A stretch of 64,000 nt of DNA, taken from assembly GCF_006538745.1 (NCBI RefSeq), contig NZ_BJLR01000001.1, positions 1-64,000 on the forward strand, in the 5' to 3' direction. This document shows positions 1 through 64,000 of the stretch, in pieces. Source of the DNA: Cellulomonas cellasea. GTDB lineage: Bacteria; Actinomycetota; Actinomycetes; Actinomycetales; Cellulomonadaceae. The translations under genes and the position numbers were made by a program. Numbering within the stretch: position 1 is the stretch's first letter; each line of letters begins with the position of its first letter. The notes below the pieces were generated by a model. That model was not told the DNA's origin and ran no database searches. It saw nothing but the letters and a program-made list of their open reading frames with translations.

Positions 1-1114
1 GCCGGCTCGACTCCCCGAGCCGGTTCATCACCTCGGTCGTCGCGCCCGCGGCGTCGACCGCCTGGCCCGCGACCTGCGCGGCCTGGCTCGCGTTGGACGC
101 GATCTCGGCGATCGAGGAGCCCATCTGCTCGGCGCCCGCCGCGACCGTCTGGACGCTGCGGGAGACCTGCTCGGCGGCCGCCGAGACGACGCCCGCCTGC
201 GACGCGGTCTCCTCGGCGTTCGCCGCGATCTGCGCGCTCGTGCTCGACATCTCCTCGGCCGCGCCCGCGAGCGTGCCCGAGGACGCGTCGATCGTCGTGA
301 CGACCGTGCGCAGCGACCCGACCGCGGCGTCGAGCGCCGAGCCCATCCGCCCGACCTCGTCCGCGGACGTCAGGCCGGCGGTCACCGTGAGGTCGCCGCG
401 CTCGAGGGCCTCGCACACCAGGCGCACCCGGGTCAGCCCGCCCACGATCGACCGCGCGATGAGCACGCCCAGCCCGAGCGCGAGCACGAGCCCGACGACG
501 AGCAGCAGGATCACGAGCGTCCGGACACCCTCGTACGCGGTGGTCGACTGCTCGACGGCGCCGGCCGCGTCGGACTTCTCGACGTCCACGAGCGCCTGCA
601 GCGCGTCCATCATCGGGTCGATCTGCGCGCCAGCGACCTCGCGCGCCTCGCGCCAGGCCTCGACGTCGCCCTCGCGGCCGGCCGGGAACATCCGCTCGTC
701 GCGGATCAGCACGTAGCCGTCGAGCGCCGCCTCGACCTCGTCGAGCAGCGCCTCCTGCTCGGGCGTCACGTCGAGCTCGCGGTAGGCGGCGAGCGCCTCG
801 CGCCCGGCGGTCTCCGCGGCGCGCGACGCGGTCTCGTGCGCGTCGGCCTCCTCCGTCCCCGAGATGACCTGGTTGGCGGCCTCGAGGCGCATCTCGAGGA
901 CCGAGCGGCGCACGGTCGCGACGTGCTGGAAGCCCGTGAAGTTGTTCTCGTACATCGCGGTCGCGGCGGCGTTCGTGCTCGCGAGGGCGGCGACGCCCAC
1001 GGTGCCCAGCAGGGCGGCGACGAGAGCGGCGACGACCACCGCGGTGAGGACCCGGGTCTGGACCCCGCGGTCGCGGAACCAGGAGAGGAAGGAGGTCCGG
1101 CGTTCTGCAGACAT
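1..1114 (-). CDS. Methyl-accepting chemotaxis protein (N-terminal 371 codons, runs off window)
   Basis: Transmembrane chemoreceptor that would sense a ligand outside the cell and control the CheA kinase. Reading leftward from ATG 1114, a basic N-terminus is followed by one hydrophobic helix (about residues 20-45), then an extracellular alpha-helical sensor that is Glu/Ala rich. A second membrane segment and a HAMP-like linker follow (RGDLTVTAGLTSADEVGRMG region, translated from about 350-420). The signalling coiled coil then begins, with heptad motifs such as AEQVSRSVQTVAAGAEQMGS and IAEIASNASQAAQVAGQA. The C-terminal tip and adaptation region lie beyond base 1. The start is divergent from the GH2 gene with 130 bases between them. 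No che genes are in view. Ligand unknown. The family assignment is secure from the coiled-coil pattern. Confidence 0.85.
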   Translation of the reverse strand, partial: MSAERRTSFLSWFRDRGVQTRVLTAVVVAALVAALLGTVGVAALASTNAAATAMYENNFTGFQHVATVRRSVLEMRLEAANQVISGTEEADAHETASRAAETAGREALAAYRELDVTPEQEALLDEVEAALDGYVLIRDERMFPAGREGDVEAWREAREVAGAQIDPMMDALQALVDVEKSDAAGAVEQSTTAYEGVRTLVILLLVVGLVLALGLGVLIARSIVGGLTRVRLVCEALERGDLTVTAGLTSADEVGRMGSALDAAVGSLRTVVTTIDASSGTLAGAAEEMSSTSAQIAANAEETASQAGVVSAAAEQVSRSVQTVAAGAEQMGSSIAEIASNASQAAQVAGQAVDAAGATTEVMNRLGESSR

Positions 1115-1244
1115 GACGGCTGTTCCGTTCTGTGGTGAGCACGGCCCTGCCCCGGACCGCACCCCCTCATTCGTCGCCTCGGGCACCCAGATGAGAGGTC
1201 CGAGGTCCTCCGCCCGCGTGCCGAGCGGGCGCGGCTGGGACACG

Positions 1245-3170
1245 ATGAACCGCATGGCTCACGGACCCGCGCCGACCGTCCCGACCGACGTGCACCACCC
1301 CCGTCCGCAGTTCGTGCGGCCCGGCTGGGTGGACCTGAGCGGCCCGTGGGGCTTCGCGTTCGACGACGGCATGGTCGGCATGCACGACGACTGGCACGAC
1401 GGCGACCCCGCGCACTTCGACCGGCGGATCCAGGTGCCGTTCCCGTTCGAGTCGCCCGCGAGCGGGATCGGCGACACCGGGTTCCACCCGGTCGTCTGGT
1501 ACCGGCGCACCTTCACCGCGCACGAGCGCGACGGTCACCGGCTCCTCATGCACTTCGGCGCCGTCGACTACCGCGCGCACGTATGGGTCAACGGGCAGTC
1601 GGTCGCCTACCACGAGGGGGGCAACACCCCGTTCACGGCCGACATCACGTCGGCGCTGGTGCCGGAGGGCGAGCAGGTCGTCGTCGTCCGCGCCGAGGAC
1701 CTGCCGGGCGACCTGCGCCAGCCGCGCGGCAAGCAGGACTGGCAGGCGGAGTCGCACGCGATCTGGTACGACCGCACGTCCGGGATCTGGCAGACGGTGT
1801 GGCTCGAGGAGGTCCCGGCCGCCCGCATCCGCGCGCTGCGCTGGAAGCCCGACGCGGACGGGCGGGGCGTCGACATGGACGTGCGCGTGCGGACCGACGG
1901 GCGGGACGGTGCCCGGCTGCGCGTCGTGCTGCGTCAGGGCGAGCGCGTCCTGTCCGACGACGTCTACTCGGTCGACCGCGGCCAGGTCCAGCGCCGGATC
2001 ACGCTCGCGGAGCACGACATGAGCCTCGGGCACTCGGACCTCCTCTGGTCGCCCGAGCACCCCAACCTCATCGACGCGACGCTCGTGCTCCTCGACGGCG
2101 ACGAGGTCCTCGACGTCGTGGGCAGCTACACCGCCGTCCGAAGCATCTCCGCGTCCCGCGACCGCCTGCTGCTGAACGGCCGGCCGTACTACCTGCGGCT
2201 CGTCCTCGCGCAGGGGTTCTGGCCCGAGTCCCACCTCGCCGCCCCTGACCCCGATGCCCTGCGGCGCGAGGTCCAGCTCGTCAAGGACCTCGGCTTCAAC
2301 GGCGTGCGGCTGCACCAGAAGGTCGAGGACCCGCGGTTCCTCGCCTGGTGCGACCGCCTCGGGGTGCTCGTGTGGGCCGAGATGCCCGCGGCGTACGAGT
2401 TCTCGGTGACGACCATCCAGCGGCTCACCCGCGAGTGGCTCGAGGTGCTCGACCGCGACGCGAGCCACCCGTGCATCATCGCCTGGGTCCCGGTCAACGA
2501 GAGCTGGGGCGTGCCCGCGCTCGAGCGCTCGCCGGAGCAGCAGAACCTCGTGCGGGCGCTCTACCACCTGACGAAGTCGCTCGACGGCGACCGTCTCGTG
2601 ATCGGCAACGACGGCTGGGAGCAGCCGGTGACGGACGTCGTCACGGTGCACGACTACGCCTCGCGCGGGCAGGTCCTGCGCGACCGGTACGCCGACTGGG
2701 ACCGGCTCGAGCACACCCTCGCGCGGACGCAGCCCGCGTACCGCGTCGTGCTGCTCGCGGGCGCCTCGCGCGAGGACCGGCCCGTGCTGATCAGCGAGTT
2801 CGGGGGGATCTCCTACGACCCGGACCAGCGCGCCGGCTGGAGCGGGTACGGCTCCGTGCGCAGCAGCGACCAGCTGCTCGCCGGGTACCAGGACCTCGTG
2901 CACGCGCTGCTCGACAGCGCGGCCGTCGTCGGCTTCTGCTGGACCCAGCTCACCGACACCCAGCAGGAACGCAACGGGCTCCTGACCGCGGAGCGCGTCC
3001 CGAAGGCCCCCGTCGAGCAGATCCGGCGCATCACGACGCGCGTCTCGGCGGCCGTCCCGGGCGACGCGGTCGACGAGTTCTCCTACGGCGACTACCCCCC
3101 GGGCGGCCCCCGGGAGCCCTCCCCGGACTTCCGGATCGAGGGCGTCGGTGCGGACCTGGACCCGCGCTGA
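1245..3170 (+). CDS. Glycoside hydrolase family 2 protein (beta-galactosidase/glucuronidase type)
   Basis: Retaining exo-beta-glycosidase of 641 residues. The N-terminal jelly-roll sugar-binding domain (about residues 30-200) has the typical WYRRTF and MHFGAVDYRAHVWVNG strands. An Ig-like sandwich follows, then a TIM barrel (about 300-600). The acid/base is Glu419 in VNESWG and the nucleophile is Glu518 in ISEFGG, both present, so the enzyme should be active. The RLHQKVEDPRFLAWCDRLG motif before the catalytic Glu is standard for GH2. There is no signal peptide, so it probably acts on imported oligosaccharides. ATG 1245 was chosen because upstream codons look non-coding; ATG 1254 is an alternative. 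Substrate (galactoside, glucuronide or mannoside) cannot be read from sequence. Confidence 0.85.
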   Translation: MNRMAHGPAPTVPTDVHHPRPQFVRPGWVDLSGPWGFAFDDGMVGMHDDWHDGDPAHFDRRIQVPFPFESPASGIGDTGFHPVVWYRRTFTAHERDGHRLLMHFGAVDYRAHVWVNGQSVAYHEGGNTPFTADITSALVPEGEQVVVVRAEDLPGDLRQPRGKQDWQAESHAIWYDRTSGIWQTVWLEEVPAARIRALRWKPDADGRGVDMDVRVRTDGRDGARLRVVLRQGERVLSDDVYSVDRGQVQRRITLAEHDMSLGHSDLLWSPEHPNLIDATLVLLDGDEVLDVVGSYTAVRSISASRDRLLLNGRPYYLRLVLAQGFWPESHLAAPDPDALRREVQLVKDLGFNGVRLHQKVEDPRFLAWCDRLGVLVWAEMPAAYEFSVTTIQRLTREWLEVLDRDASHPCIIAWVPVNESWGVPALERSPEQQNLVRALYHLTKSLDGDRLVIGNDGWEQPVTDVVTVHDYASRGQVLRDRYADWDRLEHTLARTQPAYRVVLLAGASREDRPVLISEFGGISYDPDQRAGWSGYGSVRSSDQLLAGYQDLVHALLDSAAVVGFCWTQLTDTQQERNGLLTAERVPKAPVEQIRRITTRVSAAVPGDAVDEFSYGDYPPGGPREPSPDFRIEGVGADLDPR

Positions 3171-3329
3171 CCTGCACCCCAGGCCCCTGACCTGGACACT
3201 TGCCCGTCTCCCGGAGGACGCTCGACGCGCCGGACCGGCGTTTCCGGCTTAGGTTGTCTGGCAGACCGGTTGGGTACACAGCCCGATGCACGGAGGACGC
3301 GAGGCCGCGTCCCCGATCTCGGAGGTACT

Positions 3330-5923
3330 GTGCGCCCGATCGACGCCGGCTCTGTCCACCCGCTCCACCCTCTCCCGGACGTGGGCCGTACGTTCGTGGG
3401 CGGCTTCGAGAGCACCTACCACCCGGCGTCCGGTGTCGATGCCCTCGAGGTCACCGGACACGTCGCCCGGTACGACGAGGACCTCGACCAGCTCCTCGCG
3501 GGCGGTGTGCGGCACCTGCGGTACCCGCTGCGGTGGCACCGCATCGAGGCCCAGCCCGGGGTCTTCGACTGGGACGAGACCGACCGCGTGCTCGGGACGC
3601 TGCGCGCGCGGGGTGCCGTCCCGATCGTCGACCTCGTGCACCACACGTCCTACCCCGACTGGCTGACCGACGGGTTCCGGGACGAGCGGTTCGGCCCGGC
3701 GTTCGTGCGGTACGCGACCGCCGTCGCCGACCGGTACCCGTGGCTGGCCGCGTACACCCTCTTCAACGAGCCGTTCGCGACGCTGTTCCTGTCCGGCCAC
3801 GAGGCCCTCTGGCCGCCGTACGACCGCGGGGTCCCCGGCCTGCGCCGGCTGCTCCTCTCGGTGCTCCCGTCCCTGTCCGAGGCGGCGGCGTACTGGCGCA
3901 CCGCACTGCCCGATGCTCACCACGTGTGGGTCGACACCGCGGAGCACCACACCGCGACCGGCCCCGGGGTCGACTACGCCGCGCTGGCCAACGACCGGCG
4001 CCACGTCGTCCTCGACCTCGCCCTCGGCCACGACCTCGATCTCGAGCGGCCGTTCCTCCGCGAGCTCGTCGTGGACGGCGGGGAGGAGCTGCTCACGCTC
4101 CCGCCGCTGCGGGTGGACGTGCTCGGGCTCGACTACTACTGCCACTCGGAGTGGTTCTACGACGAGCACGGCAGCCACGCGCCGTCGCCGCACCCGGTCG
4201 GCATGGCGGACGTCGTGCAGCAGTACGCGGAGCGCTACGGACTGCCGGTCATGCTGACCGAGACGAACCTGCGCGGGCTGCCCTCGGACCGCATCTCCTG
4301 GATGCGCTACACGCTCGAGCAGTACGAGCTCGCGCTGTCCCGCGGCGTCCCGCTGCACGGGTACTGCTGGTTCCCGCAGGTCGACTCCGCCGACTGGGAC
4401 TCGCTGCTGGCGCGGGCCGCCGGCCGGGTCGACCCCGTCGGGGTGGTCTCGCTCGACGCGGACGGCACGCGCCGGCGCACGGAGTTCACCGACGCCTGGG
4501 AGCGCGCCGCCGCCGGCGCCCCGGTCGCGGACCTCCCGGCGGTGCGCTTCCAGCCGCCGTGCGACGAGCAGCTCCAGGGCCTCCTGCCGTCGCTGGCGCA
4601 CTGGCCGTGGCTCGACCCGACCCCCGAGCAGACGGTCCCGGCGCTGAGCGCCGACCTCCCCACGGGCCGCACCGGCTCCCCCGACCTCTCCGACCACGAC
4701 CTCGACACCCGGGAGCACACCATGACCACGTTGCCGTCGTCCGCCGTACCGGCCACGACCGAGCCGACGCAGCCCGATCTCGTCGTGCTGTCCCATCTCC
4801 GGTGGCCGTGGGTCTGGCAGCGACCCCAGCACATCGTGTCCCGGCTCGCCCGGCAGCGGGCCGAGGCCGGCGCCCGGACGTACGTCGTCGAGGAGCCGGT
4901 CGTCGCGGACGTCGACACCCCCCGCCTCGGGACCGAGGAGGTCGACGGGATCACGCGCGTGTGGCTCGTGATGCCGGTCGCGGACAGCCCCACCCTGCGC
5001 TCCGAGGCCCACCCGGCCGACCGGGGCTTCGAGGACGCGGCGGCCGACTGCTACGGCGCGCTGCTCGCCGCGATGCTCGGGGAGCGGGCGCTGCCCCCCG
5101 ACGTGTGGGTGTACACCCCCATGGCGTTCGAGCTCGCGCAGCACCTCGAGCCGGGCCGGCTCGTGTACGACGTCATGGACGACCTCGCGTCGTTCAAGGA
5201 CGCGCCCGAGGGCCTCGTCCTGCGCCAGCGCCGGCTGCTCGCGGAGGCCGACGTCGTCTTCACCGGGGGGCCGTCGCTCGACCGGTCCATCCGCAAGCAG
5301 CGCACCACGGGTGTGCACCTGTTCCGCAGCGGCGTCGAGACGGAGCACTACGCGCAGAGCCGGCTGCTGCGCACCGAGCACGAGCGCCCGGTCGCGGGCT
5401 ACGTCGGTGTCGTCGACGAGCGGCTGGACCTCGACCTCCTCGACGAGCTCGCGGAGTACCTGCCCGACTGGACGATCCGGGTCGTCGGGCCCGTCGCGAA
5501 GATCGACCCCGCCGACCTGCCACGGCGACCGAACATCGAGTACCCGGGCATGGCGCGGTACGACGAGCTGCCCGAGGTCATGGCCGGCTTCGACGTCGCG
5601 CTGATGCCGTTCGCCCTGAACGAGGCCACGCGCTCGATCAGCCCCACCAAGACGCTCGAGTACCTCGCCGCAGGGCTGCCCGTGGTCTCGACGGGGGTCG
5701 CGGACGTGATCGCCGACTACGCCGACGTCGTCTGCCTCGCCGACGACGGCCAGCAGTTCGCGGCGGCGTGCCGGCGTGTGCTGCTCGACGACCCCCGGGC
5801 GCGCGACCGCCGGGCGAGGCCGCTGCAGGCGCGCCAGGAGTGGGACCACATCGCGTCCTCCATGGCCGGGCTGCTCGACGCGGCCCGGTCCGCGGGCGCC
5901 GGCACCCGGGCGGAGGAGACGGC

Positions 5924-5927
<4 letters not shown>
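3330..5927 (+). CDS. GH-A clan glycosidase domain fused to a GT-B glycosyltransferase
   Basis: An 865-residue two-enzyme polypeptide. Residues 1 to about 390 are a (beta/alpha)8 glycosidase resembling family 1/5 enzymes, with proton donor Glu147 in LFNEPFA and nucleophile Glu311 in MLTETN. Residues about 465-865 are a GT-B glycosyltransferase beginning with the WPWVWQRPQH signature and ending with the donor-binding segment SPTKTLEYLAAGLPVVS. The linker is Pro/Thr/Asp rich. ATG 4722 (Met465) is preceded by GGGAG seven bases away, so the transferase might also be made alone. Start GTG 3330 sits three bases after GGAGGT; TTG 3270 is in frame but poor. The stop overlaps the next start (GTGA). Linkage to glf suggests synthesis or remodelling of a galactofuranose-containing surface glycan; this is inference. 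Confidence 0.75.
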
Positions 5928-7428
<1,501 letters not shown>

Positions 7429-7460
7429 CCGGGCGGGGGCCCGTGGCGCCGCGGCCACCC

Positions 7461-7486
7461 GCGCGCGGCGTCGCGGGCTCGCGCGC
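7461..7486. terminator. Candidate stem-loop between convergent genes
   Basis: GCGCGCG at 7461-7467 pairs with CGCGCGC at 7480-7486 around a 12-base loop, in the 84-base gap between glf (+) and the phosphatase gene (-). There is no T-run. In DNA this GC-rich such stems arise by chance, so confidence is low. Confidence 0.3.
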
Positions 7487-7512
7487 ACCGGGCTCGTGCT
7501 GACGCCGCCCCG

Positions 7513-9843
7513 TCACGACGCCGGCGCCGGACCCGGGTCGTGGACCGTCGGCCGGTCGAGCCGCAGCCGGAACCACACGCCCTTGCCGGCCGCGCTCCCG
7601 TCGGTCCCCCACGCCTCCGCGAACCGCTCGACGAGCTCCATGCCGCGCCCCCCGGTGTCCTCGCGGCGCGCGTGCTTGACCACGGGCGCGTGGGGGTTGT
7701 CGTCCTGCACGGAGACCGTGATCGACCCCGCGGCGCACGTCACCGTCACGGCGACGAGCTCACGCACCAGCCCGTACTTGACGGCGTTGGTCACGACCTC
7801 GCTCGTGAGGAGCTTGGCCAGCGCGAGCGTGGGGTCACCCGCGCCGTGCTCGCGCGCGACGCCCACGACCCAGTGCCGGCTGGTGTGCGCGGACTGCGGG
7901 ACGGCCGGGACGCGGAGCGTGCGGCGGTCGGCGCCCGGTCCGGCGGGGCCCGGGTCGCCGGCGTCCCGGGGCGTCCGGGTGCGCTCCTCGGCCACCGGGG
8001 ACGCGGGGGCGCGGTCCGCGAGCGCCGGGTCGCCTGCGCGGTGCACGCGGATGGCGACGACCGCGACGTCGTCCTCGGGGTGCGGCGGCAGCATCGCGCC
8101 CAGGACGTCGTCGCACAGCTCCTCGAGCGGCGCGCCGGCCGACGCCGCGAGCCGGGTGCGCAGGGCCTCGATGCCGAGCGGGACGCTCTCCCCGCGCCGC
8201 TCGACGAGCCCGTCCGTGTACAGGAAGAGCACCGAGCCGGCGGCGAGCTCCGCGGTCCACTCGTCGCGCTCCGCCTCCGGGTTGATGCCCAGGAGGAGGT
8301 TCGTGCGCTCGCCCGCGAGCTGCGTGACCGAGCCGTCCGGGTGCGCGACGAGCGGCGGGAGGTGCCCCGCGTTCGACCACCGCACGACCCGGTCGTCGCC
8401 GTCCGGCTCGCCGGGCACGCGCTCGACGCGCGCGACGAGCCCCGTCGCGACGGTCGGGAGCTCGAGCGTGTCGATCGCCCGGTCGACGGCCCGGACGAGC
8501 TCGGCCGGCGACGCGGGCGTCGTGACGGCGATCCCGCGCAGCATCGCCCGGAGCTGGCCCATCGCGGCGGCGGCCTCGATGTCGTGCCCGACGACGTCGC
8601 CGATCACGACGACGGTCTCGCCGCTGCGCTGCACGAACACGTCGTACCAGTCCCCGCCGACCTGGGTCGCCTGCGCCGCCGGGACGTAGCGGACCGCGAC
8701 CTCGAGGCCGGCGGGCTGCGGCGGGTCACTGAGCAGCGAGCGCTGGAGCGTCTCCGACGTCCGTGCCGCGACCGCGGCGGCCTCCCGCTCGGCCTGCAGC
8801 GCCATGAGCCGGTCGAGCGCCTGGGCGCACTGCGCCGCGAGGCTGTCGAGCAGCTCGAGCTCGTCGGCGTCGAACGTGCGCTCCTCGACCCAGGACACCG
8901 CGAGCGCACCGACGCACGCGTCGCGCACCGTCAGCGGGAGGATCGCCCACGCGTCGCGCTGCGTGTCGGCGTACGCCGCGGCCATGCTCGGGTGGAACGC
9001 GACGCCCGACGCCCGCGTGGGCAGCAGCAGCCGTCGCCCGGTGCGCGCGACCCACGGCCCCGCCAGCGGGCTGTCGAACGGCAGGTGCTGGTACCGGTCC
9101 TGCACGTGCTCGCCGAGCGCGGCGGCGCTGACCCGCCAGCCGCCTACCTCGTCGCGCGTGAACAGGGCCCCGCCCGCGGCGCCGAGCACCTGCGGGCCCT
9201 GGGCGAGGACGATCCGCTCGAGGTCCTGCACGCTCTCCGCGGAGGTGAGCCGCAGCGCGACCTCGCCGAGGCCCGCGACCCGGCGCGCGGCGACGTCCCG
9301 GGCCTCCTGCGCGGCGACGAGCTCCTGCAGCCGCACGTAGAGGTCGGCCTCGAGCGCCTCGACGTGCTCGGGCAGGGGCGCCTCGCCGCCGGTGTCCCGG
9401 CCGCGGGCGCGCCGTTCGGCGACGTAGGCGGTCACGTCCTCGACGCGCTCGAGGACCAGGCCCGGTCCGCCGTCGTGACCCGGCAGCGCGACGAGCGTGA
9501 GCGACCAGAACCGCTCGGCCCGCCCGCCGCCGGGGACGTCGACGTCGTACTTCGCGAGCGGCACGACCTGGCTGCGCCCGGTGTCGCGGACCCGCTCGAG
9601 CGCGAGCTGCAGCGGGTGGCGGCCCTGCTCGTCGACCGTCGCGGGGTCCGGGGGGAACGCCTCGAAGAGCGGGCGACCGACGAGCTCCTCGCGGCCGCGG
9701 CCCACGAGCCCGACGTACGCCGCGTTCACCTCGACGACGACGAGGTCGTGGTCGAGCACGAGGTACGCGGTCGGCGAGGCGTCGAAGACCCGACGGAGGT
9801 CGACGGCGCCGTCGAGGGCCGCCGGTGCCCGCTCGTCCCGCAT
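7513..9843 (-). CDS. PAS-GAF-PP2C phosphatase with C-terminal anti-sigma-type ATPase domain
   Basis: A 776-residue stress or development signalling protein combining an RsbU-type phosphatase with an RsbW-like kinase domain. Domains in order: PAS (about 15-130; FDASPTAYLVLDHDL), GAF (about 180-340), PP2C/SpoIIE phosphatase (about 375-600) with metal motifs GGDWYD, IGDVVGHD, LYTDGLVE and EDDVAVVAI, a Pro/Ala linker, and a GHKL ATPase (about 640-770) with SEVVTNAVKYG and DTGGRGMELVE. Such proteins usually control an anti-sigma-factor antagonist. No STAS or sigma gene lies nearby, so the target is unknown. ATG 9843 was chosen because GGAGG precedes it and the residues upstream of it are non-conserved. 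It diverges from the xanthine dehydrogenase genes. Confidence 0.85.
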   Translation of the reverse strand: MRDERAPAALDGAVDLRRVFDASPTAYLVLDHDLVVVEVNAAYVGLVGRGREELVGRPLFEAFPPDPATVDEQGRHPLQLALERVRDTGRSQVVPLAKYDVDVPGGGRAERFWSLTLVALPGHDGGPGLVLERVEDVTAYVAERRARGRDTGGEAPLPEHVEALEADLYVRLQELVAAQEARDVAARRVAGLGEVALRLTSAESVQDLERIVLAQGPQVLGAAGGALFTRDEVGGWRVSAAALGEHVQDRYQHLPFDSPLAGPWVARTGRRLLLPTRASGVAFHPSMAAAYADTQRDAWAILPLTVRDACVGALAVSWVEERTFDADELELLDSLAAQCAQALDRLMALQAEREAAAVAARTSETLQRSLLSDPPQPAGLEVAVRYVPAAQATQVGGDWYDVFVQRSGETVVVIGDVVGHDIEAAAAMGQLRAMLRGIAVTTPASPAELVRAVDRAIDTLELPTVATGLVARVERVPGEPDGDDRVVRWSNAGHLPPLVAHPDGSVTQLAGERTNLLLGINPEAERDEWTAELAAGSVLFLYTDGLVERRGESVPLGIEALRTRLAASAGAPLEELCDDVLGAMLPPHPEDDVAVVAIRVHRAGDPALADRAPASPVAEERTRTPRDAGDPGPAGPGADRRTLRVPAVPQSAHTSRHWVVGVAREHGAGDPTLALAKLLTSEVVTNAVKYGLVRELVAVTVTCAAGSITVSVQDDNPHAPVVKHARREDTGGRGMELVERFAEAWGTDGSAAGKGVWFRLRLDRPTVHDPGPAPAS

Positions 9844-10011
9844 GTGCCTCCTCGACGACGACGGTCGTGCCGCGACCGGGGCCGTGCCCGCCGTGAGCAC
9901 CGCCGGGACCCTCCGGTCCGCTGACGCACATCTTCGCCTGCTGCACACCGCTCCCGCGCCCCAGACGTGCCGCGCGGGCGGGTGGACCTGCAACCCGCCG
10001 TGGCCCCGCGC

Positions 10012-10027
10012 GTTACACCGGCGTCAC
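10012..10027. promoter_or_regulatory. GlnR-type box before the xanthine dehydrogenase operon
   Basis: GTTAC-ACCGGC-GTCAC fits the actinobacterial GlnR pattern of two 5-base GTnAC half-sites one 11-bp turn apart. It lies 27-42 bases upstream of ATG 10054. A near copy precedes the uricase gene (17545-17560; 13 of 16 positions identical). Nitrogen control of purine breakdown makes sense, but the GlnR gene is not in the window. Confidence 0.5.
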
Positions 10028-10053
10028 GCGCGTGCGGTTCACTCGGCCGTCCC

Positions 10054-10896
10054 ATGGATCTGACCTCCGTCCGGACCGTCCGCGTCCCGCACCGCCGGGA
10101 CGAGCTCGGGTGCGCGCCGGGCGAGGTCCTGCTCGGCGGCGGGACGTGGCTGTTCTCCGAGCCGCAGCCGGGCGTGACCGGGCTCGTCGACCTCGCCGGG
10201 CTCGGCTGGCCGCCGCTGACCGTGACCGGCGCGGGCCTGAGCATCGCGGGGACGTGCACGCTCGCGGAGCTGGGCGCGGCCACGCCCGGGCTGCCCGCGC
10301 CGGTGGCGGCGCTCGTCGGCGCGTGCTGCGACGCGCTGCTCGGCTCGTTCACGGTCCGGCACGCGGCGACCGTGGGCGGCAACGTCTGCCTCGCGCTGCC
10401 CGCGGGGCCGATGATCGCGCTCGCCGCGACGCTCGACGCCGACGCGCTCGTGTGGACGCCCGGCGGCGGCGAGCGCACCGAGCCCGTCGCCGATCTCGTG
10501 CTCGGCGTGCGGCGCACCGCGCTGCGTCCCGGCGAGGTGCTGCGGTCGGTCGAGGTCCCGCGCGCCGTGCTCGACGCCCGCACGGCGGCGCGCCGGATCG
10601 CGCTGTCGCCGCTCGGGCGCTCCGGGGCGTTCGTGACAGGGCGGGTCGACGCCACGGGGCGCACGGTCGTCGTGGTGACCGCCTCGACGCCGCGGCCCCA
10701 CGTCCTGCGGTTCGACGCCCCGCCGGGTCCGGGCGAGCTCGCCGGCGCCGTGCACGCGATCGACGACTGGTACGACGACCCGCACGGCGCGCCGGACTGG
10801 CGGCACGCGATGACCGTGCTGCTCGCCGAGGAGGTCCGCGCCGAGCTCGCGGCGGCACCTCCCCCGGCGCCGGCCGGCCGGGGCGGTGGCGCATGA
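10054..10896 (+). CDS. Xanthine dehydrogenase FAD-binding subunit
   Basis: A 280-residue CoxM/XdhB-type subunit that carries FAD and passes electrons from the FeS clusters to the final acceptor in xanthine or hypoxanthine oxidation. The FAD phosphate-binding loop is GEVLLGGGTWLF (about residues 22-33). The second FAD motif, RHAATVGGNVCLALPAGPM, replaces the usual TIGGN with TVGGN. The C-terminal CO dehydrogenase flavoprotein domain is present but short. Start ATG 10054 has no clear ribosome-binding site, so the message may be leaderless. The stop overlaps the next start (ATGA), coupling it to the FeS/Mo subunit. Coding strand and context are unambiguous. Confidence 0.88.
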   Translation: MDLTSVRTVRVPHRRDELGCAPGEVLLGGGTWLFSEPQPGVTGLVDLAGLGWPPLTVTGAGLSIAGTCTLAELGAATPGLPAPVAALVGACCDALLGSFTVRHAATVGGNVCLALPAGPMIALAATLDADALVWTPGGGERTEPVADLVLGVRRTALRPGEVLRSVEVPRAVLDARTAARRIALSPLGRSGAFVTGRVDATGRTVVVVTASTPRPHVLRFDAPPGPGELAGAVHAIDDWYDDPHGAPDWRHAMTVLLAEEVRAELAAAPPPAPAGRGGGA

Positions 10897-13715
10897 GGTT
10901 CCACGTCGACGGCGAGCCCGTCGAGGCCGCCCCCCGGCCCGGTCAGGTCCTGCGGACGCTGCTGCGCGAGCACGGCCACCACGCGGTCAAGAAGGGCTGC
11001 GACGCGGGCGACTGCGGCGCGTGCACCGTGCTGCTCGACGGCGCCGCCGTGCACGCGTGCCTCGTGCCGGCGCACCGGCTCGACGGCCGGTCCGTCACCA
11101 CCGCGGCGGGCCTCGGCACCCCCGACGCGCTGCACCCGCTGCAGCGCGCGTTCGTCGACGCGGGCGCGTTCCAGTGCGGGTTCTGCACCGCGGGCATGGT
11201 CGTGACGGCCTCGACCTTCACCGACGAGGAGCGCGCCGACCCCGAGGCGCTCGCGCGGCTGCTCAAGGGCAACCTGTGCCGGTGCACCGGGTACCGGTCG
11301 ATCCGCGACGGGATCTGCGGCGTCGTCAACACCGGCCCGGCGCCGGCCGGGGACGCCGCCGGGCGCTCGGTCCCGGCGCCCGCCGCGGTGCGCGTCGTCA
11401 CCGGGACCGAGCCCTACACGCTCGACGTCCGCACGCCCGACCTCGCACACGTCGCCGTGCTCGGCAGCCCGCACGCGCACGCGCGCATCACCGCGATCGA
11501 CACGCGCGCGGCCGAGGCCATGCCCGGCGTGCGGGCCGTGCTGACGCACCACGACTCCCCCGCGACGCTGTTCTCGACCGGCCGCCACGAGTCCCGCACG
11601 GACGACCCCGACGACACGCGCGTGCTCGACCCGGTGCTGCGCTTCCGCGGCCAGCGCGTCGCCGCCGTGGTCGCCGACTCCCTCGCGGAGGCCGAGCGCG
11701 CGCTCGACGCGCTCCTGGTCGACTACGAGGTGCTGCCCGCGGTGCTCGACCCCGAGCTCGCGGACCTGCCCGGGGCGCCGCTCGTGCACGGCGACAAGGG
11801 GCCCGAGAGCCGCATCGCCGCCCCGGAGCGCAACACCGTCGCGGAGATGCACGGCGAGCTCGGCGACGTCGACGCCGCGCTCGCCGCCGCCGACGTGGTC
11901 GTCACCGGGACCTGGCGCACGCCGCGCGTCAACCACGCGGCGCTCGAGACGCACGCGACGCGGGGGTGGCTCGACGCCGACGGGCGCCTGGTGCTGCGCA
12001 CGTCGAGCCAGGTGCCGTTCCTCGTGCGCGACGAGATCGCCCACGTCCTCGGCCTCGACCGCGAGCGCGTGCGGGTCTTCACCGGGCGCATCGGCGGCGG
12101 GTTCGGCGGCAAGCAGGAGATGCTCACCGAGGACCTCGTCGCGCTCGCCGTGCTCCGCATCGGGCGCCCCGTGCAGTACGAGATGACGCGCGAGGACGAG
12201 TTCCGTGTCGCCCCGACGCGGCACCCGATGCGCGTGACCGTGACGCTCGGTGCCACGCGCGACGGCGTGCTCACGGCGATGGCGGTCGACGAGCTCGCCG
12301 ACACCGGCGCGTACGGCAACCACGGCGTCGGCGTCATGTTCCACAGCGTCAACGAGTCGACGAGCGTGTACCGCTGCCCGAACAAGCGCGTCGACGCCCG
12401 GTCGGTCTACACCCACACGCTCCCGTCGGGGGCGTTCCGCGGGTACGGGCTCGGGCAGGTCGCGTTCGCGGTCGAGTCCGCGCTCGACGAGCTCGCCCGG
12501 GAGCTCGGCATCGACCCGTTCGACCTGCGGCGGCGCAACGTCGTCGTGCCCGGCGACCCGCTCGTCGTGACCGACCCCGCCGGGCACCCCGAGCTGCTCT
12601 ACGGCAGCTACGGGCTCGACCAGTGCCTCGACCTCGCGCAGGACGCCCTCGCGCGGGGCGACGGCGTCGCGGCGCCGACCGGGCCCACGTGGCGGACCGG
12701 CACCGGCATGGCGCTCGCGATGATCGCGACGCTCCCCCCGCGCGGGCACCACGCCGAGGTCGCCGCGCGGCTCCTGCCCGGGGGCGACGTCGAGGTCGAC
12801 GTCGGGACGGCGGAGTTCGGCAACGGGACGACGACGGTCCACGCGCAGCTCGTCGCGACCGCGCTCGGCACGCGCACCGACCGGGTGCGGGTGCGCCAGT
12901 CCGACACCGACACCGCGCGCTACGACACCGGCGCGTACGGGTCGGCGGGCGTCGTCGTCGCCGGCCGGGCGCTGCACGTCGCGGCGCTCGCGCTCGCAGC
13001 GGCGATGGAGCGGAGGGCGGTCGCGCTGGTCGGCGCGGGTCAGGGTGCGAGCTCGGGTGCGTCGCCGCTCGTCGCGCACGGCGGTGCGGCGGGGCCGACG
13101 ACGGACGCGGCCCGCGACGAGGACGCGCACGACGTCCGGGTGGTCGACGGCGGCGTCCTCGTCGGCGACCGGCTCGTCACCGCCGACGAGCTGCTCGCCG
13201 CCGGACCGCTCGAGGCCGACGCGAGCGAGCACGGCGCGCTGCGGTCGGTCGCGTTCAACGTGCACGCGTTCCGGGTCGCGGTCGACACCGCGACGGGCGA
13301 GGTCCGCGTCCTGCAGTCCGTCCAGGCGGTCGACGCCGGGACGGTGCTCAACCCCGAGCAGCTGCGCGGCCAGGTCGAGGGCGGGACGGCCCAGGCGCTC
13401 GGCACCGCACTGCACGAGGAGGTCCGGCTCGACGCCGAGGGGCGCGTGACGACCGCGGCGTTCCGCAGCTACCACGTGCCCCAGATGTCCGACGTGCCGG
13501 TCACCGAGGTCCTGTTCGCCCGCACGCACGACGACCTGGGCCCGCTCGGCGCGAAGTCGATGAGCGAGGCGCCGTACAACCCGGTCGCCCCGGCGCTCGC
13601 CAACGCGGTGCGCGACGCGCTCGGGGTGCGGCCCCACGCGCTGCCGATGACGCGCGACCGGGTGTGGCGGCTCGCCGCGGGGTGCCGGGTCGCGCCCTCG
13701 GACGCGGCACCCTGA
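10893..13715 (+). CDS. Xanthine dehydrogenase, fused 2Fe-2S and molybdopterin subunit
   Basis: Catalytic subunit of 940 residues oxidising hypoxanthine and xanthine to urate. The N-terminal ferredoxin domain has cluster ligands Cys36/41/44/56, and the second helical cluster domain has Cys95/98/129/131, all present. The molybdopterin domain follows from about residue 165, with GRIGGGFGGKQEM for cofactor binding, PSGAFRGYGLGQ, and the base Glu892 in SMSEAPYNP. In many bacteria these are separate XdhC/XdhA-type chains; here they are one polypeptide. The large-subunit region around 700-760 contains an Ala/Gly-rich low-complexity stretch. Start ATG 10893 overlaps the FAD-subunit stop. Confidence 0.9.
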   Translation: MRFHVDGEPVEAAPRPGQVLRTLLREHGHHAVKKGCDAGDCGACTVLLDGAAVHACLVPAHRLDGRSVTTAAGLGTPDALHPLQRAFVDAGAFQCGFCTAGMVVTASTFTDEERADPEALARLLKGNLCRCTGYRSIRDGICGVVNTGPAPAGDAAGRSVPAPAAVRVVTGTEPYTLDVRTPDLAHVAVLGSPHAHARITAIDTRAAEAMPGVRAVLTHHDSPATLFSTGRHESRTDDPDDTRVLDPVLRFRGQRVAAVVADSLAEAERALDALLVDYEVLPAVLDPELADLPGAPLVHGDKGPESRIAAPERNTVAEMHGELGDVDAALAAADVVVTGTWRTPRVNHAALETHATRGWLDADGRLVLRTSSQVPFLVRDEIAHVLGLDRERVRVFTGRIGGGFGGKQEMLTEDLVALAVLRIGRPVQYEMTREDEFRVAPTRHPMRVTVTLGATRDGVLTAMAVDELADTGAYGNHGVGVMFHSVNESTSVYRCPNKRVDARSVYTHTLPSGAFRGYGLGQVAFAVESALDELARELGIDPFDLRRRNVVVPGDPLVVTDPAGHPELLYGSYGLDQCLDLAQDALARGDGVAAPTGPTWRTGTGMALAMIATLPPRGHHAEVAARLLPGGDVEVDVGTAEFGNGTTTVHAQLVATALGTRTDRVRVRQSDTDTARYDTGAYGSAGVVVAGRALHVAALALAAAMERRAVALVGAGQGASSGASPLVAHGGAAGPTTDAARDEDAHDVRVVDGGVLVGDRLVTADELLAAGPLEADASEHGALRSVAFNVHAFRVAVDTATGEVRVLQSVQAVDAGTVLNPEQLRGQVEGGTAQALGTALHEEVRLDAEGRVTTAAFRSYHVPQMSDVPVTEVLFARTHDDLGPLGAKSMSEAPYNPVAPALANAVRDALGVRPHALPMTRDRVWRLAAGCRVAPSDAAP

Positions 13716-13737
13716 TCCCGCGTGCCTCCGGCAGCGA

Positions 13738-13753
13738 GGTCCGGGACCGGACC
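13738..13753. terminator. Candidate stem-loop between convergent genes
   Basis: GGTCCG (13738-13743) pairs with CGGACC (13748-13753) around a GGAC loop, in the 83-base gap between the xanthine dehydrogenase gene (+) and the DUF72 gene (-). It has no T-tract; a bidirectional terminator is plausible but weakly supported. Confidence 0.3.
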
Positions 13754-13798
13754 GGCTCGCGTCAGCCCGCGGGAGCCAGGCACCGGGACCGGCGCCCG

Positions 13799-14731
13799 TC
13801 AGCCCGCCCGGTCGGGGAGCCGGACCGCGAACCTGTCCGGCTCCGGGTCCGGCGGCGACACGCCGAGCCGGGCCGCGAGCGCCATCGCGTCGAACGGTGC
13901 GCGGACCTTGACGTCGTTGTCGAAGTACACGAACACGTCGCGCGGGCGGTCCGGCGCGGGCGGCGTGAGGCGCGGGCCGTCGGGCGGCGGGGTGCCCGTC
14001 GACCAGGCCCGGACCTTGGCCGCCCACGCGTCGAGGGCCGCGTCGTCGTACCCCGACACGTACAGCTCGCTGTCGCCGTGCAGCCGCACGTAGACGACGT
14101 CGCTCGTGACGTCCTCGAGGTGCGGCCACGTCCCCGCGGTGTCCGCGACCACGAGCCCGACGTCGTGCGCGCGCAGCAGCGCGGGGAACGCCGGGTCGAG
14201 GGACGTCCCGTGCCGCACCTCGAGGACGTGCCGCAGCGGCCGGTCCTCGTCGACCGTGGTCAGGGCCCTCCCCTCGGGCACCTTGTCGTCGTGCCCCTCG
14301 GCCAGCACCGCCGCGGCGGCCGTGGAGCGCGGCAGCAGGTCGAAGAACCGGGCGAGCCGGTCGGCGTCGAACCCCAGGTTCGGCGGGAGCTGCCACAGGA
14401 CCGGTCCCGTGCGGTCGCCGAGCGCGAGCACGCCGGAGGCGAAGAAGTTCGCGACGGCGGTCTCGACGCCCGCGAGCTTCTTCAGGTGCGTCACGAAGCG
14501 CGGGCCCTTGACCGAGAACACGAAGCCCTCGGGCGTGTCCGCGCGCCACGCCCGGTAGCTGTCGGGGGTCTGCAGCGAGTAGAACGAGCCGTTGATCTCG
14601 ATCGAGCCGAGGTGCCGCGAGGCCCACTCGAGCTCGCGCCGCTGCGGCAGCCCGCGCGGGTAGAACTCGCCGCGCCACGGCACGTACCGCCAGCCGGAGA
14701 TGCCGATCCGCACCTGCCCCGACCCGGTCAT
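13799..14731 (-). CDS. DUF72 family protein
   Basis: A 310-residue TIM-barrel-like protein of the widespread DUF72 family, whose biochemical function is unknown. Family hallmarks are the N-terminal IGISGWRYVPWRGEFYP, the SIEINGSFYSLQTPDSYRAWRADTPEGFVFSVKGPRFVTH segment, LGPVLWQLPPNLGFD-like middle, VYVRLHGDSELYVSGYDDAAL and the terminal VFVYFDNDVKVRAPFDAMAL. It starts at ATG 14731, 48 bases downstream of the xdhC stop on the same strand, so it may be cotranscribed with xdhC. The sequence gives no evidence for a role in purine metabolism. Intact and of normal length. Confidence 0.85.
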   Translation of the reverse strand: MTGSGQVRIGISGWRYVPWRGEFYPRGLPQRRELEWASRHLGSIEINGSFYSLQTPDSYRAWRADTPEGFVFSVKGPRFVTHLKKLAGVETAVANFFASGVLALGDRTGPVLWQLPPNLGFDADRLARFFDLLPRSTAAAAVLAEGHDDKVPEGRALTTVDEDRPLRHVLEVRHGTSLDPAFPALLRAHDVGLVVADTAGTWPHLEDVTSDVVYVRLHGDSELYVSGYDDAALDAWAAKVRAWSTGTPPPDGPRLTPPAPDRPRDVFVYFDNDVKVRAPFDAMALAARLGVSPPDPEPDRFAVRLPDRAG

Positions 14732-14779
14732 GCTCGCGACTCTAGGAGCCGGGCGGGCGACGCACCCGGCGAGAGCGCG

Positions 14780-15946
14780 TCACGCGTTCGCGAGCGCCTC
14801 GGCCGTCGTGCGGTGGATCGGCCCCGACGCCGCGCGCAGCGGCTCCCCGCTCGCGCCCGAGCGCACCGCGAGCACCTCGGCCAGGATCGCGACCGCGGTC
14901 TCCTGCGGCGTGCTCGCCCCGACGTCGAGGCCGATGGGCGAGCGCAGCCGGGCGATCGCGTCCTCGCCGACGCCGCGCGCCCGCAGCTCCGCGACCCGGC
15001 GCTCGTGGGTCCGGCGCGAGCCCATGGCCCCGACGTACCCGGCCGGTGACGCGAGGGCGAGCGCGACCGCCTCGGTGTCGAAGCGCGCGTCGTGGCTCAG
15101 CACGCACACCGCGGCCCGCTGGTCGAGCGCCGTCTTCCGCAGGTAGGTCGTCGGCCACGCGAGCACGACCTCGACGCCGGGGAACCGCTCGGCCGTCGCG
15201 AACAGCGGCCGCGGGTCGCACACCGTGACGCGGTACCCGAGCAGCCGCCCGGCGGCGGCGAGCGCGACCGAGAAGTCCATCGCACCGACGACCACGAGCC
15301 GCGGGGGCGCGACCTCGACCTCGACGAACACCTCGACCGCGTCGACCGGGGCACCGGCCGCCCCGTCGCACGCGAGCGTCGCTGTGCCCGTCCGCCCGGA
15401 CGCGAGCCGGGCCGCAACCTCGACGTCGAGCTGTCGCGCGAGCCACGAGGGCGCCTCCGGCGCGCCGGCCGGTGGGCCCGCGTCCTGGCCGGGATCGACG
15501 TCGCGGCCGGGCCCGACGCCGCGGACGACGTCCCCGAGCGGCTCGCCCGGCGCGTCGTCGTCCGCCGGCAGCACCGACACGAGCGCGACCGCCTCCCCGC
15601 GCACGGCCGCCCGCAGGCGCTCGACGAGCGGGTCGCCCGGCGCGACGCGCTGCACGTGGACCCGCAGCCGCCCGCCGCACGTGAGCCCGACCGAGAACGC
15701 CGTCTCGTCGCTCACCCCGTAGGTCGCGGTCCGCGCCCGGCCGTCGGCGAGCACGCGCTCGCACACCTCGACGACCGCCGCCTCGACGCAGCCGCCCGCG
15801 ACCGTGCCGACCACCGCGGTCCCGTCGAACGCCATGGACGTGCCCACGGTCCGCGGTGCGCTGCCGTCGACCCGCACGACGGTGCCGACCGCGAGCGTGC
15901 GGCCCGCGTCGAGCGCGGTGAGCAGCCGGTCGGCGATCTCGAGCAT
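14780..15946 (-). CDS. xdhC: XdhC-type molybdenum cofactor insertion protein
   Basis: A 388-residue XdhC/CoxI protein that binds molybdenum cofactor, promotes its sulfuration and inserts it into xanthine dehydrogenase. The N-terminal domain contains VGTVVRVDGSAPRTVGTSM, the conserved GTVAGGCVEAAVVE Cys motif and the second Cys in VGLTCGG. The C-terminal Rossmann half has PRLVVVGAMDFSVALA and YVGAMGSRRTHERR. ATG 15946 was chosen because the similarity starts with MLEIADRLLTAL; the ribosome-binding site is only GGCGGG. It is transcribed away from allB across a 132-base region with 11-bp repeats. Its place between xanthine dehydrogenase and allantoinase fits a maturation role. Confidence 0.88.
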   Translation of the reverse strand: MLEIADRLLTALDAGRTLAVGTVVRVDGSAPRTVGTSMAFDGTAVVGTVAGGCVEAAVVEVCERVLADGRARTATYGVSDETAFSVGLTCGGRLRVHVQRVAPGDPLVERLRAAVRGEAVALVSVLPADDDAPGEPLGDVVRGVGPGRDVDPGQDAGPPAGAPEAPSWLARQLDVEVAARLASGRTGTATLACDGAAGAPVDAVEVFVEVEVAPPRLVVVGAMDFSVALAAAGRLLGYRVTVCDPRPLFATAERFPGVEVVLAWPTTYLRKTALDQRAAVCVLSHDARFDTEAVALALASPAGYVGAMGSRRTHERRVAELRARGVGEDAIARLRSPIGLDVGASTPQETAVAILAEVLAVRSGASGEPLRAASGPIHRTTAEALANA

Positions 15947-15979
15947 CCCGCCACGGTCGCACCGCCGGACGGCACGGGG

Positions 15980-16012
15980 GTTGCGGCCGCGTGTCGATCG
16001 CGTTGCGGCCGC
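15980..16012. repeat. Three in-phase 11-bp units in the xdhC-allB divergent promoter region
   Basis: GTTGCGGCCGC (15980-15990), GTGTCGATCGC (15991-16001) and GTTGCGGCCGC (16002-16012) run head to tail; the outer two are identical. The 11-bp phase and GTnnC starts resemble the unit structure of GlnR sites, but the fourth base is not A. It lies 34-66 bases from the xdhC start and 67-99 from allB. Confidence 0.45.
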
Positions 16013-16078
16013 CACGAAACCTGCCCGGCACACGGGCCTGCTTCACTGCGCGTCCGGCACGACGACGGGAGGCCCCCG

Positions 16079-17548
16079 ATGCCCGAGCAGCACGACCTCG
16101 TGATCCGGGCGGCGCGCGCGCTCGTCGACGGCCGCTGGGGTCCCGCCGAGGTGGGGGTGCGCGACGGCCGCATCGTGACGGTCGCGTCGGGCACCGGCAC
16201 CGGCACCGCCCCCGGCCGCGGGCCCACCGGTGCCGGCGGCGCCGAGCGCGAGGTCGGCACCGCGCTCGTCGGTGCCCGCACCGTGACCCTCGCGGACGAC
16301 GAGGTGCTCGTCCCCGGCCTCGTCGACACGCACGTGCACGTCAACGAGCCGGGGCGCACGCACTGGGAGGGCTTCGCGAGCGCGACCCGCGCGGCCGCCG
16401 CGGGCGGGGTCACGACCCTCGTCGACATGCCGCTGAACAGCATCCCGCCCACGACGGACGTCGCGGCGCTCGCCACCAAGCGCGCGTGCGCCACGCCCCA
16501 GGTCCGGGTCGACGTCGCGTTCTGGGGCGGCGCGGTGCCCGGCAACCTCGGCTCGCTCCGGGCGCTGCACGACGCGGGCGTGCTCGGCTTCAAGGCGTTC
16601 CTCGCGCCGTCGGGCGTCGACGAGTTCGCGCACCTGGGGCACGCCGACCTCGACCGCGCGCTCGCCGAGGTCGCCGCGTTCGACGGCCTGCTGCTCGTGC
16701 ACGCCGAGGACCCCGCGGTGCTCGACGCGCACGCGACGCCCGGCCGGCAGGACTACGCGCGGTTCGTCGGCTCACGTCCCGACGCCGCGGAGGTCGCCGC
16801 GATCGAGCGGCTCGTCGACGGCGTCCGCCGCACCGGGGCACGCGCGCACGTGCTGCACCTGTCCTCGGCCGCCGCGCTCCCGGTGCTGCGGGCCGCGCGC
16901 GCCGAGGGGCTGCCGATCACCGTCGAGACGTGCCCGCACTACCTGACGATCTCCGCCGAGCAGGTGCCCGAGGGTGGCACCCAGTTCAAGTGCTGCCCGC
17001 CCATCCGCGACGCCGCCAACCAGGACGCGCTGTGGCGGGCGCTGCTCGACGGCGACGTGGACGTCGTCGTGACCGACCACTCGCCGAGCACTCCCGACCT
17101 CAAGGCCGCGGGCGGCGGGGACTTCGCGCAGGCGTGGGGCGGGATCGCCGGACTGCAGACCGGGCTCGCGGCGGTGTGGACCGAGGCCGCGCGGCGCGGG
17201 ATCGGGCTCGAGCGGGTGCTGGGCTGGATGTCGGGCGGCCCGGCGCGGCTCGCGGGGCTCGGCGCGAAGGGGCGGATCGCCGTCGGCGCCGACGCCGACC
17301 TGGTCGCGTTCGCCCCCGACGCCGAGCGGACCGTGCACGCCGCCGAGCTGCTGCACCGCAACCCGGTGAGCGCGTTCGACGGGCGGAGGCTGCGCGGCGT
17401 CGTGCGCGGGGTGTGGCTGCGCGGCGAGCCGGTCGGCACCGGGCCGGACGAGCCCGCGCGCGGCCGGCTGCTGCACCGCGCCGGCGCCGGCGCAGGACCG
17501 CCCGCCGGGCCCGCCACGCCGGGGCACGCGATCGGCACCGGCCGGTAA
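16079..17548 (+). CDS. allB: Allantoinase
   Basis: Cytosolic amidohydrolase opening the hydantoin ring of allantoin to allantoate. The 489-residue protein has the dinuclear metal motif DTHVHVNEPGRTHWEG (about residue 83), the carbamylated lysine in LGFKAFLAPSG, and further ligands in LLVHAED, AHVLHLSSA and VVTDHSPS. These are the full set expected of AllB/PucH. A Gly/Thr-rich insertion (about residues 40-60) and a Gly/Ala/Pro tail are low-complexity additions. Start ATG 16079 is preceded by GGGAGG at proper spacing. The stop codon lies inside the GlnR-type box of the following uricase gene, so uricase can be transcribed separately. Confidence 0.92.
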   Translation: MPEQHDLVIRAARALVDGRWGPAEVGVRDGRIVTVASGTGTGTAPGRGPTGAGGAEREVGTALVGARTVTLADDEVLVPGLVDTHVHVNEPGRTHWEGFASATRAAAAGGVTTLVDMPLNSIPPTTDVAALATKRACATPQVRVDVAFWGGAVPGNLGSLRALHDAGVLGFKAFLAPSGVDEFAHLGHADLDRALAEVAAFDGLLLVHAEDPAVLDAHATPGRQDYARFVGSRPDAAEVAAIERLVDGVRRTGARAHVLHLSSAAALPVLRAARAEGLPITVETCPHYLTISAEQVPEGGTQFKCCPPIRDAANQDALWRALLDGDVDVVVTDHSPSTPDLKAAGGGDFAQAWGGIAGLQTGLAAVWTEAARRGIGLERVLGWMSGGPARLAGLGAKGRIAVGADADLVAFAPDAERTVHAAELLHRNPVSAFDGRRLRGVVRGVWLRGEPVGTGPDEPARGRLLHRAGAGAGPPAGPATPGHAIGTGR

Positions 17549-17560
17549 CACCGCGGTCAC
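17545..17560. promoter_or_regulatory. GlnR-type box before the uricase operon
   Basis: GTAAC-ACCGCG-GTCAC, followed by ACCGGT so that the 11-base unit repeats (GTAACACCGCG, GTCACACCGGT). It overlaps the allB stop codon and sits 22-37 bases upstream of ATG 17582. It matches the box at 10012-10027 in form and position relative to the start. Confidence 0.55.
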
Positions 17561-17581
17561 ACCGGTCTGCGTCAATGGCGC

Positions 17582-18493
17582 ATGGCGATCGTTCTCGCGG
17601 ACCACCAGTACGGCAAGGCCGAGTGCCGGCTCGTGCGCGTCGTGCGCGACGAGCCCCGGCACGAGCTGCGGGACCTCACCGTCACGACGACCCTGCGGGG
17701 CGCGTTCGACGCGGCGTACCTCGACGGGGACCAGTCGGGGGTCCTACCGACCGACTCGCAGAAGAACACGGCGTACGCCTTCGCCCGCGCGTCCGGCGTG
17801 GGCTCGCCCGAGCAGTTCGGGCTCGCGCTCGCGCGGCACTTCGTGGCCGACGTCGCGCCCGTCAGCGGCGCCCGCGTCGAGATCGAGGAGCACGCCTGGG
17901 ACCGCGTGGACGCCGGCGGCACCGAGCACGACCACACCTGGGTGCGCCGCGGGCCCGAGGTCCGCACCGCGGCGGTCACGGTCGACGCGGACGGCGAGCA
18001 CGTCGTCTCCGGCCTCAAGGACCTCGTCGTGCTCAAGTCGACCGGCTCCGAGTTCGCCGGGTTCCTGCGCGACGCGTACACGACGCTGCCGGAGACCCAC
18101 GACCGGGTCATGGCGACGTCGCTCGTCGCGCGGTGGCGGTACGCGGGCGCCGGGCGGACCGTGCCCGACGACGTGCCGTGGGACGCGGTGCACGCGTCGG
18201 TCCGGGCGGTGCTGCTGCGCGAGTTCGCGACCCTGCACTCGCTCGCGCTCCAGCAGACCCTCTGGCACATGGGCCGGGCGGTGCTCGACGAGCACCCCGC
18301 GCTCGCCGAGATCCGGCTCGTCGCCCCGAACAAGCACCACCTGCTCGTCGACCTCGAGCCGTTCGGGCTCGACAACCCCGGCGAGGTGTTCGTCGCCACG
18401 GACCGCCCCTACGGGCTCATCCAGGCGACCGTGACGCGGGACGACGCCCCCGACGCCGGCTCCGCGTGGGACACCGGGGCGGGGCTCGCATGA
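17582..18493 (+). CDS. pucL: Urate oxidase (uricase)
   Basis: Cofactor-free oxidase converting urate to 5-hydroxyisourate. The 303-residue protein has the tandem T-fold architecture. YGKAECRLVRV contains the catalytic Lys12, PTDSQKNTAYAFA contains the conserved Thr of the catalytic pair, GLKDLVVLKSTGSEFAGF and the C-terminal PNKHHLLVDLEPFGLDNPGEVFVATDRPYG are diagnostic, with the His in NKHH positioned to act in proton transfer. Length is normal. It starts 34 bases after the allB stop and overlaps guanine deaminase by ATGA. A GlnR-type box sits immediately upstream. Confidence 0.95.
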   Translation: MAIVLADHQYGKAECRLVRVVRDEPRHELRDLTVTTTLRGAFDAAYLDGDQSGVLPTDSQKNTAYAFARASGVGSPEQFGLALARHFVADVAPVSGARVEIEEHAWDRVDAGGTEHDHTWVRRGPEVRTAAVTVDADGEHVVSGLKDLVVLKSTGSEFAGFLRDAYTTLPETHDRVMATSLVARWRYAGAGRTVPDDVPWDAVHASVRAVLLREFATLHSLALQQTLWHMGRAVLDEHPALAEIRLVAPNKHHLLVDLEPFGLDNPGEVFVATDRPYGLIQATVTRDDAPDAGSAWDTGAGLA

Positions 18494-18993
18494 GCGCGCT
18501 CGAGGACGTCCCCCCGGCACCCGCGACCGCCGACGAGCGGTGGATCAGCCGCACGATCGAGCTCGCGACCGCGAACGTCGCGGCCGGCGGCGGCCCGTTC
18601 GGCGCGCTCGTCGTGCGCGGCGGGCTGCTGCTCGCCGAGGGCCAGAACCGCGTGACGGCGACGCTCGACCCGTCGGCCCACGCCGAGGTCGTCGCGATCC
18701 GCGCCGCGTGCCAGGTGGTCCAGGACTTCTCCCTCGTCGGCGCGACGCTCTACACGTCCTGCGAGCCGTGCCCGCTGTGCCTCGCGGCGTCGCTGTGGGC
18801 GCGGGTCGACCGCGTCGTCTTCGCAGCGGACCGGCACGACGCCGCGCGCGGCGGGTTCGACGACCGGGAGTTCTACGACCTCTTCGCGCGCGACCGCCGC
18901 ACCTGGCCGGTCGCGGTCGACAGCCTGCGGGTGCCGGACGCCCCGGTGCCGTTCGACGCGTGGCTCGCGCACGTCCAGCGCACCGACTACTGA
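18490..18993 (+). CDS. Guanine deaminase-like CMP/dCMP deaminase-fold protein
   Basis: A 167-residue zinc deaminase. The metal and catalytic motifs HAEVVAIRAACQ (His ligand and proton-shuttle Glu) and TSCEPCPLCLAA (two Cys ligands) are intact. The C-terminal EFYDLFARDRRTWPV resembles GuaD-type guanine deaminases, which convert guanine to xanthine. Coupling to uricase by a 4-base ATGA overlap supports a purine role, feeding xanthine into the dehydrogenase. A nucleoside or cytosine substrate cannot be excluded from sequence alone. No tRNA-deaminase features are obvious. It ends before a strong stem-loop. Confidence 0.8.
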   Translation: MSALEDVPPAPATADERWISRTIELATANVAAGGGPFGALVVRGGLLLAEGQNRVTATLDPSAHAEVVAIRAACQVVQDFSLVGATLYTSCEPCPLCLAASLWARVDRVVFAADRHDAARGGFDDREFYDLFARDRRTWPVAVDSLRVPDAPVPFDAWLAHVQRTDY

Positions 18994-19005
18994 CGCACCG
19001 CAGGT

Positions 19006-19060
19006 CCGGCGCGTGCCGGGCCCGCGGGACTCGGGCCCCGCGGAACTCCGGACGCGCCGG
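19006..19060. terminator. Nested double stem-loop, bidirectional terminator candidate
   Basis: Outer stem CCGGCGCGT (19006-19014) with ACGCGCCGG (19052-19060); inner stem CCGCGGG (19022-19028) with CCCGCGG (19037-19043). It fills the 78-base gap between the convergent guanine deaminase and HIU hydrolase genes. Confidence 0.6.
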
Positions 19061-19071
19061 CGGGGCGGCGG

Positions 19072-19446
19072 TCAGCTCCCGCGGTACGTCGTGTAGCCGA
19101 ACGGGCTCAGCAGCAGCGGGACGTGCAGGTGCCCGGTCGCGTCCGTGACGGCGATGTCGACCGTCACGCGGTGGAAGAACACGTCCTGACCCGACGTCGC
19201 GGCGTAGGTCGCGACGTCGAACACCAGGCGGTAGGCGCCCGGGGCGAGCGTGCGCGGGCCGAGGTCGGGGACGCGCCCGTCGGCGTCCGTCATGGCGCGC
19301 GCGAGCGGCGTCCCGTCCGGCCCGACAAGCTCGACCGGGACCCCTGCGGCCGGGCAGCCGCGCGCGGTGTCGAGGACGTGCGTCGTCACGTGGCTCGGGC
19401 GGTCCGCTCCGCCGGCGCTGCCGCCGTTCGCCTGCCCGGCGCTCAT
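19072..19446 (-). CDS. pucM: 5-hydroxyisourate hydrolase (transthyretin-like)
   Basis: Hydrolyses 5-hydroxyisourate, the uricase product, to OHCU. The 124-residue protein has the transthyretin-related signature: HVTTHVLDTARGCPAAGVPVEL near the N-terminus and the C-terminal tetrapeptide YRGS that defines HIU hydrolases rather than transthyretins. The middle segment FHRVTVDIAVTDATGHLHVPLLLSPFGYTTYRGS includes conserved active-site His and Arg. The first 17 residues are a Gly/Ala-rich extension. ATG 19446 overlaps the stop of uraD (ATGA), so the two consecutive pathway enzymes are translationally coupled. Confidence 0.94.
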   Translation of the reverse strand: MSAGQANGGSAGGADRPSHVTTHVLDTARGCPAAGVPVELVGPDGTPLARAMTDADGRVPDLGPRTLAPGAYRLVFDVATYAATSGQDVFFHRVTVDIAVTDATGHLHVPLLLSPFGYTTYRGS

Positions 19447-19943
19447 GCGGCACCCAGCCCGAACGTCGCGGCGAGCCGCAGCAGCGCGATCTCGACGAGC
19501 TGCTCGCCGACGACCCGGCGCTCCGTGCGGTCGTCGAGCACGAGGCGTCGGCGGAGCTCGGCGAGGATCTCGGCGCGCGAGCGCCCCGCGGCGCGGATCA
19601 GGAACACCCGCCCGAATCGCTTCTCGTACGCCGCGTTGCCGTCGGCGACCGCGCGGGCGAGCGCCGGGTCGTCCGCGTCGGCCGAGGACTGCTCGCGGCG
19701 GCTGAACGCCTGCGCCGCCCCGTCGCCCGCGGGTCGCTCACCGATCCGCGGGTGGTGCGCGAGCGCCTCGTCGATCTCGGCGCCGCTGAGCGGGGTCCCG
19801 GCGGCGCGGGCGGCCGCGAGCAGCGCCTCGAGCGACCCGTACGGCGCGCCCGCCGCGACGTCGTCGACCCACCGCCCCACGGCGAGGCTCGCGGTGAGCG
19901 CCTCGCGCAGGCGTGCCTCCGGCACGTCGATCATGGTCGTCAT
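19443..19943 (-). CDS. uraD: 2-oxo-4-hydroxy-4-carboxy-5-ureidoimidazoline (OHCU) decarboxylase
   Basis: Decarboxylates OHCU to S-allantoin, completing urate oxidation. The 166-residue alpha-helical protein contains the catalytic His in ALAHHPRIGERP, the SRREQSSADADDPALARAVADGNAAYEKRFGRVFLIRAAGRS segment and LRRRLVLDDRTERRVVGEQLVEIALLRL, all characteristic. Start ATG 19943 gives MTTMIDVP; ATG 19934 (MIDVP) is equally possible. The start region shares a CATG with the opposite-strand MocA-like gene (ATG 19942), leaving no room for separate leaders, so its promoter must lie within that gene or the transcript comes from further upstream. Confidence 0.9.
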   Translation of the reverse strand: MTTMIDVPEARLREALTASLAVGRWVDDVAAGAPYGSLEALLAAARAAGTPLSGAEIDEALAHHPRIGERPAGDGAAQAFSRREQSSADADDPALARAVADGNAAYEKRFGRVFLIRAAGRSRAEILAELRRRLVLDDRTERRVVGEQLVEIALLRLAATFGLGAA

Positions 19944-20598
19944 GACGTCACCGATCCTCTCGGGGCTCGTGCTCGCGGCCGGTGCCGGGAGCCGGTTCGG
20001 CGGCCCGAAGGCCCTCGCCCGCACCGCCGGCGGCGCGCCGTGGGTCGCGCGCGCCGTGCACGTGCTGCTCGACGGCGGGTGCGACCGGGTCGTGGTGGTG
20101 CTCGGCGCGGGGGCGGACGCCGCGCGCGGCCTCGTGCCCGGCGACGCGCGCGTGTCGGTCGTCGTCGCGGACGACTGGGCGTCCGGCGTCTCGGCGTCGC
20201 TGCGCGCAGGGCTCGTGGCGTGCGGCGGCGACGCGGCCGGGACTGACGCGGCCGCGGCCGACGGTGCGGCCGGGACGGACGCAGCCGTGGGCGAGGGCGC
20301 CGAGGCACGTCCGTCCGGCGCCGCGCTCGTGACGCTCGTCGACCTCCCCGGGCTGCCGGTCGAGGCCGTGCGCCGCGTCGCCCGACGGCCGTTCGACGAC
20401 CGGGTCCTGCGGCAGGCGGTGCACGGCGCGCGGCCCGGGCACCCGGTGCTGCTCGGGCGCGCGCACTGGCCCGCGCTGCTCGCGGGGCTCGGCGGCGACA
20501 GCGGTGCGCGCGCCTACCTCGCGGCGCACGGGGCCGAGCCGGTCGAGTGCGGCGACCTGTTCGACGGCGCGGACGTCGACCACCCGCCGCCCGGCTGA
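19942..20598 (+). CDS. MocA-like nucleotidyltransferase (molybdenum cofactor cytidylyltransferase family)
   Basis: A 218-residue GT-A-like nucleotidyltransferase. The N-terminal LVLAAGAGSRFGGPKALARTAGG is the NTP-binding loop of MobA/MocA proteins, and VTLVDLPGLPVEAVRRV supplies the metal-binding Asp region. RPGHPVLLGRAHWPAL and GDSGARAYL near the end fit MocA/YgfJ proteins that attach CMP or GMP to molybdopterin. With xanthine dehydrogenase and XdhC nearby it likely modifies or matures that enzyme's cofactor. An Ala/Asp/Gly-rich stretch (about residues 95-120) is an insertion. Start ATG 19942; ATG 19933 is also in frame. Confidence 0.8.
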   Translation: MTSPILSGLVLAAGAGSRFGGPKALARTAGGAPWVARAVHVLLDGGCDRVVVVLGAGADAARGLVPGDARVSVVVADDWASGVSASLRAGLVACGGDAAGTDAAAADGAAGTDAAVGEGAEARPSGAALVTLVDLPGLPVEAVRRVARRPFDDRVLRQAVHGARPGHPVLLGRAHWPALLAGLGGDSGARAYLAAHGAEPVECGDLFDGADVDHPPPG

Positions 20599-20615
20599 CC
20601 GGCGAGGTGCCGCCG

Positions 20616-21923
20616 TCACGCGGGCCGCTCCGCGAGCGCGAGGACCGCGGCGTGCAGCGCGTCGATCGTCGCGGCCACGTCCGCGCGCGTGACCGACTCG
20701 TCGGCGTGGTGGCTGATCCCGCCGGCGCACCGCACGAACAGCATCGCGACGTCGGTGACCGCCGCGACGGCCATCGTGTCGTGGCCCGCGACGCTGAACA
20801 GCTCCGGTGCGTCGGGGTCGCCGGTGGCCGCGACGCCCGCCCGCAGCGCGTCCTGCAGGCGCGGCGCGCAGTGCACCGCGGGCGCCTCGTGGGTCGGGAC
20901 GACCTGGAGGACGAGCCCGCGGTCGGCGGCGACCCGCTCGAGCTCGGCGCGCAGCACGTCCCAGGTCGTGTCCCGCTCCGCGTCGCTCGGCGCGCGCAGG
21001 TCGAGGCTGAACGTCGCGATGCCCGGGATCACGTTGACCGCCCCGGGGCTCGCCTCGATCCGGCCGACGGTCGCGGGGCAGCCCCGTGCGCGCGCGACCC
21101 GCTCGACCGTCAGGACCGCCTCGGCCGCTCCGGTCAGCGCGTCCCGGCGCCGGTGCCAGGGCGTCGCGCAGTGCCGCGCCTCGCCGGTCAGCGTGAGCTC
21201 GAACCGGCGCGCGGCCGCGATCGACGTCACGAGCCCGAGCGCCCGCCCGGCCTCCTCGAGCAGCGGGCCCTGCTCGATGTGCGCCTCGAGGTACCCGACC
21301 AGGCTGCCCGGCGCCCGGGCCGCCTCGGTGATCCGCGCGGGGTCGAGCCCGAACGCGCGCGCCGCGTCGGCGAGCGTCACCCCGTCCCGGTCGGTCAGCG
21401 CGCCCCACGCCGGGTCCCACGTGCCGGCGAGCGCGCGCGAGCCGAGCAGGGTGGTGCCGAACCTCGTCCCCTCCTCGTCGCCGAACGCGACGACCTCGAG
21501 CGCGAACGGGAGCGTCCCGGGGGCGACCCGCGCCGCGACCGCGACCGCGGCGAGCACCCCGAGGATCCCGTCGTACCGCCCGGCCCCGGGGACGGTGTCG
21601 AGGTGCGAGCCGAGCAGCAGCGCCGGGAGCCCGTCGCGCTCGCCCTCGAGCCGGCCGCACAGGTTGCCGGCCGCGTCCTGCCAGGTCCGCAACCCGGCGT
21701 CGCGCATCCAGGCGCCGACCACCTCGTGGACGCGCGCGTGCTCGGGCGAGAGGTAGACGCGCTCGATGCCGGTGGGGCTCGCGCTGTGCGTGGCGAGGAC
21801 GTCGGCCCGGTCGAGCAGCAGGTCCGCCTCGGCGAGCGACCCGGCGCGCACCCCGGGCGCGGAGGCGTCGACCGGCGCGGCGGGCTCGGCCCGCTCGTGG
21901 GCCACGGCCCGCCCCGCGCTCAC
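20616..21923 (-). CDS. allC: Allantoate amidohydrolase (M20-type Zn hydrolase)
   Basis: Hydrolyses allantoate to ureidoglycine, CO2 and ammonia. The 435-residue protein has the metal-site motifs GSHLDTVPGAGRYDGILGV, VVAFGDEEGTRFGTTLLGSRALAG and HIEQGPLLEEAGRALG, and the C-terminal FVRCAGGISHHADESV. It belongs to the AllC/hydantoinase-carbamoylase group; the neighbouring allantoinase and aminotransferase point to allantoate. The substrate-contact loop, normally HAGTTPM, reads HCATPW, one residue shorter but with the His retained. GTG 21923 overlaps the upstream stop (GTGA). The first 20 residues are an Ala-rich extension. Confidence 0.85.
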   Translation of the reverse strand: MSAGRAVAHERAEPAAPVDASAPGVRAGSLAEADLLLDRADVLATHSASPTGIERVYLSPEHARVHEVVGAWMRDAGLRTWQDAAGNLCGRLEGERDGLPALLLGSHLDTVPGAGRYDGILGVLAAVAVAARVAPGTLPFALEVVAFGDEEGTRFGTTLLGSRALAGTWDPAWGALTDRDGVTLADAARAFGLDPARITEAARAPGSLVGYLEAHIEQGPLLEEAGRALGLVTSIAAARRFELTLTGEARHCATPWHRRRDALTGAAEAVLTVERVARARGCPATVGRIEASPGAVNVIPGIATFSLDLRAPSDAERDTTWDVLRAELERVAADRGLVLQVVPTHEAPAVHCAPRLQDALRAGVAATGDPDAPELFSVAGHDTMAVAAVTDVAMLFVRCAGGISHHADESVTRADVAATIDALHAAVLALAERPA

Positions 21924-23152
21924 GCCGCCTCCTGCGTGTACGACCCGAGCGCGCCCGCGACGCCGCCGCCGGTCGGCACCGCGACGCCCGCGCGCCGCAG
22001 CACGTCCTCGAGCGCGACGAGCGTGGTCAGCACCGCGTCGCGCCGCGCGTTGTGCCCCATGGTCCCCACGCGCCAGATCCGCCCGTGCAGCGGCCCGAAC
22101 GAGGTGCCGATCTCGATGCCGTAGTCGCGCAGGAACGTCCCGCGCACGCCCTCCCCGTCGACCCCGTCGGGGATCTCGACGCCCACGACGTTCGCCATGC
22201 GCACGGACTGGTCGCCGAACAGCGTGAGCCCGAGCCCGCGGAGCCCGGCGGCCATCGCCGCGCCGTGGCGCCGGTGCCGGTCGACCGCCGCGTCGAGCCC
22301 CTCCTCGAGCAGGATCCGGGCGCACTCGCGCGCGCCGTAGAGCATCGTCGTGGCCTCGGTGTGGTGGTTGAGCCGTCGCTCGCCCCAGTAGTCGAGGATC
22401 ATCGCGAGGTCGAGGTAGTTGGACCGGATCCGGCTCGCGGGCAGGACCTCCTCGTCGCGGTCGTCGCGCAGCCCCGCCTCGATGCTGCGGCGGCCGTCGA
22501 GCACCGCGACCGCGGCCGGCGAGAGCGTGACCGGCGCGCTGCCCGACGGGCCCCCGAGGCACTTCTGCAGCCCGGCTGTCGCGACGTCGACGCCCCACGC
22601 GTCGACCTCGACCGGGTTGCCGCCGAGCGAGGCGGTCACGTCGGCGTAGAGCAGCGCGCCGTGCCGGGCGCAGATCGCGCCGAGCTCGTCGAGCGGTTGC
22701 GCGAGGGTCGTCGAGGTGTCGCCGTGCACGATCGCGACGAGCTTCGGGCGGACCGCCGCGACCGCCTCCTCGAGCTCGCGCGCCGTGAAGACGGTCCCCC
22801 ACGGGACCTCACGGACGTGCACCTCGGCGCCGCACCGCTCGGCGATCTCGCGCAGCAGGTGCCCGAAGCGCCCGAACACCGGCACCAGCACGCGGTCGCC
22901 CGGCTCGAGCAGCGACACGAGCGCCGCCTCGATGCCCGCGCGCGACGTGCCGTCGACGAGCAGCGTCGCCTCGTTCGCGGTGCGGAACACCGCGCGGTAC
23001 AGCGCCATGGTCTCGGTCATGTACCCGGTCATGACGGGGTCGTACTGCCCGACGAGCTGTGCCGACATCGCCCGCAGCACGCGCGGGTCCGCGTTGACCG
23101 GCCCGGGCCCCATGAGCAGGCGCGGCGGCGGGTCGATCGGCAGGCCGGTCAT
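21920..23152 (-). CDS. pucG: (S)-ureidoglycine-glyoxylate aminotransferase
   Basis: PLP-dependent class V aminotransferase (410 residues) transferring the amino group of ureidoglycine to glyoxylate, giving oxalurate and glycine. Family markers are LLMGPGPVNADPRVLRAMS near the start, FGRFGHLLREIAERCGA, VHGDTSTTLAQPLDELG, YADVTASLGGNP and the PLP lysine in TAGLQKCLGGPSG. It resembles alanine-glyoxylate and serine-glyoxylate aminotransferases, but coupling to allC supports the PucG assignment. It lies 57 bases downstream of the amidase and overlaps allC by GTGA. Normal length, no defects. Confidence 0.85.
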   Translation of the reverse strand: MTGLPIDPPPRLLMGPGPVNADPRVLRAMSAQLVGQYDPVMTGYMTETMALYRAVFRTANEATLLVDGTSRAGIEAALVSLLEPGDRVLVPVFGRFGHLLREIAERCGAEVHVREVPWGTVFTARELEEAVAAVRPKLVAIVHGDTSTTLAQPLDELGAICARHGALLYADVTASLGGNPVEVDAWGVDVATAGLQKCLGGPSGSAPVTLSPAAVAVLDGRRSIEAGLRDDRDEEVLPASRIRSNYLDLAMILDYWGERRLNHHTEATTMLYGARECARILLEEGLDAAVDRHRRHGAAMAAGLRGLGLTLFGDQSVRMANVVGVEIPDGVDGEGVRGTFLRDYGIEIGTSFGPLHGRIWRVGTMGHNARRDAVLTTLVALEDVLRRAGVAVPTGGGVAGALGSYTQEAA

Positions 23153-23209
23153 GGGCGCCTCCGCGGCGGCTCGGTCAGGTCGGGTGGCCGACGGTACGGA
23201 CCCGGCGTT

Positions 23210-24640
23210 TCACGAGCGTTTCGCCGCGGGCGGCCCGACGGTGCCGAGCTCCTCGGCCCACCGCGCGCCGAGACCGACGAGCGCCCGGTCGCTGCCCCGT
23301 GGCCCGACGAGGCACAGCCCGACCGGCGCGAGCGCCCAGGACCCCGACCGCTCGACGCCCAGGACCGGCACGCTGAGCGCCGGGCGGCCCGTGAGCCCCG
23401 CGACGCACGTCAGGCGCATCGTGGCGGTGCGCACCCGCTCGTCGTCCGCCCCGCCACCGGCGCGCGGCGGGGCGGCGGACGACGCGGACGGCAGCAGGAG
23501 CACCCGGTCCCCGAGCACGGCCTCGACCCGCCGGGCCGCGGCGACCGCCGTACCCGGCGCCGGGGGCGTGATGGTCGACGCCCAGCGGAACCGGGCCGCG
23601 ACGTCGGCCCCGAGCGCGTCGGGGTTCCGGGTGAGCCAGTCCCCGTGCGTGCGCCACGCCTGCGCCGCCTGCACCGCGCGGAACACCCCCAGCAGGTCGT
23701 CCGCGACGGGCAGCCCGACCACGGCGAGGTCCTCGAGCAGCCCGGCCGCCGCGAGGCACGACAGCGCGTGGTCGAACGCGGCGCGCACGCCGGGCTCTGC
23801 CTCGGCGAGCAGGCCGGGCGCGACGGCGAACCCGCGGACCGGCCGCCCCGGCACCGGCCCGCCGTCACCTCGCACGCCACCGACTCGCACGCCGTCGCCT
23901 CGCACGCCGTCGTCCGCCACGCGGTCGTCCGCCACGCCGTCGTCCCCCACGGCGTCGTCCCGCGCGCCGCAGCCGCCGCCCACCCCCAGGCTCGCGTCCG
24001 CGGCGGCGGCGAGCGTGCGGGCGTCGCGGGTCAGCCACCCGACCGTGTCGAACGCGGGCGCCAGCGGTACGAGCCCGGCGGCGGGGACGCTGCCGTGCGT
24101 CGTGCGCAGCCCCCACAGCCCCTGGTAGGACGCGGGCACGCGCACCGAGCCGCCGGTGTCGGTCCCGAGCCCGATCGTGGCCTCCCCGAGCGCGACCGCC
24201 GCGGCGGGGCCGCTCGACGAGCCGCCCGGGAGCCCGTCGGGCACGGCCGGGTTCGGCGGTGTGCCGTGGTGCGGGTTGCGCCCCGCGAGGCTGTACGCGA
24301 GCTCGTCGGTGCGCGCGATGCCCCGTACGTCCGCGCCGGCGTCGAGCAGCAGCCGCACCGCGTCGGCGTGCGCCGGGGCGGGCCCCTGCTGCGCGAGGAA
24401 CGCGGGCACGCCGGCGCCGACCCGGTGACCGGCGACCGCGAACAGGTCCTTGACCGCGACGCTCTCGCCCCGCAGCGGCCCGTCCGCCGTGCCCGCGACG
24501 AGCGGGTCCCCGACGACGCGCCACACCGTCGGGTCGACGGCCTCCGTCCCTCCCGGCTCACGTCCGGCCGGCTCACCCACGCCGCGCCCGCCTCCCGGCT
24601 CACGCCCGCCGGCGCCGCCCGCGCCGCGCACCCCGCCCAC
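23210..24640 (-). CDS. Amidase signature family protein with in-frame pentapeptide minisatellite
   Basis: Serine amidase of 476 residues. The Ser-cisSer-Lys triad is present: Lys64 (VAVKDLF), Ser141 (PGGSSSGPAAA) and Ser165 (DTGGSVRVPASYQG), with the usual 24-residue spacing between the serines. Between the catalytic core and the C-terminal half a tandem array of five-residue units (VRGDG-like) is inserted; see the repeat at 23861-23965. Substrate unknown. In this position it could release ammonia from oxalurate, allophanate or a similar purine-derived amide, or from an unrelated amide. GTG 24640 starts one base after the formamidase stop, so they form one transcription unit; the first 35 residues are Gly/Arg rich and the true start may be later. 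Confidence 0.8.
   Translation of the reverse strand: MGGVRGAGGAGGREPGGGRGVGEPAGREPGGTEAVDPTVWRVVGDPLVAGTADGPLRGESVAVKDLFAVAGHRVGAGVPAFLAQQGPAPAHADAVRLLLDAGADVRGIARTDELAYSLAGRNPHHGTPPNPAVPDGLPGGSSSGPAAAVALGEATIGLGTDTGGSVRVPASYQGLWGLRTTHGSVPAAGLVPLAPAFDTVGWLTRDARTLAAAADASLGVGGGCGARDDAVGDDGVADDRVADDGVRGDGVRVGGVRGDGGPVPGRPVRGFAVAPGLLAEAEPGVRAAFDHALSCLAAAGLLEDLAVVGLPVADDLLGVFRAVQAAQAWRTHGDWLTRNPDALGADVAARFRWASTITPPAPGTAVAAARRVEAVLGDRVLLLPSASSAAPPRAGGGADDERVRTATMRLTCVAGLTGRPALSVPVLGVERSGSWALAPVGLCLVGPRGSDRALVGLGARWAEELGTVGPPAAKRS
23861..23965. repeat. Seven 15-bp tandem repeats inside the amidase gene
   Basis: Seven consecutive 15-base units, for example GCCGTCGCCTCGCAC (23891-23905) and GCCGTCGTCCGCCAC (23906-23920). 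On the coding (minus) strand each unit gives a pentapeptide of V/(R,A,G)/G-or-D/D/G type. The phase is a multiple of three, so copy-number change would not shift the frame. Confidence 0.85.
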
Positions 24641-24641
24641 C

Positions 24642-25736
24642 TCAGCGCTCCAGGTCCGCGACGCGGATGCGCGCGTGCACGCCCTTGACCCGGTCGACGA
24701 CCTGCGAGATGTCGAAGTCCGTCGCGGCGCTCAGGTACGCGTAGGCGTGCTCGGGGTCCATCCCGAACCGCGCCCCGAGCAGCGAGACCGCGGCGCGCAC
24801 GCACCGGGCGACCGCGACGTCGAGGTCGGGGTCGAGCCCGGTCGGCACGAGGTGCTCGGCGGTCTGCCCGAGCGGCCCGTCGAGCGGCCCGAACCGCGCG
24901 AGCGCCTCGGCCGCGGGCACCACGTCGAACCGGACGGTCACGCGCAGCGACGCCTCGAGCGCGGTGAGCGCGACCTCGCCGTCGCCCTGCGCGAGGTGCG
25001 GGTCCCCCACGTACGCGAGCGCGCCGGGCACCTGGACCGGCAGGTAGAGCGTGCTGCCGACGGTGAGCAGGTTGATGTCGACGTTGCCCCCGTGCGCGCC
25101 GGGCGGGACGGAGTGCGGGCGCTCGTCCCCGGCGACCGCGACGCCCATGATCCCCAGGAACGGCGCGAGCGGGAACCGCACGTCGCGGGGCCCGCCGGCG
25201 GTGCGCGCCATGACGCCGACGTCCGCCCCGTCGACCGTCTCGACGCCCGCGAACACGCTCACGTTCCCGGGTCCGCGCGGGTACTCGCCCGGCAGCGCGC
25301 CGCGGCCGTGCCGGTTCGAGATCACGCCGTACGGCACGCGCGGCAGCGCCTCGACGAGCGTCATCGCGAGCAGGTCCCCGGGGAGCGCCCCGCGCACGTG
25401 CACCGGGCCGGTCACGACGTGCGGCCCGTCGGCCTCGGGGTCGCGCGGGTGCGCGCCCGCCGCGAGCGCGACGGCGTCGGCCAGCACGTCGGCCGGAACG
25501 ACGCCGTGCGAGCCGAAGAAGGCGACCGGGTCGCGCCCCTGGTCCTCGAGCACGCCCTCGTGGCTGAGGGTGTCGATCGTCACCTCGGTGCCCGCGTCGA
25601 CGGTGAGGACGGGGTCGTCGGCGGCGCACGGGAGGCGGCCCCAGAACGCCGCCGCGGGGTCGGTGGGCAGGTAGTGGTCACCGCGCACCGGTCCGGCACC
25701 GGGCTGGAGCACGCGCGGGCGGGTCGGTCCGGGCAC
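24642..25736 (-). CDS. Acetamidase/formamidase family protein
   Basis: A 364-residue FmdA/AmdA-type amidohydrolase, which releases ammonia from formamide or acetamide. Hallmarks: VDAGTEVTIDTLSHEG near the N-terminus, GPVHVRGALPGDLLAMTLVEALPR, GVISNRHGRGALPGEYP, PLAPFLGIMGVA, and PPGAHGGNVDINLLTVGSTLYLPVQVPGALAYVGDPHLAQGDGEV with the metal-binding Asp/Glu/His residues. Start GTG 25736 was preferred over GTG 25742 because GGAAGG lies about seven bases before it. It heads the minus-strand amidase-pucG-allC unit, consistent with nitrogen scavenging. About 200 bases separate it from the divergent stealth gene; I saw no clear GlnR box there. Confidence 0.87.
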   Translation of the reverse strand: MPGPTRPRVLQPGAGPVRGDHYLPTDPAAAFWGRLPCAADDPVLTVDAGTEVTIDTLSHEGVLEDQGRDPVAFFGSHGVVPADVLADAVALAAGAHPRDPEADGPHVVTGPVHVRGALPGDLLAMTLVEALPRVPYGVISNRHGRGALPGEYPRGPGNVSVFAGVETVDGADVGVMARTAGGPRDVRFPLAPFLGIMGVAVAGDERPHSVPPGAHGGNVDINLLTVGSTLYLPVQVPGALAYVGDPHLAQGDGEVALTALEASLRVTVRFDVVPAAEALARFGPLDGPLGQTAEHLVPTGLDPDLDVAVARCVRAAVSLLGARFGMDPEHAYAYLSAATDFDISQVVDRVKGVHARIRVADLER

Positions 25737-25934
25737 GGTCACCCCTTCCGTCGAGGTCAGGGCGGTGAGGGTACCGACCGCAGATGTCCGGCAGATCTCT
25801 CGCCGTGGGGGTCCGGACGGCGTACGCTCTGCCCACTGCCCCCCGACGACGCTGCAGCACGCTCTGCGCGTCCTCGCGCGAGGTGCCCCGGCGCCGTCCC
25901 CACCGCCGACCACCTGGGAACCGCCATCACCACC

Positions 25935-27515
25935 TTGCCTGCGGACCTCGCCGCCTACGCCGCCCCCCTGACGTCGAGCTCGACGCTCCCCCCGGCCGCC
26001 GAGCCGGGAGCGCACCTGCTCCAACGCGACGACGTCCTGCTCGTCAAGGGCAGGTACACGCTCGCGAACCGCACGCTCACGCCGCACGAGGCGACGGTCG
26101 CCGACCTGCTGTTCGTGCGCGAGGTGCTGGAGAGCGCGGGCGTCGACCACCTCCTGGTGCGCGGCAACGGGGCCCGCCCCGTGATCGCGGTCGACTGGGC
26201 GGACCGGTCCGCGCTGCGCGAGGCCCTCACCCGGGCGTGCGCCGACGAGCCGTTCTACGTGCGCGCGGCCGACGCGACGAAGCCGAAGGCGCGCCTGGTG
26301 GCGACCGGCGGCCTGCACGCGACCCCGAAGGCGCGGGTCCTGCGGGTGTACCGGCCGCGGATCGAGCCCGTCGGCGGCCTGCGCTACGGCGCCGACGAGG
26401 CCGTGCAGATCGAGCTGTGGCAGCACGGGCCCGACGAGGTCGTGCTCCCCGCCGAGAACTCCCTGACCCGCCGCACCGTGCACGTCGACGAGCTGACGCG
26501 CGGCACGGTCGAGCGCTACGGGCGCACGTGGTCGACGATCGAGCACATGTTCACCGACCACGCGTCGGACCTGCCGTTCGAGATCGACATGGTGTTCTCG
26601 TGGGTCGACGGGACGTCGACGGCGTTCCAGAAGGCCCGTGCGGCCCGCATGAAGAGCTACGTGGTGGGCGAGGGCGACGACGCCCCGGCGCGCTACCGGC
26701 ACGTCGACGAGCTGCGGTACGCGCTGCGCTCGGTGCACATGTTCGCGCCGTGGGTCCGGCGGATCTTCGTCGCGACGGACTCCCCGAAGCCGGCGTGGCT
26801 CGCGGACCACCCGGGCGTGACGTTCGTCCGCAGCGAGGAGTTCTTCGTCGACCCCTCGGTGCTCCCGACGCACAACTCGCACGCGGTCGAGGCCCAGCTG
26901 CACCACATCCCCGGCCTGGCGGAGCACTTCCTGTACTCGAACGACGACATGTTCTTCGGCCGCCCGATCACCCCGGACCTGTTCTTCTCCCCGGGCGGCG
27001 TGACGAAGTTCGTGGAGGCGACGACGCGCATCGGCCTCGGCGGCAACGACCCCCGTCGCAGCGGCTTCGAGAACGCCGCGCGCGTCAACCGCGCGCTGCT
27101 GCTCGAGCGGTTCGGGCGCCTGACGACCCGGCACCTCGAGCACTCGGCGGCCCCGCTGCGGCGCAGCGTCCTCGACGAGATGGAGCGCGAGTTCGCCGAC
27201 CAGTTCGCCGCGACGGCCGCGAGCCGGTTCCGCTCCGCGACCGACATCTCGGTGACGAACTCGCTCTACCACTACTACGCGCTGATGAGCGGGCGCGCGG
27301 TGCAGACGACGGCCCGCACGAAGTACGTCGACACGACGTCCCGCACGGGGCTCGAGGCGATGAAGTCGCTGCTCGCGAAGCGCTCCACGGACATGTTCTG
27401 CCTCAACGACGGCAGCTTCCCGGAGATCGACGAGGACGTGCGGGCCCGGGCCGTCCGCGACTTCCTCGACCGGTACTTCCCGGTCGTCGCACCGTGGGAG
27501 AACGCCGACGCCTGA
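25935..27515 (+). CDS. Stealth-family sugar-phosphate transferase
   Basis: A 526-residue member of the stealth family, which transfers hexose-1-phosphates from UDP-sugars to build phosphodiester-linked capsule or wall polymers. All conserved regions are visible: CR1 IDMVFSWVDG (about residue 216), CR2 RYRHVDELRYALRSVHMFAPWVRRIFVATD, CR3 HNSHAVEAQLHHIPGLAEHFLYSNDDMFFGRP, and CR4 near the C-terminus with FCLND. The N-terminal 200 residues have no recognised domain but include a LLVKGRYT segment. No ATG or GTG lies in frame near the coding onset; TTG 25935 is my best start and is uncertain. It is single-gene, followed by a strong stem-loop. Confidence 0.83.
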   Translation: MPADLAAYAAPLTSSSTLPPAAEPGAHLLQRDDVLLVKGRYTLANRTLTPHEATVADLLFVREVLESAGVDHLLVRGNGARPVIAVDWADRSALREALTRACADEPFYVRAADATKPKARLVATGGLHATPKARVLRVYRPRIEPVGGLRYGADEAVQIELWQHGPDEVVLPAENSLTRRTVHVDELTRGTVERYGRTWSTIEHMFTDHASDLPFEIDMVFSWVDGTSTAFQKARAARMKSYVVGEGDDAPARYRHVDELRYALRSVHMFAPWVRRIFVATDSPKPAWLADHPGVTFVRSEEFFVDPSVLPTHNSHAVEAQLHHIPGLAEHFLYSNDDMFFGRPITPDLFFSPGGVTKFVEATTRIGLGGNDPRRSGFENAARVNRALLLERFGRLTTRHLEHSAAPLRRSVLDEMEREFADQFAATAASRFRSATDISVTNSLYHYYALMSGRAVQTTARTKYVDTTSRTGLEAMKSLLAKRSTDMFCLNDGSFPEIDEDVRARAVRDFLDRYFPVVAPWENADA

Positions 27516-27523
27516 CGCCGGAA

Positions 27524-27562
27524 CCTGAGGCGCCGGGGCCGGTCCGGTCCCGGCGCCTCAGG
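27524..27562. terminator. 14-bp perfect stem-loop after the stealth gene
   Basis: CCTGAGGCGCCGGG (27524-27537) pairs perfectly with CCCGGCGCCTCAGG (27549-27562) around an 11-base loop, nine bases after the stop. No U-tract, as is common in high-GC actinobacteria. Confidence 0.75.
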
Positions 27563-27644
27563 ACCACGGACGGGTGACCGATCGGATGGACAGCGGCGCG
27601 CCTCGCCCCGGGTGCCGCTCGTTCGACCATCGTTCATGCTGGAG

Positions 27645-27672
27645 CGGTCGGATGGAGTTGACCGTCCGACCG
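27645..27672. promoter_or_regulatory. Inverted repeat before the metallophosphoesterase gene
   Basis: CGGTCGGA (27645-27652) and TCCGACCG (27665-27672) form an 8-bp dyad with a 12-base centre, 25-52 bases upstream of ATG 27697. A related half, CGATCGGATGGA, occurs at about 27580-27591. It could be an operator or a leader hairpin. Confidence 0.4.
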
Positions 27673-27696
27673 TCGTCCCCGGTGAGAGAAAGCGTC

Positions 27697-28587
27697 ATGA
27701 CCTCGAATCATGCGGGCCGCCCCCAGGCCCGGCACGTCATCGCCCACTTCAGCGACACCCACTTCGTCTCGCCCGAGGACCCGCTGCTCTACGGCGTCGC
27801 GGACTCCCGGGCGCACCTCGCGGAGCTCCTCGCGGGCCTCGAGGACTCCGGCGCGGCGCCCGAGGCGCTGCTGTTCACCGGGGACCTCGCGGACGTCGGG
27901 GACGCCGAGGCGTACCGGAGCCTGCGCGAGGTCGTCGAGCCCGCGGCGCGCCGGATGGGTGCCCGCGTCGTGTGGGCCATGGGCAACCACGACGACCGCG
28001 CGACGCTGCGGCGCGAGCTGACCGACGAGACGCCGTCCGACGCGCCGTACGACCACGTGCTGCACCTCGGCGGCCTGCGCGTCGTCGTGCTCGACTCCAC
28101 GGTGCCGGGCTTCCACCACGGCGAGGTCACCCCGGTGCAGCTCGCGTGGCTCGAGGACGTCCTCGCGGAGCCGGCCCCGGAGGGCACGCTGCTGCTCATG
28201 CACCACCCGCCGGTCCCCTGCCTGCAGGACCTCGCGGTCGCGGTCGAGCTGCGCGACCAGCAGCGGCTCGCCGACGTGCTGCGCGGGACCGACGTCCGGG
28301 GCATCCTCGCGGGTCACCTGCACTACTCGACGTCCGCGACGTTCGCGGGCATCCCCGTCTCGGTCGCGTCGGCCACGTGCTACACCCAGGACCTGCGCAC
28401 CCCCGACCGCGGCACGCGGGGGCGGGACGGCGCGCAGGCGTACAACCTCGTGCACGTCTACGACGAGACCGTCATGCACTCGGTCGTGCCGATCGGCGAG
28501 CACGTCACGGTGGGCCGGTCGACGGTCGCCGCCGACGTGCGACCCACGGTCGTCCCGACGCAGCGCGAGCTCGTCCGGGCCCGCTGA
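27697..28587 (+). CDS. Metallophosphoesterase, CpdA/cyclic-nucleotide phosphodiesterase-like
   Basis: A 296-residue calcineurin-like phosphoesterase. All five metal-binding blocks are present: [32 protein letters not shown] and [12 protein letters not shown]. The overall layout matches class III cyclic-nucleotide phosphodiesterases (CpdA/Icc and Rv0805-type). The substrate may instead be a phosphodiester of another kind, because this family is promiscuous. ATG 27697 follows a purine-rich stretch (GAGAGAAAG). A dyad lies just upstream. No adenylate cyclase is nearby. Cytoplasmic; no signal peptide. Confidence 0.85.
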
Positions 28588-28721
28588 GCGCCACCGGGAG
28601 CGCCACCGGGACCTCAGGAGGGCGACGTCACCCCGGGACTCTGGGAGGATCGGGGTGTCCACGTGTACCCGGGTGGCCGCGCGCTGCGCTCCCCCGCCCG
28701 CCCTCGCCCCCGGAGGCTCCC

Positions 28722-29510
28722 CTGTCCCGCGCACCCCGGCTCGTCGCGTTCGACCTGGACGACACCCTGGCCCCCTCGAAGTCCCCGCTCGACCCGCGCA
28801 TGGCCGAGCTGCTCGTCGAGCTGCTCGACGTCGTCGAGGTCTGCATCATCTCGGGCGGCCAGTTCGGCCAGTTCCAGATGCAGGTCGTCGACCGGCTGAC
28901 CGGCGCGGACCCCGCGGCGCTCGCCCGCCTGCACCTCATGCCGACGTGCGGCACGCAGTACTACCGCCACACCGGCACCGCGTGGGACCAGGTGTACGCG
29001 CAGAACCTCACCGAGGACGAGAAGCAGCGCGCGCTCGCCGCGGTCGAGGGCCAGGCCAAGGAGCTCGGGCTCTGGGAGTCCGAGACGTGGGGCCCGATCC
29101 TCGAGGACCGCGGCAGCCAGATCACGTTCTCGGCGCTCGGCCAGGCCGCGCCGGTCGCCGCGAAGTCCGCGTGGGACCCCACGGGCAGCAAGAAGTCCTC
29201 GCTGCGTGAGGCCGTCGCGGCGCTGCTGCCCGACCTCGAGGTCCGCTCGGGCGGCTCGACGTCCGTCGACATCACGCGCAAGGGCATCGACAAGGCGTAC
29301 GGCATGACCCGCCTCGCGGACATGACCGAGATCGACCTGCAGGAGATGCTGTTCGTGGGCGACCGCCTCGACGAGGACGGCAACGACTACCCCGTCAAGG
29401 CGCTCGGCGTCCCCTGCCACGCCGTCGAGGGCTGGGAGGACACCGCCGCGTACCTCGACACGCTCGTCCCCGAGCTGCGCGCCGCCGTCGCGACGACCGC
29501 GCAGGACTGA
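28722..29510 (+). CDS. HAD-IIB phosphatase (phosphomannomutase-like fold), probable CTG start
   Basis: A 262-residue HAD-superfamily hydrolase with a IIB cap. Motif I is FDLDDTLAPSKSPLD near residue 8, motif II VCIISGGQFGQFQ, motif III lysine region KGIDKAYGMTRL, and motif IV FVGDRLDEDGNDYPV. The fold resembles eukaryotic-type phosphomannomutase and sucrose/trehalose phosphatases, so a sugar phosphate is the likely substrate. No in-frame ATG, GTG or TTG exists between the coding onset and far upstream. CTG 28722 lies five bases after GGAGG and immediately precedes the conserved sequence, so I propose translation from CTG. It is followed by a strong terminator. Confidence 0.8.
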   Translation: MSRAPRLVAFDLDDTLAPSKSPLDPRMAELLVELLDVVEVCIISGGQFGQFQMQVVDRLTGADPAALARLHLMPTCGTQYYRHTGTAWDQVYAQNLTEDEKQRALAAVEGQAKELGLWESETWGPILEDRGSQITFSALGQAAPVAAKSAWDPTGSKKSSLREAVAALLPDLEVRSGGSTSVDITRKGIDKAYGMTRLADMTEIDLQEMLFVGDRLDEDGNDYPVKALGVPCHAVEGWEDTAAYLDTLVPELRAAVATTAQD

Positions 29511-29545
29511 CCGCAGCTCTCCTCGACCGCGACAGGTCGACCTCC

Positions 29546-29597
29546 GACGCCGGGCCGGCGCCGCACCCCCCCGCGGGCGCGGTGCCGGCCCGGCGTC
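29546..29597. terminator. Long stem-loop after the HAD gene
   Basis: A 19-bp stem: 29546-29564 (GACGCCGGGCCGGCGCCGC) with 29579-29597, containing one G-U type mismatch and a 14-base C-rich loop. It is placed 36 bases after the stop of the HAD gene. Confidence 0.75.
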
Positions 29598-29656
29598 GTG
29601 CTCTCCCCGGGCGTGTCGGCGCGGGCCGTGTCGGTGGTCGCGTCTACCGTCGGAGC

Positions 29657-29854
29657 ATGGCTCGGAACCGGACGCACGCATGCACCTACTACGACGACGG
29701 CGAGCTCGTGTGCGGCTGCGGCCAGCGCGCGGTGTACGTCCTCGACGAGGACACGCTCGAGCTCGTGCTCACGCTCGAGGACGACGACCTGACGCCCGGG
29801 CGCGACGAGCGCAGCCGCGGCGCGCGCGCCGAGGAGCTCGCGGTCTCGGCCTGA
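29657..29854 (+). CDS. Small hypothetical protein with Cys-rich N-terminal half
   Basis: A 65-residue acidic protein from ATG 29657. The N-terminal half has Cys residues in HACTYYDDGELVCGCGQRAVYVLDED, a CxC pair plus an upstream Cys/His that could bind zinc, and the rest is charged (TLELVLTLEDDDLTPGRDERS). I do not recognise a named family. Codon use is like that of neighbours and it stands alone between a terminator and the ole promoter region. It is probably a real small protein, but function is unknown. Confidence 0.6.
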   Translation: MARNRTHACTYYDDGELVCGCGQRAVYVLDEDTLELVLTLEDDDLTPGRDERSRGARAEELAVSA

Positions 29855-30027
29855 CGGACCCATCGGCGTGGCGCGGCGCCCGTCGCCGTGCACGCCGCGA
29901 CGGGGCGGCCGACGGGACGCGCGTCAGCCGCGGACGGGACGCCGTCCGGACGCCGACGGGCGGCGGACGGGAGGCCGGTCCGCCTCCGGCGAGGCGCACG
30001 TCACCTTCCCGGAGGGGTCCACCTAGG

Positions 30028-30053
30028 CCGGTGCGCGCGCGGGCTCGCACCGG
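30028..30053. promoter_or_regulatory. Inverted repeat upstream of oleA
   Basis: CCGGTGCG (30028-30035) and CGCACCGG (30046-30053), 8-bp perfect arms with a 10-base centre, 57-82 bases upstream of the oleA start. The 255-base gap before oleA otherwise holds GACGGGA-type GC-rich direct repeats and no credible gene. Confidence 0.35.
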
Positions 30054-30109
30054 GGATGCGACGATGGCGCAGGTCCGGACCGTCGGCGAACACGATCGTG
30101 AGGTGAGCA

Positions 30110-31132
30110 GTGAGCGGCAACGCGACCTCACGGCACCGCAACGCCGCTCTCCTCGCCCTCGCCTCGACGACGCCCGACCGCGTGACGACCTCCGCGGACA
30201 TCGATCGTCGCCTCGCCCCCGCGCTCAAGCGCCTCCGGCTGCCCCGCGGCCTGCTGCAGCGCGTCGCCGGGGTGCACGAGCGGCGGAACTGGGCGGACGG
30301 GCAGACGTTCGACGGCGCCGCGATCGCCGCCGCGGAGAAGGCCCTCGCCGAGTCCGGGATCGACCGCCGCGAGGTCGGCCTCCTGGTCAACACGTCCGTG
30401 ACGCGCAAGCACCTCGAGCCGTCCGTCGCGGTGCGGATCCACCACGGGCTCGGGCTGCCGTCGTCCGCCGTGAACTTCGACATCGCCAACGCGTGCCTCG
30501 GCTTCGTCAACGGCATGAACCTCGCGGCGCAGCTCATCGACGCCGGCCAGATCAAGTACGCCGTCGTGGTCGCGGGCGAGGACGCCGACGACATCCAGAA
30601 CAACACGATCGAGCGCCTGATCGGCGACGACATCACGCGCGCGGACTTCATGCAGGAGTTCGCGAGCCTGACGCTCGGCTCGGGTGCGGCGGCGGCCGTC
30701 GTCGGGCCCGCGGACGCCCACCCCGAGGGGCACCGGATCCTCGGCGGCGTCACGCGAGCCGCGACACAGTTCCACGACGTGTGCGTCGGCAGCGTCGAGG
30801 GCATGTACACCGACACGCGCGCGCTGCTCGAGGGCGGCATGGAGCTCGTGCTCGCCGCCTGGACCGAGGCCCGGCACGAGTGGGACTGGGCCGCGATGGA
30901 CCGCTACATCCTCCACCAGGTCTCGGACGTGCATACCAAGGCGATCGTCAAGGCGGCCGGGCTCGACCGCTCGCGCATCCCGACGACGTACGGGCGCTAC
31001 GGCAACGTCGGCCCGGCGTCGATCCCGATCACGCTCGCGCACGAGGCCTCCTCGCTCGAGCCCGGCGACCGGCTGCTGCTCATGGGCGTCGGCTCGGGGC
31101 TCAACACCGCGATGATGGAGATCGCCTGGTGA
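30110..31132 (+). CDS. oleA: OleA: acyl-CoA head-to-head condensing enzyme
   Basis: Thiolase-superfamily enzyme of 340 residues condensing two long-chain fatty acyl-CoAs to a beta-keto acid, the first step in long-chain olefin synthesis. It resembles ketoacyl-ACP synthase III: catalytic Cys129 in FDIANACLGFVNGMN, the His in YILHQVSDVHTKAI, and the Asn region RYGNVGPASIPITLAHE. SVEGMYTDTRALLEGGMEL is typical of OleA. Start GTG 30110 follows GAGGTGA. The stop overlaps oleBC (GTGA), and gene order A-BC-D settles the assignment against plain FabH. Confidence 0.9.
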   Translation: MSGNATSRHRNAALLALASTTPDRVTTSADIDRRLAPALKRLRLPRGLLQRVAGVHERRNWADGQTFDGAAIAAAEKALAESGIDRREVGLLVNTSVTRKHLEPSVAVRIHHGLGLPSSAVNFDIANACLGFVNGMNLAAQLIDAGQIKYAVVVAGEDADDIQNNTIERLIGDDITRADFMQEFASLTLGSGAAAAVVGPADAHPEGHRILGGVTRAATQFHDVCVGSVEGMYTDTRALLEGGMELVLAAWTEARHEWDWAAMDRYILHQVSDVHTKAIVKAAGLDRSRIPTTYGRYGNVGPASIPITLAHEASSLEPGDRLLLMGVGSGLNTAMMEIAW

Positions 31133-34100
31133 CGTCCCCGGGTGCGCCGGGGCCCACCGCCCCGGCATCCCTGCCGCCGCGCGGCCTCGCCGGTCTCGAC
31201 GCCGGGTTCTCGCGGCTGGTCCGCGCCCCGGAGACCCCGCTGACAGCCGTGCCGGAGCACGGCGCAGGACGCGCCGGCGCGGGTTCGTCCGCCGGACCGG
31301 TGCGCACGTGGCACGTGCTCGACAACGGCGGGCGGCTCGACGAGCTCGGCCGCGAGCCCGTCGGCACCGTGCTGTGCGTGCACGGCAACCCGACGTGGTC
31401 CTACCTCTGGCGTCGGCTCGTCGCGGTGGCGACCGAGGCCGCCGCCGCCGGTCGGCCCGCGTGGCGCGTCGTCGCCGTCGACCAGCTCGAGATGGGCTTC
31501 TCCGAGCGGACCGGCGCGCACCGACCGCTCGCGCGGCGGGTGCGCGACCTCGGTGACCTCACGGACGCCCTCGGCCTCGCGGGACCGGTCGTGACGCTCG
31601 GGCACGACTGGGGCGGCGTCGTCTCGCTGGGCTGGGCGGTCGACCACCCGGACGTCCTGGCGGGCGTCGCGGTGCTCAACACGGCCGTGCACCAGCCCGC
31701 CGGCACCCCGGTGCCCGCTCCCCTGCGCCTCGCGCTGCGCCGCGGCGTGCTCGCATCCTCGACACGCCGCACGACGGCGTTCCTCGACACGACGCTCGCG
31801 CTCGCGCACCCCCCGCTCGACCCCGCGGTCAAGGCCGGCTACCGGGCGCCGTACCGCAGCGCCGGGCGCCGCGGCGGCATCGAGGGCTTCGTCGCGGACA
31901 TCCCCGCCGACGCGGCGCACCCGAGCGCCGCCGAGCTCGACCGGGTCGCCGCGGGCGTGCGGGCGCTCGACGTGCCGGCCCTCGTGCTGTGGGGCGCCAA
32001 GGACCCCGTGTTCCGCGACCGCTACCTCGACGACCTGCAGGCGCGGCTGCCGCACGCGGACGTGCACCGGTTCGAGACCGCGGGCCACCTGGTCGCGGAG
32101 GACGTCGACCACGCGACGGCGGTGCTGGACTGGCTCGACGACCGGTTCGGGGAGCACGACGCGGGCGGGGCCTACCGGGCGGGCGCGGGCGGCGCGACGC
32201 TGGGCGCCGACGCGGACACCCATGGACGGCACGCCGCACCCGGGCACGTCGAGGACGCACCGGCGGACGTCGCGGCGCACGCCGCGCCTGGCGTGGACCG
32301 TCCCGCACACCCCGACGGCGTCGCGGACGACGACCCGCGCCCGGGCCGTCCCGCACACGTCGGACCCGGCCACGTCGAGGACGTCCCGGCGGGCCACCCG
32401 GCGCACGCGGCCGGGGGCACCGCGGGCGAGTGGGGCGACCGGCACCCGCTCTGGTACCGGCTGGAGTCGCTGGCCGGGAGCGCGGAGACCGCGCTCGTCG
32501 AGCTCGCGCCCTCCGCCGGGCCGGCGCCGCGCGTCGTGAGCTGGCGGCTGCTCGCCCGGCGCGTCCGGGAGATCGCCGCGGGCCTCGACGCCCTCGGGGT
32601 GCGGCGCGGCGACCGGGTGTCGCTCGTCGTCCCGCCCGGCGCGGACCTCACCGCCGTCCTCTACGCGTGCCTGCGCATCGGTGCGGTCGTGGTCGTCGCC
32701 GACGCGGGCCTCGGCGTCCGGGGCCTCACGCGCGCCGTCCGCGGTGCGCGCCCCGACGTCGTCATCGGCGCCGCACCCGGGCTCTCCGCCGCACGCGCGC
32801 TCGGCTGGCCCGGGCGGCGCATCTCGGTCGCACCGCTCGCGCCCGCGCTGGCCCGGGCGCTCGGCGTCGAGCACACGCTCGCCGACGTCGCGGAGCTCGG
32901 CGCCCGCCGTGAGCCACCCGCGCCGCCCGGTCCGGACGACACCGCGGCGGTGCTGTTCACGTCGGGCTCGACCGGCCCCGCGAAGGGCGTCGTGTACACG
33001 CACGCGCAGCTCGCCGCGGCGTGCCGCGCGCTCGCGACCCGGTACGACCTCGGGCCGGGGACCGGGCTCGTCGCGGGCTTCGCCCCGTTCGCGCTGCTCG
33101 CGCCGGGCCTGGGCGCGCGGACCGCGATCCCCGCGATGGACGTCACGTCGCCGCGCACGCTCACGGCCGCCGCCGTCGCGGACGCGGCCGCCGCCGTCGA
33201 CGCGACCGTGCTGTTCCTGTCCCCCGCCGCGCTCGCGAACGTCGTCGCGACGGCCGACGGCCTCACCGCCGAGCAGCACGCCGGCCTCGGGTCGGTGCGC
33301 ACCTTCCTGTCCGCGGGCGCGCCCGTGCCGGTCGAGCTGCTCGCGCGCGCCGCGGAGCTCCTGCCGCACGCCACCCCGCACACCCCGTACGGGATGACGG
33401 AGTGCCTGGTCGTCACCGACATCACGCTCGACGAGATCCGCGACGCGGCCGGTGCCCCCGGACCGGACGTGCCCGGCGGCGTGTGCGTCGGCCGGCCGGC
33501 CGCGGGGGCCGTCGTGCGGATCAGCGCGCTGGACGACGACGGAGCGGCGACGGGAACGCCGTCGACCGAGCCGGACGTGACCGGGGAGATCGTGGTCTCG
33601 GCGCCGCACCTCAAGCAGGGCTACGACCGCCTGCACCTCACCGACCGCGCGAGCACGCTCGGCACGGCCACGAGCTCCGGCTCCGACACCGGCCCGCGGG
33701 CCGGCACGGGCACGGGCACGGCCCCCGGCCCCGGCCCCGGCCCCGAGCGCTGGCACCGCACCGGCGACGTCGGGCACCTCGACGCCGAGGGTCGCCTCTG
33801 GGTCGAGGGCCGGCTCGCGCACGTGGTCGTCACCGCGGACGGCGTCGTGACGCCCGTGGGCGTCGAGCAGCGCGTCGACGGGGTCCCCGGCGTGGCCCGC
33901 TCGGCGCTCGTCGGCGTCGGTCCGCGCGGCGCGGCAGTGCTCGTCGCGGTCGTCGAGACCGGTCCCGCGGCCCGCCGACCGGGCCTGGCTGCGCCCGACC
34001 TCGCGGCCGCCGTGCGCGCCGCCGCGGGTCGGCCCCTCGCCGCCGTGCTCGTCGTGCCCCGCATGCCGACCGACGTGCGGCACAACTCGAAGATCGACCG

Positions 34101-34161
34101 GACCCGGCTCGCCGCCTGGGCCGAGGGCGTGCTCGCCGGCCGACGGGCCCGTCGACCGTGA
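31129..34161 (+). CDS. oleBC: OleBC: beta-lactone decarboxylase fused to beta-lactone synthetase
   Basis: A 1010-residue fusion. Residues about 1-350 are OleB, an alpha/beta hydrolase of the haloalkane-dehalogenase type with oxyanion motif HGNPTWSYLW, nucleophile Asp160 (GHDWGGVV) and His in ETAGHLVAED; it decarboxylates a cis-beta-lactone to the olefin. Residues about 435-1010 are OleC, an ANL-superfamily synthetase with the P-loop LFTSGSTGPAKGVVYTH, YGMTECLV and the C-terminal HNSKIDR, which forms the lactone with ATP. The 80-residue linker is His/Pro/Ala rich with a repeated PGHVED unit. A GT/PG dipeptide insertion (about residues 855-872) interrupts OleC. OleBC fusions are known in actinobacteria such as Micrococcus. 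Confidence 0.9.
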   Translation: MTSPGAPGPTAPASLPPRGLAGLDAGFSRLVRAPETPLTAVPEHGAGRAGAGSSAGPVRTWHVLDNGGRLDELGREPVGTVLCVHGNPTWSYLWRRLVAVATEAAAAGRPAWRVVAVDQLEMGFSERTGAHRPLARRVRDLGDLTDALGLAGPVVTLGHDWGGVVSLGWAVDHPDVLAGVAVLNTAVHQPAGTPVPAPLRLALRRGVLASSTRRTTAFLDTTLALAHPPLDPAVKAGYRAPYRSAGRRGGIEGFVADIPADAAHPSAAELDRVAAGVRALDVPALVLWGAKDPVFRDRYLDDLQARLPHADVHRFETAGHLVAEDVDHATAVLDWLDDRFGEHDAGGAYRAGAGGATLGADADTHGRHAAPGHVEDAPADVAAHAAPGVDRPAHPDGVADDDPRPGRPAHVGPGHVEDVPAGHPAHAAGGTAGEWGDRHPLWYRLESLAGSAETALVELAPSAGPAPRVVSWRLLARRVREIAAGLDALGVRRGDRVSLVVPPGADLTAVLYACLRIGAVVVVADAGLGVRGLTRAVRGARPDVVIGAAPGLSAARALGWPGRRISVAPLAPALARALGVEHTLADVAELGARREPPAPPGPDDTAAVLFTSGSTGPAKGVVYTHAQLAAACRALATRYDLGPGTGLVAGFAPFALLAPGLGARTAIPAMDVTSPRTLTAAAVADAAAAVDATVLFLSPAALANVVATADGLTAEQHAGLGSVRTFLSAGAPVPVELLARAAELLPHATPHTPYGMTECLVVTDITLDEIRDAAGAPGPDVPGGVCVGRPAAGAVVRISALDDDGAATGTPSTEPDVTGEIVVSAPHLKQGYDRLHLTDRASTLGTATSSGSDTGPRAGTGTGTAPGPGPGPERWHRTGDVGHLDAEGRLWVEGRLAHVVVTADGVVTPVGVEQRVDGVPGVARSALVGVGPRGAAVLVAVVETGPAARRPGLAAPDLAAAVRAAAGRPLAAVLVVPRMPTDVRHNSKIDRTRLAAWAEGVLAGRRARRP

Positions 34162-35147
34162 AGGTGCTCGTCACCGGTGCGAGCGGCCTCCTCGGGCGTG
34201 CGGTGGCGGACGCGCTGCACGCCGCGGGGCACGACGTCCGCACGTTCCAGCGCCGCCCGAGCGGCCTGGCCCACGCGCAGGACGTGCTCGGCTCGGTGAC
34301 CGTCCCGGCGGAGGTCGACCGCGCCGTCGCGGGGGTCGACGCCGTGGTGCACCTCGCGGCGAAGGTCTCGCTCGCGGGCGACCCGGCGCAGTTCCACGAG
34401 GTCAACGTCCGCGGCACGGGCAACGTGCTCGCGGCGCTCGCGCGCCACGGCGTCGAAAGGCTCGTGCACGTCTCGTCCCCGTCGGTCGCGCACACCGGCG
34501 CCTCGATCGTCGGCGACGGCGCGCTGCCCGCGGACCCGGCCCGGGCCCGCGGGGACTACGCCCGGACGAAGGCGGAGGCGGAGGTCCTCGCGCTGGCCGC
34601 CGACCGGCCCGGCCTGCGCGTGGTCGCGGTCCGCCCGCACCTCGTGTGGGGTCCCGGCGACACCCAGCTCGTCGCACGTCTCGCCGAGCGCGCCCGGGCC
34701 GGGCGGCTGCCCCTGCTCGACGCCGGGACCGTGCTGGTCGACACGACCTACGTCGACAACGCCGCGTCCGCGATGGTCGCCGCGCTCGGCCGCCTCGACG
34801 CCCCCGACGGCGCCGTGCGCGGCCAGGCGTACGTGGTGACGAACGGCGAGCCACGGCCGATCGCCGAGATGCTGGGCGGCATCTGCACCGCGATGGGCGC
34901 ACCGGCCCCGAGCCGGCACGTCCCGGCGGCCCTCGCCCGCGCCGCCGGGTCCCTCGTGGAGGCCGTGTGGCGCGTGCGCCCGGGCACGGACGAGCCGCCG
35001 ATGACCCGGTTCCTCGCCGAGCAGCTCTCGACCGCGCACTGGTTCGACCAGCGCCGCACGCGCGCCGACCTGCAGTGGGCCCCCGCGGTCACGCTGGACG
35101 AGGGCCTGCGCCGCCTGCGTGCGGCCTCCGGGACGCCCGCGGGCTGA
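34158..35147 (+). CDS. oleD: OleD: NADPH-dependent 2-alkyl-3-ketoalkanoate reductase
   Basis: Extended short-chain dehydrogenase of 329 residues reducing the OleA product to the beta-hydroxy acid that OleC turns into a beta-lactone. It has the N-terminal nucleotide motif VLVTGASGLLGRAV, VDAVVHLAAKVSLAGD, the catalytic Ser in VHVSSPSVAH, and the YARTK active-site Tyr/Lys. TTYVDNAASAMVAAL and TNGEPRPIAEML match the 3-beta-HSD/OleD subgroup. GTG 34158 overlaps the oleBC stop. The operon thus carries all four Ole activities in pathway order. Confidence 0.9.
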   Translation: MKVLVTGASGLLGRAVADALHAAGHDVRTFQRRPSGLAHAQDVLGSVTVPAEVDRAVAGVDAVVHLAAKVSLAGDPAQFHEVNVRGTGNVLAALARHGVERLVHVSSPSVAHTGASIVGDGALPADPARARGDYARTKAEAEVLALAADRPGLRVVAVRPHLVWGPGDTQLVARLAERARAGRLPLLDAGTVLVDTTYVDNAASAMVAALGRLDAPDGAVRGQAYVVTNGEPRPIAEMLGGICTAMGAPAPSRHVPAALARAAGSLVEAVWRVRPGTDEPPMTRFLAEQLSTAHWFDQRRTRADLQWAPAVTLDEGLRRLRAASGTPAG

Positions 35148-35159
35148 CGGCCGGCGCCG

Positions 35160-35268
35160 GTCGACCGCGCTGCATCCGTCGGCGGTCGAGAAGCACGTCC
35201 ACGCGATCGTCCGCACGCTCGACCTGCCCGACTCGGACGGCTCCGGCCGACGGCTGCTAGCGCGCCCC
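35160..35268 (+). pseudogene. Remnant of a LuxR/NarL-type response regulator C-terminus
   Basis: About 36 codons between oleD and the HAD gene translate, in one plus-strand frame, to a segment with SAVEKHVHAIVRTLDLPDS followed by a basic RRLLARP end. This strongly resembles the recognition helix and tail of NarL/LuxR-family regulators (AVEKHV...LDLPDS...RRVLAVL). No start, receiver domain or first HTH helix is present and the ending is altered, so it looks like a decayed fragment. It overlaps the 3' end of the HAD gene. Confidence 0.6.
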
Positions 35269-35934
35269 GACCGCCGCCGCGAGGGCCGTCAGGTCGCCGC
35301 TCGTCGCGTCGGCACCGGCGGCGCGGAGCACGTCGTCCGGCTGCGTCGTGCGGACCCCGAGCACGAGCCCGACGCCGGCGGCGCGGGCCGAGGCGATCCC
35401 GGCCGGGGAGTCCTCGAGCGCGACGAGCCCGGCGGGGTCGAGCCCGAGGGTCTGCGCGCCGCGGCGGAACGGCTCGGGATCGGGCTTGCCGTGCGTGCAG
35501 TCCTCGGCGGTCACGAGCCGCAGGCCGCCGCGCGGGACGCCGAGCAGGTCGAGCGCGGGCAGCGCCCACGACAGCCGGGCGGACGTCACGACGCACACCG
35601 GGACGCCGGTCCGCGCGCACGCGGCGAGCAGCTCGGCGGCGCCGGCGACGGCCTCGGGCCGGGCGGTCGCCCGGGCCAGCACGTCGAGCACGCCCGCGGT
35701 CAGCGCCTCGGGGTCCTCCCCCGCCCACGGCCCGTCGAGCACCGGGAACACCTCGACGGCGCGCCGCCCCGCGAACTGCCGCACGACGTCGTCGGGCACG
35801 TCCCACCCGCGCTCCGCGAAGTAGTCGCGGTACGCCTGGCGGTGCAGCGGCTCGCTGTCGACGAGCGTCCCGTCGAGGTCCACGAGCAGCCCGGTGGCGT
35901 CGCGCAGCGCCGCGTCGAGCCCCGTCAGCTCCAC
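35257..35934 (-). CDS. HAD-IA sugar phosphatase / beta-phosphoglucomutase-like
   Basis: A 225-residue HAD hydrolase with motif I LLVDLDGTLVDSEPLH, motif II VCVVTSARL, Lys in HGKPDPEPFRRGAQTLG and motif IV LVALEDSPAGIASARAAG. This combination matches small sugar-phosphate phosphatases and beta-phosphoglucomutases. It begins at GTG 35934, overlapping the PTS IIA stop by 10 bases, and is the last gene of the dasR-IIB-IIB-IIA unit. A role in dephosphorylating a PTS product or excess hexosamine phosphate is plausible but unproven. Confidence 0.8.
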   Translation of the reverse strand: MELTGLDAALRDATGLLVDLDGTLVDSEPLHRQAYRDYFAERGWDVPDDVVRQFAGRRAVEVFPVLDGPWAGEDPEALTAGVLDVLARATARPEAVAGAAELLAACARTGVPVCVVTSARLSWALPALDLLGVPRGGLRLVTAEDCTHGKPDPEPFRRGAQTLGLDPAGLVALEDSPAGIASARAAGVGLVLGVRTTQPDDVLRAAGADATSGDLTALAAAVGAR

Positions 35935-36383
35935 TCGAACAGCGCGTCCCCGGGGCTGACCTGCGCACCGATCTCGACGAGCGGCGTCAGGCTGCCCGGT
36001 GCGCCCTCGAGCGCGACGACGGGGCAGATCGGCGAGCGACCGCCGGCCTCGACCTCGCCCGGGTTCCAGCTGACGACCACGTCGCCGGCCTGGACGACGT
36101 CGCCCTCGGCGGCGTGCAGCTCGAAGCCCTTGCCCTGCAGCTGGACGGTGTCGAGGCCGAGGTGCACGAGCGCCGCGCGCCCGTCGCCCCCGACGACCAC
36201 GAACGCGTGCGCGTGGAGCTTGGCGATCGTGCCGCTGACCGGGGCGATCGCGTTGACGACGCCGTCGCGCGGCGGGTCGATCGCGAGCCCGGGGCCGACG
36301 ATCTCGCCGCCGAACACCGGGTCGGGCACGTCGGCCATGGCGTGCACGACGCCCGCGACCGGGGCCAGGACGGTGAGGCCCAT
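35925..36383 (-). CDS. PTS glucose-family EIIA protein
   Basis: A 152-residue free-standing EIIA of the glucose/GlcNAc family, passing phosphate from HPr to EIIB. The phosphorylated residue is His74 in ALVHLGLDTVQLQGKGF, and the supporting His59 is in KLHAHAF. The N-terminal APVAGVVHAMADVPDPVFGG and the C-terminal CPVVALEG segments are standard. ATG 36383 shares a base with the IIB stop. In many bacteria IIA is fused to IIBC; here each domain is a separate chain, the arrangement known from Streptomyces. Confidence 0.88.
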   Translation of the reverse strand: MGLTVLAPVAGVVHAMADVPDPVFGGEIVGPGLAIDPPRDGVVNAIAPVSGTIAKLHAHAFVVVGGDGRAALVHLGLDTVQLQGKGFELHAAEGDVVQAGDVVVSWNPGEVEAGGRSPICPVVALEGAPGSLTPLVEIGAQVSPGDALFEWS

Positions 36384-36613
36384 CAGCGGAGGTCCTCGAT
36401 GTCGGAGGCGATCGTGTCGGCCTCGGGGCCCACGACGACCTGGACCGCGGTGCCCGAGCGCATGACGCCGAACGCGCCCGTGGCCTTGAGCACGGCCTCG
36501 TCGACGAGCGAGGGGTCGACGACCTCGACGCGCAGGCGCGTGATGCACGCCTCGAGGTCGACGACGTTCGCGTCGCCGCCGAGGCCCGCGAGGATCTGCT
36601 CTGCCTTGCTCAT
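36383..36613 (-). CDS. PTS glucose-family EIIB protein (copy 1)
   Basis: A 76-residue EIIB domain on its own, carrying the phosphocysteine Cys23 in LEACITRLRVEV. AEQILAGLGGDANVVD and GAFGVMRSGTAVQVVVGPEADTIASDI are the flanking conserved strands. It starts at ATG 36611-36613 with GGGAGAA at good spacing and overlaps the IIA start. It is paralogous to the neighbouring EIIB (36690-36923), from which a GC-rich hairpin separates it. It should phosphorylate sugar bound by the NagE-type IIC encoded divergently. Confidence 0.87.
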   Translation of the reverse strand: MSKAEQILAGLGGDANVVDLEACITRLRVEVVDPSLVDEAVLKATGAFGVMRSGTAVQVVVGPEADTIASDIEDLR

Positions 36614-36633
36614 GAGTTCTCCCTTGATGTCGG

Positions 36634-36655
36634 GCGGGGGCTGCCGGGCCCCCGC
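36634..36655. terminator. Hairpin between the two EIIB genes
   Basis: GCGGGGGC (36634-36641) pairs with GCCCCCGC (36648-36655) around TGCCGG. Lying inside an apparent operon, it may attenuate or process the transcript so that copy 1 and IIA are expressed at a different level from dasR and copy 2. Confidence 0.5.
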
Positions 36656-36689
36656 GTGTGGGCGCCGGACCGCCCGGAGGTCCTGCGGT

Positions 36690-36923
36690 TCACAGGAGCT
36701 CCTCGAGGTCCGCCGCGATCGTGTCGACGTGCGGGCCGACGACGACCTGCACGACGCGTCCCGCGATCATCACGCCGTGCGCGCCGGCGACGCGCAGCGC
36801 CTTGACGTCGACGAGGGCCGTGTCGCGCACCTCGGACCTCAGCCGCGTGGTGCACGGCTCGATGTCGACGATGTTGGCGACCCCTCCGAGCGCCGCCAGA
36901 ATGTTCTGGGCCTGACCCGTCAC
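36690..36923 (-). CDS. PTS glucose-family EIIB protein (copy 2)
   Basis: A second stand-alone EIIB, 77 residues from GTG 36923 (GTG 36932 would add three residues). The phosphocysteine lies in VDIEPCTTRLRSEV, residue 24 from this start. The start was chosen because GAAGGG precedes it by eight bases and because the protein then aligns end to end with copy 1. It follows the dasR-like gene by 16 bases. Two different EIIBs with one IIC nearby suggest either an alternative partner IIC elsewhere or functional divergence. Confidence 0.83.
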   Translation of the reverse strand: MTGQAQNILAALGGVANIVDIEPCTTRLRSEVRDTALVDVKALRVAGAHGVMIAGRVVQVVVGPHVDTIAADLEELL

Positions 36924-36939
36924 CCGTTCCACCCTTCGT

Positions 36940-37764
36940 TCATGTCGCGACCCCGCTCATCGCCGGGTCGGCCGGCGTCCCGTCGCCCTGCTCCTGCGCA
37001 GGCGGCAGTGCCTGCGCCTCGGACGGGTTCCCGGACCTCGGTGTCAGAGCGCGCCTCGGTGCGCGCAGCGGGACCCACAGGACGTAGCGGTCGGCCCGGT
37101 AGACCGACCGGGAGTACACGCACGCGGTCTCGCCGGCGAACGTGCGCCGCGAGAGCCGCAGCACCGCGCGCCCGACGGGGACGCGCAGCAGCTCGGCGTC
37201 GGCGGCGTGCACCTCGGTCGCCGCGACGACGTCCTCGCCCCAGTCGGGCTCGAGCCCGCGCCGGCGGAGCTCGCCGTAGACGCTCTGGGGGACGTCGCCG
37301 TCGAACAGCCCGGGCACGAGCCGGCACGGCAGCCAGGACTGCTCGATGGCCATGGGCTCGCCGTCGGCGAAGCGCACACGGTGCAGGTAGAAGGTCATCT
37401 CGCCGGGGAGGATGTCGAGCGCGTCGGCGATGTCGGGCGTCGCCTCGACGACCTCGGCGGAGAGCACCTCGGACGACGGCGTCATGCCGCGGCGGGCCAT
37501 CTCCTCGCCGAACGAGGCGAGGCGCACCTCGAGGTCGACCTTGCCGGGGGCGACGAACGTGCCGCGGCCCTGCTCACGGGCGAGCAGCCCCTCGACGACG
37601 AGGGCGTCGACGGCCTGCCGCACGGTCATCCGGGAGACGCCGAACCGCTCGCACAGCGCGCGCTCGGACGGGATCGTGTCCCCCACGGCGAGCTCGTGCG
37701 TGACGAGCGAGCGCAGGTAGTCCCTGACCCGGACGTGCTTGAGAACCGAGCGACCCACCCTCAT
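36940..37764 (-). CDS. dasR: GntR/HutC-family regulator, DasR-like
   Basis: A 274-residue transcription factor with an N-terminal winged helix (PSERALCERFGVSRMTVRQAVDALVVEGLLAREQGRGTFV region, residues about 15-70) and a UTRA effector domain (about 95-240). In Streptomyces, DasR represses GlcNAc uptake genes and is released by glucosamine-6-phosphate. The assignment here rests on fold plus context: PTS IIA/IIB genes follow it, a NagE-like IIC diverges from it, and DasR-type dre operators lie before nagE and ptsH. The Pro/Gln-rich C-terminal 30 residues are extra. ATG 37764. Confidence 0.82.
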   Translation of the reverse strand: MRVGRSVLKHVRVRDYLRSLVTHELAVGDTIPSERALCERFGVSRMTVRQAVDALVVEGLLAREQGRGTFVAPGKVDLEVRLASFGEEMARRGMTPSSEVLSAEVVEATPDIADALDILPGEMTFYLHRVRFADGEPMAIEQSWLPCRLVPGLFDGDVPQSVYGELRRRGLEPDWGEDVVAATEVHAADAELLRVPVGRAVLRLSRRTFAGETACVYSRSVYRADRYVLWVPLRAPRRALTPRSGNPSEAQALPPAQEQGDGTPADPAMSGVAT

Positions 37765-37809
37765 CCCCTCGTCGGGCCGCGGCGGGATCGCCGGACTCTT
37801 GACACCTTA

Positions 37810-37835
37810 TGCGGCATTCCATCATGGTTGCCGCA
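37810..37835. promoter_or_regulatory. Inverted repeat in the dasR-nagE intergenic region
   Basis: TGCGGCA (37810-37816) and TGCCGCA (37829-37835) with a 12-base centre. It adjoins the dre-like site and overlaps candidate promoters: TTGACA at 37799-37804 on the plus strand, and TTGCGG with CATAAG on the minus strand. Confidence 0.4.
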
Positions 37836-37851
37836 ACTGGTCCAGACATCT
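37836..37851. promoter_or_regulatory. dre-like (DasR) operator upstream of nagE
   Basis: ACTGGTCCAGACATCT matches the published dre consensus ACTGGTCTAGACCACT at 13 of 16 positions. It lies between the divergent dasR and nagE genes, between a possible -35 (TTGCCG, 37828) and -10 (TAGTGC, 37851), which would allow repression of nagE. Confidence 0.7.
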
Positions 37852-37966
37852 AGTGCAGCGCGTTCGGCCCACCGCAGTCCCGTCGCCCTACCCCCGCCCA
37901 TCCTCCGCTCGATCGGCCCCGCCCCCCATGCGCACGGCCGCCCACCACGAGGAGTGAACCCCCGTC

Positions 37967-39522
<1,556 letters not shown>

Positions 39523-39526
<4 letters not shown>

Positions 39527-41211
39527 CCGACGTCCAGGACCAGCACCTCGTCACCGGCATCGGCGTGAGCCCCGGCCGCGTCGCCGGCCGCGTCACGCGC
39601 ATGCCCGACGGCGTGCCCGAGCCGCCGGTCGCGACCCTGCCCGAGGGCGCCGACGCCGACGAGGCCGCGGCCCGCATCTCCCGCGTCTCGGCCGAGGTCC
39701 AGCACGAGCTCGAGGCGGCCGCGGAGCACGCGACCGGCGAGGGCCGCGAGGTGCTCGAGGCGACCGCGCTGATGGCCGCGGACCAGACGCTCGTGACGAC
39801 CGCGACGGGACTCGTCCGGACGCAGCGCCTCGACCCCGCGCGCGCCGTGTGGGACGCCGCCGCGACCGTGATCGACCAGCTCCGCGCGATCGGCGGGTAC
39901 CTGGGCGAGCGCGCGCGAGACGTCGCCGACGTGCGCGACCGCCTGGTGTGCGCGCTCGCGGGCCGGCCCGCGCCGGGCGTCCCGCACCCCGGGCACCCGA
40001 TCGTGCTGCTCGCCGACGACCTCTCCCCCGCCGACACCGCGACGCTCGACCCCGAGGAGGTCCTCGCGATCGTCACGCGCGAGGGCGGGCCCACCTCGCA
40101 CACCGCGATCCTCGCGCGCTCGCTCGGCATCCCCGCCGTGGTCGGCGCCGCCGACGCCGCGTCGGTCCCCGAGGGCGCGCTCGTGCTCGTCGACGGCGCG
40201 GCCGGCACGGTGCTCGTGCACCCGACGGACGACGAGGTCGAGCGCGCGGTCGCCGCCGCCCGCCGGACCCGGACCTTCGACGGCCACGGGCGGACGCGCG
40301 ACGGCCACGACGTGCCGCTGCTCGCGAACATCGGCCACCCCGGCGGGGCGGCGTCCGCCGCGGCGGCGGGCGCCGAGGGCGTCGGGCTGTTCCGCACCGA
40401 GTTCTGCTTCCTCGACCGCGCCGACGCACCCGGCGTCGAGGAGCAGGTCGCGCAGTACCGGACGGTGCTGTCCGCGTTCCCGGGCAAGAAGGTCGTCGTG
40501 CGGACGCTCGACGCCGGGGCGGACAAGCCGCTGCCGTTCCTGACGGCGCCCGGCGAGCCGAACCCCGCGCTCGGCGTCCGCGGGCTGCGCACCGCGACGC
40601 GCGACCCGCAGGTGCTCGACGACCAGCTCGCCGCGATCGCCCGGGCCACCGCCGCCGAGAGCGCCGAGGTGTGGGTCATGGCGCCGATGGTCTCGACCGT
40701 CGCGGAGGCGGCGGACTTCGTCGCGCGCTGCGCCGCGCACGGGCTGACCACCGCGGGTGTCATGGTCGAGGTGCCCAGCGCGGCCCTGACGGCCGGGCCG
40801 ATCCTCGCGCGGGCCGCGTTCGCGAGCGTCGGCACCAACGACCTCACGCAGTACACGATGGCCGCGGACCGGCTGCTGGGTGAGCTCGCGCCGCTGTCGA
40901 CCGCGTGGCAGCCCGCGGTGCTCGAGCTCGTCGCCGCGACGTGCCGGGGCGGCGCGCGCCACGACCGGCCTGTGGGCGTGTGCGGCGAGGCGGCGGCTGA
41001 CCCCGCGCTGGCCGTCGTGCTCGTCGGGCTCGGCGTCACGAGCCTGTCGATGACGGCGCGCGCGCTGCCGGACGTCGCCGCGGTGCTCGCGAGCGTCACG
41101 CACGCGGAGTGCGTCGAGCTCGGGGAGCTCGCGCTCGGGTCCGACTCCGCCGAGGACGCGCGCGCGGCGGTGCGCGCGCGGCTCGGGGTGCTGGAGGAGC
41201 TGGGGCTGTGA
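39523..41211 (+). CDS. ptsI: PTS enzyme I (phosphoenolpyruvate-protein phosphotransferase)
   Basis: First enzyme of the PTS, autophosphorylating with PEP and passing phosphate to HPr. The 562-residue protein has the HPr-binding N-terminal domain, the phosphohistidine His193 in REGGPTSHTAILARSLGIPAVVG, the PEP-binding region GVGLFRTEFCFLDR, VVRTLDAGADKPLPF and the C-terminal GTNDLTQYTMAADR and VCGEAAADP motifs. Complete and of standard length. Its start overlaps the nagE stop, so general PTS enzyme supply is tied to GlcNAc permease expression. Confidence 0.95.
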
Positions 41212-41242
41212 CGCGGCGGCCGCGGCTCGGACGCCCGGGTCG

Positions 41243-41503
41243 TCAGCCGGCGCTGACGAGGTAGGTCTCGAGCGCGTCGAGCGAGGCGTCGGCGGCGTCG
41301 CCGTCGGACTCGAGCACGACCTCCTCGCCCGCGTGCACGCCCAGCGTCATGATGCTGAGGATGCTCGAGGCCGGCACCGGCTCACCGTCGGGGCGGCGCA
41401 GCGTCACGGGCGACGGCTGCTCCGCCGCGAGCTTGACGAAGAGCGCCGCGGGGCGCGCGTGCAGCCCCTCGGGGATCGCGACGGTGACGCGACGTGCGGG
41501 CAT
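41243..41503 (-). CDS. ptsH: Phosphocarrier protein HPr
   Basis: An 86-residue HPr relaying phosphate from enzyme I to EIIA. His15 is in IPEGLHARPAALFVKLA, and the regulatory serine region is ASSILSIMTLGVHAGEEV (Ser46/47). ATG 41503 follows GGAGG at six bases. It converges on ptsI with a 31-base gap. A perfect dre palindrome lies 23-38 bases upstream of the start, directly after a candidate -10 (TACTGT), so DasR control is expected. Confidence 0.95.
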   Translation of the reverse strand: MPARRVTVAIPEGLHARPAALFVKLAAEQPSPVTLRRPDGEPVPASSILSIMTLGVHAGEEVVLESDGDAADASLDALETYLVSAG

Positions 41504-41525
41504 GCTGGCCTCCGGGCTCGGCGAC

Positions 41526-41541
41526 AGTGGTCTAGACCACA
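41526..41541. promoter_or_regulatory. dre (DasR) operator upstream of ptsH
   Basis: AGTGGTCTAGACCACA contains the 14-bp perfect palindrome GTGGTCTAGACCAC (41527-41540), the core of the DasR site. It lies upstream of ptsH on the minus strand and 113 bases upstream of the divergent transpeptidase gene. Confidence 0.85.
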
Positions 41542-41653
41542 GTAGCCCGTCCGGCCCCCTCGGGCCACCGACCTTCGGCCCAGGCACGGCTCGAGGACGG
41601 GACGGGTACGGCCCGGGGTGACCGTGCGGCGGACCCGGGTGATACTCGACGGG

Positions 41654-42535
41654 ATGAGCACCCGACCGCGCACGGCCCTCGCCGCCGCCCTGCTCCTGGT
41701 GCTCGCAGGCTGCGGCACCGGGGGCACCGGGACCGCCGAGCCCGGGCCGACGCAGACCGTCGCGGCGCCGGTGACCGCCGAGCGCACGCACCCGCCCGCG
41801 CCCGCTCCCGCAGCACCGACCCCCGCCTGGACCCCACCCCCGCTCGACCTCGCGAGCCTCCCGGTCGCGGACCCGTGGGCGGTCCTGCCGCGCGCCGTCC
41901 CGGACCCGGACCCCGGCGCGGTCCCGAGCGGTCAGCTCGTCGCCCCGAGCACGCCCGCGGGCGCCCCGCTCTACGACGCCCCGCGCGGCGAGGCGTTCGC
42001 TCTCCTGCCCGTCGCCGCGTACCAGGGCGACACGGCGTACCCCGTCGTCGCGCAGGAGGGCGACTGGTACCAGGTGATGCTCGTCGTCCGGCGCGGGCTG
42101 CCGAGCGAGGTCGGCCCGTCGGGCGTCAACGAGGCGACCGGCTGGGTCTGGGCCGGGGACGTCACGACGAGCACGACCGACCTGCGCATCACCGCGACGC
42201 TCTCCACGGGCGAGGTCACCCTGTGGCGCGGCGAGGAGGTCCTCGCGCGCACCGGCGCCGGGATCGGCACGCCGGAGACGCCCACCCCCGTCACGCGCAC
42301 GTTCGTGATGTCGATCTACCCGGACCCGAACGCGACGTACTCCCGGCTCTTCGTGACGTTCGGCGCGCACTCCCCCACGCTGGACCAGTTCAGCGGCGGG
42401 CCCGCCCCGATCGCGATCCACGCCTACCCGAGCCACAGCGGCGCGATCTCGAACGGGTGCCTGCGCATCCCGGCGGACATGCTCGACGCGTTCGCGGGCG
42501 TCCCGCTCGGGACCCCGGTGCTCATCACGGCGTGA
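41654..42535 (+). CDS. L,D-transpeptidase (YkuD) lipoprotein
   Basis: A 293-residue cell-envelope enzyme forming 3-3 or related peptidoglycan cross-links. The signal peptide ends in a lipobox LAGC with lipidated Cys20. A Pro/Thr/Ala-rich spacer (residues 21-80) precedes an SH3-like segment (about 95-180). The YkuD catalytic domain is C-terminal, with His256 and Cys269 in the IHAYPSHSGAISNGCLRIP region, matching the HxnSxGCxR pattern. ATG 41654 was chosen because it gives the shortest lipoprotein-type signal; an upstream in-frame start at 41618 would lengthen the n-region. Confidence 0.88.
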   Translation: MSTRPRTALAAALLLVLAGCGTGGTGTAEPGPTQTVAAPVTAERTHPPAPAPAAPTPAWTPPPLDLASLPVADPWAVLPRAVPDPDPGAVPSGQLVAPSTPAGAPLYDAPRGEAFALLPVAAYQGDTAYPVVAQEGDWYQVMLVVRRGLPSEVGPSGVNEATGWVWAGDVTTSTTDLRITATLSTGEVTLWRGEEVLARTGAGIGTPETPTPVTRTFVMSIYPDPNATYSRLFVTFGAHSPTLDQFSGGPAPIAIHAYPSHSGAISNGCLRIPADMLDAFAGVPLGTPVLITA

Positions 42536-42599
42536 CCCGGCGGGGTCGGGCAGGGTCCGGCTCGGTCCGCCGCTCGGCCGGCCGGGCGGTGGGGGGCTC

Positions 42600-42667
42600 G
42601 GCGGTGGGGGCTCGGCCGGCCCGGCGATGGGGGCTCGCCCGGCCCGGCGGTGGGGGCCCGGCCAGCC
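42600..42667. repeat. 23-bp G-rich tandem repeat between convergent genes
   Basis: Units 42600-42622 (GGCGGTGGGGGCTCGGCCGG plus CCC), 42623-42645 and a third diverged unit from 42646, with a partial copy just upstream (from about 42584). The 146-base gap between the transpeptidase and permease genes consists mostly of it. Confidence 0.7.
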
Positions 42668-42681
42668 GGGCCGGTGCGGGC

Positions 42682-44112
42682 TCAGCCCGCCCGGCGCACG
42701 AGCACGCGGTTGACCGCGTAGAGCACGACACCGATGCCGAGCAGCAGCGCCGCCCGGACGTACACGGCGTCCTCGCGTCCCGTCAGCGGGCTCGCGAGCG
42801 TCAGGCTCACCACGGCGCCGAGCACGGGCGCCCACGTCGGCGCGCGGAACCCGCGCCGGGCGCCCCCGCGCGCTGCGTCGCCCGCCGCCGGCCCGCCCGC
42901 ACCGTCGCCGAGGTCCGCCCCCGCGTCGGCCCGCGCGTCGCCCGTCGCGTCCCCCGGGTCGCGCCGCAGCACCAGCACCGCGACGTTGACGACCGCGAAG
43001 ACGAGCAGGAGCAGCAGCACGGTCGTGTCCGCGAGGCCCGCCAGGTCCCCGGTGCTCACGAGGGTGAGCGCGATCGCGATGGTGAACGCGATCGCGACCG
43101 ACGGCGTCCGGCGCCGGCTCACGCGCCCGAGCGCCGGCGGGACGATGCCCTCCCGCGCCATCCCGTAGACGAGGCGCGACGCCATGATCATGTTGATCAG
43201 CGCGGTGTTGCCGACCGCGAACAGCGCGATGAGCGCGAACAGCGACGGCGGGAACGCGAGTCCCGCGACCTTGACGACCTCGAGCAGCGGCCCGGTCGAC
43301 TCCCGCAGCGTCGCGGTGTCGACGAGCAGCGACGAGGTGAACGCGACCGCGAGGTAGACCACGCCGGTGATCGCGAGCCCGCCGAACAGCGCCCGCCCGA
43401 AGTCCCGCCGCGGCTCCTGGCACTCCTCCGCGAGGTTGACCGAGTCCTCGAAGCCGAGCAGCGCGTAGAACGCGAGCGCCGTCCCGCCGAGCACCGCGGT
43501 TCACACGCTCGCGTCGCCCGGGTCGAGGTCGAGCGCGCGCGACGGCTCCCCGTCCCCGGTCACGACCGCCCACACGCCGATCGCGATGATGACGAGCAGC
43601 CCCGACGCCTCGATGACCGTGAGCACCACGTTGACGCGCATCGACTCCGAGATGCCGATCAGGTTGACCACCGCGACGAGCGCGAGGAACGCGTACGCCG
43701 CGACGAGCGTCGGCACGCTCACGAACTCGGCGAGGTAGTCGCCGCCGAACGCCCGGGCCGCCGCGGCGGCCGACGTGACGCCCGACATCATCACGGTGAA
43801 CGCGACCATGAACGTGACGAACGGGTTGTCGAAGGCCTTGTGCGCGTACAGGGCGGCACCCGCCGCGCGCGGGTACTTCCCGACGAGCTCGACGTAGGAC
43901 GCGGCGGTGAGCGTGGCGAGCCCGAACGCCACGAGGAACGGGACCCAGATCGCGCCGCCGACCTCACCCGCGACCTTGCCGGTCAGCGAGTAGATGCCCG
44001 CGCCGAGGATGTCGCCGACCACGAACAGGAGCAGGACCTTGCGCCCGACGGTCCGGGCCAGCGGGGCGTCCTCGCCCGCCGCGCGCTCGGAGGTGGGGGG
44101 TGCGGTCGACAT
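42682..44112 (-). pseudogene. APC-family amino-acid permease interrupted by an in-frame TGA
   Basis: A cationic-amino-acid-transporter-like permease read from ATG 44112. The first 203 codons (LLFVVGDILGAGIYSLTGKVAG onward, about five membrane helices) end at TGA 43501-43503. The same frame then continues without a break, through TAVLGGTALAFYALLGFEDSVNLAEE and about seven more helices, to the natural end at 42682. The two parts form one normal 476-residue transporter around the stop. A single substitution such as CGA or GGA to TGA explains it. Readthrough, or reinitiation at GTG 43494 to give a split protein, is possible but no ribosome-binding site is evident. Confidence 0.8.
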
Positions 44113-44289
44113 GGGGCCTCCCGGGGGCCGACGTGCTCCGACGTCCGTCCTGGGAAGTCTGGTGCCGCACCACGCGGCGCGCGCGCCGAGACGGGCCTCG
44201 GGGTGCGGGACGGCCGATGAGTTCCGCGGGCCGTGCGGGTCTGCACCCCGACCGGGCAGGACCTGCGCCCGGCACGAGGAGGAGGCGGC

Positions 44290-45285
44290 ATGACCGACCT
44301 GGCCATCGAGACCCACGGTCTCGTCAAGACGTTCGGGGCGACGCGCGCGGTCGACGGCGTCGACCTCGAGATCCCGCGCGGCGGCGTGCACGGGTTCCTC
44401 GGGCCGAACGGCGCGGGCAAGACGACGACGATCCACATGCTCGCGACCCTCTCGACCCCGGACGCCGGGACCGCGCGCGTGCTCGGCTACGACGTCGTCC
44501 ACGAGTCGCGCGAGGTCCGCCGGCGCGTGAGCCTCACGGGGCAGTTCGCGTCGGTCGACGAGGACCTGACCGGGCGGGAGAACCTGCGCCTGCTCGGCCG
44601 GCTGTTCGGGTACACGGGCGGTGCGGCGACGCGCCGGGCCGACGAGCTGCTCGCGGCGTTCGGGCTCACCGAGGCCGCGACCCAGCAGGTCAAGAAGTAC
44701 TCGGGCGGCATGCGCCGGCGCATCGACATCGCGGCGAGCATCGTCGTGACCCCCGAGCTGCTGTTCCTCGACGAGCCGACGACGGGCCTCGACCCGCGCA
44801 GCCGCAACGAGGTCTGGGACATCGTGCGGGCGATGGTCGCGTGCGGCACGACCGTGCTGCTGACCACGCAGTACCTCGACGAGGCGGACCAGCTCGCGGA
44901 CCGGATCAGCGTGATCGACCGCGGCAAGGTCATCGCGGAGGGCTCGTCGAGCGAGCTCAAGGCGTCCGTCGGCTCCGGGTCGCTGCACGTGCGCGTGATG
45001 CACCCGGCGGACCGCGACGCGGCCCGGGACGTCCTGGAGCGCGAGCTCGGCGTCGAGGTCCGCACCCAGGCCGACCCGGCCGCGCTCGACGCGAACGTCG
45101 AGAGCCCCGCGCTCGCGACCCGCGCGCTCACGGCGCTCGACGCCTCCGGGCTCCGGCTCGCGCAGTTCTCGCTCGGCCAGCCGACGCTCGACGAGGTCTT
45201 CCTCGCGCTCACCGGCCACCACGCCGACGCGGCGCCGACCACCGGCGCGACCGGCACCACGACGACCCAGGAGGACGCGGCATGA
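44290..45285 (+). CDS. ABC exporter ATP-binding protein, DrrA type
   Basis: A 331-residue ATPase for an ABC-2 exporter. Walker A is GPNGAGKTT with Lys44, the signature is [18 protein letters not shown], Walker B is [12 protein letters not shown], and the switch histidine is replaced as [16 protein letters not shown], as in DrrA-type pumps. The C-terminal 100 residues form the DrrA-specific domain with [19 protein letters not shown] 44290 follows GAGGAGG. It overlaps the permease gene by ATGA. Drug or lipid export is typical, but the substrate is unknown. Confidence 0.9.
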
Positions 45286-46124
45286 CGCTCGAGGCCACCC
45301 GCAGCACGCCCGGCGCGCAGACGTCGGCGATCCTGTCCGCGCTCGCGAGCACCGAGCGCCCCGCGCCGCCGAGCGCCCTGTCGACGTCCCTGACGTTCGG
45401 CTGGCGGGCGCTGCTCAAGATCAAGCACGTCCCCGAGCAGCTCATCGACGTGACGATCTTCCCCGTCATGTTCACGCTGCTGTTCACGTTCCTGTTCGGC
45501 GGCGCGCTCGCCGGGAGCACCGAGGAGTACATCCAGTTCCTGCTGCCCGGGATCCTCGTCCAGGGCGTCATCATGATCACGATGTACACGGGCACGACCC
45601 TGCGCACCGACATCGAGAAGGGCGTGTTCGACCGGTTCCGCTCGCTGCCGATCTGGCGGCCGTCGGCGCTCGTCGGGATGCTGCTGGGCGACGCCGTGCG
45701 GTTCACGATCTCCTCGCTCGTCACCCTCACGCTCGGGCTGCTCCTGGGCTGGCGGCCCGGCGGCGGCGTGGTCGGCGTCGCGCTCGGCGTGCTGCTGCTC
45801 CTCGTGTTCGCGTTCGCGCTGGGCTGGATCTGGACGTTCCTGAGCCTCCTGCTGCGCACGTCGCAGTCCGTGATGGGCGCGAGCATGCTCGTCATCACGC
45901 CGCTCACGTTCGGCAGCAACATCTTCGTGGACCCCGCGACGATGCCGGGCTGGCTCCAGGCGTTCGTCGAGGTCAACCCCGTGACGCACCTCGTGACCGC
46001 GGTCCGCTCGCTCATGGGCGGCGTGGACGCGGGCGGCAGCATCACGCTCACGCTCGTGTGGGCCGCGGCGCTCGTCGCGGTCTTCGGCTCGCTGACCATG
46101 TGGCGGTACCGCGACGCGCACTGA
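45282..46124 (+). CDS. ABC-2 type exporter permease, DrrB type
   Basis: A 280-residue membrane subunit partnered with the preceding ATPase. After about 40 cytoplasmic residues come six hydrophobic helices (from about residue 60), with the family features [55 protein letters not shown] and the C-terminal [28 protein letters not shown]. These match DrrB daunorubicin-type exporters. No regulator or biosynthetic cluster adjoins it. Starts at ATG 45282 overlapping the ATPase stop. Confidence 0.9.
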
Positions 46125-46195
46125 GCGGCCGGGGGCGAGGTCGGCCCGCGCGTCGGCGTGGGTATCAGGCGCACCGGGAGGGGGTCCTCACCCTC

Positions 46196-47566
46196 ATGAC
46201 GCAGATGACGGGGTCCCACGTCGGCGCGCGGCTGCGCGAGCGCGTGCGCGGGCAGGTGTGGCAGCACGAGGACGCCGGGTACGACGCGGCGCGGACCGTC
46301 TGGAACGGCGCGGTCGACCGGCGGCCCGCGGTGGTCGTCCGGTGCGCCGACGCCGACGACGTCCGCACCGCGCTGCTCCTCGCGCGCGAGCACGGGGTCC
46401 CGCTCGCGGTGCGCGGCGGCGGGCACGACTGGGCCGGGCGCGCGGTGCTCGACGGCGGGGTCGTGCTCGACCTGTCGGCGATGCGCGCCGTGCGGGTCGA
46501 CGCCGGTGCGGTGGTCGCGCACGCGCAGGGCGGTGCGCTCGTGGCGGACGTCGTCGACCCCGCAGCGGTGCAGGGCCTCGGCACGGCGACCGCGGTCGTG
46601 CGCAGCGTCGGCATGGCCGGCATGACGCTGGCCGGCGGCTACGGCGGCCTCGTCGGGCGGTTCGGGCTCGCGCTCGACAACCTCCTCTCGGCGGACGTCC
46701 TGCTGCCCGACGGCACGCACGTCACGGCCGGCCCCGACGGCGACCCCGAGCTGCTGTGGGCGCTGCGCGGGGGCGGCGGGAACTTCGGGGTCGTGACCGC
46801 GGCGCGCTACCGGCTGCACCCGCTCGGGCAGGTCCTCGGCGGCATGGTCCTGTACCCGCAGGAGCAGGCCGTCGACGTGCTCCGCGGCTACCGCGACGTG
46901 CTGGCAGCCGCGCCCGACGAGCTCACCGTGATGGCCGGGTTCGTCACCGGCCCGACCGGCACGCCCGCGGTCTTCGTCGCACCCACCTGGAGCGGCGACC
47001 TCACCGCCGGCGAGCGCGCGGTGGCACCGCTGACCCGGCTCGGCACCCCGCTCGGCGGCGGCGTCGCGCCGCTGCCCTACCCCGAGCTCATCCGGATGTT
47101 CGAGGCCGGCTCCGCGCCCGGCCGGCACTACGCGCTCGGCACCCGCTGGCTGCCCGGGCTGACCGACGACGCGATCCGCACGCTGGCCGACGCCGCCACG
47201 ACCTCGCCGTCGCCGTCGTCGCTGCTCGCGCTGCACCACTTCCACGGCGCCGCCGCCCGGGTCACCCCGGACACGACCGCGTTCGCGCTGCGCCGCGACC
47301 ACCTGCTCGCCGAGGTCATCGCGTCGTGGGCGCCGGACGACGCCGACCCCACGGCGACCGCGGCGGCGCACCACGCGTGGGTGTCGCGGGTCGCCTCCGC
47401 GCTGGCGCCCGGCGCCCTGCCCGGCGGGTACCCGAACATCCTCGGGCCCGACGACGCCGACCGGACGCGCCTCGGCTTCGGCGCGAACGCCGACCGGCTG
47501 CTCGCGGCCAAGCGCCGGTACGACCCGGACGGTGTGCTGTCGGCGGTCGCCGCGATCGGCGGCTGA
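46196..47566 (+). CDS. FAD-linked oxidoreductase, berberine-bridge-enzyme type
   Basis: A 456-residue PCMH-type flavoprotein. The N-terminal FAD domain includes RPAVVVRCADADDVRTALLLAREHGVPLAVRGGGHDWAGRAV, whose His is the likely covalent flavin attachment site, and GMAGMTLAGGYGGLVGRFGLALDN. The Cys used for bicovalent flavinylation in many BBE proteins is absent. The BBE C-terminal motif RLGFGANADRLLAAKRRYDPDGVL is present. Substrate unknown; such enzymes oxidise sugars, phenols or secondary metabolites. ATG 46196; ATG 46205 is possible. It follows the ABC genes by 71 bases. Confidence 0.85.
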   Translation: MTQMTGSHVGARLRERVRGQVWQHEDAGYDAARTVWNGAVDRRPAVVVRCADADDVRTALLLAREHGVPLAVRGGGHDWAGRAVLDGGVVLDLSAMRAVRVDAGAVVAHAQGGALVADVVDPAAVQGLGTATAVVRSVGMAGMTLAGGYGGLVGRFGLALDNLLSADVLLPDGTHVTAGPDGDPELLWALRGGGGNFGVVTAARYRLHPLGQVLGGMVLYPQEQAVDVLRGYRDVLAAAPDELTVMAGFVTGPTGTPAVFVAPTWSGDLTAGERAVAPLTRLGTPLGGGVAPLPYPELIRMFEAGSAPGRHYALGTRWLPGLTDDAIRTLADAATTSPSPSSLLALHHFHGAAARVTPDTTAFALRRDHLLAEVIASWAPDDADPTATAAAHHAWVSRVASALAPGALPGGYPNILGPDDADRTRLGFGANADRLLAAKRRYDPDGVLSAVAAIGG

Positions 47567-47609
47567 GCGGTCGGCGCAAGGGCCTGGGTCGACGCCGGAC
47601 CGCCGTCGC

Positions 47610-47703
47610 GGCCGAGCGGCGACCGGCGCCTGTCCCGCGGTCGCGGCTGAACCGGGGGTCGCGCATCGCGGCCGGTGGTCCTGGCCGAGCGGTGATCGGC
47701 GCC
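47610..47703. repeat. Imperfect 21-bp direct repeat in a 288-base gap
   Basis: GGCCGAGCGGCGACCGGCGC(C) at 47610-47630 and GGCCGAGCGGTGATCGGCGC(C) at 47683-47703 share 19 of 21 bases. The gap before the methyltransferase gene holds no credible ORF or tRNA; I see nothing else in it besides a small GC hairpin near 47730. Confidence 0.5.
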
Positions 47704-47854
47704 GACGGCGTGTCGCGACGCCCCGCCGTGCCCCGGCGGGCTCGGGCGCCGCTCGCGCGCGCCGGACCGGCGCCGACGGCACACTGGTCGCGTCCGGGCC
47801 GCGGACGGGCGCCGGGCCCGTCGCACCCGGCGCGACGCGCGAGGAGCACGCCAC

Positions 47855-48610
47855 GTGGACGGAGCCGACGAGGACCCCTGGTCGGCGGTCGCCGAGGGCT
47901 GGGCGGAGCTGTGGGGCGGGTTCGCCGACCCGGTGCGGCGCACGATCCTCACGGCGGCCGGCGTCGGTCCGGGGACGCGCGTGCTCGACGTCGGGTGCGG
48001 CAGCGGTGAGCTGCTCGCGCACGTCGACGCCTCGGGAGCGCACCCGGCCGGCGTCGACCCCGCGCCCGGCATGGTCGCCCTCGCGCGCGCCCTGGTCCCC
48101 GGCGCCGACGTGCGCGTCGCCCCGGCGGACGCCCTGCCGTGGGACGACGCCCGCTTCGACGTCGTGACCGCCGTCAACTCGCTCCAGCTCGCGGGCAGCA
48201 TCACCGACGCGCTCGCCGAGGCGGTGCGCGTCGCGGTGCCGGGCGGTCGCGTCGCGGTCGCGTCGTGGGCCGAGGGGGCGCTCAACGACCTCGACGTGGT
48301 CCAGCGCGCGGTCGCGGCGGCCGCCGACGAGGACGTCCCGCCCGACGGCCCCCTGCGCGAGGCCGGCGGGTTCGAGGCGCTGCTCGCCGGCGGCGGGCTC
48401 GAGGTCGTCGCGGCCGGGCTCGTCGAGGTGCCGTGGGAGGTGCCCGACGACGCGACCCTCGTGCGCGGCGTGCTGCTCGGCGAGGACGCGGAGGGCACCG
48501 ACGCCGGCCACCGGACCGTCGTGGAGGCCGCGCGCCCGTTCCGCACCGAGGCCGGCGGCTACCGGCTCGTCAACGCGTTCCGGTACGCGGTCGGGGTCGC
48601 ACCGGACTGA
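47855..48610 (+). CDS. Class I SAM-dependent methyltransferase
   Basis: A 251-residue Rossmann-fold methyltransferase of the UbiE/Methyltransf_11 group. Motif I is RVLDVGCGSGELLAHV, followed by the acidic loop PAGVDPAPGMVALAR, the ADALPWDDARFDVVTAVNSLQLAG segment and a post-II VAVPGGRVAVASW. The C-terminal part is Ala/Glu rich without a recognisable acceptor domain, so the substrate is unknown. GTG 47855 follows GAGGAG by eight bases. It is monocistronic, converging on the large secreted-protein gene. Confidence 0.87.
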   Translation: MDGADEDPWSAVAEGWAELWGGFADPVRRTILTAAGVGPGTRVLDVGCGSGELLAHVDASGAHPAGVDPAPGMVALARALVPGADVRVAPADALPWDDARFDVVTAVNSLQLAGSITDALAEAVRVAVPGGRVAVASWAEGALNDLDVVQRAVAAAADEDVPPDGPLREAGGFEALLAGGGLEVVAAGLVEVPWEVPDDATLVRGVLLGEDAEGTDAGHRTVVEAARPFRTEAGGYRLVNAFRYAVGVAPD

Positions 48611-48643
48611 GCGTGGCGGACCGGGGGCGCGCCGCCCGGCGCG

Positions 48644-51600
48644 TCAGCCGCGGGCGATGAGCTCGGGCGGCGAGGCGCTGCGCGGCACGACGAGCAGGTC
48701 GCCCTGCACGAGCCCGAACAGCCCGTCGGGGCTCGTCGCGTCGAGCGTCCGCTGCCCCAGCCGGTCGCGCCGCACCACGAGCACCGAGAACCGCACCGTC
48801 CGGTCGTCCGGGTCGACGAAGGCCGGTCCGGGGTCGACCGTGATCCCCAACGACCACTCGAGCTCCACCGCGGCGCCGGGCGGGAAGTTCTCGCCGTACG
48901 CGAGCACGACGGTGCCGGGCCGGCTGACCGCGGGCAGGAGCCGCAGCGTCGGGCGCTGCAGGGTGACGTCGGCGGCGTCCACGTCGTTCGCGGGCACCGG
49001 GTCGGGCGTCGCCGACGTCACGCTCGCGCGGACCTGCCCGGCCTCGGTCGCGGGCGCCTCGGGCTGCTCGAGCGACGGTGGGTCGGGCGGGGCCGGCACC
49101 GGGAAGGTCAGCGTCGCGGTCAGGGTGCGGATCGCACCGGGGGCGAGGGCTCCCAGGGCGCACACCGTCCCGGGCGGCGGGCACGCGGGGTCGGGCGCGA
49201 CGGTCGCGGACGGCGGGTACGCCAGCGTCAGCACCACGCCCGCCGCGGCCTCGGGGCCCACCGGGTTCGTCACGACGACCGTCGCGACGACCGGCTCCCC
49301 ACCGAGCCACGTCTCCGGGCGGTCGACCGACACGTCGACCGCGACGTCGGCGGCGGGGTCGTCCGGGGGCTCGTCGACCACGACGAACGGCTGGTACGCG
49401 GGCTCCGTCTCGGGCGCGCGGCTCTGGGCGACCTCGCGGAGCAGGGTGCCGTCGGGCGCGAGCGCGTAGATCCCGCGCTGGTCGGGCTGCCCGGCGGGCT
49501 GCCCCGCGACGGCGAGCTCGGCGCCGTCGGGCGACCACGCCGGGTCCTCGGTGACCGAGAGCGACGCGCGCGACGCGGTCGGGGTCCCGTCGGGCCGGAG
49601 GCCGGTGAGCTGCGTGACGGCGGTGACGACCTCGGGCACGTCGGGTCCGCCCGTGCCCGCGAGCGCCACGAGGTGGACCGCGCCGTCGCGCTCGACCGCG
49701 AGGCGCGCCCCGTCGGGCGACCAGTCGGGGTGCCGGCCGTCGAGCGGGAGCGGCGAGCAGCCCGCGACGCCTCCGCACGCCGACGGATCGGTGAGCGTGA
49801 CGTCGCCCGACCCGTCCGCGGCGTCCATCACGTGGAGCTCCGCGGTCGCCGGGGCCGCGGGGATGAAGCGAGCGGGGACGAGCGCGCCGAGCGCGACACC
49901 CCCGGCGGCCGGGGCGGCCGCGGCGCCGGCACCCGCCGCCCGTCGCGGACCGGTCCCGGCGGCCACCGCACGCAGCGCGGCGTCGGCGAGCCCGACGAGC
50001 GACGCGGCGGTGCGCCCCGCGGGGGTCGTGGTCAGGCGCTCGAAGGCGGACCCCGCCCCGGTGCCGGCGGCGAGCCGCGGGCCGGGGTCCGGCACGTAGT
50101 CGAGCTCCGCGGACGCGCTGTCCGGGATGCCGCTGCCGCCGGGTACCGCCCGGACCGAGACGGTGCCCTGCGTGTCCGGACCGCCCGCGCGCGTGACCGT
50201 CACCGGCAGCTCGAGCGGCGTCGACACGACCGGCAGGGGGCAGCGCGCGGTCCTCGGCGGGGTCGCGACGGTGCACGGGCTCCCCTCGGACACCGAGAGG
50301 CTCAGCTCGGCGGGCACGTCGAGCTGCAGGTCGACGCTCGTGGGACCGCCGCGGACCGCCACGGTCACGGTCGCCGTCACCGAGCCGCCCGGGCGCACGG
50401 TCGTGGGGCTCAGCGCGAGCTCGACGTCCGCGACCGGGAGCACCGTCACGACCGTCGACGCCGAGTCGTTCGCCGGGCGGGCGTCGCGCGCCTCGCCGGC
50501 CGCCGACGCCGTCACGGTGTACGGCCCGTTCGTCACGCCGGTCAGGTCGAATGCGAGGAGCTCGGCGCCCGAGAGCCCCGGCAGGCGGCACACCGCGCCG
50601 TCGTCCACGGCTCCGCAGCCGCGCGGGAGCGTCGCCGCGGGCGCGAGCGTGAGCCCGCCGAAGCCGACCTGCACGTCCACGGCGGTCGCCGGCCCGGACG
50701 CCGAGACGGTCACGCCGATCCGCGTCGTGCTCCCGGAGGTCACGGTCGCGGGCGTCGCGGCCACGGCGACGGCGACGTCGGTGGGCGGCGTGAGCCTGCT
50801 GTACGCGAGGCGGGTGCTGTCGGGCGACCACGCCGGGTCGACGTGCTCGAGGAGCGGCTCGCCGGGAGGCTCCCCGACCTGCACGGTGTCCCCGGTCGCG
50901 AGCGTCACGACCCAGATCCGCGCCGGCCCGTAGCCCGCGCCGGGCAGGGCCCGGTACCGCACGAACGCCACGCGCGTCCCGTCGGGCGACCAGGCCGGGT
51001 CGACGTCGACGTCCCCGGGCTCGCGCGCGTAGTCGAGCGGCGCGGCGCCCGACCCGTCGGCCGCCGCCCGCACCAGGCGGTACCCCGGCGCGGGCAGGCT
51101 CGGCGCCGGTGGGTCGAGGTCGCCGACCGCGCGCACGAGCTCCGCCCCGTCCGGGGAGTACGCCGGGCCGACGTCGTCGAGCCGGACGGGCGCGCCGGCG
51201 ACGGTCTCGGTCGACGCTCCCACGACCCGCCGGTCCCGGCCGTCCGCGGCGACGACGTCGGCCACGTCGGCGTCGTGGCTGCGCCGGGTCACCAGGACGC
51301 GCGCCTCGGCCTGCCCGACGTCCGGGAACACGAACGCCCCGAGGAAGGCACCGTGCGACTCCGCGACGCCCGCCACCGCGGCGACCGGGCTGAGCGAGCC
51401 CGCGTCGGCGCGCACGGGCGTCGTCGTCGCGTCCCGGACGAGCCGCGTCACGTGGACGTCGCCGAACCGGTCGTCGCGCGTCGTCGTCAGCAACAGCTCG
51501 GCGCCGCCCGGGGCGAACGCCGCCTCCGCGCTCGGCGGCTGGGTGACCGCCCCGCCCTCGGGGCCCACCCACAGCGGGACCACCTCGGGCTCGGCGCCGC

Positions 51601-52549
51601 CGGCGAGACCGTCGGGCAGCGCGAGCGACGCGAGCGAGCCGTCGGAGCGGTACCGGGTCGTGGTGAACACCACGTGGATCGGCCCGACGTCGTCGCTGTA
51701 GGGCAGCACGGCGGGCTGCGTGTCCGCGTCCGGTCCGCGCGTGAGGCGGCGCAGCCCCGCCTCACCGCCGGCGCGGAGGTCCACCTCGACGCCGAAGAGG
51801 TCGCCGAGCGTCGGCACGCCGGCCTGCGCGGGCGGCGCCCCGGGGTCGGGGCGGTCGCTGCTGAAGACCAGCACGGACCCGAGGAGCGCCCACGCGGGCC
51901 ACGTGTCGGCCGCGGCGTCCGTCGTGATGCGGACCGCGGGCAGCGGCTCCTCGTCGGTGCACCCCGACCAGGACCCCGCGAGCGGCGTGACCCAGATGTC
52001 CCAGCCCCCGGCCGCGTCGGACGCGTACGCGACCGCGTCGCCGCGCGGGGACACGACGGGGTGGGTCTCGACGGCGTCGTTCGCGCACGTGACGCGCACC
52101 GGTGGGCTGTCGGAGTCCGGCGGGTCGACCCACACCTCGCCGTCCGCGTCGCCGCCCGTCGTGCTCACCCAGGCCGGGAAGCCGGCCTCGACCCCCGTGG
52201 GCCCCGAGGCCTCCCCGGTGTGCGCGGCGGCGGCGTCGGCGAGCGGCACGTCGCCCGAGCTGGGCTGCGCCTCGTACCGGTAGGGACCGCCCTTGCCCAG
52301 GTCGACGCGGCGCACGAGCGCGGACGCGAGCTCGTCCCGGTCCTGCGTGAACGCCAGGCGCGGGTCCACCGGGTCCGTGACCGCGGCGGGCAGCCCGGCA
52401 CGCCCGAGCCCGTGCTGCGACGCCGGCGCGGCGGGCAGCGCCCCGGCGCCGCCGACGACGCATGCGAGGGCCAGGACCAGCACCGGTGAGCTGCGCCGCA
52501 CGTCGAACCGCCGTCCTGTCGCCCGGGACGCCGCGCGCCGCACGGGCAC
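48644..52549 (-). CDS. Large secreted beta-propeller (PD40) and CARDB/DUF11-like protein
   Basis: A 1301-residue exported protein. A basic n-region and hydrophobic core (VLVLALACVVGGAGALPAA) form a signal peptide with likely cleavage after ALPAAPA. Two blocks of TolB/PD40 propeller blades carry repeated DPAWSPDGTRVAFVRY-type motifs (roughly residues 80-620 and 900-1080). Between and after them lie immunoglobulin-like CARDB/DUF11 modules with ATPATVTSGSTTRIGVTVSA, SPTTVRPGGSVTATVTVAV and VDRPETWLGGEPVVATVVV. No LPXTG or membrane anchor is seen. It probably binds something at the cell surface or in the medium; no enzyme motif. GTG 52549 is a judgement, 12 bases after GGAGG; GTG 52567 is an alternative. 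Confidence 0.75.
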   Translation of the reverse strand: MPVRRAASRATGRRFDVRRSSPVLVLALACVVGGAGALPAAPASQHGLGRAGLPAAVTDPVDPRLAFTQDRDELASALVRRVDLGKGGPYRYEAQPSSGDVPLADAAAAHTGEASGPTGVEAGFPAWVSTTGGDADGEVWVDPPDSDSPPVRVTCANDAVETHPVVSPRGDAVAYASDAAGGWDIWVTPLAGSWSGCTDEEPLPAVRITTDAAADTWPAWALLGSVLVFSSDRPDPGAPPAQAGVPTLGDLFGVEVDLRAGGEAGLRRLTRGPDADTQPAVLPYSDDVGPIHVVFTTTRYRSDGSLASLALPDGLAGGAEPEVVPLWVGPEGGAVTQPPSAEAAFAPGGAELLLTTTRDDRFGDVHVTRLVRDATTTPVRADAGSLSPVAAVAGVAESHGAFLGAFVFPDVGQAEARVLVTRRSHDADVADVVAADGRDRRVVGASTETVAGAPVRLDDVGPAYSPDGAELVRAVGDLDPPAPSLPAPGYRLVRAAADGSGAAPLDYAREPGDVDVDPAWSPDGTRVAFVRYRALPGAGYGPARIWVVTLATGDTVQVGEPPGEPLLEHVDPAWSPDSTRLAYSRLTPPTDVAVAVAATPATVTSGSTTRIGVTVSASGPATAVDVQVGFGGLTLAPAATLPRGCGAVDDGAVCRLPGLSGAELLAFDLTGVTNGPYTVTASAAGEARDARPANDSASTVVTVLPVADVELALSPTTVRPGGSVTATVTVAVRGGPTSVDLQLDVPAELSLSVSEGSPCTVATPPRTARCPLPVVSTPLELPVTVTRAGGPDTQGTVSVRAVPGGSGIPDSASAELDYVPDPGPRLAAGTGAGSAFERLTTTPAGRTAASLVGLADAALRAVAAGTGPRRAAGAGAAAAPAAGGVALGALVPARFIPAAPATAELHVMDAADGSGDVTLTDPSACGGVAGCSPLPLDGRHPDWSPDGARLAVERDGAVHLVALAGTGGPDVPEVVTAVTQLTGLRPDGTPTASRASLSVTEDPAWSPDGAELAVAGQPAGQPDQRGIYALAPDGTLLREVAQSRAPETEPAYQPFVVVDEPPDDPAADVAVDVSVDRPETWLGGEPVVATVVVTNPVGPEAAAGVVLTLAYPPSATVAPDPACPPPGTVCALGALAPGAIRTLTATLTFPVPAPPDPPSLEQPEAPATEAGQVRASVTSATPDPVPANDVDAADVTLQRPTLRLLPAVSRPGTVVLAYGENFPPGAAVELEWSLGITVDPGPAFVDPDDRTVRFSVLVVRRDRLGQRTLDATSPDGLFGLVQGDLLVVPRSASPPELIARG

Positions 52550-52737
52550 GGACGCCGTCGCCTCCACTGTGCCGGGGCGCGCGCCGGCCCCCGCACGGGC
52601 GCGGGGCAGACGATGGGGTGAGGCGACCGGCCCCAAAGGGCAGAGCGCCTGACGGGACCGGCCGGGCGGCGCCGGGCGGCGGGGCGGCGGACGCCGGCCG
52701 GGGGGTCGGCGCACGCCGCCCGGCGCACACTGGGCCG

Positions 52738-53010
52738 ATGGTCGTCCGTCGCAGGGTGGTCGTCCGCGGCGAGGTCCAGGGGGTCGGCTTCCGCTGGGCC
52801 TGCGCGCGCGAGGCGCAGGCGCTGGGGGTGCGCGGCTGGGTCCGCAACCGGCCCGACGGCGCGCTCGAGGCGGTCGCCGAGGGAGAGCCGGAGGCCGTCG
52901 ACCGGCTGGTCGACTGGGCGCGGCGCGGGCCGTCCCACGCGCACGTGACCGCGGCCGAGGTGGTGGACGAGGAGCCCGAGGGGCTGCCCGACTTCCGGAT
53001 CGCGGACTGA
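52738..53010 (+). CDS. acyP: Acylphosphatase
   Basis: A 90-residue acylphosphatase, hydrolysing carboxyl-phosphate bonds. The signature GEVQGVGFRWACAREAQALGVRGWVRN carries the phosphate-binding Arg19 and catalytic Asn37, and the later GALEAVAEGEPEAVDRLVDWARRGPSHAHV matches family strands. Length is exactly typical. ATG 52738. It diverges from the secreted-protein gene and converges on the PEP-synthase-like gene 14 bases away. Confidence 0.95.
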   Translation: MVVRRRVVVRGEVQGVGFRWACAREAQALGVRGWVRNRPDGALEAVAEGEPEAVDRLVDWARRGPSHAHVTAAEVVDEEPEGLPDFRIAD

Positions 53011-53024
53011 CCCGGACCCAGCCG

Positions 53025-54482
53025 TCAGCGCACGCGCCGGACCGTGCCCGCCGAGCCGTCGACCTCGACCACCTCGCCGTCACGCAGCGCGTCGAGCGCC
53101 GTGGGCACCGCGAGGACCGCCGGGATCCCGTGCTCCCGCGCGACGACCGCCGCGTGCGAGAGCACCCCGCCCGTCTGGGTCACGACCGCCGCGACCACGC
53201 CGAACAGCCGCGTCCACGCCGGGTCGGTGAACCGGCACACGAGGACGTCCCCGGGCCGGACGGCGGCGAACCCCTCGGGCCCGGCGACGACGCGCACCGT
53301 CCCTCGACGCACGCCGCGGCTCCCGGGGACCCCGACGAGGACGTCCCCGGCGCCGGCAGCCTGCTCGTCCGGTGCGGCGGCGGCGGGACCGCCCCCCGGG
53401 GGAGCACCGCCGACGGAGCCGCCCGCCCCCGCAGCGTCACCACCGCGCCCGGGCACTCCCGGCAGCCCGGCGGTCACGGGACGCGCCTGCAGCACGTGGA
53501 CGACGCCGCCCGCGAGCGCCCACTCGACGTCCTGCGGCCCCCCGAGCAGCGCCGCGAGGTCGCGCCCCAGCCCCGCGAGCCCGCGCACGGCGGCGTCGTC
53601 GAGGCACCGCGCACCGGCGAGCCCGTCGGGCACCGCCGTCCGGACGACGCTCGCCCCCGCGCGGTCGGCGCGCGTGACCTTGGCGCCCACGACGGTGTCG
53701 ACCGCGCCCGCGGCGTCGACCACGTGCCGGTCGGGCGTGACGTGCCCGCCGACGACCGACTCCCCCAGCCCCCACGACGCCTCGACGACGACGGGGTCGC
53801 CGGGCGCGCGACCCGTGAACAGCACGCCCGCGACGTCGGCGTCGACGTGCCGCTGGACCAGCACCGCCGTCTCGGGGGCGTCGCGCGACCCCGCGGCGTC
53901 GGGGGCGCCCACGGAACCCGAAGCGTGTCGGGAGCCCGGGAAGCCGGCGGTCGCGCGGGAGCCTCCGGAGCCGAGGTCCTCGCGGGAGCCTCCGGAGGAG
54001 ACGGCGTCGCGGGCGGCTCGGGGGCCGCCGACGTCCTGGTCGTCGTCGAGCCGCCGGTACGCGACCGCCTCGGGCGACCAGAGCGACGCCCAGCACGCCC
54101 GCACGGCGTCCACGACCTCGTCGACGCCCCGGACCCCGAGGCGACTGAGGTGCTGCCCCGCCCCGGAGCGCGTCGCGCCGTCCTCCCCGGTGGCCGACGA
54201 GCGGACGGCGACCGGCCCGTCGCCCAGCCGCACGAGCGCCCGCGCGAGCTCGTCGACGAGCATCCGGGGCAGGTCGACCGCCTCGAGCGCCCGCTGCGCC
54301 GCCCGGGGACCGCCGAGCCGCACGAGCCCGGGCACGTCGAGCCGCTGCGCCGCCGCGCGGTACACGGCGAGCGGCACGACGACGCCCGCAGGCACCGGGA
54401 GACCGGCGCGCACGAGGCGCCCGAGCGTCCCTGCCTTGCCGCCCGCGACGTCGATGGTCGCGTCCTCCAGGGGTACGAGCAC
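53025..54482 (-). CDS. Mini PEP-synthase/rifampin-phosphotransferase-like protein lacking the central domain
   Basis: A 485-residue protein joining a PEP/pyruvate-binding ATP-grasp domain (residues about 1-320; VAGGKAGTLGRLVRAGLPVPAGVVV, GPVAVRSSATGEDG, EASWGLGESVVGG, VEWALAGGVVHVLQARPV) directly to a mobile phosphohistidine domain (about 400-485; DPAWTRLFGV, TQTGGVLSHAAVVAREHGIPAV with His in LSHAA). Rifampin phosphotransferases have a large substrate domain between these; here only a Gly/Ala/Pro linker remains. Another Gly/Ser/Arg-rich insertion lies at about 165-205. The acceptor of the phosphate is unknown. Start GTG 54482 with GGAGG four bases upstream is preferred over GTG 54539. Confidence 0.75.
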   Translation of the reverse strand: MLVPLEDATIDVAGGKAGTLGRLVRAGLPVPAGVVVPLAVYRAAAQRLDVPGLVRLGGPRAAQRALEAVDLPRMLVDELARALVRLGDGPVAVRSSATGEDGATRSGAGQHLSRLGVRGVDEVVDAVRACWASLWSPEAVAYRRLDDDQDVGGPRAARDAVSSGGSREDLGSGGSRATAGFPGSRHASGSVGAPDAAGSRDAPETAVLVQRHVDADVAGVLFTGRAPGDPVVVEASWGLGESVVGGHVTPDRHVVDAAGAVDTVVGAKVTRADRAGASVVRTAVPDGLAGARCLDDAAVRGLAGLGRDLAALLGGPQDVEWALAGGVVHVLQARPVTAGLPGVPGRGGDAAGAGGSVGGAPPGGGPAAAAPDEQAAGAGDVLVGVPGSRGVRRGTVRVVAGPEGFAAVRPGDVLVCRFTDPAWTRLFGVVAAVVTQTGGVLSHAAVVAREHGIPAVLAVPTALDALRDGEVVEVDGSAGTVRRVR

Positions 54483-54578
54483 AGGTCCTCCGCATCGCCG
54501 GGCCGCGACCGCGAGCGCGTCCGCCACCGGGACTCCCACGGGCGGTCACGGCGCTCGGCCGCCGCGACCGCCGCTGCG

Positions 54579-54620
54579 CATCAACTGATCGTTGACAACG
54601 TCCCGTTGATGATGCACGGT
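54579..54620 (+). promoter_or_regulatory. Promoter with nested dyads; possible leaderless start
   Basis: TTGACA at 54592-54597 lies 35 bases before GTG 54627, with a weak -10 (CACGGT, 54615-54620) at 17-base spacing, so transcription could begin at the start codon. The -35 sits within CGTTGACAACG (54590-54600, arms of 5), itself flanked by CATCAAC (54579-54585) and GTTGATG (54605-54611). Confidence 0.5.
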
Positions 54621-54626
54621 CGGCGC

Positions 54627-55094
54627 GTGGACCACAACGACCCCGCGCGGGCCGCACAGGCAGCGGAGGCCGCACGCGCCGACCAGGCGCAGGCGCGCTC
54701 CGAGAGCGCGGCCCGCACGCTGCTGCTCGACCTCGGGGCGGCCGACCTCGACGCCCGGCCCTGGGAGCCCGCCGGGATGCCGCCGTCCGCCGTCGACCTC
54801 GTGCGCTTCTTCCTGTGGCGGTCGGCACGCGGCGACGCCGGCCGCACCCGACCGCACGACCCCGGCGGCCCCGACGACGCCCACGCCGCGCGCGCCGCCC
54901 TCGCGCTGCTCCCGGCCGCTCGCGCCGAGCTCGACCAGCTCGAGACCGCGCTGCTGTTCACCGCACGCGCGGCCGGCCTGACGTGGGCGCAGATGGCCGA
55001 CGCGCTCGGCATGAACTCGCCGCAGGCCTGCCAGCAGCGCCTCGACCGCCTGCTGACCCGGCGGTCGCGCGGCGGGCAGGGGCGCACGCCGTGA
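54627..55094 (+). CDS. Small helix-turn-helix DNA-binding protein
   Basis: A 155-residue protein whose C-terminus, GLTWAQMADALGMNSPQACQQRLDRLLTRR, is a clear helix-turn-helix. The N-terminal half is an Ala/Glu/Gln-rich helix (ARAAQAAEAARADQAQARSESAARTLLLDLG), likely for dimerisation. Start GTG 54627 was chosen because it fits the -35/-10 spacing as a leaderless start; ATG 54609 and 54612 are alternatives. The dyads over its promoter suggest autoregulation. It overlaps the next gene by GTGA, forming a two-gene unit. Function unknown. Confidence 0.7.
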   Translation: MDHNDPARAAQAAEAARADQAQARSESAARTLLLDLGAADLDARPWEPAGMPPSAVDLVRFFLWRSARGDAGRTRPHDPGGPDDAHAARAALALLPAARAELDQLETALLFTARAAGLTWAQMADALGMNSPQACQQRLDRLLTRRSRGGQGRTP

Positions 55095-55723
55095 CGCGCG
55101 CGTCGTCGGACGAGCTGCTCGTCCTGCACGCCGTCCGGCTGCGCGGCTTCACCGACGTCGCGTCGGCCGCCCGGCGCTTCACGCTCGATCCCGGCGTCGC
55201 CGAGGAGCTCCTGCTCGACGAGCAGGCGCTCGGGCGCGTCGCGTGGTCGGAGTTCGCCGGGCTCGGCGGCTGGTCGCTCACCGACCGCGGGCGGGCGCAC
55301 GGCGAGCGGCTCCTCGCCGCGGAGCTCGCCGCCGTGCCGGGCGGGCGCGAGGCCGTCTCGGCGACGTTCGAGGCGTTCGGGCCGCTCAACGACCGGCTGC
55401 AGGGCGCGTGCACGGGCTGGCAGCTGCGGCCCCGGCCTGGCGACCCGCTCGCGGAGAACGACCACACCGACCCCGCATGGGACGGCCTGGTGGTCTCCGA
55501 GCTCGACGCGCTCGCCCGGGAGCTCGTCGCGGTGGTGCACGGGCTCGTCGCGGTGCTCGACCGCTTCGCCGGCTACGACCGGCGGTTCTCCGCCGCGCTC
55601 GACCGCGTCCGGGCGGGCGACGGGAGCTGGGTCAACCGCACCGGCGAGGACTCGTGCCACACCGTGTGGTTCGAGCTGCACGAGGACCTGCTCGCGACGC
55701 TCGGGCTGCCCCGCGGCGTGTGA
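55091..55723 (+). CDS. Winged-helix-like putative regulator
   Basis: A 210-residue protein. The N-terminal 80 residues (DELLVLHAVRLRGFTDVASAARRFTLDPGVAEELLLDEQALGRVAWSEFAGLGGWSLTDRGRAHGERLL) look like a winged helix ending in a TDRG turn, similar to proteins annotated as transcriptional regulators in actinobacteria. The C-terminal part is helical, with FNDRLQ-like and WFELHEDLLATLGLPRG segments. Coupled by GTGA to the small HTH protein, so the pair may act together. Its last codons are part of a 29-bp tandem duplication that continues beyond the stop. Confidence 0.65.
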   Translation: MTRASSDELLVLHAVRLRGFTDVASAARRFTLDPGVAEELLLDEQALGRVAWSEFAGLGGWSLTDRGRAHGERLLAAELAAVPGGREAVSATFEAFGPLNDRLQGACTGWQLRPRPGDPLAENDHTDPAWDGLVVSELDALARELVAVVHGLVAVLDRFAGYDRRFSAALDRVRAGDGSWVNRTGEDSCHTVWFELHEDLLATLGLPRGV

Positions 55724-55763
55724 CCCGCACGCCGCTGCCCCGCGGCGCGTAGCCCGTACGCCG
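55706..55763. repeat. 29-bp tandem duplication of the gene 3' end
   Basis: Copy 1 (55706-55734) contains the last codons and TGA of the preceding gene. Copy 2 (55735-55763) repeats it with 25 of 29 bases the same and has TAG in the place of the stop. A third, more diverged copy follows (55764-55793). The rest of the gap to 55860 is low-complexity GC. Confidence 0.7.
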
Positions 55764-55860
55764 CAGCCGCGGAGGGCGCGACCCGCACCGCCGAAGCCGC
55801 AGGGCGGGAGGGGCCGCGCCCCGAGGCCAGCCCCGCGCCCGGGCCCGCCCCCGCGCCGGC

Positions 55861-57474
55861 TCACGTGAGCGGCGGCAGCACCTGGTCACGCGCGAGCACC
55901 GCCCGGAACGGGTCGCCGCGCTCCGCGACCCGGTCGAGCACCGTGCGCAGCGTGAACGCGTCGGGCCGCAGCCAGTCCTCGTCGAGCTCGTCCCACGTGA
56001 TCGGCGCGGACACCGGCGCCCCGGCCGCCGCGCGCGGGCTGTACGGCGCCACGAGCGTCTTGTTGATCGCGTTCTGCGTGTAGTCGAGCCGCGCGAGCCC
56101 GCCGCGCTCGTGCACGCCCCAGCGCCAGCTCACGAGCTCGGGGACGACGGCGCCGACCGTGCGCGAGACCCGCTCGACCCACGCGCGCGTGTCGTCGAAC
56201 GCCGGGCCGGGCGCGATCGGGATCCAGATCTGGATGCCGCGCCGGCCCGTGAGCTTGGGCTGGGCCTGCACGCCGAGGTGCTCGAACGCGTCGCGGTGCA
56301 GCCGCGCGAGCAGCACGACGTCCTCCCACGCCGTGGACGTCCCGGGGTCGAGGTCGACGAGCGCGTAGCTCGGACGCTGCGGCTCGGCCGTCGGCGACGT
56401 CCACGCGTGCCACTCGAGGGCCCCGAAGTTCGCGGCCCACACGAGCGCGGCGGGCTCGTCGACCACGAGGTACGTGCGCGTGTCGCCCGGCTCGACGTCG
56501 GGCCGGTCCCAGCGCGGCAGCCAGTCGGGCGCGTGCCCGGGGAGCTCCTTGTGCCAGAACCCCGAGCCGCCCGCGCCCTGCGGGAACCGGTGCATGTTGA
56601 GCGCGCGCCCCTGCAGGTACGGCAGGGCGACGGGGGCGATGCGCGCCGCGTACCGGACGAGCTCGCGCTTGGTCACGGGCTCCTCGCCGGGCCGGGCCGG
56701 GAACAGCACCTTGTCGAGGTTCGTCACCTTGAGCCTGCGGCCGTGCACCTCCCACGTCCCGCCGGAGCCGAGGTCGTCGAGCGCGGCGAGCTCGTCGTCG
56801 GTCGGGGCGGCGACCTCCGGGTGCAGCGCGACCGACGCCTGCGCCGCCGGGAGGTCCGAGCGCCACAGCCGGTGGGGGTCGGCGAGCACCTCGTCGTTCG
56901 TCCGGCCGCTCAGCACCGAGTGCGGGTGGTCCTCGGCGTCCCAGCCCTCGACCGCGTGGTCGTCGCGCTTGTGCAGCATCAGCCACTGCTCCTTGCCGTG
57001 CGCGTCGGGCCCGCCGCTGCGCACGAGCACGAACCGCCCGTGCAGCTTCGTCCCGTGCACCTCGACGTGCAGCTCGCCGTGCGCGACCTCGGCGCCGGGG
57101 TCGTCGCTCTTGTACGGCACCCACGTGCCCCGGTCCCACACGATGACGTCGCCGCCGCCGTACTCCCCGGACGGGATGACGCCCTCGAAGTCCGCGTACT
57201 CGAGCGGGTGGTCCTCGACGTGCACCGCCATGCGCCGGACCTTCGGGTCGAGCGTCGGCCCCCGCGGGACCGCCCAGCTCACGAGCACGCCGTCGATCTC
57301 GAAGCGCACGTCGTAGTGCAGGCGGCGGGCCCGGTGGCGCTGCACGACGAAGCGCCGCAGCCCGTCGGCGGGGTCGGGCGCCGGTGTGCCGGACGGCTCG
57401 GGGGTCCGGGCGAAGTCTCGCATCGCCCGGTACGTCTCGAGCTCGCCGGTCTGCCGCTCCCGCGCTGCCACCAC
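55861..57474 (-). CDS. LigD-like protein: 3'-phosphoesterase plus polymerase, no ligase domain
   Basis: A 537-residue repair protein for non-homologous end joining. Residues about 18-195 are the 3'-phosphoesterase domain (FVVQRHRARRLHYDVRFEIDG, SWAVPRGPTLDPKVRRMAVHVEDHPLEYADFEGVIPSGEYGGGDVIVWD). Residues about 245-530 are the AEP/primase-type polymerase (VTNLDKVLFPARP, ALVDLDPG metal Asps, LTGRRGIQIWIP, RLDYTQNAINKT). The ATP-dependent ligase domain of classical LigD is missing and should be encoded elsewhere, as should Ku. GTG 57474 was taken as start; ATG 57423 (MRDFARTPEP) would also begin at the conserved region. Confidence 0.88.
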   Translation of the reverse strand: MVAARERQTGELETYRAMRDFARTPEPSGTPAPDPADGLRRFVVQRHRARRLHYDVRFEIDGVLVSWAVPRGPTLDPKVRRMAVHVEDHPLEYADFEGVIPSGEYGGGDVIVWDRGTWVPYKSDDPGAEVAHGELHVEVHGTKLHGRFVLVRSGGPDAHGKEQWLMLHKRDDHAVEGWDAEDHPHSVLSGRTNDEVLADPHRLWRSDLPAAQASVALHPEVAAPTDDELAALDDLGSGGTWEVHGRRLKVTNLDKVLFPARPGEEPVTKRELVRYAARIAPVALPYLQGRALNMHRFPQGAGGSGFWHKELPGHAPDWLPRWDRPDVEPGDTRTYLVVDEPAALVWAANFGALEWHAWTSPTAEPQRPSYALVDLDPGTSTAWEDVVLLARLHRDAFEHLGVQAQPKLTGRRGIQIWIPIAPGPAFDDTRAWVERVSRTVGAVVPELVSWRWGVHERGGLARLDYTQNAINKTLVAPYSPRAAAGAPVSAPITWDELDEDWLRPDAFTLRTVLDRVAERGDPFRAVLARDQVLPPLT

Positions 57475-57626
57475 CTGGCTCCCTCACCTCGGCCCGCGGA
57501 CCGCCCGGGCGACGCAGCGTGCCGTGCGGCGCGCGCTGCTCACGCTAGGACGGGAGGCAGCGGGCCGCACGTGTGCGCCGGTCCGTCGCTCCCGTGCGCG
57601 ACGCGCGGACGCGGGCAGCGGTTCGG

Positions 57627-57748
57627 CGCGACCGTCGCCTGCGGGACGCCACTCCCCCGCGACCGTCGCCTGCGGGAGGTCACTCCCCCGCGACCGTCGG
57701 TGCCGGACGTCACTCGCGCGCGACCGTCGGGTGCCCGACGGTCACTCC
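57627..57748. repeat. Four 28-31-bp tandem repeats between Nudix and LigD genes
   Basis: Copies at 57627-57657, 57658-57688, 57689-57716 and 57719-57748, each beginning CGCGACCGTCG and containing CACTC near the end; the first two differ at only two or three positions. The last copy includes the stop codon of the Nudix gene. The remainder of the 267-base gap (57475-57626) shows no gene. Confidence 0.85.
57723..57742. terminator. 9-bp stem-loop at the end of the Nudix gene
   Basis: ACCGTCGGG (57723-57731) pairs perfectly with CCCGACGGT (57734-57742) over a 2-base centre, immediately after the Nudix stop on the minus strand. It is formed by the last, variant copy of the tandem repeat. Confidence 0.55.
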
Positions 57749-58443
57749 CGCGCGAGCGGCGGGTGCAGCGCGGTCGCGTCGCCCCGCCGGTACACCGTCG
57801 CGGGCCGCCCCCGCCCCTCGGTGCGGGTCCGCCCGGTGTCGACGAGGAACCCCGGCGCGCCCGTGACCTTGCGGTGGAAGTTGCGCGGGTCGAGGCGCTG
57901 GCCCCACACGCTCTCGTAGACCAGACGGAGCTGGGCGACGGTGAACTCGGGCGGGCAGAACGCGGTCGCGAGCGGGCTGTACTCGAGCTTCGCCCGCGCC
58001 CGCTCGAGCCCGTCGGCCAGCACGCGCGCGTGGTCGAAGGCGAGCGGGGCGCCGAGCGCGTCGTCGACCGGGACCCAGTCCGCGGCGTCCGCGTCGGTCC
58101 CCGCGCGGGGCTCCGGCAGGTCGGGCGCGAGCGCGAGGTACGCGACGGACACGACGCGCATGCGCGGGTCGCGGCCCGGTTCCCCGTACGAGCCGAGCTG
58201 CTCGAGGTGACCGGGGACGTCCCGCAGCCCGGTCTCCTCGGCGAGCTCGCGCTCCGCGGCGGCGTCGAGCCCCTCGTCCGGGCGCACGAACCCGCCCGGC
58301 AGGGCCCGCTGCCCGCGGAACGGCTCCTCGCCGCGCTCGACGAGCAGCACCTGCAAGGTCCCGGTCCGCAGCGTGAGCACGACGAGGTCCACGGTCACCG
58401 CGAACCGGGGGTAGGCGGACGGCGTGTAGTCGCGGGGTCCCAT
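57742..58443 (-). CDS. Nudix hydrolase with C-terminal winged helix, NrtR-like regulator
   Basis: A 233-residue protein. The N-terminal Nudix domain has an intact Nudix box (GFVRPDEGLDAAAERELAEETGL, G-x5-E-x7-RE-x2-EE-xG), so it may both bind and hydrolyse ADP-ribose-like compounds. The C-terminal 80 residues (FTVAQLRLVYESVWGQRLDPRNFHRKVTGAPGFLVDTG) form the winged helix of NrtR-type regulators of NAD metabolism. ATG 58443 is preferred over GTG 58452; a TATAGA -10 just upstream suggests a nearly leaderless message. Two matching palindromes lie between it and the SPFH gene, implying auto- and cross-regulation. Confidence 0.87.
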   Translation of the reverse strand: MGPRDYTPSAYPRFAVTVDLVVLTLRTGTLQVLLVERGEEPFRGQRALPGGFVRPDEGLDAAAERELAEETGLRDVPGHLEQLGSYGEPGRDPRMRVVSVAYLALAPDLPEPRAGTDADAADWVPVDDALGAPLAFDHARVLADGLERARAKLEYSPLATAFCPPEFTVAQLRLVYESVWGQRLDPRNFHRKVTGAPGFLVDTGRTRTEGRGRPATVYRRGDATALHPPLARE

Positions 58444-58457
58444 GCCGGCCACTCTAT

Positions 58458-58474
58458 ATCGTCAACTTGACGAT
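58458..58474. promoter_or_regulatory. Operator 1 (NrtR-like palindrome)
   Basis: ATCGTCAACTTGACGAT is a perfect 17-bp palindrome. It covers the candidate -35 (TTGACG, 58467-58472) of the SPFH gene and adjoins the -10 of the Nudix gene. It shares TCGTC-N5-GACGA with operator 2. Confidence 0.8.
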
Positions 58475-58492
58475 TAAGCACGCGCCGCTTTA

Positions 58493-58507
58493 TCGTCATG
58501 GCGACGA
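58493..58507. promoter_or_regulatory. Operator 2 (NrtR-like palindrome)
   Basis: TCGTC-ATGGC-GACGA, centred 34 bases (about three helical turns) from operator 1. It overlaps the candidate -10 (TATCGT, 58491-58496) of the SPFH gene; binding at both sites would occlude that promoter. Confidence 0.7.
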
Positions 58508-58526
58508 CAAAACGAAGGAGGCCCCC

Positions 58527-59531
58527 GTGGCCACGATCACCCGCTACCCGTTCGTCCGGCACCTCCGGACGGCCCCCACCTCGCACGTCGTGCAGCTGCG
58601 CGACGGCACCGTCCGGCGCTCCGGCACCGGGCTCTCGTTCTGGTTCCGCCCGCTGACAGCGGTCCTGTCGGAGGTCCCCGTCGACGACCGCGAGCTGCCC
58701 CTCGTGGCCCGCGCCCGCACCGCCGACCTCCAGGAGGTCACCGCTCAGGTCACCGTGAGCTACCGCTTCGAGGACCCCGAGCTCGTCGCCCGGCGGCTCG
58801 ACTTCGGCATCGACCCCGGCACCGGCACGTGGACGGCGAGCCCGCTCGACCAGGTCGCGCACCTGCTCGGGGAGCTCGCGTCGGGCCACGTCATGGACGC
58901 CCTCGCGGGCAGCACGCTGCGTGAGGCGATCTCCTCGGGGACCGGGCCGCTGCGCGCGCGGGTCACCGCGGCCCTGCTGGCCGACGACCGGGTCGCCGCG
59001 ACCGGGCTGCGCGTGCTCGGCGCGCGCATCGGCTCGGTCCGGGCGGACGCCGACCTCGAGCGTGCGCTGCAGACGCCGGCTCGCGAGCAGGCGCAGTCGG
59101 AGGCCGAGCGGTCGACGTTCGAGCGGCGCGCGCTGGCCGTCGAGCGCGATCGCGCGATCGCCGAGAACGAGATGACCAACCGCATCGAGCTCGCGGGCCG
59201 CGAGCAGCAGCTCGTCGCGCAGGAGGGCACCAACGCCCGCGCCCGGGCGGACGAGGCCGCCGCCGCCGCACTCATCGAGGCCCGGGCGCACGCGGACCGC
59301 CAGCGCGTGCTCGCCGCCGCCGCGGCCGAGGCGGCACGGCTGCAGGGCGAGGCCGAGGGCGCCGCCGAGAGCGCCCGCATGGCCGCCTACGCCGACGTGC
59401 CGTACGAGGTGCTGCTCGCCGTGGCGCTGCGCGAGCTCGCCGGGAACCTGCCCGCGATCGGTCAGCTCACGCTCACCCCGGACGCGCTGACCGGCGCCCT
59501 CACCGCGCTGACCGCCGGGCGGGGTGAGTGA
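58527..59531 (+). CDS. SPFH/band-7 (prohibitin-like) protein
   Basis: A 334-residue SPFH-domain protein. The SPFH fold covers about residues 15-170 (HVVQLRDGTVRRSGTGLSFWFRPLTAVLSEVPVDDRELPL, LQEVTAQVTVSYRFEDPELVARRLDFGID). It is followed by a long Ala/Glu/Arg coiled coil (about 175-290; LERALQTPAREQAQSEAERS onward) and an AYADVPYEVLLAVALRELAGNLPAIGQLTL end typical of bacterial band-7 proteins. No clear transmembrane helix precedes the domain, so it may be peripheral or cytosolic. GTG 58527 follows AGGAGG at six bases. It overlaps the NAD-kinase-like gene, forming an operon under two NrtR-like operators. Confidence 0.88.
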   Translation: MATITRYPFVRHLRTAPTSHVVQLRDGTVRRSGTGLSFWFRPLTAVLSEVPVDDRELPLVARARTADLQEVTAQVTVSYRFEDPELVARRLDFGIDPGTGTWTASPLDQVAHLLGELASGHVMDALAGSTLREAISSGTGPLRARVTAALLADDRVAATGLRVLGARIGSVRADADLERALQTPAREQAQSEAERSTFERRALAVERDRAIAENEMTNRIELAGREQQLVAQEGTNARARADEAAAAALIEARAHADRQRVLAAAAAEAARLQGEAEGAAESARMAAYADVPYEVLLAVALRELAGNLPAIGQLTLTPDALTGALTALTAGRGE

Positions 59532-60426
59532 CGTGACGCTCGCCCCGCGCGTGGTCGTCGTGCACCGCCGCAGCGCGCTCGACGAGCTGGTGGACCGCCA
59601 CGGCACCCGCGGCCAGGCCGAGTTCTTCCTGCGGACGCGCGGCCGCGACCTCGCCGAGGTGCAGGCGAGCCACGACGCCCTCGCCGACGCGCTCGCGCGG
59701 ACCCGGGCCGCGGTCCCGGCGCACTGGCGCCGCGGGGACGTCGACCGGGACGACCTGCACCGCTTCGCGTTCGAGCCGCAGGACGTGTGCCTCGTCGTCG
59801 GGAGCGACGGGCTCGTCGCCAACACCGCGAAGTACGTCGGCTCCCAGCCGGTCGTGGGCGTCGACCCCGAGCCCGGGCGCAACCCGGGCGTGCTCGTGCG
59901 CCACCGCCCGGCGGCCGTCGCGCAGGTCCTCGACGCGGTCGTGCGCGGCGCCGCCCGCGTCGAGCCCCGGGCGCTCGTGCGCGCGTCGCTCGACGACGGC
60001 ACGTCCCTCGAGGCGCTCAACGACGTCTACGTGGGGCACGCGGGCCACCAGTCGGCCCGGTACGCGCTGCACGTCCCGGGCGGTGCGAGCGAGGCGCAGT
60101 ACTCCTCGGGCGTCGTCGTCACGACGGGGACGGGCGCCACCGGGTGGGCCGTGTCGCTCGCCCGAGGACGGGCCGACGCTCCCCCGCTTCCCGGTGCGGC
60201 GGACGCCGCGCTCGCCTGGTTCGTGCGCGAGGCGTGGCCCTCGCCGAGCACCGGGACGACGCTCACGGCGGGGACGCTGGCCGCGGGCACCGAGCTCGGG
60301 CTCGTCGTGGGCTCGGACTCGCTGGTCGTCTTCGGCGACGGGCTCGAGGCGGACCGGCTGACCGCGACGTGGGGCCAGACCGTCCGCCTGGGGCTCGCGG
60401 AGCGCCGGCTCCGGCTCGTGGTCTGA
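59524..60426 (+). CDS. NAD-kinase-like protein
   Basis: A 300-residue protein with an NAD kinase-type fold. The phosphate-donor loop GGDGT of NAD kinases appears as VVGSDGLVANTAKYVGSQPVVGVDPEPGRNPGVL, keeping the catalytic Asp. ALNDVYVGHAGHQSARY and SSGVVVTTGTGATGWAVSLARG correspond to the NAD-binding NE/D and GDGxxxSTPTGSTAY segments. The GGDG-to-GSDG change and altered second motif suggest a changed substrate or a non-catalytic NAD(P)-binding role. GTG 59524 overlaps the SPFH stop by eight bases (GTG 59533 alternative). An N-terminal 85-residue extension is not from classical NadK. Confidence 0.75.
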   Translation: MSDVTLAPRVVVVHRRSALDELVDRHGTRGQAEFFLRTRGRDLAEVQASHDALADALARTRAAVPAHWRRGDVDRDDLHRFAFEPQDVCLVVGSDGLVANTAKYVGSQPVVGVDPEPGRNPGVLVRHRPAAVAQVLDAVVRGAARVEPRALVRASLDDGTSLEALNDVYVGHAGHQSARYALHVPGGASEAQYSSGVVVTTGTGATGWAVSLARGRADAPPLPGAADAALAWFVREAWPSPSTGTTLTAGTLAAGTELGLVVGSDSLVVFGDGLEADRLTATWGQTVRLGLAERRLRLVV

Positions 60427-60453
60427 CGGCCTCGGCACCGTCCGCGGGGGCGC

Positions 60454-60855
60454 TCAGCCGATCGCCGCGAGCAGGTCGCCGCACGCCGCCTCGCACGCCC
60501 GGCACGCCTCGGCGCAGATCCGGCAGTGCTCGTGCATCCCGGCGTGCTGCTCGCACTCGTCGCCGCACGCGACGCACGCCGCGATGCACGCGGTGAGCAG
60601 CGCGCGCGTCACGTTCGCGTCGTAGCCCGTGTGCCGGGACAGCACCCGGCCCGTCGTCTCGCACACGTCCGCGCAGTCCAGGTCGCCGCGGATGCACGTG
60701 CGCAGGTCCGCGACCATCTCCTCGCTGAGGCACGCGTCCGCGCACGCGGTGCACGCCTGCGCGCACTCGATCGCGACGTCGACGACGCGGGCCAGGAGCC
60801 CCCGGTCCAGGGTGATCGAGGCGGGGTAGCTCCTCATCATCGCGGTGGTCTGCAT
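60454..60855 (-). CDS. Four-helix-bundle copper-storage-type protein (DUF326/Csp-like)
   Basis: A 133-residue protein packed with cysteines spaced along four helices: ECAQACTACADACL, TCIRGDLDCADVCE, CIAACVACGDECEQHAGMHEHC and CAEACRACEAACG. This layout is that of Csp proteins, which hold many Cu(I) ions inside the bundle, and of DUF326 ferredoxin-like proteins. No signal peptide, so the cytosolic type is likely. It starts at ATG 60855 after GGAGGGCGAC. The 197-base gap upstream contains a possible -10 (TAGCGT) and no gene; no copper pump or CsoR is adjacent. Confidence 0.85.
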   Translation of the reverse strand: MQTTAMMRSYPASITLDRGLLARVVDVAIECAQACTACADACLSEEMVADLRTCIRGDLDCADVCETTGRVLSRHTGYDANVTRALLTACIAACVACGDECEQHAGMHEHCRICAEACRACEAACGDLLAAIG

Positions 60856-60984
60856 GTCGCCCTCCAGCGGACGTCGCTCCGGAGGCGGAGGACGCCCGTC
60901 GCGCGGGTGGGGACGTGCACCGCCGATGACCCCTCCACGCTAGGGCGGCGCCCGCCGGGTCGCACGCGGGTGCGGACCGGACAC

Positions 60985-61001
60985 GGCCCCGCGGCGGGGC
61001 C
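60985..61001. terminator. GC-rich hairpin downstream of the VOC gene
   Basis: GGCCCCG (60985-60991) pairs with CGGGGCC (60995-61001) around CGG, about 50 bases beyond the VOC stop on the minus strand and ahead of the Csp gene. Moderate evidence only. Confidence 0.4.
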
Positions 61002-61052
61002 CCGCAGCCGGCGTCCCGTCGGGCGCGGACCGACGACCGCACCGCCGCCGCG

Positions 61053-61433
61053 TCAGCCCTGGCCGGAGCGGTCCGGCAGCTGCTGGACCGACCACTCGTT
61101 GCCGTCCGGGTCCCGGAACCCCGTGAACCGGCCCCACGGGTAGTCCTCGACGGGCGGCGCCTCGACGCCGCGCGCGAGCAGGTGCTCGCGCGCGGCGTCG
61201 GCGTCGTCGACGACCACCTGCAGCCCGCGCACCGATCCGGGCTCCGCGTCCGAGAGACCGAGCCCGAAGGCGATCGAGCACGCCGAGCCGGGCGGCGTGA
61301 CCTGCACGAACCGCAGCCCCTCGGCGACCACGTTGTCCTGGTCGACGCCGAACCCCAGCTGGTCCGCGTAGAACGCCTTGGCGCGGTCCACGTCGCTGAC
61401 CGGGACGATCACGAGCTCGAGCCTGAAGTCCAC
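61053..61433 (-). CDS. VOC-superfamily (glyoxalase/bleomycin-resistance-like) protein
   Basis: A 126-residue protein with paired beta-alpha-beta-beta-beta modules. LVIVPVSDVDRAKAFYADQLGFGVDQDN opens the first and LQVVVDDADAAREHLLARGVEA the second; WGRFTGFRDPDGNEWSVQQLP ends it with the usual metal-ligand Glu region. The group contains glyoxalases, dioxygenases and resistance proteins, so substrate cannot be named. GTG 61433 was chosen because GGAGG precedes it by five bases. It diverges from the saccharopine-dehydrogenase-like gene. Confidence 0.85.
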   Translation of the reverse strand: MDFRLELVIVPVSDVDRAKAFYADQLGFGVDQDNVVAEGLRFVQVTPPGSACSIAFGLGLSDAEPGSVRGLQVVVDDADAAREHLLARGVEAPPVEDYPWGRFTGFRDPDGNEWSVQQLPDRSGQG

Positions 61434-61629
61434 GGGGGCCTCCACCGACCGGGCCGCCGACCCGACGCCGGCGGCGGTCCCCCATCGTCCCGCCGACGAC
61501 CGCGGCCGCGACAGCCCCGGACGGGCGCGGCGGGCTGCCCCTTCGCCCCTTCCTGCGCGCCGTCCGGGACGCGCCCGGGCGACGGTGCGAGCGGTTGCGC
61601 GCCCCGGTGCACCGCGCGAGCATCGCGCG

Positions 61630-62886
61630 ATGACGACCGCCGAGCGCGCGCACGACCTGGTCCTGTACGGCGCGACCGGCTTCGTCGGCCGGCTCGTGGC
61701 GGCGCACCTCGCCGAGCACGCACCGCCGACGGCCCGCATCGCCCTCGCGGGTCGCTCGCACGCCCGGCTCGCCGAGGCCCGCTCCGCCCTCCCGGCCGCG
61801 GCCGGCGCCTGGCCGCTCGTGGTCGCCGACGCGCACGACCCGCAGTCCCTCGCGGCCCTCGCCGGAGCGGCGCGCGTCGTCGTCACGACCGTCGGGCCGT
61901 ATGCCCGCCACGGCCTGCCGCTCGTCGAGGCGTGCGCCCGGGCGGGCACGCACTACGCGGACCTCACCGGCGAGGTGCTGTTCGTGCGCGAGGCGGCGGA
62001 CCGGTTCGACGCGGTCGCGCGCGGGTCCGGCGCACGCCTCGTGCACGCGTGCGGCTACGACTCCGTGCCGTCGGACCTCAGCGTCCTGCTGCTGCACCGG
62101 CGCAGCGCCGCCGACGATGCCGGGACCCTGACCGAGGCCCGGCTCGTGGCGACGGCGCGCGGCGGGTTCAGCGGCGGCACGGTCGAGTCGATGCGCGGCG
62201 TGGTCGCGGAGGCGCTGCGCTCCCCCGACGCTCGGCGGGTCCTCGCCGACCCGTTCTCGCTCAGCCCCGACCGGGCCGCCGAGACGTCGCTGCCGCAGCC
62301 GTCGGACGCGCCGCCGCCGCACCGCGGGCCGGACGGGGGCTGGACCGCGCCGTTCCTCATGGCGTCCTTCAACAGCCGCGTCGTGCGGCGCAGCAACGCG
62401 CTGCAGGGTTGGGCGTACGGGCGCTCGCTGCGCTACGGCGAGGTCATGGGGGTCGGACGCGGCGCGCGCGGGGCCGCCGCCGCGCTCGGGGTGACCGCAG
62501 CGCGCGGGCTGCTGCCTGCGGCGATGGCGTTCCCGCCGACGCGAGCCCTGCTCGACCGGGCGCTCCCCGCGCCGGGCACGGGCCCGTCCGAGGAGACGCG
62601 CGCGCAGGGCTGGTTCCGGATGCAGACCGACGCGATCACCACGTCGGGCCGCCGCTACCGGGCCGTCGCGGCGGCGCAGGGCGACCCGGGGTACGCCGCG
62701 ACCGCGGTCATGATCGGCGAGGCGGGCCTCGCGCTCGCGCTCGACGAGGACCGGCTGCCGGACCGGGCGGGCTCGCTGACCCCGGCGACCGGCCTCGGCG
62801 ACGCCCTCGTCGACCGGCTGCGCGCCGCGGGCCACACCTACGGCGTCGTGGAGCTCCGGCCCGCGCCGGCCGGTCGGGGCCGCTGA
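61630..62886 (+). CDS. Saccharopine dehydrogenase-like / trans-acting enoyl reductase family protein
   Basis: A 418-residue protein beginning with an NAD(P)-binding Rossmann motif (LVLYGATGFVGRLVAAHLAEH). RIALAGRSHARLAEARSAL, VVVTTVGPYARHGLPLVEACARAGTHYADLTGEVLFVREAADRF and VHACGYDSVPSDLSVLLLH match the family that includes mycobacterial trans-acting enoyl reductases and uncharacterised saccharopine-dehydrogenase-like proteins. The C-terminal half has a VMIGEAGLALALD segment typical of it. A lipid or ketone substrate is possible; lysine metabolism is unlikely. ATG 61630. It is followed 17 bases later by the MOSC gene. Confidence 0.83.
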   Translation: MTTAERAHDLVLYGATGFVGRLVAAHLAEHAPPTARIALAGRSHARLAEARSALPAAAGAWPLVVADAHDPQSLAALAGAARVVVTTVGPYARHGLPLVEACARAGTHYADLTGEVLFVREAADRFDAVARGSGARLVHACGYDSVPSDLSVLLLHRRSAADDAGTLTEARLVATARGGFSGGTVESMRGVVAEALRSPDARRVLADPFSLSPDRAAETSLPQPSDAPPPHRGPDGGWTAPFLMASFNSRVVRRSNALQGWAYGRSLRYGEVMGVGRGARGAAAALGVTAARGLLPAAMAFPPTRALLDRALPAPGTGPSEETRAQGWFRMQTDAITTSGRRYRAVAAAQGDPGYAATAVMIGEAGLALALDEDRLPDRAGSLTPATGLGDALVDRLRAAGHTYGVVELRPAPAGRGR

Positions 62887-62903
62887 CGGGGCAGACTCGT
62901 CGG

Positions 62904-63479
62904 GTGAGCGCGGTCCACCGGTACGACGTCGAGATCGTGCACCTGCTCGTCTCACCGCGGCACGCCTATGCCGGCCGCCCGCGCGACGGGGCTGCGGACG
63001 TCCCCACGACCGATGCCGCGAGCGTCGAGGTCGTCGCGGGCAAGGGCATCGTGGGCGACCGGTTCTTCGGGCACGCCGCGCACGCCGACGCCGCGGTGAC
63101 CCTGCTGTCCGCCGAGGCGCTCGAGGCCATCGCCGCGGAGCTCGGCGCTCCCCCGTTCGACCCGCTGCGCGCGCGGCGCAACGTCGTCCTGCGCGGCGCC
63201 GAGCTGCCCCCGCTGCTCGGCGAGGAGCTCGTGCTGGAGCAGCCCGGCGGCGCGGTGCGCCTGCGGGCCGCGCGGCCTGCGGCGCCGTGCGCGTGGATGG
63301 ACCGCGTGCTCGCGCCGGGCGCGCACGCCGCGATGCGGGGCCGGGGCGGCCTGCGCTGCCGACCGCTCACGACCGGGACGCTGCGGCGCGGACCGGCCAC
63401 GCTCGTCAGCCCGGTCCCGCTCGACGTAGCCCGGGCGGGTGCTCCCGGGCCCGCGCGCCGCGCACCCCGGCCCGCCTGA
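62904..63479 (+). CDS. MOSC-domain protein
   Basis: A 191-residue protein with the MOSC beta-barrel (molybdenum cofactor sulfurase C-terminal domain). VEVVAGKGIVGDRFFG, LLSAEALEAIAAELG, RRNVVLRG and CAWMDRVLAPGAHAAMRGRGGLRCRPLTTG include the conserved GDR and the late Cys-containing RGGLRCR segment. Stand-alone MOSC proteins bind molybdenum cofactor or handle sulfur transfer, some reducing hydroxylated bases. GTG 62904 starts 17 bases after the preceding stop, probably in one operon. The last 20 residues are Pro/Arg/Ala rich. Confidence 0.87.
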   Translation: MSAVHRYDVEIVHLLVSPRHAYAGRPRDGAADVPTTDAASVEVVAGKGIVGDRFFGHAAHADAAVTLLSAEALEAIAAELGAPPFDPLRARRNVVLRGAELPPLLGEELVLEQPGGAVRLRAARPAAPCAWMDRVLAPGAHAAMRGRGGLRCRPLTTGTLRRGPATLVSPVPLDVARAGAPGPARRAPRPA

Positions 63480-63569
63480 CCGGCGCCGGTCACCCGGCGT
63501 CCCCCGACGTCCACGTCGCCCGCACGAGATCTCCGCACGGACGCGCCTCGGCGCATACGTAGCAGCGCT

Positions 63570-63597
63570 AGGGTCGATACCCTGCAGATCTAGGTAT
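63570..63597. promoter_or_regulatory. Overlapping dyads before the PadR gene
   Basis: AGGGTCGATACCCT (63570-63583) is a palindrome with 5-base arms around CGAT. ATACC at 63577-63581 is also mirrored by GGTAT at 63593-63597. PadR proteins bind such ATAC/GTAT dyads near their own starts; the gene begins at 63607. Confidence 0.55.
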
Positions 63598-63606
63598 GGA
63601 GGCGAT

Positions 63607-63969
63607 GTGCGCATCGACAAGGACCTCGTGGCCGCCTCGGCCACACCGCTCGTGCTGGGGATCCTCTCCGACGGCGAGCAGTACGGCTACGCGATCCTCA
63701 AGCGCGTCGGCGAGCTCTCGGGCGGACGCATGCAGTGGACCGACGGGATGCTCTACCCGCTCCTGCACCGGCTCGAGCGCGTCGGCTACGTGTCGTCGTC
63801 GTGGAGCACGTCCGAGGCGGGGCGACGGCGCAAGCACTACGCGCTCACGCCCGCCGGCCGCGAGGCACTGACCGACCGCCAGGAGCAGTGGACGGTCGTC
63901 GCCGACGCGCTGCGGCAGGTCTGGCAGCAGGCCCAGCGCCCCGCGGGGCTCGTGGAGGGGTGGGCGTGA
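63607..63969 (+). CDS. PadR-family transcriptional regulator
   Basis: A 120-residue winged-helix regulator. SATPLVLGILSDGEQYGYAILKRVGELSGGRMQWTDGMLYPLLHRLERVGYVSSSWSTSEAGRRRKHYALTPAGREAL is the complete PadR signature, with a short C-terminal dimerisation helix. GTG 63607 follows GGAGG at four bases. The stop overlaps the next start (GTGA), the usual arrangement of PadR with a membrane-protein gene. Overlapping dyads cover its promoter, consistent with autoregulation. Confidence 0.92.
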   Translation: MRIDKDLVAASATPLVLGILSDGEQYGYAILKRVGELSGGRMQWTDGMLYPLLHRLERVGYVSSSWSTSEAGRRRKHYALTPAGREALTDRQEQWTVVADALRQVWQQAQRPAGLVEGWA

Positions 63970-64000
63970 TGGAGCAGCACGCGGAGCTCGAGGCGCAGGT
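63966..64000 (+). CDS. Start of a gene coupled to PadR (11 codons in view)
   Basis: GTG 63966 overlaps the padR stop, with ATG 63969 as the next codon; the visible peptide is VMEQHAELEAQ. Partners of PadR genes in this position often encode permease-prefix or DUF1700-type membrane proteins whose N-termini are similarly acidic, but too little is visible to name it. Confidence 0.5.
   Translation, partial: MMEQHAELEAQ

What the first reader, a model, noticed from the sequence alone, without database searches (positions are those of the whole stretch)
57742..60426. NrtR-like Nudix regulator diverging from an SPFH + NAD-kinase-like operon
Seen: an intact Nudix box plus winged helix on one strand; on the other an SPFH protein and, overlapping it, a protein with altered NAD kinase motifs (GSDG in place of GGDG, TTGTGATGW in place of STPTGSTAY). 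Known: NrtR controls NAD genes in response to ADP-ribose. Inferred: a membrane-scaffold or stress unit that senses or changes NAD(P) or a related dinucleotide. I know of no described pathway with these three parts.
Basis: partly seen in the sequence, partly recalled or inferred. Interest (0 to 1): 0.75.

Follow-up and report, generated by a model that had tools for sequence, protein, structure and literature searches.

The report
Nudix-controlled SPFH and NADK2-like kinase cassette
Many unrelated bacteria carry the same small gene set, a sensor-like repressor next to a ring- or cage-forming scaffold protein and a relative of our own mitochondrial NAD kinase with an altered active-site loop; I found no description of it, and it may be a new way of handling the coenzyme NAD.

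Summary
The 300-residue protein has the NAD kinase fold and is closest, by profile and structure, to human mitochondrial NADK2; TTGTGATGW is thus NADK2-like, not degenerate. Its donor loop is altered family-wide (GQDGL, GPDGL or GSDGL in 90 of 90 rows, for GGDGT). It directly follows a TM-less SPFH gene in 89 of 89 scored loci; among 59 relatives both occur in the same 10 genomes. The three-gene unit is also in Rhizobium, Providencia, Proteus, Methylomonas and Cupriavidus records. Between repressor and SPFH lie two palindromes, TCGTCA-N3-TGACGA (two or more in 71 of 88 loci, 3 of 1520 control windows), which here overlap the promoter. The same genome has an NrtR-type paralogue in a pncB-nicotinamidase-NrtR-nadE operon with similar sites that differ by one base pair per half-site. 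Best explanation: an NrtR-type repressor releases, on an NAD-derived signal, an SPFH scaffold with an accessory NADK2-like enzyme or dinucleotide-binding protein. Ligand, substrate, donor and role are inferred. No paper in the searched library holds both 'NAD kinase' and 'SPFH'; the library is incomplete.

The parts
57742..58452 (-). NrtR-family Nudix regulator (Nudix domain + NrtR winged helix), 236 aa with GTG 58452
   Evidence: PF00293 and PF21906; PDB matches AraR 5bs6 and 3gz5 (3gz5 is SoNrtR by recall); orthologues divergent from SPFH
58459..58473 (.). operator-like site 1, TCGTCAACTTGACGA; its right arm holds the -35-like TTGACG
   Evidence: the only zero-mismatch match among the listed places of the whole genome; binding not tested
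58467..58496 (+). promoter-like TTGACG-N18-TATCGT for the SPFH and kinase-like genes, overlapping both sites
   Evidence: 1 found, mean 0.0 in 50 shuffles; not tested by experiment
58493..58507 (.). operator-like site 2, TCGTCATGGCGACGA, 34 bp from site 1
   Evidence: binding not tested
58515..58521 (+). ribosome-binding-site-like AAGGAGG before GTG 58527
   Evidence: read
58527..59531 (+). SPFH/Band 7 protein without transmembrane segment: SPFH domain about 3-173, helix 175-290, C-terminal helices
   Evidence: PF01145; model pLDDT 86, pTM 0.52; closest to prohibitin/HflK/erlin/flotillin; max KD19 1.14
59533..60426 (+). NADK2-like NAD-kinase-fold protein (297 aa; 300 aa if GTG 59524 is the start)

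Best explanation
This is a conserved, self-regulated three-gene unit. (1) An NrtR-type Nudix repressor binds two palindromes that overlap the promoter of the operon and lie just upstream of its own gene, so it represses both (inferred from sequence; binding not shown). (2) An NAD-derived ligand, most likely ADP-ribose or a similar nucleoside diphosphate derivative that signals NAD breakdown, lifts repression; the intact Nudix box suggests that the repressor can also hydrolyse it (inferred). (3) The induced operon makes a TM-less SPFH protein that assembles into a ring or cage (fold predicted, assembly inferred) and, directly behind it, a NADK2-like protein that keeps the catalytic aspartate, the NE/D motif and the W motif but has lost the second glycine of GGDG. 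It most likely binds NAD(H) or a related adenine dinucleotide and acts on its 2'-OH with a changed donor or donor-site geometry, working with the SPFH scaffold (adjacency 89 of 89 and one fused reading frame shown; physical contact inferred). It is accessory: all 10 relatives with the unit also have an ordinary NAD kinase.
For: SPFH directly before the kinase-like gene in 89 of 89 scored loci (92 held; gap -22 to +79 nt). 12 of 12 strong or syntenic hits in an evenly drawn phylum sample of 296 genomes, own window included. In 59 relatives SPFH is in 10, strong kinase-like hits in the same 10, and a Nudix-HTH beside the SPFH gene in all 10. SPFH adjacent in 12 of 12 plasmid-collection loci examined, divergent Nudix-HTH in 7 of 12. 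One 648-aa fused frame in a Micropruina MAG, L081. Sites: two or more in 71 of 88, controls 3 of 1520 and 0 of 1760; spacing 33-34 bp in 48 and 44-45 bp in 20 of the 71. Promoter-like match across both sites. NrtR-type paralogue in an NAD salvage operon with TGGTCA-N3-TGACCA-like tandem sites. NADK fold: pLDDT 93; Z 25.4 over 277 residues to human NADK2, 23.2 to the best bacterial NADK. Cross-phylum profile: NADK2 9e-21 against 2e-7 for the next NADK. Purifying selection: kinase-like dN 0.031, dS 0.211; SPFH dN 0.012, dS 0.185. Canonical NADK in 10 of 10 cassette relatives.
Against: GGDG, named in PMC8553519 as a motif of all NAD kinases, is not kept, so activity may be lost or different. No Pfam NAD_kinase match passes the cut-off in 5 of 5 proteins tested. 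The repressor matches the sugar-sensing AraR as well as NrtR. Of 10 further homologous regulators fetched from relatives, 3 lie in pncB/nadE-type operons and 7 show no such neighbour by the search used, so this branch need not be tied to NAD; one of the 4 NAD operons seen (G030) has no GTCA-N3-TGAC site by that search. In 17 of 89 loci the script found no adjacent Nudix gene (13 after a hand check); 8 of 12 in the phylum sample showed none within short flanks; 5 of 12 plasmid loci lack a divergent one. Proteobacterial cassette regulators do not group with the actinobacterial ones. No SPFH-kinase contact was tested. The fusion is one frame in one MAG.
Confidence: 0.5

Rival explanations
1. The NADK-like protein is a catalytically dead sensor: it binds NAD(P)(H) or ADP-ribose and transmits occupancy to the SPFH assembly; no phosphoryl transfer.
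For: Second Gly of GGDG replaced in 90 of 90 rows and the following Thr by Leu; a canonical NADK is present in all 10 cassette relatives.
Against: Asp95, Asn166, Trp208 and Ser211 are invariant in both alignments (49 actinobacterial and 11 cross-phylum rows) and the NE/D acid is kept in 90 of 90; a dead enzyme would be expected to lose the catalytic Asp in some lineages.
Confidence: 0.25
2. An ordinary extra NAD(H) kinase that raises NADPH under stress; the GxDG change is tolerated and the SPFH protein only places it near the membrane.
For: NADK2-type motifs and fold; NADK2 uses ATP or polyphosphate (PMC8553519, passages).
Against: GGDG altered throughout the rows examined; no transmembrane segment in the window's SPFH protein.
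Confidence: 0.2
3. The kinase-like protein phosphorylates something other than NAD (a sugar, nucleoside or lipid), as in other kinase families with related GGDG loops; the repressor senses that pathway, as AraR senses arabinose.
For: Repressor matches AraR 5bs6 as well as 3gz5; several Rhizobium and Methylomonas homologues are named 'sugar kinase' in their records; 7 of 10 further regulators of this type do not stand beside NAD genes.
Against: No sugar-pathway gene is shared by the neighbourhoods; the commonest flanking ORF cluster is in 10 loci. Nudix box intact. The nearest solved relatives by profile are NADK2 and other NADKs.
Confidence: 0.05

Closest known systems
Human mitochondrial NAD kinase NADK2 (PDB 7r4l, 7r4j, 7n29)
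   Same: Fold over 277 residues, Z 25.4; GVN[TP][DE]PxR..G.L, SSG....TGTGS..W and REP/REA segments align
   Different: GxDGL (x = Q/P/S) instead of GGDGT; shorter (297 aa); encoded behind an SPFH gene; bacterial; activity unknown
NrtR (Nudix-related transcriptional regulator of NAD genes)
   Same: Nudix + NrtR winged helix; 55% identical to the NrtR-type paralogue of the same genome's NAD salvage operon; related tandem palindromes
   Different: Stands beside SPFH/NADK2-like genes instead of NAD synthesis genes; sites TCGTCA-N3-TGACGA, unlike MsNrtR's GTTTTCGA-N7-TCGAAAAC (PMC6800001, passages)
SPFH scaffolds: prohibitin, HflK/HflC, erlin, flotillin; also the major vault protein
   Same: SPFH domain plus long helix plus C-terminal helices; Z 13.5-14.9 for the first four, 13.1 at rmsd 2.2 over 108 residues for the stomatin SPFH domain, 10-12 for vault protein with large rmsd
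   Different: No N-terminal transmembrane anchor, as reported for SPFH8/9 (PMC2636767, passages); partner gene is NADK2-like rather than NfeD or FtsH
AraR (NrtR-family arabinose regulator, 5bs6)
   Same: Domain layout and top PDB match
   Different: No shared sugar genes in the neighbourhood; Nudix box intact here

Membership tests
NAD kinase (NadK, PF01513/PF20143) | NAD kinase fold | tested here: met
   AF2 pLDDT 93; Foldseek E 2e-19, VIA Z 20.5-25.4 to NADKs in the 50 rows shown
NAD kinase (NadK, PF01513/PF20143) | GGDG motif | tested here: not met
   GQDG 77, GPDG 12, GSDG 1 of 90 rows; control: 17 of 19 other NADK loci have GGDG, 1 GRDG, 1 not found
NAD kinase (NadK, PF01513/PF20143) | NE/D short motif | tested here: met
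   N + E in 78, N + D in 12 of 90
NAD kinase (NadK, PF01513/PF20143) | conserved region II with Tyr (TPTGSTAY) | tested here: not met
   Trp instead of Tyr in 90 of 90, as in NADK2
NAD kinase (NadK, PF01513/PF20143) | Pfam gathering score | tested here: not met
   no match at E<1 for the window protein; of 4 others, 2 sub-threshold and 2 none at E up to 0.1
NAD kinase (NadK, PF01513/PF20143) | NAD to NADP phosphorylation | not testable with these tools
   needs the purified protein
NADK2 (mitochondrial type) | closest solved relative by profile and by structure | tested here: met
   E 9e-21 against 2e-7 for the next; top five VIA rows, Z 24.4-25.4, next 23.2; Foldseek's lowest E-value is P. 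aeruginosa NADK, not NADK2
NADK2 (mitochondrial type) | SSG....TGTG...W segment and DPxR segment | tested here: met
   alignments
NADK2 (mitochondrial type) | GGDGT | tested here: not met
NADK2 (mitochondrial type) | common ancestry in a tree with eukaryotic sequences | not tested
   no eukaryotic NADK2 sequences were at hand to build on
NrtR | Nudix domain + NrtR winged helix | tested here: met
   PF00293 77.7 bits, PF21906 55.6 bits, above cut-offs
NrtR | NCBIfam NF050029 cut-off | tested here: not met
   136 against 400 bits; the NAD-operon paralogue scores 131, so the model is narrow
NrtR | palindromic operator beside its own gene | tested here: met
   by motif conservation only; binding not shown
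NrtR | controls NAD synthesis genes | tested here: not met
   genes next to it are SPFH and NADK2-like; the NAD operon has its own paralogue; control in trans not tested
NrtR | released by ADP-ribose | not testable with these tools
   needs protein
SPFH/Band 7 | SPFH domain | tested here: met
   PF01145 51.3 bits
SPFH/Band 7 | N-terminal membrane anchor (most subfamilies) | tested here: not met
   window protein: max KD19 1.14, N-terminal 0.84; SPFH8/9 also lack it (PMC2636767, passages)

The most novel reading that the evidence does not exclude
A closed adenine-dinucleotide circuit on a soluble SPFH cage: an NADK2-like enzyme with a rebuilt donor loop (polyphosphate, PPi or another donor) makes a 2'-phosphorylated dinucleotide or ADP-ribose derivative inside or on a bacterial, vault-like SPFH shell, and an NrtR-type repressor senses and hydrolyses the same class of ligand. 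The family would also be a candidate bacterial relative of the eukaryotic mitochondrial NADK clade, for which no consistent prokaryotic sister was found (PMC6675116, passages).
Probability: 0.15. Interest if true: 0.92.

Novelty: new variant of a known kind. Interest (0 to 1): 0.68.

Why it matters
A cross-phylum three-gene unit whose kinase-like member passed no Pfam cut-off in 5 of 5 proteins tested, and is named hypothetical protein or sugar kinase in most annotated records seen, points to an unrecognised branch of NAD(P) handling. It links SPFH assemblies, whose bacterial roles are mostly unknown, to a defined small-molecule chemistry. It supplies bacterial proteins with NADK2-type motifs, which makes the origin of the mitochondrial enzyme testable. 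It predicts a concrete operator, ligand class and partner pair that a small laboratory can test.

Tried and rejected
Chance association: rejected by co-occurrence.

Fourth conserved gene: none found; the commonest flanking ORF cluster is in 10 loci. Anti-phage defence: only a weak PADLOC match, PDC-S07 at 0.003 on the Nudix domain; the Providencia kinase-like protein finds no phage record (the window's own protein was not tried there); not favoured. E. coli: no match by distant blastn with the Providencia gene.

A genome-wide regulon of the repressor: 51 sites at up to one mismatch, but among the listed places only 58459 matches fully and only 58459/58493 form a close pair. The tool's control (pattern read backwards) gave 3, but it differs in dinucleotides, so I draw no regulon from the 51. 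In the window alone up to 2 mismatches give 11 sites against 4.1 expected. One terminator-like site was found on the minus strand at 58512-58528 (mean 0.1 in shuffles); it overlaps the SPFH ribosome-binding stretch and I could not assign it a role. Roseomonas: the divergent 226-aa ORF upstream of SPFH, a Nudix candidate by position, has no Pfam match. An NADK2 tree was not possible without eukaryotic sequences. In the Nudix tree row nad_G030 is a poor row (23% filled) and was not used. One search translated a wrong frame by one base and was replaced.

Literature: nine of the ten searches bear on this unit or its parts and on NADK2 origin. 'NAD kinase' + 'SPFH' gave 0 papers. The library lacks most subscription papers; de Souza and Aravind 2012 on NAD pathways (recalled as relevant) is not held, so an earlier mention cannot be excluded.
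Full report
OBSERVATION. The three genes are as described. Minus strand 57742-58452 encodes a Nudix domain with an NrtR winged helix. Plus strand 58527-59531 encodes an SPFH/Band 7 protein. A NAD-kinase-like protein follows, to 60426; Pfam does not recognise it, NCBIfam NAD kinase models do weakly (8e-10, below cut-off) and so do NADK chains in the PDB (1e-6). Homologues shown in the alignment begin at the residue aligned with V4 of the listed ORF, so GTG 59533, one base after the SPFH stop, is the likelier start. Purifying selection acts on both operon genes against the nearest relative G003 (kinase-like dN 0.031, dS 0.211; SPFH 0.012, 0.185).

CO-OCCURRENCE. With 12 loci this made 92; I dropped L011 (no such ORF), L012 (second piece of the L010 place) and L031 (SPFH frame split). 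In the remaining 89 (window copy L001 included), an SPFH homologue lies directly before the kinase-like gene on the same strand in 89, gap -22 to +79 nt; a divergent Nudix-HTH homologue lies within 1.5 kb in 72. Hand check of the 17 misses: L007 has one about 860 nt from the SPFH gene, L050 and L069 failed through ORF bookkeeping (their hits are listed), L068 starts at a contig end, and 13 lack one in place (L087 has one about 3 kb away). These 80 were the best matches to the query, so they are not a random sample. Two less biased looks agree. In 59 relatives, strong kinase-like hits occur in 10 (the eleventh, G057 at 2e-6, overlaps that genome's canonical NADK), SPFH P0003 homologues in the same 10 and in none of the other 49 at E 0.001, and a Nudix-HTH lies beside the SPFH gene in all 10. 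In an even draw of 296 phylum genomes, 75 matched the profile; 12 were strong or syntenic (own included), and SPFH is adjacent in 12 of 12. A Nudix homologue was seen in only 4 of these 12 within the short flanks (one co-directional, L104); 7 of the 8 without are in one family (f21). Of the weak rest, 18 loci plus L141 were looked at: 17 have GGDG, 1 GRDG, in 1 the pattern was not found. In a Micropruina MAG (L081) SPFH and kinase-like protein are one 648-aa frame. Distances of the three proteins across 63 loci correlate (Mantel r 0.58 Nudix/kinase-like, 0.89 Nudix/SPFH, 0.61 kinase-like/SPFH; 0 of 999 permutations as high), as expected of co-inheritance, though shared species history also gives this.

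BEYOND ACTINOBACTERIA. Twelve plasmid-collection loci were examined. An SPFH homologue stands next to the kinase-like gene in 12 of 12 and a divergent Nudix-HTH in 7 of 12: Providencia, two Rhizobium species, Methylomonas, Cupriavidus, Proteus and Acinetobacter. In Acinetobacter the SPFH reading falls into two ORFs, and in the uncultured plasmid L147 only part of it is left beside a transposase gene. Treponema has a Nudix-HTH homologue about 4 kb away on the same strand; Roseomonas, Kitasatospora, Streptomyces and L147 show none. Kinase-like proteins of Providencia, Rhizobium, Treponema and Cupriavidus are 33-38% identical to the window's and that of Roseomonas 49%; SPFH proteins of Providencia 25%, Rhizobium 30%, Treponema 23%, Methylomonas 30%, Roseomonas 42%. 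Annotated names seen are 'hypothetical protein', 'sugar kinase' or, in two R. etli records, 'ATP-NAD kinase PpnK-type protein'.

THE NADK-LIKE PROTEIN. AlphaFold2 gives pLDDT 93, pTM 0.88. VIA-align ranks human mitochondrial NADK2 first (Z 25.4, 277 residues, rmsd 3.1), the best bacterial NADK at 23.2; Foldseek's lowest E-value is P. aeruginosa NADK (2e-19), while the highest query TM of the 50 rows shown is NADK2, 0.73. The actinobacterial profile gives NADK2 6e-17 and other NADKs 3e-8; adding divergent rows widens the gap, 9e-21 against 2e-7; the Rhizobium protein alone also finds NADK2 first (2e-6), the window protein alone finds P. aeruginosa NADK and NADK2 about equally. Shared segments include GVNTDPERSEGHL-like, SSGL...TGTGS..W and REP/REA. 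The donor loop is different: GQDGL 77, GPDGL 12, GSDGL 1 of 90. [quoted passage not shown] tuberculosis Ppnk as vital; by the motifs these correspond here to Asp95, Asn166, Glu/Asp167, Thr206 and Trp208 (my alignment by eye), of which Asp95, Asn166 and Trp208 are invariant in A1. NAD-side residues are thus kept and the loop taken to meet the phosphate donor is changed. A canonical NADK exists in all 10 cassette relatives, so this is an accessory protein there.

THE SPFH PROTEIN. The model (pLDDT 86, pTM 0.52) is an SPFH domain, a helix of about 115 residues and a C-terminal part of lower confidence. Best matches are prohibitin, HflK/C, erlin and flotillin (Z 13.5-14.9, several with large rmsd because the helix swings), the stomatin SPFH domain alone (Z 13.1, rmsd 2.2 over 108 residues) and, lower, major vault protein (Z about 10-12, large rmsd); by sequence HflK at 0.001. 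No stretch of the window protein is hydrophobic enough for a membrane span (maximum KD19 1.14). PMC2636767 (passages) describes SPFH8 and SPFH9 as soluble and has no occurrence of NAD, nudix or kinase in its text. I did not test which of its subfamilies this protein falls in.

REGULATION. Two palindromes TCGTCA-N3-TGACGA lie at 58459 and 58493. Two or more such sites (up to 2 mismatches) occur upstream of SPFH in 71 of 88 loci (L068 left out, contig end), one in 9, none in 8; random windows of the same loci 3 of 1520, shuffles 0 of 1760. Spacing is 33-34 bp in 48 and 44-45 bp in 20 of the 71, a difference of about one helical turn. The only promoter-like match of the region, TTGACG-N18-TATCGT, runs from the right arm of site 1 into site 2. 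TTGAC-N17/18-[TC]TATCG occurs in 37 of 88 loci, and 14 more have TTGAC with a 16-nt spacer before TTATCG. This suggests direct repression; it is not shown. In the same genome an NrtR-type paralogue (55% identity) lies in an operon with nicotinate phosphoribosyltransferase (over cut-off), a nicotinamidase-like protein (below the NCBIfam cut-off) and NAD synthase (over cut-off), with ATGGTCACTTCGACCAT and TGGTCACCATGACCA before it. Of three further NAD operons with such a regulator, G003 has a near-identical pair of sites, G025 a related pair, G030 none by the search used. The cassette and the NAD operon thus share the core GTCA-N3-TGAC with a different flanking base pair. The NAD-operon regulators (G030 left out) form their own supported clade (100/99), and the proteobacterial cassette regulators do not join the actinobacterial ones: either long-branch effects or separate recruitment of NrtR-family regulators to the same gene pair. 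Intergenic palindromes in the proteobacterial loci differ in sequence.

MECHANISM. Shown by sequence and structure: the unit, its parts, the sites. Inferred: repression, NAD-derived ligand, SPFH-kinase contact, catalysis. I favour an NAD-status-controlled SPFH scaffold with an accessory NADK2-like enzyme or binder; the next most likely reading is a dead dinucleotide sensor.

KNOWN OR NEW. Parts are known families, but the kinase-like protein fails the GGDG test and should not be filed as NAD kinase. No paper of the searched library holds 'NAD kinase' and 'SPFH' together (further searches). The library is incomplete, so I call it a new variant of a known kind, undescribed as far as could be searched. 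Of the papers, PMC6800001, PMC2636767, PMC13086221, PMC8553519, PMC7159879 and PMC6675116 were seen as passages; the rest only as search listings.

Noticed in passing
L144, L146, L147 (plasmid-collection records): The kinase-like gene stands close to tet(H) or tet(J) tetracycline-resistance genes in Acinetobacter, Proteus and an uncultured plasmid; C-terminal remnants of it persist on small plasmids of Pasteurella, Actinobacillus, Psychrobacter and others, which may mark the ancestral neighbourhood of that resistance gene.
   Followed up: partly
window 55861-57474, minus strand: LigD-type phosphoesterase plus primase-polymerase protein; no ligase domain was matched in the ORF by Pfam.
   Followed up: no
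window 57627-57755: Array of about four 31-bp units, CGCGACCGTCGCCTGC..., running up to and into the 3' end of the Nudix gene.
   Followed up: no
window 60454-60855, minus strand: Cysteine-rich DUF326 protein, next to the cassette; it resembles four-helix copper-storage proteins (recalled, not tested).
   Followed up: no
L142:4888-9840: NAD salvage operon (pncB-like, nicotinamidase-like, NrtR-type, NAD synthase) with tandem TGGTCA-N3-TGACCA-like sites: a natural pair for studying operator divergence of paralogous Nudix regulators.
   Followed up: partly
L104 (G313): Distant relative with Nudix, SPFH and kinase-like ORFs all on one strand, the last split over two frames.
   Followed up: no
L031:9277-9720: A second, partial copy of the kinase-like protein about 2.4 kb downstream of the first in Pseudarthrobacter albicanus.
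   Followed up: no
L060, L063: Actinomadura loci without an adjacent Nudix gene keep one site of the usual type plus TTCTCATCTTGAGAA, suggesting a different or unlinked regulator.
   Followed up: no
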